From contig JAGVXY010000014.1 in assembly GCA_018303545.1 (NCBI GenBank), forward strand, positions 1 to 40,263: DNA of 40,263 nt, written 5' to 3'. Positions within the stretch are counted from its first letter, which is position 1. Each line of letters opens with the position of its first letter. Source of the DNA: Candidatus Woesearchaeota archaeon. GTDB lineage: Archaea > Nanobdellota > Nanobdellia > SCGC-AAA011-G17 > JAGVXY01. The notes beneath the pieces are model-generated. The model had not been told where the DNA came from. It did not search any database and saw nothing but the letters and a program-made list of their open reading frames with translations. Positions 1-40,263 of the stretch are shown here, piece by piece. The position numbers and the translations under genes are program-made.

Positions 1-10
1 TGAAGAGTAT

Positions 11-1186
11 ATGGGTAAGGAATCTATTTTTTTAGATAGAAAAGCAGTTCAATCGGGTTTTACGCCTACTAATATACCTCATAGAATAGAACAAATAAAT
101 TCATTGGCAGGTATACTCGCGCCAGCATTAAAAGGAGAAAGACCTTCTAATGTATTTATCTACGGGAAAACAGGAACAGGGAAGACTTTAGTTACAAAAT
201 ATGTTACGGAAAATATGGCTAATATCTCTTTAAAAAATAGCCTTAATCTAAAGGTTTTCTATATTAATTGTAAAATAGGCAACAAAGCAGATACAGAATA
301 TAGGCTTTTTGCACAACTTTGTAAGGAATTTGGTTTTGCAGATTTGCCTGATACAGGATTACCTACTGATGTGATAGTTGATAAATTTAAACATTTACTT
401 GAAGAAAAAAAAGTAATATTAATAATAATTTTAGACGAAGTTGATGAATTGGTAAGAAAAATTGGGGCAAGTATTTTATATAAATTACCTAGACTTAATG
501 CCGATTTAAAAGAAAGTGAAATTTCATTAATAGGAATATCTAACGATTTAACCTTTTTGGATAATATTGATCCAAGAGCAAGAAGTTCCCTAAGTGAAGA
601 GGAAATGGTATTTCCACCTTATAATGCATTACAATTGCAAAATATCCTTAGAGAAAGAGCAAATATTGCATTTAGAAAAAATGTAATTGACAATGGAGTG
701 ATTGAAAAATGTGCAGCTCATGCAGCGAAAGAACACGGAGATGCGAGAAGAGCCTTAGATCTTTTAAGAGTAGCGGCTGAATTAGCAGAAAGACAAAATC
801 AAACAAAAATAATGATAACAAACATAGATGATGCTGAAGATAAAATTGATAGAGATAAAATCTTTGATTCTATTAAAACTCAGCCAAAACAGCATAAATT
901 AACATTATTTTCTATATTTGAAGCTTGTTCAGAGAGTTCAGATAGATCTGTTTTTACTGGAGAGATATATAATAAATATATTCAATACTGTTCAAAAGTT
1001 GCAGCTGCTCCATTAACACAAAGGAGAGTTTCAGATATAATTGCAGAATTAGATATGCAAGGTATAATAAATGCAAAAGTGATGAGCAGAGGCAGAGGGG
1101 GAAGAACAAGAAAAATTTCTTTAGCGATGCCCTCACAATCCGTGCCTAAATTGATTGAATTACTTAAAGAAGGATTAAATTTATGA
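11..1186 (+). CDS. cdc6: Orc1/Cdc6-type replication initiator (AAA+)
   Basis: Archaeal origin-recognition and helicase-loading ATPase. The protein has a Walker A GKTGTGKT at residues 52-59, a Walker B LDEVD at 141-145, a sensor-1 segment IGISND at about 174-179 followed by DPRARSS, and a sensor-2 GDARRALD at 243-250. A C-terminal winged-helix DNA-binding domain runs from about residue 290 to 391. At 391 residues the length is normal for the family. The frame is also open from base 2 to this ATG (codons for E, E, Y), so the true start may lie before the window. The stop overlaps the DP1 start as ATGA, so the gene heads an operon with both PolD subunits. Initiator genes often sit beside an origin, but any origin would be outside this window. 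Family assignment is firm; the start is not. Confidence 0.93.
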   Translation: MGKESIFLDRKAVQSGFTPTNIPHRIEQINSLAGILAPALKGERPSNVFIYGKTGTGKTLVTKYVTENMANISLKNSLNLKVFYINCKIGNKADTEYRLFAQLCKEFGFADLPDTGLPTDVIVDKFKHLLEEKKVILIIILDEVDELVRKIGASILYKLPRLNADLKESEISLIGISNDLTFLDNIDPRARSSLSEEEMVFPPYNALQLQNILRERANIAFRKNVIDNGVIEKCAAHAAKEHGDARRALDLLRVAAELAERQNQTKIMITNIDDAEDKIDRDKIFDSIKTQPKQHKLTLFSIFEACSESSDRSVFTGEIYNKYIQYCSKVAAAPLTQRRVSDIIAELDMQGIINAKVMSRGRGGRTRKISLAMPSQSVPKLIELLKEGLNL

Positions 1187-2610
1187 AATCTAAGCAAGAG
1201 ATAGTTACAGAATTGATAAAAGCAGGTGTATTAATTACTCCTGACTTTCTTCAGAATAATTTAATAGATGAAAATCTATTAAATTCTTATACTAAAATAG
1301 AAACAATTCCGGAGGATGAAAGCAATAACCTTATTGATGTTAAAACAAAGGTAGAAATAATATTTAATTATAATAAAGCAACAAAGAAAAAGGACATATC
1401 TCATTTTGTTTCATATTTTAGAAAAAGGTATGAAACATTAAGTAATCTGCTAATGAGAAGGCCTGAATTGGCAAATGTAATTTCTATAAATAGATTATGG
1501 AACAAACAATTGAAAGAAACAGTTGCTATAATTGGTTTAGTAAGCAGTAAGGAAGAGACAAAGAATGGACATTTTATATTGGAAATAGAAGATTTAACAG
1601 GAAAAATAAAAGTTCTAATTAATAAAGAGAGAAAAGAAATTGCTAAAAATATCATTTTAGATGAAGTAATCGGGGTTATAGGTTCAATAGGAGATAAAAT
1701 TGTTTTTTCTAGCGAAATAATTTATCCAGATGTACCTTTAACAAAAGAACTAAAAAAATCTCCTGATGAAATTTGCGCGGCCTTCATTTCTGATATTCAT
1801 GTTGGGTCTAAAATGTTTCTTCCTGAAGATTTTGAGCGATTTATTGATTGGCTTAACGGAAATGTCGGTTCAGAAAAACAAAAACAATTTGCAAGACGAA
1901 TAAAATACCTTTTTGTGGCCGGAGACATTGTTGATGGCGTTGGAATTTATCCTTCACAGGAGAACGAATTAAATATAAAAGATATTGCAGAACAATATAA
2001 AACCTGTGCTGAATATTTGAATAAAATAAGAAAAGATGTGCATATAATCATCTGTCCGGGAAATCACGATGCCGTAAGAATAGGTGAACCACAACCGGCA
2101 TTAATAAATCAATTTACTGAACCCTTGACAAAAATGAGCAATGTTATTTTAGTTAGCAATCCTGCAATCATAAATATACATAAAACAGATTATTTTCCGG
2201 GATTTGATGTGCTTATGTATCATGGATATAGTTTTGACAGCTATGTTTCAAATGTTGATTCAATAAGAGAAGGGGGAGGATATGACAGAGCAGATTTGAT
2301 AATGAAATTTTTATTACAAAAGAGACATCTAGCTCCAACATATGCATCAACACTATATTTCATGGATAATGAAGAGGATCCATTAATCATAAAAACTGTC
2401 CCTGATTTTTTTGTTACAGGCCACATTCATAAAACTAATGTAAGCAATTATAATAATATTTCTTTAATATGCGGAAGCTGCTGGCAATCAAAGACAAATT
2501 TTCAGGAAAAAGTAGGACATAACCCTGAACCTTCTAGGGTGCCTGTAGTAAATTTGAAAACGAGAGAAATAAAAATTCTGAGGTTTGGTAATGAAAACTT
2601 ATTTCAATAG
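1183..2610 (+). CDS. polB: DNA polymerase D small subunit DP1 (exonuclease subunit)
   Basis: Small subunit of the archaeal replicative polymerase PolD, which carries the Mre11-like 3'-5' proofreading phosphoesterase. The calcineurin-like metal motifs are all visible: SDIHVG with D204 and H206, GDIVDG with D248, GNHD at 293-296, a later MYHGYSFD, and GHIH at 413-416. An OB-fold region precedes them (about residues 105-180). The N-terminal 100 residues are the usual variable segment. The length of 475 residues is slightly short of thermococcal DP1 but complete. The start ATG overlaps the cdc6 stop by 4 nt and the 3' end overlaps the DP2 start, indicating translational coupling. All metal ligands are present, so proofreading activity is expected. 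Confidence 0.95.
   Translation: MKSKQEIVTELIKAGVLITPDFLQNNLIDENLLNSYTKIETIPEDESNNLIDVKTKVEIIFNYNKATKKKDISHFVSYFRKRYETLSNLLMRRPELANVISINRLWNKQLKETVAIIGLVSSKEETKNGHFILEIEDLTGKIKVLINKERKEIAKNIILDEVIGVIGSIGDKIVFSSEIIYPDVPLTKELKKSPDEICAAFISDIHVGSKMFLPEDFERFIDWLNGNVGSEKQKQFARRIKYLFVAGDIVDGVGIYPSQENELNIKDIAEQYKTCAEYLNKIRKDVHIIICPGNHDAVRIGEPQPALINQFTEPLTKMSNVILVSNPAIINIHKTDYFPGFDVLMYHGYSFDSYVSNVDSIREGGGYDRADLIMKFLLQKRHLAPTYASTLYFMDNEEDPLIIKTVPDFFVTGHIHKTNVSNYNNISLICGSCWQSKTNFQEKVGHNPEPSRVPVVNLKTREIKILRFGNENLFQ
2580..2584 (+). promoter_or_regulatory. Shine-Dalgarno that sets the DP2 start
   Basis: GAGGT lies inside the end of the DP1 gene, followed by a 6-nt spacer and the ATG at 2591. A TTG two codons upstream (2585) is in frame, but the SD placement favours the ATG. 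Confidence 0.75.
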
Positions 2611-5600
2611 AATAAATGCAGGTGTAAAAAGCTGCTATGATGTAGCACAAGATATTAAAGATTTGGGAATAGATCCAGATAAAACCTGCATTCCTTTGGC
2701 AAAGAATATGGCTGAAAGAGTAGAAGGACTAATTTCTGTAATAATGCCACAAATAAAAAATTCAGGTGTTGTAGAAAGAATTGGTGATTTGGAAAAACAA
2801 CACGGCGTACAGGACTGGAGAATTTCTATGCAAATTGCCTTAGAAGTTGCGCAAGAAAAATTCTGTAAATTTAAAGATAAAAGAGAAGCAATGGAAACAG
2901 GAATGAGGGTGGGTCTTGCATATATAACCAACGGGGTTGTTTCTTCTCCTCTTGAGGGGTTTGTCAAATTAGAAATAAGAAAGAGAAAAGACGGAAAAGA
3001 ATATTTTGCACTTTTTTTCTCTGGACCAATTAGAAGTGCCGGAACTACTGCCACATGTGTTTTTGCCGCAGTGTGTGATTATATTCGAGTTAATATGGGA
3101 TACGAACCTTATGATCCAAGTGAGATAGAAGTTAAAAGAATGGTTACAGAACTTTATGATTTTCATGAAAGGGTAACAAACCTACAATATCTCCCAAGTG
3201 AGCAGGAAATTTCCTTTATGGTTAGTCATTTGCCTCTGCAGATTGATGGAGATCCTTCTGAAAAATTTGAGGTTAGCAATTATAAAGATTTGCCAAGAAT
3301 AGAAACAAATAGGTTAAGAAATGGAGTGTGTCTTGTAATTGGAGAAGGGTTAACTCAAAAAGGAAAAAAATTCTGGACAAAGTTTTCTAAATGGTGTAAA
3401 GATTTCAATATGGAACATTGGATATTTATGGAAGAATTTGTAAAATTGCAAAGTGAAATAAAATCAAAGCTTGCAAAAGCTAAAACAACAAGCGAAGCAA
3501 AAGTTTCTCCTGATGGAACTTACTTGAAAGATTTGGTGGGAGGCAGACCTATTTTTGCATATCCTTTGGCTAATGGAGGGTTTAGATTAAGATATGGAAG
3601 ATGCAGAACATCGGGATTTTCTTCTGATGCAATACATCCTGCAACTATGGTTGTACTAGATGAATTTTTAGCAATAGGGTCCCAATTAAGGACAGAAAGA
3701 CCGGGAAAATCCACAACATTGTCTGCATGCGATTATATGGAGGGCCCTATCGTAAAGTTAAAAGACGGAACTGTAATTTACCTAGAATCGGCAGAGCAGG
3801 CAAAAAGTGTTTTAAAGAATATACAAGAAATAATCTATTTGGGAGATATACTAATTAATTATGGCGATTTCTTAAACAGAGGACATACCTTGTTACCAGC
3901 AGGTTTCTGTGAAGAATGGTGGATACTTTATTTAAAAAAATATCTTAATGAAAGCAATTACAAAGTCAATGAGGAACTGCTTGAAAATCCGATAAAATAT
4001 AAAATTCCTGTAGAAGATGCAGTGAAAATCTCTTTAGATACAAAAATACCTTTTCATCCAAGATATACTTATCATTGGAAAAATATTCGTTTTGATCAAT
4101 TTAAAATGTTTTTAGACTGGATTGTTAAATCTGTGGTAAATCATGAGAAAGGAAAAGTTGTGAAGATAATTTTACCTTATGAAGAGGAACCAAAGAGGAT
4201 AATGGAATTACTTGGAATCCCTCATAAAGCTATAGGAAAAGAATATGTTATTCTTGAAAAAAATGAAGCCTTTGCATTAGCTTTTCAATTAGGTTTCAAT
4301 GAAAGCATGACTAATTTTGCAAGATTTCAAGAGGTCATAGAAGGATTACCCTTGGAGATTGTCAATCGGTTGTGCCCAGTTATAGTAAAGGATAAATCAG
4401 GATATTTTATTGGTGCAAGAATGGGGAGGCCTGAAAAAGCAAAGATGCGAAAAATGACCGGGGATCCTCATGGGCTATTTAGTATTGGAAAAGAAGGAGG
4501 CAGATTAAGATCCATACAATCTGCATTAGAAATTGGCAAAGTGAAAGCAGACTATCCTGTTTATTTTTGTAATTCCTGCGCTGCCGAAACAATATATCCT
4601 ATATGTGATCAATGTGGCAGTAAGACTACAAAGAAACATTATTGCATAAACTGCGATAAACTAATTGATGGAGAAAAATGCGGAGATCATAAGGTTGCTA
4701 GCTTCAAGAAACAGGAAATTGATATTTCAAGATATTTCAGAAGTGCTATGAAATTAGCCGGTTTGTTGAATGCTCCAAAATTAATTAAAGGGATAAGGGG
4801 TTCAAGCAATAAAGATGCGACACCCGAACATTTGCTAAAAATGATTTTGAGAGCAAAAAATAATATTTTTGTGAATAAAGAAGGAACGACGAGATATGAT
4901 ATGTCTGAGATGACAATAACTCATTTTAAACCCAAAGAGATAGGAACGTCAATCGAGAAACTTAAAGAGATTGGATACGAGAAAGATATATACGGCAAAG
5001 AACTTACTGAGATAAATCAGATATTAGAATTAAGATGCCAGGATGTCATTCTCCCAGGAATAGAAGATGGGACTGATGAGCCAGCAAGCAAGGTCTTTTT
5101 TAGGATTGCTTTATTTATAGATGAATTATTGGTTAACCTATACAAAAAAGAACCATTTTACAAATTGAAAACTGAATATGACATTGTGGGCCATTTGGGT
5201 ATTGCTTTGAGCCCACACACTTCTGCTGGAATTGTTGTTAGAATAATAGGATTTTCTAAGACACAAGGGTTTTTAGCTCATCCTTTATTGCACAGCATTA
5301 TGAGGAGAGATTGTTTAGCTTATGAAACTAGACTGCCGATTTTTGACGGTAAGAAGTGGTCTTTTACAGAAATCGGAAAAGTTGTTGAGAAATTAAATCC
5401 AATAAAAAAAGTTGATTTATTCGGAACTAAAGCAGTAAAAGTAAAAGGATATAAAACATTGGGATTTGATTCTGAATCTAAGTGCATAAAAGAAGTTAAA
5501 ATAATAGACTTCACCAAGCATATTAAAAGTAAAATTTTGAAAATTACCTTGGAAGATGGACGAATAATCAGAACAACTAAAGATCATAAATTCTGCGTGA

Positions 5601-7507
5601 ATGAAAATGGAAAAATAACTAAGAAATTTGCAGCTGATTTTAAAATAAGCGATGAGGTTTTGATTTCACCCAATATAGGACTTACTGAAAAAAATATTCA
5701 ATCTCTTAACTTATTTGATATCTTTAAGGGCAGATCAGATGTCATGGTAAAGGGGATTTCTAACCAGATTCAAAAGATTGTTGAACAATTAGGTAGCCGT
5801 TCAAGAACAAGACAACTATTGCATGTAAATAAATCTCTTTTAGACAATTCTTTACTACGAGACAGTTTTTCTCTTGATTTTGTTGAGCAGATCTCTCAAT
5901 TTTATAAGCTGGATTTGAGCAAAGCTAAATTATTTGCCAAATGGGATAATGTTTTGATTGAACCCATTATTAATCTGGACAAAAATCTCTTATGGTTAAT
6001 TGGATTATATATCGCAGAAGGATTTTCAAGAAAGAAGATTATCGGTAAGGGTTACTACCAAGTTGATTTTGCTGCTTCGGAAAAAGAGATAAGAGGAAAA
6101 ATAGTAAATATTTGTTTTAGATATTTTGGGCTTAAACCAAGTTATATCAATAAAGAACGGGTAACTTTCTCAAGCAGATTGTTATATGAACTGTTCATGA
6201 ATCATTTACAATGCGGTTCAAACGCCCAAGAAAAGAGAGTTCCTTCTTTGATATTTACATTACCCAAAGATAAGTTAGGATATTTTTTGACAGGCTATTT
6301 TGATGGTGATGGCTCTGTAAGCTTGACTGACGCAAGAGTTACCTGCGATTCAATAAGCGATGAATTAATCTTTGGACTTGAATTATGTCTTGCCCAATTT
6401 GGAATTTATACTCGAAGATACTATTATAAAAAAGAACCAGGCCCGAAAGTCAGAGAATTTTATATTAAAAAACAAAGAAAAATACCTAAATTTGGAATTA
6501 CTAAATTAATTTTTACAAGCACATATGTAACTACTTTTTTTAGAGAAATTGGATTTGGGCTTAAAAGAAAACAAAAAATATTAGAAGAGGTTGTCAAAAA
6601 GACAAGGCCTTATGGAATGAAAATCAAGCATAATGATATGTATGTTTATCCCAAAATTATTTCAATCGAGGAAGACGGTGAGGAAGAAACCTATTGCTTG
6701 AATGTTGAAGGGCATAAGATTATTCCTAACAATATAATGACTTATCAATGCGATGGTGATGAAGCTGGGGTTATGCTTTTAATGGATGCCTTATTAAATT
6801 TTTCAAGGCAATTTCTACCAAACAGAAGAGGTGTTACACAGGATGCACCTTTGGTCTTGACTTCTAATTTAATACCATCTGAAGTAGATGATATGGTATT
6901 TGATATGGACGTTGCCTGGGATTATCCTTTGGAATTCTATGAGGCCGCTGAACAATTTAAGAAACCTTATGAGGTAAAAATAGAAAGATATGGAGATAAT
7001 TTGAATAAACCTAAGCAATATGAGGGTCTAGGATTTACTCATCACACAACAGACATAAATGAAGGAGTTAGAGTAAGTGCTTATAAGACCATACCTTCAA
7101 TGGGCGAGAAGGTTGCTAAGCAAATGGCATTAGCTGAAAAAATAAGGGCAGTAGATGAATCTGATGTGGCAAGACTGCTTATAGAGAGACATTTCTTACG
7201 GGACATAAAAGGTTGCTTGAGAAAATATTCTCAGCAGCAGCTTAGATGCGTTAATTGCAATGAGATTCTTAGAAGGGTGCCTTTAGCTGGAAAATGTCCT
7301 AAGTGCGGCGGAAAGATAATCTTTACGATCCCAGAAGGGTCTGTCGTTAAGTATTTGGACTATTCCTTACAATTGGCCAAGAACTACAAACTTTCTCCTT
7401 ATTTAAATCAGACTTTAGCAATATTGAAAGACAGAATAGACTCGGTGTTTGGAGTTGATCCTGAAAAACAGGTTTGTTTAGGAAACTGGTGCCAAAAACA
7501 AGCTTAA
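2591..7507 (+). CDS. polC: DNA polymerase D large subunit DP2, intein-containing precursor
   Basis: Catalytic subunit of archaeal PolD, made as a 1638-residue precursor. Removing the 479-residue intein (residues 908-1386) leaves a 1159-residue DP2, a normal size. Extein landmarks are the N-terminal RIxAG-like start, a Cys-rich zinc module with repeated CxxC pairs near residues 655-700, the catalytic DGDE segment immediately after the intein, and a C-terminal CVNC...CPKCGG zinc ribbon. In characterised DP2 the two aspartates of this DGD motif are the polymerase catalytic residues, so the enzyme is inactive until splicing occurs. I see no clear PIP box at the extreme C-terminus. The gene overlaps DP1 by 20 nt. 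Its stop overlaps the end of the convergent gene at 7504. Confidence 0.96.
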   Translation: MKTYFNRINAGVKSCYDVAQDIKDLGIDPDKTCIPLAKNMAERVEGLISVIMPQIKNSGVVERIGDLEKQHGVQDWRISMQIALEVAQEKFCKFKDKREAMETGMRVGLAYITNGVVSSPLEGFVKLEIRKRKDGKEYFALFFSGPIRSAGTTATCVFAAVCDYIRVNMGYEPYDPSEIEVKRMVTELYDFHERVTNLQYLPSEQEISFMVSHLPLQIDGDPSEKFEVSNYKDLPRIETNRLRNGVCLVIGEGLTQKGKKFWTKFSKWCKDFNMEHWIFMEEFVKLQSEIKSKLAKAKTTSEAKVSPDGTYLKDLVGGRPIFAYPLANGGFRLRYGRCRTSGFSSDAIHPATMVVLDEFLAIGSQLRTERPGKSTTLSACDYMEGPIVKLKDGTVIYLESAEQAKSVLKNIQEIIYLGDILINYGDFLNRGHTLLPAGFCEEWWILYLKKYLNESNYKVNEELLENPIKYKIPVEDAVKISLDTKIPFHPRYTYHWKNIRFDQFKMFLDWIVKSVVNHEKGKVVKIILPYEEEPKRIMELLGIPHKAIGKEYVILEKNEAFALAFQLGFNESMTNFARFQEVIEGLPLEIVNRLCPVIVKDKSGYFIGARMGRPEKAKMRKMTGDPHGLFSIGKEGGRLRSIQSALEIGKVKADYPVYFCNSCAAETIYPICDQCGSKTTKKHYCINCDKLIDGEKCGDHKVASFKKQEIDISRYFRSAMKLAGLLNAPKLIKGIRGSSNKDATPEHLLKMILRAKNNIFVNKEGTTRYDMSEMTITHFKPKEIGTSIEKLKEIGYEKDIYGKELTEINQILELRCQDVILPGIEDGTDEPASKVFFRIALFIDELLVNLYKKEPFYKLKTEYDIVGHLGIALSPHTSAGIVVRIIGFSKTQGFLAHPLLHSIMRRDCLAYETRLPIFDGKKWSFTEIGKVVEKLNPIKKVDLFGTKAVKVKGYKTLGFDSESKCIKEVKIIDFTKHIKSKILKITLEDGRIIRTTKDHKFCVNENGKITKKFAADFKISDEVLISPNIGLTEKNIQSLNLFDIFKGRSDVMVKGISNQIQKIVEQLGSRSRTRQLLHVNKSLLDNSLLRDSFSLDFVEQISQFYKLDLSKAKLFAKWDNVLIEPIINLDKNLLWLIGLYIAEGFSRKKIIGKGYYQVDFAASEKEIRGKIVNICFRYFGLKPSYINKERVTFSSRLLYELFMNHLQCGSNAQEKRVPSLIFTLPKDKLGYFLTGYFDGDGSVSLTDARVTCDSISDELIFGLELCLAQFGIYTRRYYYKKEPGPKVREFYIKKQRKIPKFGITKLIFTSTYVTTFFREIGFGLKRKQKILEEVVKKTRPYGMKIKHNDMYVYPKIISIEEDGEEETYCLNVEGHKIIPNNIMTYQCDGDEAGVMLLMDALLNFSRQFLPNRRGVTQDAPLVLTSNLIPSEVDDMVFDMDVAWDYPLEFYEAAEQFKKPYEVKIERYGDNLNKPKQYEGLGFTHHTTDINEGVRVSAYKTIPSMGEKVAKQMALAEKIRAVDESDVARLLIERHFLRDIKGCLRKYSQQQLRCVNCNEILRRVPLAGKCPKCGGKIIFTIPEGSVVKYLDYSLQLAKNYKLSPYLNQTLAILKDRIDSVFGVDPEKQVCLGNWCQKQA
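5312..6748 (+). other. Intein with LAGLIDADG endonuclease in DP2 (pol-II active-site position)
   Basis: In-frame 479-residue insertion between HSIMRRD and CDGDE. It starts with Cys1 (CLAYETRLP). Block B is TLEDGRIIRTTKDHKF, with the expected TxxH. Two DOD homing-endonuclease motifs follow, LIGLYIAEG (about 5995-6021) and LTGYFDGDG (about 6285-6311), both keeping their acidic residue. It ends ...NNIMTYQ before extein Cys+1. The terminal residue is Gln instead of Asn and the penultimate is Tyr instead of His. Gln-terminated inteins at this DP2 site are known (for example in Pyrococcus abyssi), so splicing is still likely. The boundaries are read from the two split halves of the conserved MRRD-C-DGDE sequence. 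Confidence 0.93.
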
Positions 7508-8040
7508 TTTTTTCTATAATTTTCTTTAATCATGCTGACAAAGAGAACTAAGAAGATTCCTAAAATTACAGCTAGACCACTATAGAAAGGTATACCTGAT
7601 ATAGGGTTATTATTTATTATTGACATTCCGGTTGTTGTTGTTATCCCCATCAAAGAGCCCAATGTAATGAGCCCTGCACCGAATACAATAATGGAGATTT
7701 TTCCCTCTAACCCCTTTTTTGAACTTTTTACACTTTTATCTAAATCTTCAATAATATTTGTAAAGTATTTAGTAACTTTTTCAGTATCCTTTGGTTTTAA
7801 TTTCCCTGTTCGCATGAGTGTTTTAAAATAAGTACTCATACCCTTTACTTCACTTATAGCATTTCTAAAATATTTCTTCTCAATTTCATGATTAATTTCA
7901 TAATGCCTTAATTGTTCATCAATCTGTTGCTCCATTGCTGTAAGCCTTTCATTTGAGAGATCTTGCTGTTGACTCTTAGTTTTGCGCTTGGCCTGATAAA
8001 TCCTACCCTTACTAAACCACCCCAAAGGATTGTAATTCAT
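7504..8040 (-). CDS. Coiled-coil membrane protein, unknown function
   Basis: I do not recognise this 178-residue protein. It has a charged, helical N-terminal part of about 110 residues rich in Lys, Glu and Gln (probable coiled coil), then two hydrophobic segments near residues 112-135 and 150-172 that look like a transmembrane hairpin. The tail KENYRKN is basic. The start ATG has a good SD (GAGGT on the minus strand at 8048-8052, 7-nt spacer) and a TATA element (TTTATAAAT, about 8088-8096), which predicts a short leader. The 3' end overlaps the convergent polC stop by 4 nt. A membrane-anchored scaffold is possible, but no function can be assigned. Confidence 0.75.
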   Translation of the reverse strand: MNYNPLGWFSKGRIYQAKRKTKSQQQDLSNERLTAMEQQIDEQLRHYEINHEIEKKYFRNAISEVKGMSTYFKTLMRTGKLKPKDTEKVTKYFTNIIEDLDKSVKSSKKGLEGKISIIVFGAGLITLGSLMGITTTTGMSIINNNPISGIPFYSGLAVILGIFLVLFVSMIKENYRKN

Positions 8041-8105
8041 TTTGTTTACCTCTTTAAATGTAACTTATTTAGTTGTTGTTTTTTCAATTTATAAATATTC
8101 TTATT

Positions 8106-9308
8106 CTAGAGCAGAAAATAAAGCATAATTGGCAATAATAAACAGCCCATAAGGTGATTTTTTCCGATGCCCTTATTCGAGGGGATTAAACCTATTGAGG
8201 TTGAAACTGCAAGAATAAACAGACCTATGAATCCGCAAACATAAATAACCAATGAAGATATCATTATTAAAATTATTATGCAAATGAGTTTATAATTCGT
8301 TTTTTCTAGAATTGATGCGAAAAGCTTAGAAAGTTTTATCGTTAAGAAAGTTGCAGGTAAGGCCGCTATTAATGTTGCGGCTAAGAATATTCCTAAAATT
8401 TCTGTGGAGATTATAGGGATAATTTTAGACATAACTATAACGGCCCCGTTCCTTGCCTTTTCAATTGCCTGCAGAGTTGCAAAACTCACAATCATATTTA
8501 CTGTGTTTAGACCACCGATTAAAATCAAGAAACCTTTATCTTTCAAATTTTTTGTTATCTGTGAACCTAAAATTGCAACTTGAGAAGGACCCAAACCCGG
8601 CATAAATGAGGCAATACTACCCATAAATGTAGAGGTTAAAATTGCTTTGAGGCCTACATTAGAATCCATTTTATTTAGAGAATAATCCTGTTTTGGAATT
8701 CGAACATTATCAGAGATACTTGTAGCCAATGTACTTATTCCGAAAAGGCCCGAAAGCAAAGGAAACAAGGGCTCTTTTAATGGAGGATAATTTAATACTG
8801 CTAATCCGAATATTCCAGAGAGAATAAAGACAATAAAAGCCCAATATCTCGAGTGCGGCTCTTTATAAATCAAATAAATTGAGCAGAATAATAAAATAAC
8901 ACCGATATAGTCTTTTAATAGTTCATAGATATAATCAATGGAATAAAGGAATAAAGGGATAATTGCAACCGTTAGCAATAATGAACCTAATGAACCTACT
9001 GTTGTGAGCATTATTGCTTCATAGCCCTTGCCTTCTAAAAGCATACGATGACCTGGAAGAATTGCCAAAGCAGTTGCTTCATCTGGCGCACCTAAAAAAA
9101 TAGAGGGTATAACATCAAGAAAACTGTGCGTTATGGACATCCCAATTATAACAATGCAAAGAATTAATGGATCTGTATATTTCAAAATAAAATGAGAATA
9201 AGTTAAGATTAAAACGGATACAAGATTGATATGTATACCTGGAGTTATGCCTGTGATAATTCCCAATAATGCGCCTATGAATGTAGCTAATATTATTTCT
9301 ATAATCAT
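8106..9308 (-). CDS. TctA-like (DUF112) multi-spanning permease
   Basis: Archaeal member of the tripartite tricarboxylate transporter TctA family (COG1784-like). Two hallmark glycine-proline motifs occur in pseudo-symmetric halves: GIITGITPGIHINLV near the N-terminus and SFMPGLGPSQVAILG in the middle. The rest consists of about ten hydrophobic segments with short loops. In bacteria TctA works with TctB and a periplasmic binding protein TctC, but neither is present nearby; archaeal DUF112 proteins usually stand alone and their substrate is unknown. The frame extends to 9380 (TTG) and has another ATG at 9344. I chose 9308 because family members begin right before the first helix and a TATA-like AAATATAAA lies 26 nt upstream. 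The start is the least certain part. Confidence 0.82.
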   Translation of the reverse strand: MIIEIILATFIGALLGIITGITPGIHINLVSVLILTYSHFILKYTDPLILCIVIIGMSITHSFLDVIPSIFLGAPDEATALAILPGHRMLLEGKGYEAIMLTTVGSLGSLLLTVAIIPLFLYSIDYIYELLKDYIGVILLFCSIYLIYKEPHSRYWAFIVFILSGIFGLAVLNYPPLKEPLFPLLSGLFGISTLATSISDNVRIPKQDYSLNKMDSNVGLKAILTSTFMGSIASFMPGLGPSQVAILGSQITKNLKDKGFLILIGGLNTVNMIVSFATLQAIEKARNGAVIVMSKIIPIISTEILGIFLAATLIAALPATFLTIKLSKLFASILEKTNYKLICIIILIMISSLVIYVCGFIGLFILAVSTSIGLIPSNKGIGKNHLMGCLLLPIMLYFLL

Positions 9309-9380
9309 GGACTTTTTTATATAGCCCGAGTTTATATTTCTCATGGGATAAAAATCGCAAAATTTACGCAAAAACAGCAA

Positions 9381-9390
9381 TTTTTATATA
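9381..9390 (+). promoter_or_regulatory. TATA box of the YdjM-like gene (possibly bidirectional)
   Basis: TTTTTATATA is centred 27 nt before the ATG at 9413, which predicts a leaderless transcript. Read on the other strand (TATATAAAAA) it could also serve the permease gene if that gene starts at 9344. Confidence 0.6.
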
Positions 9391-9412
9391 TCTGTTAGGG
9401 CGTATCCCTATT

Positions 9413-9907
9413 ATGGATCCTTTAAGCCATTTGCTGTGGGTTTATCTTGCAGTTAAATTTGGTTTAGTCCATGCATTAAATATTAAATATTTTTTAATAT
9501 TCAGTCTTTTTCCAGATATAAGTTATATTCCCTTTTGGATTTATCATTTTAAAAAGGCCTACCGTAATTTGGGTAATATGGTCTCTCCAACAAAAGATAT
9601 GATACAAAATACGCCCTGGATAATTAACAAATTTTATTTCTTATTTCATAGCATACCGTTTATATTATTCTTTAGTCTGGTTGTAGGGCTTATTTTTGGA
9701 TTACAAATGTTTTTTACTGTGTTATTGGGGTGGGGAATACATGTTATATTAGATGTATTTAGTCATGAGGGGTTTTGGGCTACAAAAATTTTATATCCTT
9801 TTAGCAATAAAAGTTATGATTTCCTGCCTTGGTACAATAGCAAACGATTCAATGTGGTTAATATGGCCCTTTTGTTTTTTGGCTATCTTTTTGTTTATTT
9901 TAAATAA
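9413..9907 (+). CDS. YdjM/DUF457-like membrane-bound metal-dependent hydrolase
   Basis: 164-residue integral membrane protein with the conserved polar residues of the YdjM (LexA-binding, inner-membrane hydrolase) family: H6 in the first segment, FPD at 33-35, FHS at 78-80, and the HxxxDxxxH cluster with H110, D114 and H118. Four or so hydrophobic segments surround these residues. Family members are thought to be membrane-embedded metal-dependent hydrolases, but the substrate is unknown. The start is supported by a TATA box 27 nt upstream. The gene ends 1 nt before a 31-bp repeat that resembles the cysS promoter, which suggests it was once the direct neighbour of cysS. Confidence 0.72.
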   Translation: MDPLSHLLWVYLAVKFGLVHALNIKYFLIFSLFPDISYIPFWIYHFKKAYRNLGNMVSPTKDMIQNTPWIINKFYFLFHSIPFILFFSLVVGLIFGLQMFFTVLLGWGIHVILDVFSHEGFWATKILYPFSNKSYDFLPWYNSKRFNVVNMALLFFGYLFVYFK

Positions 9908-9908
9908 A

Positions 9909-9939
9909 TTTATATATTTGGGTTAAATTACTATTTTAT
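9909..9939. repeat. Left copy of 31-bp direct repeat (cysS-promoter-like)
   Basis: Matches 13039-13069 at 28 of 31 positions, including an exact 18-bp core, GTTAAATTACTATTTTAT. It begins right after the YdjM-like stop codon. It carries a TATA-like TTTATATATT, and its end is followed by a futile ATG-TAA. This looks like a second copy of the cysS promoter. Confidence 0.7.
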
Positions 9940-10333
9940 GTAAACTGGACTAAAATCAAAGTTCATTCTGTACTATAAATCCGATGGTGCAGATTAAATT
10001 TATTTTTGCCTTTGTTTTTTGAAAACAAAATTAACCCCCATAACTGCATTAATATGATAGTTAAGCATACGACTAAGTTCTTTTTTGTTCCAAATCTTAA
10101 GTTTGATTATGGTTCTGCATTTCATGAAGAAATTTGATTAAACAGAATATAAAATTAATTCGTGCGTGTTTGTTAGGTGGAGTTCATCTAACCTTACATT
10201 AAGCAAAAGGGTCTCAAACTTAAAAGATACAAAAACGAACAGACCCCGTCTTAGTCGTTCAACGTCGATTAATTGCAATTCAATCTGGCAAAAATAAGAA
10301 ACATTTATATTCATTCTCCTTCCTTTATTGATC
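9940..10333. other. Long non-coding stretch inside the accessory block
   Basis: About 390 bp without a convincing gene. The 65-codon minus-strand frame at 10138-10335 has no recognisable features. Short inverted repeats are visible, such as GGGTCT at 10209-10214 with AGACCC at 10241-10246. The right end holds the TATA box of the GIY-YIG gene (ATTTATAT, 10303-10310). Confidence 0.5.
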
Positions 10334-10615
10334 ATGAAATGGATTTATAAAATAACTTATCCAAATGGTAAAATCTATATTGGAAAAGATTTAACTGGAA
10401 CATTTAGGTATTTTGGAAGTCCAAACAGTAAAATTCTTGAAAAAGATTTTAGTGATAAAGAAAAAAAAGATTTTACCATAAGAAGAGAAATACTTTGGCA
10501 ATCCGAAAATACTTCTGAAGAAGAAGTTAATAAAAAAGAAGTTGAATTTATTTTAAAATATAAATCAAATAACCTTTCCATTGGATATAATCGATGGCCA
10601 AAGTTAAAAAAATAG
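10334..10615 (+). CDS. Small GIY-YIG domain protein (putative endonuclease)
   Basis: 93-residue protein made almost entirely of a GIY-YIG nuclease domain. The first strand is WIYKITYPNG with the IY pair at residues 4-5, and the second is KIYIGK with Y15-I16-G17. A basic middle with several Arg residues, a Glu in the helix NKKEVEFILKY and an Asn in IGYNRW follow, matching the usual Tyr-Tyr-Arg-Glu-Asn active-site order. Stand-alone GIY-YIG proteins include homing endonucleases and repair or restriction nucleases. No DNA-binding extension is present. The ATG at 10334 is favoured over the TTG at 10328, since a TATA box lies 27 nt upstream. It may have helped mobilise the surrounding block, but that is inference. 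Confidence 0.72.
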   Translation: MKWIYKITYPNGKIYIGKDLTGTFRYFGSPNSKILEKDFSDKEKKDFTIRREILWQSENTSEEEVNKKEVEFILKYKSNNLSIGYNRWPKLKK

Positions 10616-10662
10616 GTTTTTACCAAACTGAACTCCTTTGAATTTCTTCAAAATCCCCGACC

Positions 10663-10694
10663 ATGCCACGCTCTCATCCATCGGTTTGTGGCAT
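10663..10694. repeat. Inverted repeat between convergent genes
   Basis: ATGCCAC (10663-10669) pairs with GTGGCAT (10688-10694) around an 18-nt loop, in the gap between the GIY-YIG gene and the converging nuclease-like gene. No T-tract follows on either side, so a terminator role is uncertain. Confidence 0.4.
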
Positions 10695-10704
10695 TTAACA
10701 GGAA

Positions 10705-11364
10705 TTATATGCAATCTTTATTAATTTGGTCTCTACGCTTAAAGAACTCAGGTTTAATTCGTTTTCCTTGTGTGGGGTTTTTGATTGAATTAAGTTCTGA
10801 TTCCAAATCTGTATCCAGAACTATTTTTAGTTTATGGATATTGATAAATCTTTCAATTTCTAATTCAGAAAACAAGATTATGTGCGCAAGGTTTTCTTCC
10901 CCAATAATCTTAATACCTTCTTCATTTGGTGAAACAAGGAGTATTAAAAATGCTTCAAAATTTTTTGAGGTGATGTATGAATGATTTTGGTTATCTACAA
11001 AGGATAATACCCTTTTTTTATTCATCCAGATAAATTCAAGGGCACCATTTACACTACTATCCTTGCCGAAGATATAGTCTTGAGTTTTTACTTCATATAT
11101 TCTAATAATTTTTTCTTCTTTAACAACACCAAAATCAAGATATCCCCCTCCTTTTTTAGAAACACCCTCTGGAATAATCTCTTTAATAATTTCAAATCCT
11201 TCAACGCAAGGATATTTTTTCTCTAACCATTGTTGAAAAATCAATTCCCCTAAATAACCCCTAAGTCCAATAGCTCTTTTTGGCATTTTGATTATTAAAG
11301 CAACTAAGCATATAATACTTTCGACCAAATTAAAGACACCCTGGTTTTTGACTTCGCCGACCAT
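10705..11364 (-). CDS. Putative PD-(D/E)XK-fold nuclease
   Basis: 219 residues. The pattern fits a PD-(D/E)XK nuclease core: a helix with Glu (GYLGELIFQQWL, E40), then YLDF with D77, about 13 residues, and YEVKT with E91 and K93. This is the E...D...ExK arrangement of restriction and repair endonucleases. The C-terminal half has no motif I recognise. No methyltransferase or specificity gene accompanies it, so a classical restriction system is not supported. Two starts are plausible: 11364 (TATA-like GGTTATATAT about 31 nt upstream) or 11286, which removes a 26-residue hydrophobic N-terminus (TATA-like TTATATG about 26 nt upstream). It lies inside the repeat-bounded block and converges on the GIY-YIG gene. 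Confidence 0.58.
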   Translation of the reverse strand: MVGEVKNQGVFNLVESIICLVALIIKMPKRAIGLRGYLGELIFQQWLEKKYPCVEGFEIIKEIIPEGVSKKGGGYLDFGVVKEEKIIRIYEVKTQDYIFGKDSSVNGALEFIWMNKKRVLSFVDNQNHSYITSKNFEAFLILLVSPNEEGIKIIGEENLAHIILFSELEIERFINIHKLKIVLDTDLESELNSIKNPTQGKRIKPEFFKRRDQINKDCI

Positions 11365-11466
11365 TACACTAAACTTCGTTCCTAACGGAAATATATAACC
11401 TCCCAGTTATGTTCCATGAGCCTCTAACGATAAATTTATATTATGGATAAACGCTAATGATAAATT

Positions 11467-12123
11467 ATGAATGTTAAAAAATCTATAAATCAATTTTTAG
11501 AAGGGAATGGCAAAAATAAAGGAAGAAAACCTGATGAGCGCTATGCTTCTTTTGATTATTGTTACAATTATTTTTATTCATTTTACAAAAGAAATAAACT
11601 TAATGAATTAGCAGATGAAAAAAATCTTCAAATGAGTTGTTTGCAATTGGGTTTTTATTTGGCGAGTTGGGGAATGATGAGAGGCTCGTCTTTTCTTCTT
11701 GAAAAAAGCGTTAAGAATTATATAAATCTCATTGTTTCAATTTCAAAGATGAATCCAGCATTGTGGAAAATTGATGTGAATGAATATAATGCAGATAACA
11801 TTAAGTTATTATTAAATTGTAAACAACAAATTATTGATGCGCTTGGAAAAGAAAATAAATCTAGTGATACCTTAGTAACAAAAATTATGCTTGGTGTTTT
11901 TGCTAATATTCCTGCATATGATCAATATTTCAGAAAAAGCTTAAAATTGCATTCTCTTAATAAAAAATCCCTTCTAAAAATTAAGGCGTTCTATGATGAA
12001 AACAAAGAAACATTTGATTCATTCAAAATATATACTTTTGATTTTTTAACATCCAAAAAAACAGGCATAATTTATCCAAGAGCAAAATTGATTGATATGT
12101 GTGGATTTATGGACGGACGATAA
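11467..12123 (+). CDS. Conserved-looking protein of unknown function
   Basis: 218 residues, not recognised with confidence. Notable segments are GRKPDERYASFDYCYNYF near residue 20, SCLQLGFYLASWGMMRGS at about 57-75 and YPRAKLIDMCGF near the C-terminus. The density of aromatic residues with Trp, Gly and Met in the middle segment suggests a soluble, helical, conserved family rather than a random frame. No signal peptide or transmembrane span is present. The start is supported by a TATA box (ATTTATATT, 11434-11442) about 29 nt upstream. It stands alone inside the accessory block, on the same strand as the glycosylase-like gene. Confidence 0.65.
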   Translation: MNVKKSINQFLEGNGKNKGRKPDERYASFDYCYNYFYSFYKRNKLNELADEKNLQMSCLQLGFYLASWGMMRGSSFLLEKSVKNYINLIVSISKMNPALWKIDVNEYNADNIKLLLNCKQQIIDALGKENKSSDTLVTKIMLGVFANIPAYDQYFRKSLKLHSLNKKSLLKIKAFYDENKETFDSFKIYTFDFLTSKKTGIIYPRAKLIDMCGFMDGR

Positions 12124-12244
12124 CAAATCTCTGAATTTACTAAAAACTTTTTATTCCAAGACGAACATAGCCTTGCTTAGTTTTAACATGACATCGGGCA
12201 TTTCTATGATAAAAGTTAAATAGTTGTTAGGCATTTTATGAATT

Positions 12245-12847
12245 ATGAATATTGATGAAATGTTTGTTGAAGCAAGAAAATGTAGATTATGCTATAAAGG
12301 TGCGCCTATATGGGTCCCCTTACCCGATCCAGAAAATGGAAAAGATAATGTAAAGATTATGTTCATTAACGAACGACCCGGTAGAATTGGAACAGGTGCG
12401 TCGGGTTTTGTTTCTTTTAACAATGATGATCCTAGTGCCAATCATTTTAAAGATTGCTTTTTAAAAACAGGTTTAAATAGAAAAGAAGTTTACATTACAA
12501 ACGCCTGTCTCTGTCATCCCGTGTTTGAAAATTATACCGACTTAGCTCCTACAATTAAAGAAATTAATAATTGCCACTTTTGGTTAAAAAAACAAATTGA
12601 AATAATGAAACCTAAACTAATTATCACAATGGGGAATATACCTTTAAAATCAATAAAATTATTATTCCTAGAATCAAAACAACTTCAAAAATTTAAATTA
12701 AAAGAAAATATTGGTGAAGTAATAACTGAAACAAAACCTTGGATTTATCCATTGTACCATACCTCCTTAAGAGCAAGATTAACCAGAAATGCCGAACAAC
12801 AACAAAAAGATTGGTTAAAAATAAAGGACATTTTAACTCGATTGTAG
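12245..12847 (+). CDS. Uracil-DNA glycosylase superfamily protein (Fe-S type)
   Basis: 200 residues with the layout of family 4/5 uracil-DNA glycosylases, which remove uracil from DNA and start base-excision repair. Four Cys ligands for a 4Fe-4S cluster are in the expected order: C13 and C16 (CRLC), C90 in the NACLCHP segment that matches the family NVVKCRP, and C110. The active-site motif 1 is NERPGRIG (42-49), instead of the common GEAPG, and the last motif is YHTSLRAR (171-178), matching HPS-x-L-R. The divergence in motif 1 makes the exact substrate uncertain. The gene is in the accessory block next to two nuclease-like proteins. No clear TATA box precedes it. Confidence 0.75.
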   Translation: MNIDEMFVEARKCRLCYKGAPIWVPLPDPENGKDNVKIMFINERPGRIGTGASGFVSFNNDDPSANHFKDCFLKTGLNRKEVYITNACLCHPVFENYTDLAPTIKEINNCHFWLKKQIEIMKPKLIITMGNIPLKSIKLLFLESKQLQKFKLKENIGEVITETKPWIYPLYHTSLRARLTRNAEQQQKDWLKIKDILTRL

Positions 12848-12856
12848 AACAAATTC

Positions 12857-12870
12857 TAAGTATTTTTTTT
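12857..12870 (+). terminator. Oligo-T terminator after the glycosylase-like gene
   Basis: A run of eight T residues (12863-12870) lies 16 nt after the stop codon, typical of archaeal transcription termination. A second T-rich run lies near 12941-12950. Confidence 0.45.
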
Positions 12871-13038
12871 CAATACAATTGTGCTTTGAATGTGGTGAAT
12901 ATTGCCAAATCGTTTGAAATATTCTGTTATCGCAAATTAATCTTTTTTTATTATGCCACAAAGATGCCTTGCGCTTTTGTGCAGAGTAACTAAATCTCCT
13001 TTATGGAACTATGTTCTTTATCCTTTATTTGAAAAAGC

Positions 13039-13069
13039 TTTAAATATTAGTGTTAAATTACTATTTTAT
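13039..13069 (+). promoter_or_regulatory. cysS promoter, right copy of the 31-bp repeat
   Basis: TTTAAATATT (13039-13048) is a TATA box centred 28 nt before the cysS ATG at 13071, so the mRNA should be leaderless. The whole element is repeated with 28 of 31 matches at 9909-9939, on the other side of the accessory block. Confidence 0.7.
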
Positions 13070-13070
13070 T

Positions 13071-14504
13071 ATGAAGTTTTTCAACACGTTAACAAGGAAG
13101 GATGAAGAATTTAAACCGTTAAAGGATAATGTTGTAAGAATGTACACCTGTGGGCCAACAATCTATAATTTTGCGCATATAGGCAATTTTAGAACATATG
13201 TTTTTGAAGATTTACTTCGGAGATATCTTAAATATAAAGGTTATAAAATCAAACAAGTAATGAATTTGACTGATGTTGATGATAAAACAATAAAAAATTC
13301 TATCAAAGAAGGAAAAAAACTTAAGTCGTTTACCGATACTTATAAAAAAGCATTTTTTGAAGATGTTGATATCTTAAATATAGAACGAGCTGAAGTCTAT
13401 CCTGCAGCAACTGAACATGTTTTAGAAATGATTGAGATTATTAAGGTTTTAATTAAAAAAGGTTATGCTTATCAGGGGGAAGATAAATCATGGTATTATA
13501 ATATTGCAAAATTTAATGACTATGGAAAATTGTCGCATATGAAAATTGATGAGCTTAAATCTGGAGCAAGGGTAAAACAAGATGAATATGAGAAGGAAAA
13601 TGTTGCGGATTTTGCATTATGGAAGGCATGGGATGAGAATGATGGGGATGTATTCTGGGATGATGACGAATTAGGGAAAGGAAGACCTGGGTGGCATATT
13701 GAATGCTCAGCAATGTCAATGAAACATCTAAGTGATGCTTTTAAAACTGGAAAATTTATACCTGGAAAATTTGAGACGTTTGACATCCATACAGGGGGTG
13801 TTGATAATATGTTTCCACACCATGAGGATGAGATTGCACAGAGCGAGGCAGCTACGGGAAAAAAATTTGTAAATATATGGATGCATTCTGAGCATTTACT
13901 TGTTGATGGGAAAAAGATGTCCAAGAGTTTAGGAAACTTTTATACATTACGAGATTTATTTGCTAAGGGTTTTAAACCAATGGCTCTTAGGTATGTATTG
14001 ATATCTACACATTACAGGCAACAATTGAATTTTACTTTTGATGGATTAAATGCAGCTACTAATGCTTTGCAAAGAATCGAAGATTTTGTTTTAAAATTGA
14101 AAGAAACAAAAGAAAACGAAGGTGAAGATATCAATTCGACTATGGATAAATTAATTGAAACTTTTGAAATGAGTTTAGATAATGATTTGAATATTGCCCC
14201 GGCTATGGGGGCTATTTTTGAATTCATTAAGAAGATAAATGGCTTAATTGCTGAGAAGAACTTGGCTAAAAAAGATGCAGATAAAATATTAAAATTACTC
14301 ATCAGATTTAATTCTGTTTTGGGATTTATTGACTTTTCTGAAAAAAAATTAGACAATGAAATTGAGGAATTAGTTAGGGAAAGAGAAGCTGCAAGAAAGA
14401 GCAAAAATTGGGCAAAATCAGATATGATAAGAGATGTTTTGAAAGAAAAAGGCATAGTCCTTGAAGATACTGCCAAAGGCGTAAGGTGGAAATATGCTAA
14501 ATAA
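13071..14504 (+). CDS. cysS: Cysteinyl-tRNA synthetase
   Basis: Class I aminoacyl-tRNA synthetase charging tRNA-Cys. The 477-residue protein has the signature HIGN at 36-39 and KMSKS at 282-286. The zinc site is in place (YTCGPT with C27, the Cys of HIECSAM and the HHEDE motif). The catalytic-domain segments MNLTDVDDK and GGVDNMFPHHEDE are typical. The C-terminal anticodon-binding region ends with the conserved REAARKSKNWAKSDMIRD motif. An upstream TTG (13050) is in frame, but the ATG at 13071 has the TATA box at leaderless distance. The C-terminus GVRWK is complete. Monocistronic, followed 39 nt later by the NFACT-R gene with its own promoter. Confidence 0.97.
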   Translation: MKFFNTLTRKDEEFKPLKDNVVRMYTCGPTIYNFAHIGNFRTYVFEDLLRRYLKYKGYKIKQVMNLTDVDDKTIKNSIKEGKKLKSFTDTYKKAFFEDVDILNIERAEVYPAATEHVLEMIEIIKVLIKKGYAYQGEDKSWYYNIAKFNDYGKLSHMKIDELKSGARVKQDEYEKENVADFALWKAWDENDGDVFWDDDELGKGRPGWHIECSAMSMKHLSDAFKTGKFIPGKFETFDIHTGGVDNMFPHHEDEIAQSEAATGKKFVNIWMHSEHLLVDGKKMSKSLGNFYTLRDLFAKGFKPMALRYVLISTHYRQQLNFTFDGLNAATNALQRIEDFVLKLKETKENEGEDINSTMDKLIETFEMSLDNDLNIAPAMGAIFEFIKKINGLIAEKNLAKKDADKILKLLIRFNSVLGFIDFSEKKLDNEIEELVREREAARKSKNWAKSDMIRDVLKEKGIVLEDTAKGVRWKYAK

Positions 14505-14543
14505 GCAAAAGGTTTTTTAAATTTACTATATTTCTGTATTTCT

Positions 14544-15314
14544 ATGGAAGTAGATATTGATTTATCCAAAAATATTGAACAAAATGCAGAGTTCTATTAT
14601 GAGAATGCAAAGAAGGCAAAAAGGAAAATAGAAAACACTGAAAAAGCGCTAGCTAAAACTAGAGAGAAATATAATATTTTATTAGAGAAGAAAGAGCTTG
14701 CAATTTCGCAGGTTAAGGTTAAAGAAAAAAAAGTAATTAAAGATAAGAAATGGTATCATAATTTTAGATGGTTCTTTTCATCTGAGGATTTTTTAGTTGT
14801 TGGCGGAAGAGATGCGACAACAAATGACATCATCATCAAAAAATACCTCGATAAAGGGGACCTTGTTTTTCATACAGAACTTGCAGGAAGCCCATTTTTT
14901 GTAATTAAATCTCTTGGCAAGGAGATTGGAAAGAAAACAATCGAAGAAGCGGCACAGGCTACAGCATTATATTCTAGGGCATGGAGGACCGGTGCTGGAA
15001 CAGCAGATGTTTATTGTATAAGTCCAGATCAAGTAAAAAAAGAATTAGGGCTGCCAAAAGGGGCATTTATGATTTATGGAAAAAGGAATTACTTTAGACC
15101 TGTACTTGAAATGGCAATTGGTAATGTAAATGGAGAAATTATTGGTGGCCCAATAGATTCTGTGAAAACAAAGACAAACAAGTATGTTATTCTAAAACCC
15201 GGAGATATCAAACCAGGACAATTGATTAAAAATATTAGGGCAAAAATTGAAGGCGATTTGGAAGAAATACAAAAATTCCTACCTCCGGGCAATAGTTCTT
15301 TACCTGGAAAATAG
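14544..15314 (+). CDS. NFACT-R (DUF814) protein, RqcH C-terminal-half homologue
   Basis: 256 residues. Residues about 10-75 form a Lys/Glu-rich coiled coil (CC-M-like), then an NFACT-R RNA-binding domain starts at WYHNFRWFFSSEDFLVVGGRDA and continues through FHTELAGSPF and TALYSRAWRTG. Full-length archaeal/bacterial RqcH (Rqc2, FbpA family), which acts on obstructed large ribosomal subunits and directs C-terminal tail synthesis, is about 550-670 residues and has an N-terminal NFACT-N domain with the DxR motif. That half is absent here and not encoded just upstream. The start has a TTTTTTAAATTTAC TATA box about 26 nt upstream, so this is not a 5'-truncated frame. Either the protein is split genome-wide or it is a stand-alone RNA-binding form. 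Confidence 0.88.
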   Translation: MEVDIDLSKNIEQNAEFYYENAKKAKRKIENTEKALAKTREKYNILLEKKELAISQVKVKEKKVIKDKKWYHNFRWFFSSEDFLVVGGRDATTNDIIIKKYLDKGDLVFHTELAGSPFFVIKSLGKEIGKKTIEEAAQATALYSRAWRTGAGTADVYCISPDQVKKELGLPKGAFMIYGKRNYFRPVLEMAIGNVNGEIIGGPIDSVKTKTNKYVILKPGDIKPGQLIKNIRAKIEGDLEEIQKFLPPGNSSLPGK

Positions 15315-15422
15315 AAAAGCTTTTAAAAGAATGACTATACATATAATCTAATAGGGCTGAAAATTAAAGTTAATTCGTTTAGAATCGCCTTATTTTTATA
15401 AAACAAGGAGAAATCACTGATA

Positions 15423-15866
15423 ATGGCAACAATACTCGATGTTAATGCTAATAAATTGATAAATGAGGCTGGAAAAGTCTTAAAATCGCAAAATATTGTG
15501 AATATGCCTGATTGGGCTAATTTTGTCAAGACAGGGACTGCAAAAATGAGGTGCCCCATTGACGGAGACTGGTGGTACTACAGAGCCGCATCTATTCTAA
15601 GAAAAGTTTACCTCGATGGACCCATTGGTGTTTCAAAATTAAGAACAAAATATGGATCAAAAAAGAATCGTGGACATAAACCTGAAGAATTTAGAAGGGC
15701 ATCTGGAAAAATTATTAGACTGATACTTCAACAGCTGGAAAAAGCAGAGTTAGTTAAAACTGATTTGAAGGATATACATAAGGGAAGGAAAATAACGCCC
15801 AAGGGGAAATCTTTCCTTGATAAGATTGCAACAACCATATTACCTAAATTTGAAAATAAGGAATAA
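15423..15866 (+). CDS. rps19e: Ribosomal protein eS19
   Basis: 147-residue small-subunit protein shared with eukaryotes. Typical segments are PDWANFVKTG, DWWYYRAASILRKVY and GPIGVSKLRTKYG, plus the C-terminal GRKITPKGKSFLDKIA. It begins the eS19-eL39-eL31 operon. Two TATA candidates precede it: CTTTTAAAAG near 15318, giving a leader of about 75 nt, and TTTTTATAAAA at about 15393-15401, giving an almost leaderless RNA. AAGGAG at 15405-15410 sits 12 nt before the ATG, a long spacing for an SD. Confidence 0.96.
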   Translation: MATILDVNANKLINEAGKVLKSQNIVNMPDWANFVKTGTAKMRCPIDGDWWYYRAASILRKVYLDGPIGVSKLRTKYGSKKNRGHKPEEFRRASGKIIRLILQQLEKAELVKTDLKDIHKGRKITPKGKSFLDKIATTILPKFENKE

Positions 15867-15867
15867 A

Positions 15868-16041
15868 ATGACAAGATTTAAACCAGTAGCAAAAAAATTG
15901 AGGTTAGCAAAGAGGAGACTGCAAACTAGGTGGGCTCCCTTCTGGATAATCCCCAAAATAAATGGGCCTAAGAAAAAGGTTCATCCAGCAAGATACACTG
16001 CTGTGAAGAGGCACTGGCGAAAGAGTAGGACAAAGGCATAA
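15868..16041 (+). CDS. rpl39e: Ribosomal protein eL39
   Basis: 57-residue, highly basic large-subunit protein lining the exit tunnel. The family pattern is clear: LRLAKRRLQTRWAPFWII followed by the C-terminal KRHWRKSRTKA. The usual archaeal length is about 51 residues; here a short insertion (PKKKVHPARYT) sits in the loop. The ATG at 15868 is chosen over upstream in-frame codons because AAGGA is 6 nt before it and the eS19 stop lies 1 nt before it. It is in the conserved archaeal pair eL39-eL31. Confidence 0.93.
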   Translation: MTRFKPVAKKLRLAKRRLQTRWAPFWIIPKINGPKKKVHPARYTAVKRHWRKSRTKA

Positions 16042-16043
16042 AA

Positions 16044-16535
16044 ATGACAAAAGAAGAGAAACTAGAAAGGAAATATGTTATTCCTCTTAGAAAGGAATGG
16101 AGAAAGGTTCCTATGTATAAGAGATCTAGGAAAGCAATTAATGCTATTCGAGAATTTGTCATGAAACATATGAAGGTGAGAGATGTCCGTATAGGAAAAT
16201 ATCTAAATCTTTTTGTTTGGGAACATGGGACTAAGAATCCACCGCATAAGGTTGAAGTTAATTGTGTAAGAGAGAATGCTATTGGCTATGTTGAACTTTT
16301 AGGCTATGAAATTATAACTGAGAAACCCAAGAAGAAGGAAGATAAAAAGAAATTAACCAAAGAAGAAAAAGAAGACAAGAAAGAACAGGAAATAAAGAGA
16401 GAAGAGACAAAAGAAGCAATAGAGAATATACCTGTGTCTAAAGCAGCTAAGGCGGGAAAAGTAAAGTTTGAAAGAAAAGAAAACGCAGTTAAAACTAAGG
16501 AAGAAGGCGTTATTGGAAGAACTTCTAAGAAATAA
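16044..16535 (+). CDS. rpl31e: Ribosomal protein eL31 with long Lys/Glu tail
   Basis: The first ~92 residues are a normal eL31: RKYVIPLRKEWRKVPMYKRSRKA, EFVMKHMKVRDVRIGKYLN and the WEHGTKNPPHKVEV segment. A tail of about 70 residues follows, almost entirely Lys, Glu and Asp, probably disordered, and absent from usual eL31 of about 90 residues. The start is 2 nt after the eL39 stop. The eIF6 gene that follows eL31 in many archaea is not here; instead a minus-strand surface protein converges 4 nt away. Confidence 0.94.
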   Translation: MTKEEKLERKYVIPLRKEWRKVPMYKRSRKAINAIREFVMKHMKVRDVRIGKYLNLFVWEHGTKNPPHKVEVNCVRENAIGYVELLGYEIITEKPKKKEDKKKLTKEEKEDKKEQEIKREETKEAIENIPVSKAAKAGKVKFERKENAVKTKEEGVIGRTSKK

Positions 16536-16539
16536 ATTT

Positions 16540-17262
16540 TTATATACTTTTAAAACCAGCGACTACATCTTGAAGACTTTTTTTGCGTTTTATTCCTAAG
16601 CTTATTAATAATAAAACTATTGCTAATGCGCCAACCAACGAACCGAATATAAAATAAAGGTTCTTTTTTACGAATAATAATGCCTTTCTTTGTTCAATCT
16701 GGATGATTTTTGTACAATCTACATCTTCCGTTGTGCAATCAGGATCACATTTTCCATCATTCTCTAAATCACAGAAATTGTCTGCTGAACCAGAAGGACA
16801 GTCAGCATTGCAAAAAAGATAATTTTCATTGCTTTCACATACCCCATTGGGGATGCATTTTACAATTATATCGACAGAATTTGAGCTTGATTGTGATCCA
16901 TCTTTTAAATCTGTAACTTCGGTGGATACTAACGTAATAATTCCTAAGCCCAATGGTTTTATGCGATATATAAACGTTCCAACTATTCCGGGAGGAATAG
17001 TAACCTTCCTATCAAAATAAGGGATGTTCAAAGATGAAATATATTTATCAGGCACAGAAGGAGAAACAAATTCTGCCGCTTTAGAGAGCTGTTCCTTTAT
17101 CTGAAATTCACGTTCTTCGGGATTATCATTATAAATACTTATTCTAACATCTAGTGTTTCTCCGAGATTTATCTCATTTTGTGTAGTTTTTACAACCTTT
17201 GCTCCAAAAACTAGAGGGAGAAACAAAAGCAATACAATTCCAAAGATTATTATTTTTTTCAT
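16540..17262 (-). CDS. Secreted, membrane-anchored protein with Cys-rich module
   Basis: 240 residues. An N-terminal signal peptide (MKKIIIFGIVLLLFLPLVFGA) is followed by a beta-rich domain with SIYNDNPEEREFQI and PPGIVGTFIYRIKP, like a bacterial/archaeal surface Ig-like domain. A Cys-rich module follows (NGVCESNENYLFCNADCP and a CDLENDGKCDPDC repeat), then one transmembrane helix near residues 205-228 and a short basic cytoplasmic tail (KRKKSLQD). It overlaps the upstream 936-residue surface protein by ATGA, so the two are co-expressed and probably act together on the cell surface. Function unknown. Confidence 0.82.
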   Translation of the reverse strand: MKKIIIFGIVLLLFLPLVFGAKVVKTTQNEINLGETLDVRISIYNDNPEEREFQIKEQLSKAAEFVSPSVPDKYISSLNIPYFDRKVTIPPGIVGTFIYRIKPLGLGIITLVSTEVTDLKDGSQSSSNSVDIIVKCIPNGVCESNENYLFCNADCPSGSADNFCDLENDGKCDPDCTTEDVDCTKIIQIEQRKALLFVKKNLYFIFGSLVGALAIVLLLISLGIKRKKSLQDVVAGFKSI

Positions 17263-20069
17263 GATTTAATTTTTTTCCCTATGTAATTTGAAGGTTCAAG
17301 AGATTGCAGGAATAAAGAAGCAATTTCTGAAACTTCGCTTTTATTTATACAACCATATATTTCAACAACGGATGGGCAAAATTGTTTTCCATTGTCGTTA
17401 TAACATTTACGCATATTTTCACAATAAGGATAACCATAAGGCATATTTCCGAAATTTATTGGGAAATTATTTCCCGTTGTATCAACAAAGGTATACTTCA
17501 AATCTCCCGGCAGTTTTACAAGATTATATGCATGATCTGTGCCTTCAACGGTGTAGACTTCATTTTCTCTGAATCCGGCTTTTCTTAATAATGTTGTCAA
17601 AGCAATAGAATAATCTGCGCAAGTGCCCGTATAAATCTTGTCTAATGAAACGTGCGCAGGCAAATCAACGAGGGCATAATTATTCAAATGTTCTCGTTCA
17701 TCTTCATATTTATACCATCCATTGGTACTTTCACGTTCAGGCATACCTAAAAGTTCACTAGTCCATTTGTGATTATAATAACAGTTCATATCTTTTGGTA
17801 AGGTGCGTCTTACATCCGGCAATGGATTTAGTGTATAAAAATCGGCAGGATTATCGCAAAGGGATGCAACCCCATAACAGCACATTTCAGCAGTGAAATA
17901 ATCCTGCATATAAACAGCTGCATCGCCAAGACCCTTTATTAGATATAGAGCTTGGCACATTTTTGTTCGCCCTTTGCTGAATTTTATCGCATAATCACAG
18001 GCAGATATCGCGGCAGAATCTTCACTTGTGAGTACAAGTGGGGTACCATCACAACAATCATAAGCATCTGCAATAATGGGGTCTATTTTTTCATTACATA
18101 CTTCAAACAAATCACAACTTTTCCCTGCTGTATTTATATTAATAGAACCTCCTTCTTGAGAGGGCCAATCATCGTTACATAATGTATCTTTTGGAAAATA
18201 TTTTGTCTGAGTTTTTGTGCATGTTTTTCTTTCTACTGCTTCGATTATTATATTTGTGGTACTTGTGAGACCAGTAGAGTCTTTAACTTTTAAACCAATA
18301 GTATATTTTTGTGGAAAAGGCAATGAGAGATTTAGAATTTTTCCATTTCCAATAAATTTTACTGTTTTGCTCTGCTGGTCTATAAAGTCCCATTCGTAAG
18401 AATTTTTATTGTCTATTAAATTTCCATCAGGATCCCATGATTTTGAGGCATCGAGAATGACATTTTGATCTATTGTTATAACTCTTGGCGCATCAATTAT
18501 TGCAAAAGGGGGATTATTTGTGTCTTTTATTGGTTGAACATTTAAAGTTATGGTCCTTTTAATTGTGCTTGTGCCATCTGAAACGGCTATTTCAAGATCA
18601 ACGCCACCAGAACCCCTTGGTTGGTTACATATTAGTTCTGTATTTATTATATCACAGGCAATTATAGAATTATCTTTATTTTTAGTTATACTAAAGGTCA
18701 ATGCGGAATTTTCATAATCTTTTGCATAATCTGATAAATCTATTGAAGCCCCGATGTTTGCCTCTCCAGATCTAAATGAAGTCATTGTTGAAGGCAAACT
18801 AAATATTGGGGGTCTGTCAACTTTGGAGAGGTCATTTGAAAATTCTATTTGAAAATCTTCCGATATCTTTTTACAGTCTTCAGGGCAATTTTCATTGTTC
18901 TCGGTTTTTTCACAAATATTATCTCCACAATTTATACAATATCCTTGATTTAATCCGGTATTAATCCTCTTTAAACCAGAGCAGCAATCTGAAATTCCTA
19001 CACTTATATCCAATGCTTGGTCTTTTAATGCACATTTTTCTGGACAGTCTTGAACACAATTTTGAGGGGTTTCGTCTTTTGTGCATACACTATCCCCGCA
19101 CCTAAGAGTTGAACCAATTTTACAAGCACCACCTGAACAACCATTAGCACATTCTTTTTTTAATTCTCCTTTGACATATGATCCATCTGCTCTATGCTCA
19201 CAAAACATCTCCGTTAATGTATCTGAGGTACATATATCTACATATGTTTGACCATTTAATATAATACTTCCAGCCTTACCGAAATCAAGTCCATCCAAAT
19301 CGTTACAAGTTGAACAATCTTGCGGGCAAGTGATATGATTTTCTTGGATTTTCCCCGGAATGAGCCCTTTGTCTCCTGCCCCACAAATATTATCCCCGCA
19401 GGTTTGTGTAATTAATAAATTTGGGCTGTTACACTTTCCATTCAAGCAACCAAATGGACAAATATATTTTTCTGTTCCAATCGTGTATGAGCCATCTGCA
19501 CTAATGGAACAGAATTTTTCAAATAAAATATTTGAATCACCACATGCATCAGATTCAGAAATTAAATTTATGGTGACGGCTCCCATTACATTGTAAGCTT
19601 TTCCCTTATCTGTATCCATACATGTTGAGCAATCTTTAGGACATAATTCTCCCAAGGAACAAATACCATCTCCACAACAAGTAGCTAATTTTGTATTTAT
19701 ACAACCATTATTTGTGCATGAATCTGAAGTACAACTGTCGAAATCTTCGCAACTTTTTGAAGATTTTGCAACACATTGCCCATTTTGACAAATTTGCTGT
19801 GAAAATGTCAAACCATTGCAAGTCGGACCGCATTCAGCAGTAATATCATAAGTGCACTGACTATTACAAACAAGTACATAATTATCTTTGCAGATAGATG
19901 AACCAGGGGGGTCACAATCTTCATTTGGATTAATATTCTCATTGCCACAAAGAGTTTCTTTTATAACTTCTTCTGAAACGATGTGCCCTGTAATTTTGAG
20001 TGATAGCCCCATAACAAAGTACAAACACAAGAAAATTACGATTGTAAGTATTATCCCTCTTTTATCCAT
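17259..20069 (-). CDS. Large surface protein: Cys-rich modules, PKD domain, transglutaminase-like domain
   Basis: 936 residues. An N-terminal membrane segment (RGIILTIVIFLCLYFVMG) is followed by a Cys-rich region of about 370 residues with four modules of the form CGDxxC...CPxDC. A cadherin/Ig-like domain follows (near LTFSITKNKDNSIIACDI), then a PKD domain with DASKSWDPDGNLID and YEWDF. The C-terminal part has a transglutaminase-like cysteine protease core: TCADYSIALTTLLRKAGF (Cys near 816), DHAYNLVKL (His near 847) and TFVDTTGN (Asp near 863), the usual Cys-His-Asp order. The ATG at 20069 has a TATA box 28 nt upstream, whereas the TTG at 20072 is unlikely. Transcribed with the 240-residue protein. 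Likely extracellular protein crosslinking or cleavage, but the substrate is unknown. Confidence 0.85.
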   Translation of the reverse strand: MDKRGIILTIVIFLCLYFVMGLSLKITGHIVSEEVIKETLCGNENINPNEDCDPPGSSICKDNYVLVCNSQCTYDITAECGPTCNGLTFSQQICQNGQCVAKSSKSCEDFDSCTSDSCTNNGCINTKLATCCGDGICSLGELCPKDCSTCMDTDKGKAYNVMGAVTINLISESDACGDSNILFEKFCSISADGSYTIGTEKYICPFGCLNGKCNSPNLLITQTCGDNICGAGDKGLIPGKIQENHITCPQDCSTCNDLDGLDFGKAGSIILNGQTYVDICTSDTLTEMFCEHRADGSYVKGELKKECANGCSGGACKIGSTLRCGDSVCTKDETPQNCVQDCPEKCALKDQALDISVGISDCCSGLKRINTGLNQGYCINCGDNICEKTENNENCPEDCKKISEDFQIEFSNDLSKVDRPPIFSLPSTMTSFRSGEANIGASIDLSDYAKDYENSALTFSITKNKDNSIIACDIINTELICNQPRGSGGVDLEIAVSDGTSTIKRTITLNVQPIKDTNNPPFAIIDAPRVITIDQNVILDASKSWDPDGNLIDNKNSYEWDFIDQQSKTVKFIGNGKILNLSLPFPQKYTIGLKVKDSTGLTSTTNIIIEAVERKTCTKTQTKYFPKDTLCNDDWPSQEGGSININTAGKSCDLFEVCNEKIDPIIADAYDCCDGTPLVLTSEDSAAISACDYAIKFSKGRTKMCQALYLIKGLGDAAVYMQDYFTAEMCCYGVASLCDNPADFYTLNPLPDVRRTLPKDMNCYYNHKWTSELLGMPERESTNGWYKYEDEREHLNNYALVDLPAHVSLDKIYTGTCADYSIALTTLLRKAGFRENEVYTVEGTDHAYNLVKLPGDLKYTFVDTTGNNFPINFGNMPYGYPYCENMRKCYNDNGKQFCPSVVEIYGCINKSEVSEIASLFLQSLEPSNYIGKKIKS

Positions 20070-20091
20070 CAAATGACAAATATACCTTCGA

Positions 20092-20133
20092 ACATATAAA
20101 TATTTTTCTTTTAAATAGAAACCTTTATTAAAA
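20092..20133. promoter_or_regulatory. Divergent promoter pair (surface operon / cbf5)
   Basis: A minus-strand TATA (AAATATTTATATGT, 20092-20105) is centred 28 nt before the ATG at 20069. A plus-strand TATA (CTTTATTAAAA, 20123-20133) is centred 27 nt before the cbf5 ATG at 20155. Both predict leaderless transcripts. Confidence 0.65.
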
Positions 20134-20154
20134 TAGCATTGATTTTGCTATTAT

Positions 20155-21144
20155 ATGAACAATTTACCCTCAAATGCCAAAAGAAAAGTAATTATACGAA
20201 CTGAGGCGGAATCTGATAAGAGGTATGGTTGCAAGCCCGATGAGAGGCCGACTGAAATGCTATTCCATTATGGTATTGTAAATATTAATAAGCCACAGGG
20301 TCCAAGCTCGCACCAAATTTCAGATTATGTCAAAAAAATTTTAAATGTTGAAAAGGCAGGACACTCGGGCACCCTTGACCCAAATGTAACAGGAGTTCTG
20401 CCAATTGCGCTTGGAAGATCAACAAAAATAGTTATGGCTTTACTGAAAGCAGGAAAAGAATATGTGGGAATAATGAACTTGCACCGGGAAATTGATAGAG
20501 ATAAAATAATCCGTGCTGTTGAGAAATTCAAAGGTCAAATTGAACAGATCCCCCCCGTTAAATCTGCAGTGAGAAGAGAAAAAAGAAAAAGAACAATTTA
20601 TTATTTTGAATTGATTGAGACTGATGGGAGAGAGGTTCTTTTCAGAGTAGGCTGCGAGGCTGGAACTTATATGAGAAAACTGATACATGATTTGGGACAG
20701 GAGCTTAAATGCGGCGCGCATATGGCTCAGCTTATTAGGACCAGAGCAGGCCCATTTGATATTTTTTCCTCAATTAATTTGCATGAGCTTACTGATGCTT
20801 ATTTTTTGTATAAAGAAAAAGGAGATGATTCTCTGCTTCGAAAAAGCATATATCCCATAGAATCCGCCGTTGAGCATTTGCCAAAAATCTGGATTGATGA
20901 TTCTGCTGTAGATTCGATATGCCATGGTGCGATGCTGAATATACCGGGAGTTGTTAAGATTGAATCTGAGATTGAGAAAGAAGATTTAATTGCAATAATG
21001 ACTTTAAAAAATGAACTTGTTAGTCTGGGAATTGCAATGATGACTTCTGAAGAAATTATGAAAGCAGACAAAGGGCTAGCGGTCAAAACATATAAAGTTT
21101 TGATGCCTCGTAAAACCTATCCTAAGTTTAATGCCTCAGCCTAG
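20155..21144 (+). CDS. truB: tRNA/rRNA pseudouridine synthase Cbf5 (TruB family)
   Basis: Catalytic subunit of archaeal H/ACA ribonucleoprotein, also able to modify tRNA U55. 329 residues. The TruB core has GIVNINKPQGPSSHQ, the catalytic motif GHSGTLDPNVTGVLP with Asp75, and the conserved KEYVG, PPVKSAV and GTYMRKLIHDLG segments. The C-terminal ~80 residues form the PUA domain (GAMLNIPGVVKI...ALGIA-like). Complete in length for archaeal Cbf5. The partner proteins Nop10, Gar1 and L7Ae are not in this window. Its 3' end overlaps the convergent lipoprotein gene by 17 nt. Confidence 0.95.
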   Translation: MNNLPSNAKRKVIIRTEAESDKRYGCKPDERPTEMLFHYGIVNINKPQGPSSHQISDYVKKILNVEKAGHSGTLDPNVTGVLPIALGRSTKIVMALLKAGKEYVGIMNLHREIDRDKIIRAVEKFKGQIEQIPPVKSAVRREKRKRTIYYFELIETDGREVLFRVGCEAGTYMRKLIHDLGQELKCGAHMAQLIRTRAGPFDIFSSINLHELTDAYFLYKEKGDDSLLRKSIYPIESAVEHLPKIWIDDSAVDSICHGAMLNIPGVVKIESEIEKEDLIAIMTLKNELVSLGIAMMTSEEIMKADKGLAVKTYKVLMPRKTYPKFNASA

Positions 21145-21400
21145 ATTGAATCTGTTTTATTTCTTCTTTTAGAGTTTCCGTCTTTTCTTTGTTGTAAGAA
21201 ATATTATCTGGATTGATGATTATATAATCTCCTTCTTTTATCCCCGGATAATATTTAAATTCATTTAGGTTTAATATTTCTAAATTATTATTTACTTCAA
21301 CAAATGCGCTATTTGATATTAAATATTCAATATGCCCTTCAATGTTATTTGTGCAACTGCAAAGAGAAGCCAATAAACCCAGATAAATCCATTTTTTCAT
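21128..21400 (-). CDS. Small putative lipoprotein (DUF3006-like?)
   Basis: 90 residues. The N-terminus MKKWIYLGLLASLCSC fits a lipoprotein signal with Cys at 16 (L-C-S-C as lipobox). The rest contains NLEILNLNEFKYYPGIKEGDYIIINPD and then a charged helix, NKEKTETLKEEIKQIQSRL. The EGD plus EE-rich helix layout resembles DUF3006-type small proteins, but I hold this only loosely. TATA (AATATAAAAC) about 27 nt upstream on the minus strand supports expression. The last 17 nt overlap the end of cbf5 on the other strand. Confidence 0.6.
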   Translation of the reverse strand: MKKWIYLGLLASLCSCTNNIEGHIEYLISNSAFVEVNNNLEILNLNEFKYYPGIKEGDYIIINPDNISYNKEKTETLKEEIKQIQSRLRH

Positions 21401-21473
21401 GACTTTTATTGAAATGTATGGTTTTATATTCGTTTCCTAAGAATTTTCGAAATATTTCCGGAGGTTATAGTTT

Positions 21474-23048
21474 CTAAATTTTGAAAAATGAAAATATTTT
21501 TGTTAAGAAGTTGCGTAATGTACTAAATATATTTGTATTGGATTTAGGCTCTGCGGTGATTATGAAATAACTAAAATTATCTATTTCTGCTGTAATTACC
21601 TTATTATTACCTTTATTCGCAATTGTTACCGAAACTTCTGATTCAGAACCATCGTCTTCAATTTTAATCAATTTAATACTATTTAATGCACTAAATTTAT
21701 TTGAATCTATTGAGAATTTAATAGTTGCCTGTTGTGCAGTATCTTTAATATCTGTTTGTATTCTATAAAAATTAATTATTTTACCCTTATTATCTTTAAC
21801 GTCATTGAATAGTTTTTCAATTGATTCTCTTGCTTCTTGAGTTATAATCATTTTTTCTTTTGAGGGGGTTAATTCTTTACTTAAACTATTTGCTTGGGCG
21901 ATATTTAATTTTTTGATTATCCCATTTTCATCAATATAATAACCCTGAATAATTAAAGAGTTTATATTGTTCATTGATTTGAACTGAAGATTTAATTTAT
22001 TTTGTGCTAAATCTGAAGCTACTGCATTTCCTGAAAGGTCAGATGATGGCGATGATTGATCGCCTTCAATATAGTCTATATCTATTGTGTTACCCTCTTC
22101 AGAAGGATAATTACTTAAATCTAGCTTGTCAAGGTCAGAAGGTCTCGAAATATCTAAAACATCAAAATTAAAATCATAAGAATCAGGATTATTTGAAATA
22201 TCTAATTTATCAAGATCAGATGGCCTCGAAATATCTAATGGATCGAGATTAAAATCAGGATCATCAGAAACTCTAGGCATTGTAATTGTTAGATCATAAG
22301 TTGTTGTTGTGGTAGTTGAACCAGAACCTTGTGACATGCCCAATATAGTGAATGGCAATGGCTCGTTTTTAGTATCCGTCTTTTTAACTTGAACAATCCA
22401 TAAATCACCATTTACTTCTTTAGTATCAGTAAAAACATTTCCTTTAATATAAGCAAGACAATTACCAGAATTAGAAGTAGAATAACCAATAACTTCCTTT
22501 CTGTCTTCATGTAGGGTATTACCCCCAAATCCAGTGGTTATTGTTGTAGAACTCCATTTTAATGTTTGAATAGCATTAGAATAATCACTTACAGGATTAC
22601 CTGAATCATCAGAAGGAAGACAACCTATAAGTGATAAAGTAAAATTGCCAGTATCAGAATCAATTGAAAAATAACTTTCTGATAATCCCGGAATATATTC
22701 TAAATTAACAGTGCCAGAACCATCATTTGTAGCTACTTGATTTGATGTAATACCTGAACCTGAGGTAGTGTACTCTTTTTTATATTTGTAAGACCAATCT
22801 GAATCTCCATCAATGAAATTATAAAAAAAATCATTTGTTACTTCAGGATTCCTAGATAAGGCTCCAGAAGCTATAATCTTTGTGTCATATGTTTCTTTGA
22901 GATTTGCAGATCCATCTTGCGATGAAGCAGATCCTTGTTCTGTTTTTATAACTTGATGATTCAATTCAATTGAAATTTTAGAACCGGCATAAACCACATT
23001 AAGTAATAATAAGGAAATAAAGACAATAAGTAATACGCTCTTTTTCAT
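21474..23048 (-). CDS. Secreted surface protein with tandem acidic repeat
   Basis: 524 residues. Signal peptide MKKSVLLIVFISLLLLNVVYA is followed by a Ser/Thr/Gly-rich extracellular region (about 25-250) with a TTTTTT linker. Two near-identical 27-residue repeats (LDISRPSDLDKLD plus spacer) follow at about 262-315. The C-terminal third looks like the archaeal surface domain that ends in a FSYFIITAE-type strand (PGF-pre-PGF-like). It then ends in a short hydrophobic/basic tail, FLTKIFSFFKI, which may contact the membrane. The start has a TATA (GATTTATATATG) about 29 nt upstream. No enzymatic motif is visible. The Asp-rich repeats could bind calcium. Confidence 0.75.
   Translation of the reverse strand: MKKSVLLIVFISLLLLNVVYAGSKISIELNHQVIKTEQGSASSQDGSANLKETYDTKIIASGALSRNPEVTNDFFYNFIDGDSDWSYKYKKEYTTSGSGITSNQVATNDGSGTVNLEYIPGLSESYFSIDSDTGNFTLSLIGCLPSDDSGNPVSDYSNAIQTLKWSSTTITTGFGGNTLHEDRKEVIGYSTSNSGNCLAYIKGNVFTDTKEVNGDLWIVQVKKTDTKNEPLPFTILGMSQGSGSTTTTTTYDLTITMPRVSDDPDFNLDPLDISRPSDLDKLDISNNPDSYDFNFDVLDISRPSDLDKLDLSNYPSEEGNTIDIDYIEGDQSSPSSDLSGNAVASDLAQNKLNLQFKSMNNINSLIIQGYYIDENGIIKKLNIAQANSLSKELTPSKEKMIITQEARESIEKLFNDVKDNKGKIINFYRIQTDIKDTAQQATIKFSIDSNKFSALNSIKLIKIEDDGSESEVSVTIANKGNNKVITAEIDNFSYFIITAEPKSNTNIFSTLRNFLTKIFSFFKI
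22111..22260. repeat. 81-bp tandem repeat within the surface protein gene
   Basis: Two copies at an 81-nt period (for example the segment CTCGAAATATCTAA at 22144 and 22225), encoding the 27-residue LDISRPSDLDKLD repeat. The copies differ at scattered positions and by a 3-nt indel at the edge, so the duplication is not very recent. Confidence 0.7.
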
Positions 23049-23096
23049 TATTTTATATTTAGGAGAAATTCATATATAAATCTTTTTATGGACTAG

Positions 23097-25118
23097 TTAA
23101 GTTTTCAGATTGTAGAACACCAAAAACCCCTCTTTTGAAGAGTTAACTTTGATGAATTTTTCTAATATGGTTTTAACTTGATTTGAATCGTATTTTTTTT
23201 CTATTTTGCGATCAAATTTGATATCTCCATATTCAACTTTCTCATAAGAAGCACAGTCCTTTAACTTTGAAAATATCTTTAACGAATTTGAAATTTGAAA
23301 TGAATCTCCCTCTTTTATCAGAAGATTTTTTGTTTCGAATACATTTATTATATCGTAAATCTCGCCGAATTGCAATCCAGATTTGGAAAATAATTCTGAT
23401 GCTTTGAATTTACCGAGTGTTATTGCAATACCTAAGACTTTTGATTCCTGGCTTGAAATATTTGGAAAAGAATGTATAAATTCTACAGAATCTAAGGTTT
23501 CTATATTCCTTATAATCTTTCCTGAGGCTAAATCAATAAGAATATTAAATTCCTCATTGTTATAGCAGTTAACTAATGCACAAGGAATCAATAATATTTC
23601 CAAATTTTCTGGGTTGTCAACCATTAGTTCAATGTCCCTTTTTGTGTAGCGCTGATTTATTAATGGTAAAAGCTCTTTTGATTCCCTAATTTCATTAACG
23701 AAATCATTTTGTTTCATCGGTTCTTGAATTTCAACCTCATCATCAAATATCTTCACCGCTTCACCACCATGTTTGGTTATTCGTGGCCGAACATTTACAA
23801 AAATTGGAATGTCTATAACCCCAGTAATCATGGCATTGCCTATGGGGATATTAGGGATTTCATTTTCTGTCATTGCATTCATTCCTTCGGCTGAAGTGGC
23901 AATAGCTTTTATATCCCCTGGATTTGAAACTTTTAAAATTATCTGGGTATTACACTGCGATAAAACTGATTTTTCAATTCTCGAAGGTCTTTGGGTTATT
24001 ACACAAAGCCCTAAACCAAATTTACGGCCTTCTGCAGCGATAGTCCTTAATATTCCGGAGCTTTTTGCCTCTCCAAAATTTCTTTCTGGGCAGAAATTAT
24101 GCGCTTCTTCTATTAACAAGAAAAATGGAGGAATATTAGATCTTTTCCTCTCATTAAATAAATCTGAAACTAATTTATGAACAATGACTTCCTGAACTTC
24201 AGGGTCTACTCCCCGAAGATTAATTATTGAAGCCTTGCCGGGCTGAATGAGCTCGATATATGAGGTATATGCTTCTGAAAATAAGTTTAATTTTTTCATA
24301 TATTCAATTACATTCATTAACGTCCATTTTGCTGAATTGTCTTCATATTCCAAGGCTAATAGGAGTTCATCAAAATTTGTTTTGTTTGTGCCCATATTTT
24401 TTAATGCAGAGTATAACAAATTCTGCTGAGGCAATGATAATTTTATGGGCAAAAGTTTCATAATTTCTGTTGAAGTTAAACCCGAAGCATTTAATTTTAA
24501 TGGCATAGCCCCAGTATTTGTTTCCAAATCAGGAGAATATTCACAGATATGATTGAGAAACCCTTTTGGGCTAAGATTTAATGCTGAAAGTTTTTCTATA
24601 TCTTCGGGGTTTGGATATTTTAATGAGGAATATTCCCCATGGGGATCAATGATTAGAATAGGGATATTCTTGTTTAAAATTTCCTCTACTAAAACTCCCG
24701 AGACATATGATTTTCCAGCGCCAGTTTTTGCTAAAACTGCTACATGCTTTGTCAGCATTTTATTAAAATCAAGATAAATAGAAATATTATCTCTCCCATC
24801 AAGCTTACCAATAAAAGCCCCTGAATCTTTTGTAATACCTAATACATCTTGCAGAAATGAATCTTCCGCTTTCAAGACCTCTGTTTCTGGATTGAATGGA
24901 GTTTTTATTCCCACTATATGTTTATCTTCTTTGTAACCTATAATATGGCAATATGCGAGAGTATTGCTTACATCTTTTGTAATCTCTGCTATTTGAGCAA
25001 GTACAAAATAATTGCCTGGATGCATGACCTGGACATACTGATGCTTTTTTGCATCACCTGTAACTGAAAAAGTAAATTCAGTTGTGCTAAGCTTTCCGAT
25101 TATTTTACCTAAAATCAT
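23097..25118 (-). CDS. herA: HerA-family ATPase / DNA helicase-like
   Basis: 673 residues. An N-terminal HAS-barrel (about 1-105) precedes a FtsK/HerA RecA-type core with Walker A AKTGAGKS at 130-137, IIDPHGEYSS at 157-165, Walker B LLIEEAH at 334-340, a probable Arg finger in AAEGRKFGLG (R365) and ITQRPSRI at 374-381. HerA is a hexameric translocase that works with nuclease NurA in archaeal DNA end resection. At 673 residues this is about 150-170 longer than typical HerA, with an extra C-terminal region of unknown fold from about 500. No NurA gene is adjacent, so a HerA-like translocase with another role is possible. TATA (TATTAATAAA) is 27 nt upstream. Confidence 0.85.
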   Translation of the reverse strand: MILGKIIGKLSTTEFTFSVTGDAKKHQYVQVMHPGNYFVLAQIAEITKDVSNTLAYCHIIGYKEDKHIVGIKTPFNPETEVLKAEDSFLQDVLGITKDSGAFIGKLDGRDNISIYLDFNKMLTKHVAVLAKTGAGKSYVSGVLVEEILNKNIPILIIDPHGEYSSLKYPNPEDIEKLSALNLSPKGFLNHICEYSPDLETNTGAMPLKLNASGLTSTEIMKLLPIKLSLPQQNLLYSALKNMGTNKTNFDELLLALEYEDNSAKWTLMNVIEYMKKLNLFSEAYTSYIELIQPGKASIINLRGVDPEVQEVIVHKLVSDLFNERKRSNIPPFFLLIEEAHNFCPERNFGEAKSSGILRTIAAEGRKFGLGLCVITQRPSRIEKSVLSQCNTQIILKVSNPGDIKAIATSAEGMNAMTENEIPNIPIGNAMITGVIDIPIFVNVRPRITKHGGEAVKIFDDEVEIQEPMKQNDFVNEIRESKELLPLINQRYTKRDIELMVDNPENLEILLIPCALVNCYNNEEFNILIDLASGKIIRNIETLDSVEFIHSFPNISSQESKVLGIAITLGKFKASELFSKSGLQFGEIYDIINVFETKNLLIKEGDSFQISNSLKIFSKLKDCASYEKVEYGDIKFDRKIEKKYDSNQVKTILEKFIKVNSSKEGFLVFYNLKT

Positions 25119-25156
25119 CCTTTTAGTGCAAGAAAAAGAGTTTATTAATATTGTTG

Positions 25157-25888
25157 TTATTCAAGATATGATAGCACATACATTAAGAATATACCCATTA
25201 CAAATATAAAAAAATTGATTAACATTTTCCAATCAGTGGCTTTATTTCTTAGTTCGGGAATTAAGTCTGAGGCCGAAATATAAATAAATCCGCCGGCAGT
25301 TATAGCCAAGAGGATGGGCGTAAATGATTCTATAAGATTGTTCATGAAGTAGCCTACAACCCCGCCCAATATCGCAGTTGCAGCAACAATAAAATTCATA
25401 AATAATGCTCTGGCCTTTGAGAAACCGCCATGAATAAGCACCCCAAAGTCTCCTAATTCTTGGGGAATTTCATGAGAGGCTATAGCGATTGTGGTGATCC
25501 AACCTAATCTAAAATCGATTACAAATGCAGCAGCTAATGCCAAGCCATCAATAAAATTATGTATTGAATCTCCTATTAAGGTCATTGAAGCAAATTCATG
25601 CACGGCACAATGCCCCTTATGACAATGCCTCCAATGCAATACTTTTTCTATGAAAAAGAAGATTATAAATCCTAAGATTACATACCCAAAGGCGATATTG
25701 CCTATTTCAAGTGATTCTGGGATTAAGTGGATAAATGCACCGCCAAGTAGGGTACCTGCTGAAAGTGCAACTAAAAAGTAGATTACCCGTTCTGTAAGAT
25801 TTCGTTTTAGAACTAATGTAATAATGCCTACGAAAGAAGTTAAACTTATTATTATCGTTGAAAGTATTATAAGCCAAATTGTATCCAT
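25157..25888 (-). CDS. ZIP-family divalent metal transporter
   Basis: 243 residues, eight predicted membrane segments. The two ZIP signature segments are intact: HNFIDG at 110-115 and HEIPQE at 139-144, both lying in adjacent helices that form the metal path. A His/Cys-rich cytoplasmic loop (HWRHCHKGHC, 85-94) precedes them, as in zinc and iron importers. Likely transports Zn2+ or Fe2+, but specificity cannot be read from the sequence. It is 38 nt upstream of the HerA-like gene on the same strand, with separate TATA signals, so they need not be one operon. Confidence 0.92.
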   Translation of the reverse strand: MDTIWLIILSTIIISLTSFVGIITLVLKRNLTERVIYFLVALSAGTLLGGAFIHLIPESLEIGNIAFGYVILGFIIFFFIEKVLHWRHCHKGHCAVHEFASMTLIGDSIHNFIDGLALAAAFVIDFRLGWITTIAIASHEIPQELGDFGVLIHGGFSKARALFMNFIVAATAILGGVVGYFMNNLIESFTPILLAITAGGFIYISASDLIPELRNKATDWKMLINFFIFVMGIFLMYVLSYLE

Positions 25889-25977
25889 TGTACCTATATT
25901 CTTAATTCAGATTTATTAACTTTGTGTTACCTTAAAAAGGTAAATTTATTAAGGGAGAACTATGAATTTATTCTATA

Positions 25978-26967
25978 ATGACCAAAAAACTAGTAAAAAT
26001 AACAAGAGAAACAGGAATCCCCCTAGTTGGGGCTATTATGTTTGGAGTAATTGATAGAGGGACCAATTTGCTGCAGATAAGGGCGACAACAATTTGTCCA
26101 TTAAATTGTATCTATTGTTCTGTTGATGCAGGCCTTAAATCCAAAACGAGGAGGACTGATTATCAAGTGGATATTGAATACCTGATACAATGGGTGAAAG
26201 AGGTGATAAAACAGAAAGATTGCACTGAAATAGAAGCAAATATTGATTCTGTAGGTGAACCCTTAGCACATCCAGATGTAACTAAACTCGTTGCGGAATT
26301 GAAAAAAATAAACGAAATAAAAAGAATATCTATACAAACAAATGGTGTTTTGCTTACGAAGAGGTTAGTTGATGAATTGGAGAAATACGGACTTGATCAA
26401 ATAAACTTATCATTTAATACGTTCGATAATGAACAAGGAAAATTTCTTTCTGGGTGCCAAGATTATAATTTAGATAAAATCATTGAAATGGCTCATTATA
26501 TCGCTAAATCAAAAATTACTCTTTTAATTGCTCCCGTCTGGATTGGAAAACTGAATCAGGAAGAGATGCCAAAAATGATTAAATTTGCAAAAGAAATTGG
26601 CGCAAAATTAGGAATACAAAAATATGAAAAGTATAAATTGGGCCGGGGTCCCAAAGAAGTGAAACAAGAGTCATGGTGGAAATTCTTTAATGCACTTAAG
26701 AAATGGGAAAATGAATTTGATGCCAAGCTAAAACTCTCTGCAAATGATTTTGCAATTAGAAAAACTAAATCTCTGCCTTTAGTTATTGATAAAAATGATA
26801 AAATAAATGCAACAATTGTCTGTGACGGCTGGATGAATGGCCAAATGATTGCATCTGCAAGAAATAGATGTATAACTGTTGAAAAATGCGATAAAAATAT
26901 TGGGGACAAAGTAAATGTTAAAATACTTGAAAATAAAAATAATATTTACCTTGGCGAGATGATATGA
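25978..26967 (+). CDS. Radical SAM protein (COG2100-like)
   Basis: 329 residues. The [4Fe-4S] motif is C40-x3-C44-x2-C47 (CPLNCIYC), with GEPLAHPD supplying the usual GEP segment and IQTNGVLLT the next conserved strand. The C-terminal ~60 residues (ASARNRCITVEKCDKNIGDKVNV) look like a small beta-barrel RNA-binding domain of TRAM/OB type. This domain order matches an archaeal radical SAM family often annotated as uncharacterised Fe-S oxidoreductase. The coupling to tRNA/rRNA methyltransferase genes immediately downstream (ATGA overlap) suggests an RNA-modification role, which is inference. Confidence 0.82.
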   Translation: MTKKLVKITRETGIPLVGAIMFGVIDRGTNLLQIRATTICPLNCIYCSVDAGLKSKTRRTDYQVDIEYLIQWVKEVIKQKDCTEIEANIDSVGEPLAHPDVTKLVAELKKINEIKRISIQTNGVLLTKRLVDELEKYGLDQINLSFNTFDNEQGKFLSGCQDYNLDKIIEMAHYIAKSKITLLIAPVWIGKLNQEEMPKMIKFAKEIGAKLGIQKYEKYKLGRGPKEVKQESWWKFFNALKKWENEFDAKLKLSANDFAIRKTKSLPLVIDKNDKINATIVCDGWMNGQMIASARNRCITVEKCDKNIGDKVNVKILENKNNIYLGEMI

Positions 26968-28049
26968 AAGCAATAGGAATTACGGTATTTGGAATGGAAG
27001 ATATTGCCATACAAGAGATGAAAGATTTTGGTTTTAGGGCTGAAAAAATTTCAGGGGGAAGAATTGAAATTGAAGTAAAAAAAGTTGAAGAAATCTATGC
27101 TATAGCTTATAGGACAAGGGGATTACATCTCATATATCAGTTTTTAGATAAAGTTAATTTTTCTTCATTGGATGAACTTAAAATTTGTGCTGAAAATATT
27201 GATATTTCTATAGTGGGTAAATTTAAGGTTCAATGCCACCGCACAGGAAAGCATGAATTTAATTCTATGGAAGTTGAAAAGATTATTGGAGAGGCATTTT
27301 ATGAAAAAGGGCATAAGGTTGATTTGAAGAATCCAGAAACAATTGTTTTTGCTGATATAATTGAAGGAATGTGCTTTTTTGGTATAGCCGTTACAGATTT
27401 TACACTAAGCAAGAGAGATTACAGAATAAAATCTGTGCAAGAGGGGATAAATGCGGCATTAGCATATTGTGTGGTGCGGGAAAATTGGAATAAAAAAGAA
27501 ATTCTTTTAGATCCCTTCTGTAAGGACGGGGTGGTAATAATCGAAGCGGCTTCTTATGCACTTAATTTACCTTCGGGATATTTCAGAAAAAGAGATTTTA
27601 AATTATTCAAAACATTTGATTTTAGCAAAATTGATGCTAAAATTGAAAATAAAAAATTAAATGTTTTTGGCTGCGATCCTTTGCTCCATAACGTCAGAGA
27701 CTGCGAAATACATTCGAAACTTGCAAATGTGAATAAAAATATGGAATTTTCTAGAGTGGATACTGAATGGCTTGATACAAAATATAAAGAAAAATCTGTT
27801 GATAAAGTAATAACTGTTCCCCCATATATGATAAAGAAGATAGGTGAAAGAGGATTATCTAAAATATATGATGAATTCTTTTTTCAACTTGAATTCATTT
27901 TAAAAGATGATGGAAAAATTATTTTCATTGCTCATGGAAAAAGTTTGCTTGAAGAAGCAGCTAAAAAATACAAATTTACTATAAAAAACGAGAAAGAGGC
28001 AGCTATTGGGGAAACCATTTATAAAATATTGACTTTTGAAAAATGTTAG
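26964..28049 (+). CDS. THUMP-domain RNA methyltransferase homologue with altered catalytic motif
   Basis: 361 residues. A THUMP-like RNA-binding N-terminal domain (about 30-150) precedes a Rossmann methyltransferase domain, as in archaeal tRNA guanine-N2 methyltransferases of the Trm-G10/Trm14 type (COG0116/COG1041). In those enzymes motif I is DPFCGSGT-like and motif IV is (N/D)PPY, with the Asn or Asp catalytic. Here they read DPFCKDGV (183-190) and TVPPY (284-288): the motif I glycine is Lys and the motif IV Asn/Asp is Val. Catalysis may be lost or the protein may have a new role. It overlaps the radical SAM gene (ATGA) and the next methyltransferase gene by 7 nt, so all three are translationally coupled. 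Confidence 0.8.
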   Translation: MKAIGITVFGMEDIAIQEMKDFGFRAEKISGGRIEIEVKKVEEIYAIAYRTRGLHLIYQFLDKVNFSSLDELKICAENIDISIVGKFKVQCHRTGKHEFNSMEVEKIIGEAFYEKGHKVDLKNPETIVFADIIEGMCFFGIAVTDFTLSKRDYRIKSVQEGINAALAYCVVRENWNKKEILLDPFCKDGVVIIEAASYALNLPSGYFRKRDFKLFKTFDFSKIDAKIENKKLNVFGCDPLLHNVRDCEIHSKLANVNKNMEFSRVDTEWLDTKYKEKSVDKVITVPPYMIKKIGERGLSKIYDEFFFQLEFILKDDGKIIFIAHGKSLLEEAAKKYKFTIKNEKEAAIGETIYKILTFEKC

Positions 28050-28849
28050 TTGACGATATTATTAAAAAGAAAGAACTGAAAGATTTGAATAAAGAATTTG
28101 TTTCAAATGAATTGAGAGAATATCTGAAAAGAAATAAAATTGAAGAAATACCCAATGAGAAATCTGCAAAATATAAAAAAATAGTAAAAGATATAAGAAA
28201 AAAGTTCAGAGAGATATATGGGGTTTATAAAACAAGATATAGCGGAGATGTTGCAGAATTTATTTCTTCAATGCGAGATTTTAAAAGCTTTAAGGAGAAC
28301 TCTAATGAAATATTAAAAGCGCATACTTCAACATTAGAAAGAAGACCTTATTATGAAGAAATATACTCTAAACTTTTTGATGGCGAAACTTCTATTATTG
28401 ATTTGGGCTGCGGTTTGAATCCTTTTTCAATTCCTTGTATGCCTAGAATTAAAAAATATTTTGCAGCAGATTTCAATATCAGTGAAATACATCTATTAAA
28501 CGATTATTTTAAAATCGCTTCCAAGTATTACCCCGGTTTTGAAGGATTTGCAGAAGTAATTGACTTAAGGAAATTGGAGTTTAAGCTACCGCATATGGAA
28601 ATGTGCTTTTTGTTTAAGATATTGGATGTAATTGAGAAAAAAGGGCACAAACATGCTGAAAGACTTATTGAAAAAATTCCAGCCAATAAAATCATCGTAA
28701 GTTTTCCAACAAAAACACTTTCACAGAAGAAAATGAATTATCCAAGAAGAAAATGGATTGAACTTATGGCCCAGAGATTAGGATATAAAATGGAGTCTTT
28801 TGAAGCCAAAAATGAAATATTCTATACCCTTAAAAAGCCCGAATTTTGA
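28043..28849 (+). CDS. ArmA/FmrO-like 16S rRNA methyltransferase homologue
   Basis: 268 residues. The layout matches the m7G1405 16S rRNA methyltransferases that give aminoglycoside resistance (Arm family: ArmA, RmtB, Sgm, FmrO). A helical Lys-rich N-terminal domain (1-90) is followed by the signature HTSTLER at 94-100, a SAM-binding motif DLGCGLNPFSI at 120-130, MCFLFKILDVIEKK at 187-200 and SFPTKTLS at 220-227, each with a direct counterpart in ArmA. The relation is by motif order and wording, recalled and not computed. In bacteria the enzymes act on the 30S decoding site; the archaeal target is unknown. It overlaps the THUMP gene. The neighbourhood is RNA modification, so a housekeeping role is also possible. 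Confidence 0.78.
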   Translation: MLVDDIIKKKELKDLNKEFVSNELREYLKRNKIEEIPNEKSAKYKKIVKDIRKKFREIYGVYKTRYSGDVAEFISSMRDFKSFKENSNEILKAHTSTLERRPYYEEIYSKLFDGETSIIDLGCGLNPFSIPCMPRIKKYFAADFNISEIHLLNDYFKIASKYYPGFEGFAEVIDLRKLEFKLPHMEMCFLFKILDVIEKKGHKHAERLIEKIPANKIIVSFPTKTLSQKKMNYPRRKWIELMAQRLGYKMESFEAKNEIFYTLKKPEF

Positions 28850-28877
28850 GGATACAGCCTTTAAAATTGAGAAAACT

Positions 28878-28886
28878 TTATAAATG
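28878..28886 (+). promoter_or_regulatory. TATA box of the histone-fold-like gene
   Basis: TTTATAAAT, followed by a predicted leader of about 50-55 nt ending in a strong SD, AAAGGGAGG (28944-28952), 9 nt before the ATG. This is a rare clearly leadered gene in this window. Confidence 0.65.
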
Positions 28887-28961
28887 ATTAATCCTGTAAT
28901 TATACTGAAATCGGCAGAGATGCCCGTTTTATGACATTTAAACAAAGGGAGGAATGATACC

Positions 28962-29123
28962 ATGTTAGTAGTCAAAGCAAAAATAAAGGAATTTGTCGGG
29001 GACATGAATGTTGCTGGAGATTTTGCTGATAACTTAAGTAAAGAAGTTGAATATTTAATAAAGAAAGCAAAAGCAAGAGCACAAGCAAACGGCAGAAAAA
29101 CTGTCAGTTCAAAAGATCTTTAA
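28962..29123 (+). CDS. Histone-fold-like small protein (DUF1931-related)
   Basis: A 53-residue protein. MLVVKAKIKEFVGDMNVAGDF is followed by a long basic helix (LSKEVEYLIKKAKARAQANG) and ends RKTVSSKDL, which matches the short-loop RKTV-x-x-x-D-L motif of archaeal histone and DUF1931 histone-fold proteins. It covers helix 1, helix 2 and the start of helix 3, and stops there, so the third helix is truncated compared with a normal histone of about 65-70 residues. Expected to bind DNA or dimerise. The strong Shine-Dalgarno and T-rich terminator suggest high expression. Whether it is a true histone or a related small DNA-binding protein cannot be decided here. Confidence 0.75.
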   Translation: MLVVKAKIKEFVGDMNVAGDFADNLSKEVEYLIKKAKARAQANGRKTVSSKDL

Positions 29124-29124
29124 G

Positions 29125-29149
29125 CTTTTTTCTTATTTTTTCTTTTTTT
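29125..29149 (+). terminator. T-rich terminator after the histone-fold-like gene
   Basis: Three T runs (T6, T6, T7) begin 2 nt after the stop, as in archaeal oligo-T termination. Confidence 0.65.
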
Positions 29150-29187
29150 GATAAAATATATATACTCATTAGGATTCTTAATTTTAA

Positions 29188-29194
29188 GAGGTGA
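29188..29194 (+). promoter_or_regulatory. Shine-Dalgarno that fixes the Hjc start at a TTG
   Basis: GAGGTGA with a 5-nt spacer before TTG at 29200. The in-frame GTG at 29191 lies within this SD and so is not the start. A TATA (AAAATATATATAC) is at 29153-29165. Confidence 0.65.
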
Positions 29195-29199
29195 ATTTC

Positions 29200-29583
29200 T
29201 TGAGCAAGAGAAAAGGTACTTATGCAGAAAGGGAACTTATACATATGTTCTTTGATAGTGGATGGGCCTGTTTAAGGGCTGCTGGTTCGGGATCAATACC
29301 TTTGCCCGTGCCTGATTTGATTGCCGGTAAGAATAATAAGAATTATGCGATTGAATGCAAATCTTTGAGGTCTTTAAGCCATCATTTTGATGCAAAAGAA
29401 ATTGAAGATTTAGAATTATTTTCTAAAATATTTGGTTCTATTGCTTTGATTGGAATGAGATTTGACCGCAAAGGATGGTTTTTTGTTGAGACAAAATATC
29501 TGAATAAAACTAAATCTGGAAACTATTCCTTAAACTTTGAATTTTGCGTTAAGAATGGCAAAAGATTCGAAGAGATAATATGA
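29200..29583 (+). CDS. hjc: Holliday junction resolvase Hjc
   Basis: Structure-specific nuclease that resolves four-way junctions in recombination. With the TTG start the protein has 127 residues, beginning MSKRKGTYAERELIHMFF. The metal-binding residues of the nuclease fold are all present: E10, D39 (PVPDLIAG), E52 and K54 (IECKS), with a GSGS loop at 29-32. Spacings match characterised archaeal Hjc (E9, D33, E46, K48 in the Pyrococcus enzyme). The gene is transcribed from its own TATA and overlaps the AmrS-like gene as ATGA. Confidence 0.93.
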   Translation: MSKRKGTYAERELIHMFFDSGWACLRAAGSGSIPLPVPDLIAGKNNKNYAIECKSLRSLSHHFDAKEIEDLELFSKIFGSIALIGMRFDRKGWFFVETKYLNKTKSGNYSLNFEFCVKNGKRFEEII

Positions 29584-30440
29584 AAGAGGCAAAATTTTAC
29601 AAAAAACTGAAAAATAGAATAGTTCAATGCGAATTATGCCCTGTAAACTGTGTGATTAATGATGGACAAAGAGGTAATTGCCATGTGAGAAAGAATATTT
29701 CTGGGAAATTATATTCTATGGTTTATGGGAGGCCATCTGCTGTTGCTATTGACCCGATTGAAAAGAAACCCTTATTTCATTTTCTTCCTGAAACTAGGAC
29801 TTATTCAATAGGCACAGCCGGATGTAATTTTAACTGCATGTTCTGTCAAAATTATACCTTATCCCAATATAATGAAGAGGAGATTGGCTATAAAGAACTT
29901 AGCCCCGAAAGAGCAGTGGAGGAAGCTCAACGAAATAAATGCAAGTCAATATCTTACACTTATAATGAACCCACCATATTTTGGGAATATGTTTATGATA
30001 TAGCGAAGATTACCAAACGAAAGGGATTGAAGAATATTATGATTACCAATGGATACATTAATCTAGAACCTCTGAAGAAACTTTATCCTTTGATTGATGC
30101 AGTTAATGTGGATATGAAAGGTAATACTGAATTTTACAATAAACTCTGCCGGGGGGATATTGAGATTGTAAAAAGAAATTTGATTGAAATAAAGAAGATT
30201 GGATGCCACATTGAGATAACAAACCTATTAATACCTGGATATAATGACACAGACGAGGAAATAGAGGATATGGCTTCTTGGATTTTAGAAAATTTAGGCA
30301 AAGATACACCTCTGCACTTATCCAGATTCTTTCCCCTTTACAAGATGGCTGGATTGAAAGCAACACCTATTGCAACCTTAGAAAGAGCTAAAAAAATAGC
30401 CTTAAATTATTTAAATAAAGTTTATATTGGAAATATCTAA
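29580..30440 (+). CDS. amrS: AmrS-like radical SAM protein (AmmeMemoRadiSam family), short C-terminus
   Basis: 286 residues. The N-terminal Cys-rich segment has CELCPVNC and GNC (C17, C20, C24, C34), and the radical SAM motif is C82-x3-C86-x2-C89 (CNFNCMFC). Conserved blocks SYTYNEPTIFWEY and VNVDMKG and the sequence RFFPLYKM follow, typical of the AmmeMemoRadiSam radical SAM enzyme. The usual partners, AmrA and AmrB (Memo), are not nearby. The protein ends at VYIGNI, where longer relatives continue into a Cys-bearing C-terminal tail, so it lacks that tail. The reaction is unknown. It overlaps hjc (ATGA) and the convergent 88-residue gene by 4 nt. Confidence 0.88.
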   Translation: MKEAKFYKKLKNRIVQCELCPVNCVINDGQRGNCHVRKNISGKLYSMVYGRPSAVAIDPIEKKPLFHFLPETRTYSIGTAGCNFNCMFCQNYTLSQYNEEEIGYKELSPERAVEEAQRNKCKSISYTYNEPTIFWEYVYDIAKITKRKGLKNIMITNGYINLEPLKKLYPLIDAVNVDMKGNTEFYNKLCRGDIEIVKRNLIEIKKIGCHIEITNLLIPGYNDTDEEIEDMASWILENLGKDTPLHLSRFFPLYKMAGLKATPIATLERAKKIALNYLNKVYIGNI

Positions 30441-30703
30441 TCAAATTCTTTGTAGAATTGCTTGTAGGCCTCAGCATTCTCTTTGTTGAATGAGGCATAA
30501 TAACTATTTAATCTATTGAATTCTTTTTTACCCAAATCCATTTGAGAATAATCTAATAATATATCTAAAAGGGTTTCTATTCTTTTTACGGATTTATCTT
30601 TATTAATAATAATTGAATCTATTTCAGAAATAATGAATGGAAGATTTTTTTCCATCTGTGCCTTTAATCTTTTTGAGATTAAAACAATGTCTTTTAGGCC
30701 CAT
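30437..30703 (-). CDS. Small helical protein, unknown
   Basis: 88 residues, no recognisable family. It is fully helical by appearance (MGLKDIVLISKRLKAQMEK..., then a Tyr/Asn-rich C-terminus ending AYKQFYKEFD), with no signal or membrane segment. TATA-like CATAAATAG about 27 nt upstream supports a real, leaderless gene. Convergent with the AmrS-like gene. Confidence 0.6.
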   Translation of the reverse strand: MGLKDIVLISKRLKAQMEKNLPFIISEIDSIIINKDKSVKRIETLLDILLDYSQMDLGKKEFNRLNSYYASFNKENAEAYKQFYKEFD

Positions 30704-30799
30704 ATTACTGTTAAATAGAAGAACTATTTATGATTTTATCGCAAATTTTTCGGATTTTAATGAAGAAATAATATAAAGCTAGCTTTTGATATGAAATCG

Positions 30800-32059
30800 A
30801 TGTTAAAATATTTACCTATCTTATTTATATTTATGTCTTTAGCCAATGCGCAAGTGCAGCTTTCAGAGGTTTTGCCTGATCCGGCAGGAAGCGATACAGG
30901 CAATGAATGGATAGAGCTGTACAATTCCGAGAATATCCCCATTATTTTGGACAATTATTCATTAAGAGATGAGTCTACAAAAATTTTCAAATTAAACAAT
31001 ATGACTATTTTAAATCTAAGTTATCTTGTAGTATTTCCCACATTCACATTGAATAATGACGCAGATTCTGTTTTTCTTTATTATAATGGAACAATAATAG
31101 ATAGTATGACATATCCCCAATCTAAAGAAAATATTTCATTTTCATTTGTCAATGGAAACTGGACTGAAACTATACCTACACCGGGAACAGAAAATTATAT
31201 TGATTTAAATTGCGATTTTTCTGTAAAGATTATCGCTGAAGATATTCAGGGAGACTTTAGTTTTAAAATATATGTTGAAAGGATTAAAGGATTTAATGGT
31301 AATTTAAGTTTGTTTAGAATAGTACAAACACCTTATGGGGAAATAATAGAGAAATATAATCAATTAAATTTAACGGTTATAACTCATAAGACTATTGAAA
31401 ATTCACCTAGTCTTGAAAATGGCAAAGCCTATTTAATCAATGCTTCAATAATTACAGAATGCAATGATTCTAATCTGGAAAACAATAATGCAATTGAACT
31501 TGTATTCTTGAGGGGAGAGAATGAATTTTCATTGGATGTGCCTTATGCAAGAATTACTCAAGTATATGGAAAAAGATATGAATTTGGAGATACTCTTCGA
31601 GTGCGAGTTAGTATAAATAAAGGCACTTCAAATAAAAGGGCTATTACGCTTAGTGTGGAAAATTTAAGCGTAAAAAATTCTTTTCAAAGTTACACAAAAA
31701 GTCCGCAGGATTTTGAGATATATCTAAAACTGCCCGATGAATGCGAAAAGAAATCTAAAACTGGAAATTATACCCTGAGATTGGAAGCCTTTGGGGCGAT
31801 GGATAGAAGAATAATAGAAGTATTTTCCAATAAAACTTGTAATAGTGAACAAACAGAGAATATAGCCGTAAAATATGAATCGGGGCCTTGTGAGGTGAAT
31901 TTTACCGAAAACATTATAAATATTGGTATAAATTTCTCAACATTAGAAGTCATTTATGAATCAGCACAGGTAAAGGCTAAAAATATGGGCGTTTACGCGT
32001 TTAGTGGTCTTATTTTGATGCTGTTAACTGGATTAGTAATATGGAAGAAAAGCTTTTAG
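30800..32059 (+). CDS. Lamin-tail-domain surface protein
   Basis: 419 residues with a signal peptide (LKYLPILFIFMSLANA). The mature protein begins with a lamin-tail domain: QLSEVLPDPAGSD, EWIELYN and LDNYSLRDE, continuing to about residue 125. The rest is beta-rich, with Cys pairs and N-glycosylation-type sequons. One C-terminal transmembrane helix (FSGLILMLLTGLVIW) and a KKSF tail complete it. Lamin-tail domains occur in secreted archaeal and bacterial proteins attached to the envelope or DNA. The start at 30800 has a TATA (ATATAAAG) 25 nt upstream, while the ATG three codons earlier (30791) does not fit as well. Confidence 0.78.
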   Translation: MLKYLPILFIFMSLANAQVQLSEVLPDPAGSDTGNEWIELYNSENIPIILDNYSLRDESTKIFKLNNMTILNLSYLVVFPTFTLNNDADSVFLYYNGTIIDSMTYPQSKENISFSFVNGNWTETIPTPGTENYIDLNCDFSVKIIAEDIQGDFSFKIYVERIKGFNGNLSLFRIVQTPYGEIIEKYNQLNLTVITHKTIENSPSLENGKAYLINASIITECNDSNLENNNAIELVFLRGENEFSLDVPYARITQVYGKRYEFGDTLRVRVSINKGTSNKRAITLSVENLSVKNSFQSYTKSPQDFEIYLKLPDECEKKSKTGNYTLRLEAFGAMDRRIIEVFSNKTCNSEQTENIAVKYESGPCEVNFTENIINIGINFSTLEVIYESAQVKAKNMGVYAFSGLILMLLTGLVIWKKSF

Positions 32060-32457
32060 CAAGGATAATTATTGAAGTTTTAGGCGGGCCAAAGGAACAC
32101 CTAGAGACTGTTATAAAAAATGTTGTTGAAAGGTTAAAAAAAGAAAATGGTCTTAAGATCATTTCAGATAAAATATTCCCCATTGAACAGGTTGATAAAT
32201 TATTTACAACATTTGCCGAAATTGAATTTGAATCTGAAAATCCAAAAACCTTGATTAATATATGCTTTGATTATATGCCCTCTTCAATTGAAATTCTTTC
32301 ACCAAAGAATATAAAATTTGATGCCTTAGATTTTGTTGAATTCTTTAATGATCTTCTTGCGCGACTTCATAAAAGTGATATGGTTGTTAAAAATGTTAAT
32401 GCCCAGAATATAATGCTGAGAAAAGAACTATTGAAATTAAAAGAAGAGAAGGAATAA
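32041..32457 (+). CDS. Conserved small archaeal protein, unknown
   Basis: 138 residues, soluble, Lys/Glu-rich. The N-terminus EEKLLARIIIEVLGGPKEHLETVI and the later FAEIEFES and FDYMPSSIEILSP segments look like a compact alpha/beta fold, followed by a helical C-terminus with a coiled-coil look (ELLKLKEEKE). I do not know its function. The start overlaps the surface-protein gene by 19 nt, so it is translationally coupled to a secreted product although it is itself cytoplasmic. Two nt separate its stop from the converging surface-protein gene. Confidence 0.65.
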   Translation: MEEKLLARIIIEVLGGPKEHLETVIKNVVERLKKENGLKIISDKIFPIEQVDKLFTTFAEIEFESENPKTLINICFDYMPSSIEILSPKNIKFDALDFVEFFNDLLARLHKSDMVVKNVNAQNIMLRKELLKLKEEKE

Positions 32458-32459
32458 AT

Positions 32460-35075
32460 CTATTTTTTTTGAATGGTTTTCTGAACTGGTTTCTGCTGAG
32501 GTTGGGATTTTGTTGCTTCCTTGAATGCATAATCGATTTGCTCATTCTTCCACTTTTTTGAGAGCAGGAGTTTACGGATATTAATCTCAGGAACCTTCTT
32601 TTCAATTTGCTTCTTAACATAAAGGGTTATTGATACTTCATCTTTTTTGTTGATAAATAATGATTTTGCAGCAAGGCCTTTTTTTGGCTTGGCGAATAGA
32701 TAAATATATAATATAATTCCGATAATAGAGGCAATGCCTACTATTGCGAGTATCCAAATCCACAGACTGTCGAAAATACCAGGGGTTTCAGGAACACAAT
32801 TTGCAGGACATCTTTTTACTCCATAAGGACTTTCACATGTTGCCAAATCACATAATGGCCATTGGTCCTGCTTATCATTTATACCATCTCTATCTGTATC
32901 TGGATTGCTTACATCCAACCCCTGCTTTAACTCATAATTATCACTTAATCCATCACCATCACTATCTGCTTCGCAATCATCCGGACAATTTGCAGAGTTC
33001 TCATTAGAATCACAAATGCCATTACCACAGACAGGCTTTGAACATACTGGGTCCATAAAACAGTTTGAATCTGCGCAGTCTATTTTGCAATTATTATCAT
33101 TATCAATGCCATCGGCGCATTCAATTTCAAAACTTTGAGTTATACAATTCCCTCCACAATCAATTCCTGTTTCGTCGCCATCTTTCTTTCCATTGCTGCA
33201 ATCAGCTTCAGGCGTACAGGATTGATTTGTTGCAGGTTTGCTAATGAGGGTACTACAGTTGTTTCTGTCTGTGCATGTTCTTGTTTGCTTGTTATTTATA
33301 CACGTACTCCAAGCAGTGCAATTCCAGTTTTCTGTGCAGGCAGATTCTATTGTGAGATATGTACTATCTGCTGAAATGTTGAGTGAGGAATTAAACTTAT
33401 AAATAGCAGAATAAAAGTATTTGAAACTAGTTTTATCTTCTTCAGGCACTTCGATTTTCCATGATAGACTATACCTCTCTTCTGTTTCTATTTCTGTATA
33501 ATCAATGTCTACATCATCTATCCTAAATGTCCCTGTACTATTCTTTTTATGGAGCACAAAAAATATCTCTTCGCCTTCTCCACAGTTGCTTTTTCCAGTA
33601 AGATTAATTCTTGCATTTTCATAAGAAGTTGATTGCGACCATTTGGCGTCAGTAATTTCACATATTTTGCAAGTTTTGTCCTTGCACCCATAACCAATAT
33701 CACAATCAAAATTACTTAAGCAACCAACGCATGTGTTTGTGGATAAATCACAAAAAGGAGTTGTACCCGAGCAGCTTGAATTTAAACTGCAAGCCATAGA
33801 ATTTTTACAGACTCCATTTTCAATTACACTTGATGGAGAATTACAGCATAACTTTATCGAACCAGATGTCTTTACATATTCATTTGCATCATCACCACAG
33901 CATTCAGTTACATTTGCACTGTCATATTCTCCTATGTTTGAAAATCCGGCGGAAATCCATTCATAGCTACTTGCCCAAGAAGGTTCGGACTGAATATTCG
34001 AGCAACCGCTTGTTCCTGTGCAGGTTTTGCTTGTCGAATCTCTTTCAATCCATTTTCCCGAAATACATATTACTTCTTCGCCGTTTAGTTTAGTAAAATT
34101 TAAATTGGGATAGCATTGCCCATTATATACACAGCTATTTTGATTTGAACAGCATGCGCTGTCTGCATTTGTGCTTAAAAATGAAGGATAATCATTTGCG
34201 CTGCAATCAACTCCTGGCTGAGACCAAACTGAAGGGCATTGCTGCTCATTATAATAGCTTTGATAGCAACCTGTTGCCCTAGTGATATTTGACATACCTG
34301 GTGCGCAGCTACTTGGAGGAGCTGTAATGGAACATAATTTAACTATGGCATTACGTGTTTCATAATTTGAAATGCCACTTTTAACTTGAGAAAGATAATT
34401 GGTGCTACATTCTTCAGGGGTCTGTAGCCTGCCTCCATGGGCCATTCCTGCTGTACAATCTTCGATGGTGGAAGTGCAACTGCTTGATTTGACTACTAAT
34501 GTGGCTGCATCTGTACCGTCTCTTACGCATAGCTGAACCGATTCAACTCCTTTTAGTTCTATGCTTGCTGCCTTGATAGGGGTTTTATAAGCTAAAACTT
34601 GGGCGTATGCTATTGCCGGACAATTTGCTTTGCTTGAACAAGGACCGACTATAAACCACCCTTTCTGGGAATAACCAAAAGGGCAGACAAATTCTGCAGT
34701 CCATGCATCATTGCCACCAGTTACAGCAGTTGAGGTTTTATATGCAACTAAAACCGCCTTAGACTCTTTTGAACATAATCTCATCCATTCATTGGAAGCA
34801 ATTTCTTGCAAATCCCATGTTTTGCCCTTTGATCCAGCAAAATTGATATTCGGCTGAAATGATCCGCTCGCATCGTAACCTTGAGGACAAGCCATATTTG
34901 CATTTGTCCCTTTTATAAATATTACATCAGGCATAACAGGTGGAATTAATTCTCTATCTGCACCAATAATGGAAACTTCCCTTGTAAGATAATAATAGGT
35001 TATTGCACTAAGACTTAAGAGAATTAATGCAATTAGAACTATATTAACCCAATTCACCCTCTTTTTCTTAGCCAT
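32460..35075 (-). CDS. Giant Cys-rich surface protein with TSP3-like Ca2+ repeats
   Basis: 871 residues. N-terminal transmembrane anchor (WVNIVLIALILLSLSAITYYYL) after a basic KKKR start. A long Cys-rich ectodomain contains a thrombospondin-1-like segment (WNCTAWSTCINNKQTRTC), the DGDETGIDCGGNC module, a CGNGICDSNENSANCPDDC module and a Ca2+-binding stretch (DSDGDGLSDNYE, DTDRDGINDKQD) of thrombospondin-type-3 form. A second transmembrane helix near residue 785 (LWIWILAIVGIASIIGIILY) precedes a cytoplasmic tail that looks helical (KKQIEKKVPEINIRKLLLSKK). TATA (TTTATAAAT) is 27 nt upstream. Probable adhesion or host-interaction protein. Confidence 0.82.
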   Translation of the reverse strand: MAKKKRVNWVNIVLIALILLSLSAITYYYLTREVSIIGADRELIPPVMPDVIFIKGTNANMACPQGYDASGSFQPNINFAGSKGKTWDLQEIASNEWMRLCSKESKAVLVAYKTSTAVTGGNDAWTAEFVCPFGYSQKGWFIVGPCSSKANCPAIAYAQVLAYKTPIKAASIELKGVESVQLCVRDGTDAATLVVKSSSCTSTIEDCTAGMAHGGRLQTPEECSTNYLSQVKSGISNYETRNAIVKLCSITAPPSSCAPGMSNITRATGCYQSYYNEQQCPSVWSQPGVDCSANDYPSFLSTNADSACCSNQNSCVYNGQCYPNLNFTKLNGEEVICISGKWIERDSTSKTCTGTSGCSNIQSEPSWASSYEWISAGFSNIGEYDSANVTECCGDDANEYVKTSGSIKLCCNSPSSVIENGVCKNSMACSLNSSCSGTTPFCDLSTNTCVGCLSNFDCDIGYGCKDKTCKICEITDAKWSQSTSYENARINLTGKSNCGEGEEIFFVLHKKNSTGTFRIDDVDIDYTEIETEERYSLSWKIEVPEEDKTSFKYFYSAIYKFNSSLNISADSTYLTIESACTENWNCTAWSTCINNKQTRTCTDRNNCSTLISKPATNQSCTPEADCSNGKKDGDETGIDCGGNCITQSFEIECADGIDNDNNCKIDCADSNCFMDPVCSKPVCGNGICDSNENSANCPDDCEADSDGDGLSDNYELKQGLDVSNPDTDRDGINDKQDQWPLCDLATCESPYGVKRCPANCVPETPGIFDSLWIWILAIVGIASIIGIILYIYLFAKPKKGLAAKSLFINKKDEVSITLYVKKQIEKKVPEINIRKLLLSKKWKNEQIDYAFKEATKSQPQQKPVQKTIQKK

Positions 35076-35116
35076 CGATTGTTAAAGGTTTTATTAAATT
35101 TATAAATTTTGCCATT

Positions 35117-36388
35117 CTAGAGCCTTTTAAACTTGTCTTCTAGCTTTGAAACCTTGATAGTTGTTTTTTTCATCGAACCTAAGAAATAGAGAAGAGCTAC
35201 GACAAGAATGACAATTATTACAGAAAGTATTATTCCTGCATTCAACACATTTTTATTTTTTGAGTCAAATAAGCCGGAATATTTAGATTTATTTAATTCT
35301 TCTTGATAGGATTTATTTTCTTCAGGCAACAATATTGGAATTTCTTTTTGCTCTGATTCAATTATTATTTCAATCGGAAATAATTTCTGTGAATCTAAGT
35401 ATTCAATGACTAAGTAACCCCTGTAAATGCCTTCTTTTGCATTTTGATTATCATTGGCTAGAAGGGTTATGTTTTCTTCAGCACCTTTAGGAAACTCGAT
35501 TATTGATTTTTTATCTAAAACCATTATTTCATTCAGATTTCCAGTGAGAAAAATCTCTATATTAAAATAACTTTTTTTATCTGTGTTTTTTATTACTATT
35601 GTTCCCTTTGCAGACTGGTTATTCCCCAAGGAAACTTGTATTTCCTTATGATAAAGGAATATAATGCCTTCGGTTTTATTTTCTACAGATGTATTTGTTT
35701 CATTAATTTCGGTTGTAATATTGACCGTTTCATTTATTGTATGATTTTCTATTGAGGAGGTAAAATAATAAAGCGGAACGATGTATTCATGTTCATTGTA
35801 TTTTATTGTTAAGTTGGATAGTTTTGGATCATTTATATAATTAATAAAAAAGTTCCTGTCTTCAGCTGAATTTAATTCTAATGTATTTCTAATTGTTGAA
35901 AGAAAATCCGGAAGATAAAGGATTGCAGATATTTTTTCAACCGCATTGTTTTTTACATTTACTGTGAATGCCTTTGATGTTTGGAGAAAATAGGGAGTTA
36001 TTTTTAACGAAGGCTTTTTTTCCACCGTAAATTCTTTTAAGAAGGTTTTCTCTACCAGCTGATTATTTTGATTAAATTTTAGTTTTTCTATAATTAGGGT
36101 AAAATTACCTTCTAAATCTAGAGGCAATTGGGAATAAACAAAGGTTAATGGGCCCAAATCCTTGTATAAAAATCCAATGGGGATGTAATTTCCATTATTC
36201 TTTAGTTTAACATTTGATGGAGAAAATGGAGTTACCGGCTGTTCTAAAAATCTTAATTCTATCTGGATGTTTTCTCCAGAATAATATTTTTCATTTACTA
36301 ATGTAATGTTAAGTTCATTAGCGGCAACTAAAGAAGTGGAGATTAACAACAAAGATAATAAAAAATAAATAAATTTTAAAAACTTCAT
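35117..36388 (-). CDS. Secreted membrane-anchored protein, beta-rich
   Basis: 423 residues. Signal peptide MKFLKFIYFLLSLLLISTSLVAA, a large beta-sheet ectodomain (Ig-like or CARDB-like, with NVKLKNNGNYIPIGF and GYLVIEYLDSQKLF) rich in Asn-x-Ser/Thr sequons, one transmembrane helix (about 380-403) and a basic tail with a possible coiled coil (KVSKLEDKFKRL). No Cys modules, unlike its neighbours. Overlaps the upstream 601-residue gene by ATGA, so the two form an operon. Function unknown; assembly or scaffolding of the surface layer is possible. Confidence 0.76.
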   Translation of the reverse strand: MKFLKFIYFLLSLLLISTSLVAANELNITLVNEKYYSGENIQIELRFLEQPVTPFSPSNVKLKNNGNYIPIGFLYKDLGPLTFVYSQLPLDLEGNFTLIIEKLKFNQNNQLVEKTFLKEFTVEKKPSLKITPYFLQTSKAFTVNVKNNAVEKISAILYLPDFLSTIRNTLELNSAEDRNFFINYINDPKLSNLTIKYNEHEYIVPLYYFTSSIENHTINETVNITTEINETNTSVENKTEGIIFLYHKEIQVSLGNNQSAKGTIVIKNTDKKSYFNIEIFLTGNLNEIMVLDKKSIIEFPKGAEENITLLANDNQNAKEGIYRGYLVIEYLDSQKLFPIEIIIESEQKEIPILLPEENKSYQEELNKSKYSGLFDSKNKNVLNAGIILSVIIVILVVALLYFLGSMKKTTIKVSKLEDKFKRL

Positions 36389-38190
36389 TTTCTCTTTAAT
36401 ATATTTTCAGCTTCTTTTATTGACTTATCCAGATTGTTTATTTCGCTTCCAGGACCTTTTCCTATTGGACTGAATTGAAAACCTTTAACTGGACCTGCCT
36501 TGAATCCAGTTCTTTCAGGCCTATTACCTGGTTTCTTTATGACCAAGAAATAAACAGCGATTAAACCAACTAAAAGTATGACTAATAGGACATAAATCCA
36601 AGTCAGATTGCTTTCTTTAGGGGAATCCGTTGGGCAATCATCAGGGCACGTTGTTGAATCCTCATTATCTTCACAAATGCCATCGCCACATTCAACGATT
36701 GAACTAATTAGCGAGCAATCGTTATTGTAATCACATTCATATCCGGGATTACAGTCTGAATCATCTCTACAGTCTACGCATGAACCCAAATAACAGTAAT
36801 TTTTACCTTCTAATTCACAATCTATGTCCATAATGCACTGATCATTGCAAGACCTTAAGCATGGTCCACCACAATCAATGCCCTCTTCACCTAGGTCAGA
36901 ATCAATATCCCCATTGCTACAGTGATCAGGTATTGCTGGTGAGGTGCAGTCAGTAGGGCAATTAGTATAATCTTCGCCTTGGTCTGCATCACAAGTGCCA
37001 TCTTTATCACATATAAATGTCTGACCTTCACATGAAGGGCATCCGCCACCGCAATCAACATCGGTTTCTAAACCATTCTTAATGCCATCTGTACACGTTG
37101 GGAATTCTATGCTTGCATCGGGATAGGCTGCGAATAATGTCATTGCTGTGTCTTTGACATTACCATTCCAAGAACCATCTGGCCTTACCTTCGTCTCAAT
37201 CCATGATTTGGTGTTATCAAATTTGTTTGCATAATATGCTGTTGAAGTTGTGAAAATGTTTTTATTTGCAAAGCTTCCATCAGTGCCGATACTTGCAGTC
37301 AAATCTGTGAGGTATTGCTCTTTGCCTGTAATTATGAACATCATAGCCGAGTTAAAAGGATCTGTCTTATCATAGTTTGATGTCAAATAACTTATTGTAT
37401 TTGTCTCACTGCCTATAACTTTCAAAGCCCAGTTAGCATATAGACTTGAACGATAATCACAGCTGTCCTTGAATCCTATACCAAAACAGCCATTTTGTAT
37501 ATGCAATTCGGCGCTTGATGATGCTTCATCTGCGATTATATAATAAGAATTTTCGGTATTATATAAAATTGTCAAATGGCTTGCGCCTAAATCTGAGCAA
37601 TCAACTTTTAATGTCAAAAATGGATTGCCTGCTATAAGGCCTGATTCAAAGCATTTATCAATATCCAGCCATTTTTTATAGGCGCACCTATTTGTCAAAT
37701 TTCCATCGATGAATGAAGCGTAAAATGTTTTTGTCTGGTTGCTTTGAATATTTAAATATGAAATACTGCAATTTCCAGTGCCTGTTGCAATAATTTGAAG
37801 GTACCATTTTCCCGAAACTAATGCAGCAGATTGCGCTTTTTTAAACCAGTCATCTATTTCAACTGTTTCTTCTCCTTCTTTTTGGAATGCCAATGCAGTT
37901 ACGGCTGTGTCTATTACCTTGCAGTTTGTTCTTGGAAGACATTTCTGTATTACATTTTGCTGACTTTTTAAGAAATCTATCGCCAATCCAGTTTTAACTG
38001 TTTCACCTGCAGATTTTAATGCTAGATACGACAATGAGGTGTCTATGATATCCCCAAAGCTTCCAGAGGATTTTCCCTGCGCTAATAACCAATCATAAGA
38101 TCTTTGAACTTCAAATGTTTCGTTTGCTGCTAGGACTGATGTTGATAGCACCAGGATTGCCAGAAATATTAACGTGAAACCTCTTTTCAT
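36385..38190 (-). CDS. Surface protein with alpha/alpha-toroid domain and Cys-rich modules
   Basis: 601 residues. A signal peptide (MKRGFTLIFLAILVLSTSVLAA) is followed by a region of about 340 residues resembling the terpenoid-cyclase/prenyltransferase alpha/alpha toroid fold. Its helical repeats read YDWLLAQGKSSGSFGDIIDT, LDxSxTALAF-type and RPDGSWNGNVKDTAMTLF (a QW-like Gly-Ser-Trp motif). Then come Cys-rich modules (DVDCGGGCPSC, EEGIDCGGPC and CGDGICEDNEDSTTCPDDC), one transmembrane helix (about 536-556) and a 45-residue tail. The ATG has GAGGTG 9 nt upstream and a TATA about 25 nt upstream. The toroid has none of the cyclase DxDD motifs, so it is more likely a binding domain. Confidence 0.8.
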   Translation of the reverse strand: MKRGFTLIFLAILVLSTSVLAANETFEVQRSYDWLLAQGKSSGSFGDIIDTSLSYLALKSAGETVKTGLAIDFLKSQQNVIQKCLPRTNCKVIDTAVTALAFQKEGEETVEIDDWFKKAQSAALVSGKWYLQIIATGTGNCSISYLNIQSNQTKTFYASFIDGNLTNRCAYKKWLDIDKCFESGLIAGNPFLTLKVDCSDLGASHLTILYNTENSYYIIADEASSSAELHIQNGCFGIGFKDSCDYRSSLYANWALKVIGSETNTISYLTSNYDKTDPFNSAMMFIITGKEQYLTDLTASIGTDGSFANKNIFTTSTAYYANKFDNTKSWIETKVRPDGSWNGNVKDTAMTLFAAYPDASIEFPTCTDGIKNGLETDVDCGGGCPSCEGQTFICDKDGTCDADQGEDYTNCPTDCTSPAIPDHCSNGDIDSDLGEEGIDCGGPCLRSCNDQCIMDIDCELEGKNYCYLGSCVDCRDDSDCNPGYECDYNNDCSLISSIVECGDGICEDNEDSTTCPDDCPTDSPKESNLTWIYVLLVILLVGLIAVYFLVIKKPGNRPERTGFKAGPVKGFQFSPIGKGPGSEINNLDKSIKEAENILKRK

Positions 38191-38250
38191 TGCTTATACA
38201 CCTCGTCTTTTATATATTTTTTAAATTGGTTTGCTAAATATTTAAAGCTT

Positions 38251-38889
38251 ATGGTAAAACTTAATAATCTATTTGCTTTTTATGGTTATATGCTTTTAGA
38301 AAAAGTTCGTAAGTTTGATGAAGGGCATCGTGCTTTGATATACACTGCCTTATATAAGGGCTATAAGGTTGCTATCAAAAAGTCAAAAGAAACTGCTGCA
38401 GGGAATACTGTTGCTAATGAGGCTAAGTGGCTTAAATTATTGAATAAATTTAAGATTGGGCCTAGATTTGTTTTTTCTTCAGATGATATTTTGATTTATA
38501 AGTTTGTTGATGGGGCATTGTTGCCTGAGTTTATTTCTAAAGTTAAGAACGTTAAACCTGTTTTAAAGAAGGTATTAGATCAGTGCAGAGTGATGGATAA
38601 GCTTCGAGTTAATAAGGAAGAGATGACAAATCCTTACAAACATATATTTGTTAAGGGAGGAAAGGTTACTATGATTGACTTTGAGAGATGCAAGAAAACC
38701 TCTAAACCCAAAAATGTTACGCAGTTTTGCCAATACTTAACTTCTGGTTTTCTTTCGGGATTATTGAGGAAAAAAGGAATCGAATTTGATAAGGAAAAGA
38801 TGATCTTATTATTGAAAAATTATAAACGAAAGATGAGTGATGAGAATTATAAAAGATATAAAAGAATTTTGAAGTTTATAATTGGTTAG
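38251..38889 (+). CDS. Small kinase-fold protein (COG2112-like)
   Basis: 212 residues, shorter than a full protein kinase. Visible elements are AIKKSK with K43, E57 in the following helix, the hinge IYKFVDG, a catalytic-loop-like segment around residues 127-131 (NPYKH, without HRD) and MIDFER with D143 as the DFG equivalent. It ends with a basic helical tail. The pattern is that of the archaeal predicted Ser/Thr kinase family COG2112 (RIO/Bud32-like). Activity is likely but not certain. The divergent gene is the toroid protein. A 109-bp segment of its 3' end recurs at the end of the window. Confidence 0.78.
   Translation: MVKLNNLFAFYGYMLLEKVRKFDEGHRALIYTALYKGYKVAIKKSKETAAGNTVANEAKWLKLLNKFKIGPRFVFSSDDILIYKFVDGALLPEFISKVKNVKPVLKKVLDQCRVMDKLRVNKEEMTNPYKHIFVKGGKVTMIDFERCKKTSKPKNVTQFCQYLTSGFLSGLLRKKGIEFDKEKMILLLKNYKRKMSDENYKRYKRILKFIIG
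38748..38856. repeat. Repeat copy in the kinase gene (matches the window end)
   Basis: 109 bp matching 40155-40263 with one mismatch. The last 99 bp are exact. Confidence 0.9.
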
Positions 38890-38897
38890 ATTAGTTT

Positions 38898-38915
38898 GAT
38901 AATTTAATAATTATC
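38898..38915. repeat. AT-rich palindrome between convergent genes
   Basis: GATAATT-TAAT-AATTATC, a 7-bp perfect stem with a 4-nt loop, in the gap between the kinase gene and the PH-domain genes. Too AT-rich to call a terminator with confidence. Confidence 0.4.
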
Positions 38916-38941
38916 ACCACTATTATGTAATTTGTATTAGT

Positions 38942-39493
38942 TTATATCCCTGCAAGGGGTTTGTGTTTGCTTGAGGCAGAAATAATACGATCCCTTAATT
39001 TTTTGGCCTCTTCTTTATTTAAATTTGGGATTAATGGTCCTGTTGTAATTGGGAGATATTGCTTTACATTCTCATAAGGATTATATCCTGCTTCTCTTGC
39101 TGTTTCTATTGAAATTGAAGACAATCTAAATAACCTTTGCATAAAAGTTTCGTAAATTATTACGTGCTGAATCTTTGAATAGGGTAAATTTTTTTCAAAT
39201 TTTCCTAATATCCCTCCTGAGAAAAAAAAGTTTTTCCCTTCAATGGAATATTTAAGTGAAGAAAGATAAAAATAGTCATATATGACGGAGAGGATAATAA
39301 TCAAACAACAGAAAAAGATAATTACCCCAATTATGAGGATAATTAATAATAATTGCGCCTTTTCTAAAGTTGAATGAACTAACCATAGAAGAATGAATAA
39401 ACCTGAACTTATAATAATGATAATTAGTGATGTTGAAAACAGGTTGAGTTGTATACTCTTTTTGATTTGAATCGGATAGGGGTTGTTATTCAT
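38942..39493 (-). CDS. PH-domain (YdbS/bPH2-like, DUF304) membrane protein
   Basis: 183 residues. Two hydrophobic segments (LFSTSLIIIIISSGLFILLWLV and LLIILIIGVIIFFCCLIIILSVIY) sit before a bacterial-type PH domain with SLKYSIEGKNFFFSGGILGKFEKNLPYSKIQHVIIYE. The family (YdbS, DUF304) has two membrane helices and a PH-like domain of unknown function. It overlaps its partner gene by ATGA. These pairs are common as two-gene units in bacteria and archaea, with complementary N- and C-terminal domains. Confidence 0.8.
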   Translation of the reverse strand: MNNNPYPIQIKKSIQLNLFSTSLIIIIISSGLFILLWLVHSTLEKAQLLLIILIIGVIIFFCCLIIILSVIYDYFYLSSLKYSIEGKNFFFSGGILGKFEKNLPYSKIQHVIIYETFMQRLFRLSSISIETAREAGYNPYENVKQYLPITTGPLIPNLNKEEAKKLRDRIISASSKHKPLAGI

Positions 39494-40017
39494 TTTGTTC
39501 TGTGAATTCCTGAGAGGATTAGCTTTTTTATTGCTTCTGAACCCACTTTATCTAATCCATCTATGTGCGAAAGACTACCTGAAATCGTTGTTGCACTGCT
39601 AACGTGAACATCATATAAACCAAAAATCCTATCAAGAATATCCTGATCTACATAGACATCTTGAATTCGATTTAACGGGAGAGTTATTTCACTCCTGGAA
39701 AAAACTCCTTTTTTTATGATTAAACTCTTTCCAACTAAATCATAAAAATAATATTTTATATAAACAACTTCATAAATATACTTCAATATAATTAGTAAAA
39801 TAATTAGACTAATTAAAATGGGAATAATCAACCAAAGGTTAAAACTTGAAAAAATGTTTTTTCCCGAATCAATATTTTTGGAAATTAAATTCAGAATAAG
39901 GGGAATCCCTATAAGAACAAGGATAATTGAACCAAAAGTGAATCCTCCTACACTAACTATCGTTTTTTTCAAGGGTTTAGTCTTTTGGAGGGGATACCCT
40001 TCTCGTAATGTTCCCAT
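39490..40017 (-). CDS. PH-domain (YdbS/bPH2-like) partner protein
   Basis: 175 residues from this start. The two transmembrane segments and the PH-like domain (YYFYDLVGKSLIIKKGVFSRSEITLPLNRIQDVYV, then DVHVSSATTIS) are similar to those of the following gene, showing a family pair. The frame extends to 40092, but the ATG at 40017 has a TATA (ATTTATAAAT) centred 26 nt upstream, which fits the leaderless pattern of this genome, so I use it. Confidence 0.8.
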   Translation of the reverse strand: MGTLREGYPLQKTKPLKKTIVSVGGFTFGSIILVLIGIPLILNLISKNIDSGKNIFSSFNLWLIIPILISLIILLIILKYIYEVVYIKYYFYDLVGKSLIIKKGVFSRSEITLPLNRIQDVYVDQDILDRIFGLYDVHVSSATTISGSLSHIDGLDKVGSEAIKKLILSGIHRTK

Positions 40018-40154
40018 TCTATTATGTTTTTTTGTTGATTTATAAATGTTTCGAAAAATAAATTTTCCGAGAAAGACTATCTTCCAAACCAAGCAAGCCC
40101 TTCTTGATGCAAGGAGAGAAATATTCTTCTGAAATTTTTTCTTCAGGCAAATTC

Positions 40155-40263
40155 TTTTCTTTCTGGATTATTGAGGAAAAAAGGAATCGAATTTGATAAG
40201 GAAAAGATGATCTTATTATTGAAAAATTATAAACGAAAGATGAGTGATGAGAATTATAAAAGA
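40155..40263. repeat. Terminal repeat of the kinase 3' region, cut by the window end
   Basis: Matches 38748-38856 with one mismatch, at 40164, and is exact for the last 99 bp. It is in frame with the kinase codon phase (offset 1407), but the upstream codons have a stop (TGA at 40105-40107) and no similarity to the kinase 5' half. Either a partial duplicate gene begins here or the repeat is an assembly-edge effect. Confidence 0.85.

What the first reader, a model, noticed from the sequence alone, without database searches (positions are those of the whole stretch)
28043..28849. Archaeal homologue of ArmA/FmrO aminoglycoside-resistance methyltransferases
Motif order HTSTLER - DLGCGLNP - LFKILDVIEKK - SFPTKTLS follows the bacterial m7G1405 16S methyltransferases. 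Those are known from actinomycete producers and resistance plasmids, so an archaeal DPANN member in a core RNA-modification gene run is unexpected and could represent an ancestral housekeeping form, perhaps modifying a different rRNA position.
Basis: partly seen in the sequence, partly recalled or inferred. Interest (0 to 1): 0.75.

Follow-up and report, generated by a model that had tools for sequence, protein, structure and literature searches.

The report
Archaeal branch of ArmA-type rRNA methyltransferases
This gene encodes an archaeal relative of the enzymes that make bacteria resistant to aminoglycosides by methylating the ribosome; in these tiny archaea it looks like an old, inherited ribosome-care enzyme, and it persists even in a few species whose ribosome has lost the exact base the bacterial enzymes methylate.

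Summary
The ORF at 28043-28849 is a real member of the ArmA/Rmt/Sgm (Pfam FmrO) family: sequence, profile and predicted fold all rank the known m7G1405 16S methyltransferases first by a wide margin, with the N-terminal helical domain and catalytic residues present. An archaeal homologue is not new: Podar et al. 2013 reported it in Nanoarchaeum and Nst1. New here: (1) it occurs in 173 of 371 sampled genomes of the phylum, nearly always once; (2) archaeal sequences form one clade (100/99) apart from all bacterial ones, mostly follow family lines and are under purifying selection; (3) the bacterial side is also wide (29 of 151 Chloroflexota), so 'producers and plasmids only' is wrong; (4) in relatives the gene often directly follows pelota (8 loci) or a Dim2/Pno1-like KH factor (4), a ribosome setting; in the window it overlaps Trm14; (5) position 1405 is A (A1405-U1496 in the six read at both bases) in at least seven relatives; three of the six with known enzyme status keep an intact enzyme. 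Best reading: a housekeeping 30S methyltransferase of the decoding region, probably N7 of G1405 where G is present. The exact target is unproven; point 5 keeps a shifted or relaxed target alive. 'Ancestral' is not shown.

The parts
28043..28849 (+). FmrO/Rmt/Arm-family 16S rRNA methyltransferase homologue, 268 aa, single copy in the genome
28043..28375 (+). N-terminal helical domain (residues 1-111; helices 2-6, 17-30, 42-62, 70-75, 80-91, 95-111)
   Evidence: AlphaFold2 model, mean pLDDT 91.8; hhalign to RmtC aligns from RmtC residue 6
28322..28342 (+). HTSTLER, residues 94-100; H94, S96, E99, R100 conserved in archaeal and bacterial homologues (R100 = Sgm R108)
28400..28423 (+). SAM-binding motif I DLGCGLNP, residues 120-127
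28607..28627 (+). FLFKILD, residues 189-195; K192 conserved (= Sgm K199); D195 is archaeal-type, bacteria have P (98%)
28700..28756 (+). SFPTKTLSQKKMNYPRRKW, residues 220-238; archaeal-type linker (R236, W238) in place of bacterial KGMxxxY
28814..28816 (+). E258, conserved (= Sgm E267)
26964..28049 (+). Upstream gene, Trm14-like tRNA (guanine-N2) methyltransferase with THUMP domain; overlaps the FmrO gene by 7 bases, so probably translationally coupled (inference)

Best explanation
A chromosomal, mostly vertically inherited SAM-dependent 16S rRNA methyltransferase of a DPANN archaeon. Its N-terminal helical domain docks on the assembled or nearly assembled 30S subunit, as in RmtC; the Rossmann domain then methylates N7 of a purine in the decoding region of helix 44, most likely G1405 where G is present. 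Its role is ribosome maturation or decoding fidelity, not drug resistance. Shown by computation: family membership, fold, conserved catalytic residues, distribution, separate archaeal clade, ribosome-linked neighbourhood in relatives. Inferred: 30S substrate, N7 chemistry, position 1405, cellular role.
For: Profile and fold hits lead only to m7G1405 enzymes. Sgm residues R108, G135, D156, D182, K199, E205 and E267 (picked from memory as important for Sgm) are all identical in the window protein: R100, G124, D143, D174, K192, E198, E258. Present in 173/371 genomes of the phylum, 123/243 of the good ones. Archaeal sequences are one clade at 100/99 with most family codes grouped. dN/dS about 0.05-0.14 in the pairs that could be measured. 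Of 25 tightly linked upstream genes in 41 loci, 8 are pelota, 4 Dim2/Pno1-like KH proteins, 1 uS10, 1 RNA 3'-cyclase/Rcl1-like and 1 Trm14. G1405 is in the exact conserved context in 156 of the 161 genomes readable with the two exact motifs.
Against: Three relatives (G011, G030, G224) keep an enzyme with intact catalytic motifs although their 16S has A1405-U1496. Enzyme presence does not track the state of 1405 (Fisher p = 1, but only five A cases). The archaeal clade differs from bacteria at positions beside the catalytic lysine and in the linker after SF. I know of no report of m7G in DPANN 16S, and the window's own genome has no assembled 16S.
Confidence: 0.62

Rival explanations
1. Same fold and 30S substrate, but the archaeal clade methylates another decoding-region base (for example G1401, G1494 or G1497, unchanged in the A1405 genomes), or accepts either purine at 1405.
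For: Enzyme with intact catalytic motifs in three lineages with A1405-U1496; for G224 the 16S is closest to its own family mate, so mis-binning is unlikely there. Clade-specific residues D195, R236 and W238 next to the catalytic lysine and in the linker.
Against: All seven catalytic or cofactor residues checked are kept. A1405 is rare (5 of 161), so most enzyme-bearing genomes with a readable 16S do have G1405 (82 of 85). The A1405 genomes could be on the way to losing the gene.
Confidence: 0.22
2. A methyltransferase of another RNA (tRNA or 23S) that kept the family fold; the overlap with Trm14 would reflect joint tRNA modification.
For: In the window the gene overlaps Trm14, a tRNA methyltransferase.
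Against: Among the linked upstream genes Trm14 occurs only in the window; pelota and Dim2/Pno1 recur across several families. The N-terminal domain of the 30S-acting bacterial enzymes is kept.
Confidence: 0.09
3. A 30S assembly factor whose binding matters more than its methylation, comparable to the non-catalytic role of KsgA/Dim1.
For: Linked to Dim2/Pno1 and pelota in relatives; catalysis at 1405 as G would be impossible in the A1405 genomes.
Against: Catalytic motifs are conserved across archaea and bacteria, also in the A1405 genomes. Presence is not associated with absence of a strong KsgA/Dim1 (p = 0.11).
Confidence: 0.05
4. A mobile aminoglycoside-resistance gene recently acquired from bacteria.
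For: The family is best known for resistance (PMC12406665).
Against: Archaea and bacteria are cleanly split; present in about half the phylum, nearly always single copy; no match among viral contigs; in the plasmid collection only distant bacterial Rmt/ArmA genes; flanked by core archaeal genes.
Confidence: 0.02

Closest known systems
Sgm (Micromonospora) m7G1405 16S methyltransferase, PDB 3lcu/3lcv
   Same: Best structural match (TM about 0.78) and best profile match; all seven Sgm residues checked are identical.
   Different: About 22% identity over the structural alignment; no producer cluster; archaeal D195 and R236/W238 linker in place of P and KGMxxxY.
RmtC, RmtF, RmtE, RmtB, ArmA (acquired m7G1405 enzymes)
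   Same: Full-length homology including the N-terminal helical domain; HxSxxER, D-x5-NP, K192 and E258 shared.
   Different: About 20-31% identity; chromosomal, mostly vertical, no mobile context; score below the NCBIfam Rmt equivalog cut-off.
Nanoarchaeum equitans / Nst1 'rRNA (guanine(1405)-N(7))-methyltransferase' (Podar 2013, PMC3655853)
   Same: Archaeal homologue already noted and named there as shared with Bacteria.
   Different: That paper gave two genomes and no further analysis; here the branch is followed across the phylum.
Chloroflexota chromosomal FmrO homologues
   Same: Same family, chromosomal, wide in the phylum (29/151).
   Different: They lie on the bacterial side of the tree.

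Membership tests
Pfam PF07091 FmrO / Arm-Rmt family | Profile score above the curated cut-off | tested here: met
   65.4 bits against 27
Pfam PF07091 FmrO / Arm-Rmt family | Class I SAM fold preceded by the family's N-terminal helical domain | tested here: met
   Model pLDDT 91.8; Foldseek top 16 all family members; hhalign to RmtC 6-280
Pfam PF07091 FmrO / Arm-Rmt family | Catalytic and cofactor residues (Sgm R108, D156, D182, K199, E205, E267; list from memory) | tested here: met
   All identical in the window protein
NCBIfam Rmt 16S rRNA (guanine(1405)-N(7))-methyltransferase equivalog (NF000466) | Score above the equivalog cut-off of 250 bits | tested here: not met
   123.8 bits; so not filed as an Rmt enzyme proper
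m7G1405 16S rRNA methyltransferase (function) | Substrate base G1405 present in the organism | tested here: inconclusive
   Own 16S not assembled; G1405 in most relatives, A1405 in three relatives that have the enzyme
m7G1405 16S rRNA methyltransferase (function) | Methylates N7 of G1405 in 30S | not testable with these tools
   needs biochemistry
Acquired aminoglycoside-resistance determinant | Mobile or producer-cluster context | tested here: not met
   Context is chromosomal core genes
Acquired aminoglycoside-resistance determinant | Confers aminoglycoside resistance | not testable with these tools
   needs biochemistry
KsgA/Dim1 substitute | Occurs where a strong KsgA/Dim1 is missing | tested here: not met
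   Own genome has KsgA/Dim1 (E 1.8e-35); no inverse association over 344 genomes

The most novel reading that the evidence does not exclude
DPANN archaea hold a distinct, phylum-wide housekeeping branch of the aminoglycoside-resistance methyltransferase family whose decoding-centre target is no longer strictly G1405: several lineages replaced G1405-C1496 by A1405-U1496 and some kept an intact enzyme, so the branch modifies another decoding-site base or either purine at 1405.
Probability: 0.25. Interest if true: 0.75.

Novelty: new variant of a known kind. Interest (0 to 1): 0.5.

Why it matters
Resistance methyltransferases of the ArmA/Rmt type are usually discussed as coming from antibiotic producers (PMC12406665). 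A wide, non-mobile archaeal branch, together with a wide Chloroflexota branch, suggests that the family has a housekeeping side tied to the ribosome. The A1405-U1496 relatives give a natural test of whether the archaeal enzymes really need G1405, at a base pair of the decoding site usually taken as fixed.

Tried and rejected
Viral contigs: no relative of the window protein. Plasmids: only distant bacterial Rmt/ArmA genes. Asgard archaea: 1 of 119, a 6.9-kb contig labelled Njordarchaeum whose gene falls inside the Chloroflexota clade, read as contamination. Replacement of KsgA/Dim1: rejected, no inverse association. Correlation of enzyme presence with G1405: none, but only five A cases, so low power. 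Own-genome 16S: not in the assembly. Conserved synteny of the window's own neighbours (Trm14, Hjc, radical SAM): not found among the frequent neighbours in 40 relatives. Papers on the Sgm structure, the RmtC-30S structure and N. equitans 16S mapping were not in the library, so the roles of Sgm residues and 30S docking by RmtC are from memory, apart from the PDB entry titles.

Full report
Observation. The ORF at 28043-28849 (+) encodes 268 residues and starts 7 bases inside the end of the upstream gene. All quoted motifs are there. The protein matches Pfam FmrO at E 7e-18, above the curated cut-off, and the NCBIfam Rmt model at 7.5e-36 but below its equivalog cut-off. Against solved structures the only solid hits are Sgm, RmtC, RmtF, RmtB and ArmA.

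Structure. AlphaFold2 on 46 archaeal homologues gives mean pLDDT 91.8 and pTM 0.87. Foldseek against the PDB ranks sixteen m7G1405-enzyme chains first (best 3.9e-17, TM 0.78); the next match, an unrelated methyltransferase, has TM 0.45. Seven Sgm residues recalled as important are identical in the window protein.

Distribution. The family is in 40 of 61 relatives and 173 of 371 genomes drawn from the phylum, 123 of 243 among the better ones, almost always once. Asgard archaea have it in 1 of 119, apparently contamination. None of the 14 named control genomes has it. On the bacterial side one scan of the genome collection found 430 loci; the best 80 are mostly Chloroflexota, with Defluviitaleaceae, Oscillospiraceae, Lachnospiraceae and others. 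In Chloroflexota 29 of 151 genomes carry it. That scan was driven by one conserved pattern and confirmed against RmtE, so it is not an even sample.

Tree. With 48 archaeal and 31 bacterial sequences the two domains are separated by a branch with support 100/99 found in all bootstrap trees. A quick tree of 98 sequences agrees, except for two divergent archaeal paralogues that are drawn beside the bacteria. Most family codes group together, as expected of vertical inheritance, but f4 and f8 are split, so some transfer or paralogy occurred. The window protein sits beside family f30 of another order (83/80), so its own history may include a transfer within the phylum. The tree has no root, so it fits either great age or one early transfer. 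Measured pairs show dN/dS of 0.05-0.14; several other pairs were saturated.

Neighbourhood. In the window the gene follows a radical SAM gene and Trm14, and is followed by a histone-fold ORF, Hjc and an AmmeMemoRadiSam enzyme. This arrangement does not recur among the frequent neighbours in 40 relatives. There, 25 upstream genes (the window included) are tightly linked in the same direction, mostly overlapping: 8 are pelota, 4 are Dim2/Pno1-like KH proteins, and single cases are uS10, an RNA 3'-cyclase/Rcl1-like protein and Trm14. Downstream a TrmB-type regulator is commonest (7 of 26). The upstream set points to ribosome maturation or rescue (inference).

Target base. The window's genome has no 16S in its assembly. 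In 27 relatives with a readable decoding site, 24 have G1405 and three (G011, G018, G030) have A1405 with U1496, a compensated pair. Exact motif scans of the phylum found G1405 in 156 genomes and A1405 in five; the other genomes could not be classed this way. A scan of the whole order added G661, making seven A1405 genomes. All six A1405 sequences read on both sides have U1496. Of the six with known enzyme status, three have the enzyme (G011, G030, G224) and three do not (G018, G241, G291); the catalytic motifs in the three are intact. Enzyme presence is 82 of 156 with G1405 and 3 of 5 with A1405 in the common sample (p = 1). Mis-binned 16S is a standard worry in such assemblies. For G224 the 16S is closest to its family mate G336 and the contig is 34 kb, which speaks against it; G011 and G030 are less clear.

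Archaeal signatures. Comparing 59 archaeal and 84 bacterial sequences, twelve positions are shared above 90%, including H94, S96, E99, R100, D120, G124, N126, K192 and E258. Others separate the domains: D195 (bacteria P), R236 and W238 in archaea against KGMxxxY in bacteria in the linker after SF, and a fixed H in bacteria at position 56. These lie next to the catalytic lysine and in a linker that may face the RNA (inference), which would fit a different ribosome or a different base. The bacterial set is dominated by Chloroflexota, so its 100% values are inflated.

What is known. Podar et al. [quoted passage not shown] I found no later paper in the library that follows this up. The novelty is therefore the extent, clade structure, context and the 1405 census, not the existence of an archaeal homologue. 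That the window belongs to the same phylum as Nanoarchaeum is my inference from gene content and genome size; the genomes searched are unnamed.

Verdict. A sound observation, an interpretation that is partly right, and one new tension: the enzyme outlives its textbook target base in a few lineages.

Noticed in passing
L200, L206, L209, L221-L223, L230 (relatives' 16S): Decoding-site pair G1405-C1496 replaced by A1405-U1496 in several families of the phylum; the 1496 side was not read for L230 (G661).
   Followed up: partly
L211 (G021) and L212 (G016): 16S rRNA has an insertion, probably an intron, directly before TGCCCGTCA, beside the decoding site.
   Followed up: no
window 2585-7507: DNA polymerase D large subunit carries an intein with a LAGLIDADG homing domain.
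   Followed up: no
window 14544-15314: RqcH-like protein of only 256 aa matching the C-terminal 40% of RqcH, without most of the NFACT-N part.
   Followed up: no
L032, L040; genomes G088, G268, G315 (family f39): A second, divergent FmrO paralogue that is drawn beside the bacteria in the quick tree.
   Followed up: partly
genomes G385, G390, G391: Two FmrO genes close together in Longilinea, Bellilinea and an Aminicenantes genome.
   Followed up: no
phylum sample: A strong KsgA/Dim1 match (E below about 1e-20) is found in only about 70 of 343 genomes, although the enzyme is called almost universal; the window's genome has one.
   Followed up: partly
L135: Contig labelled Njordarchaeum guaymaensis with a Chloroflexota-type FmrO gene, likely contamination.
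   Followed up: partly
window 30791-32059: Protein with a lamin tail domain.
   Followed up: no
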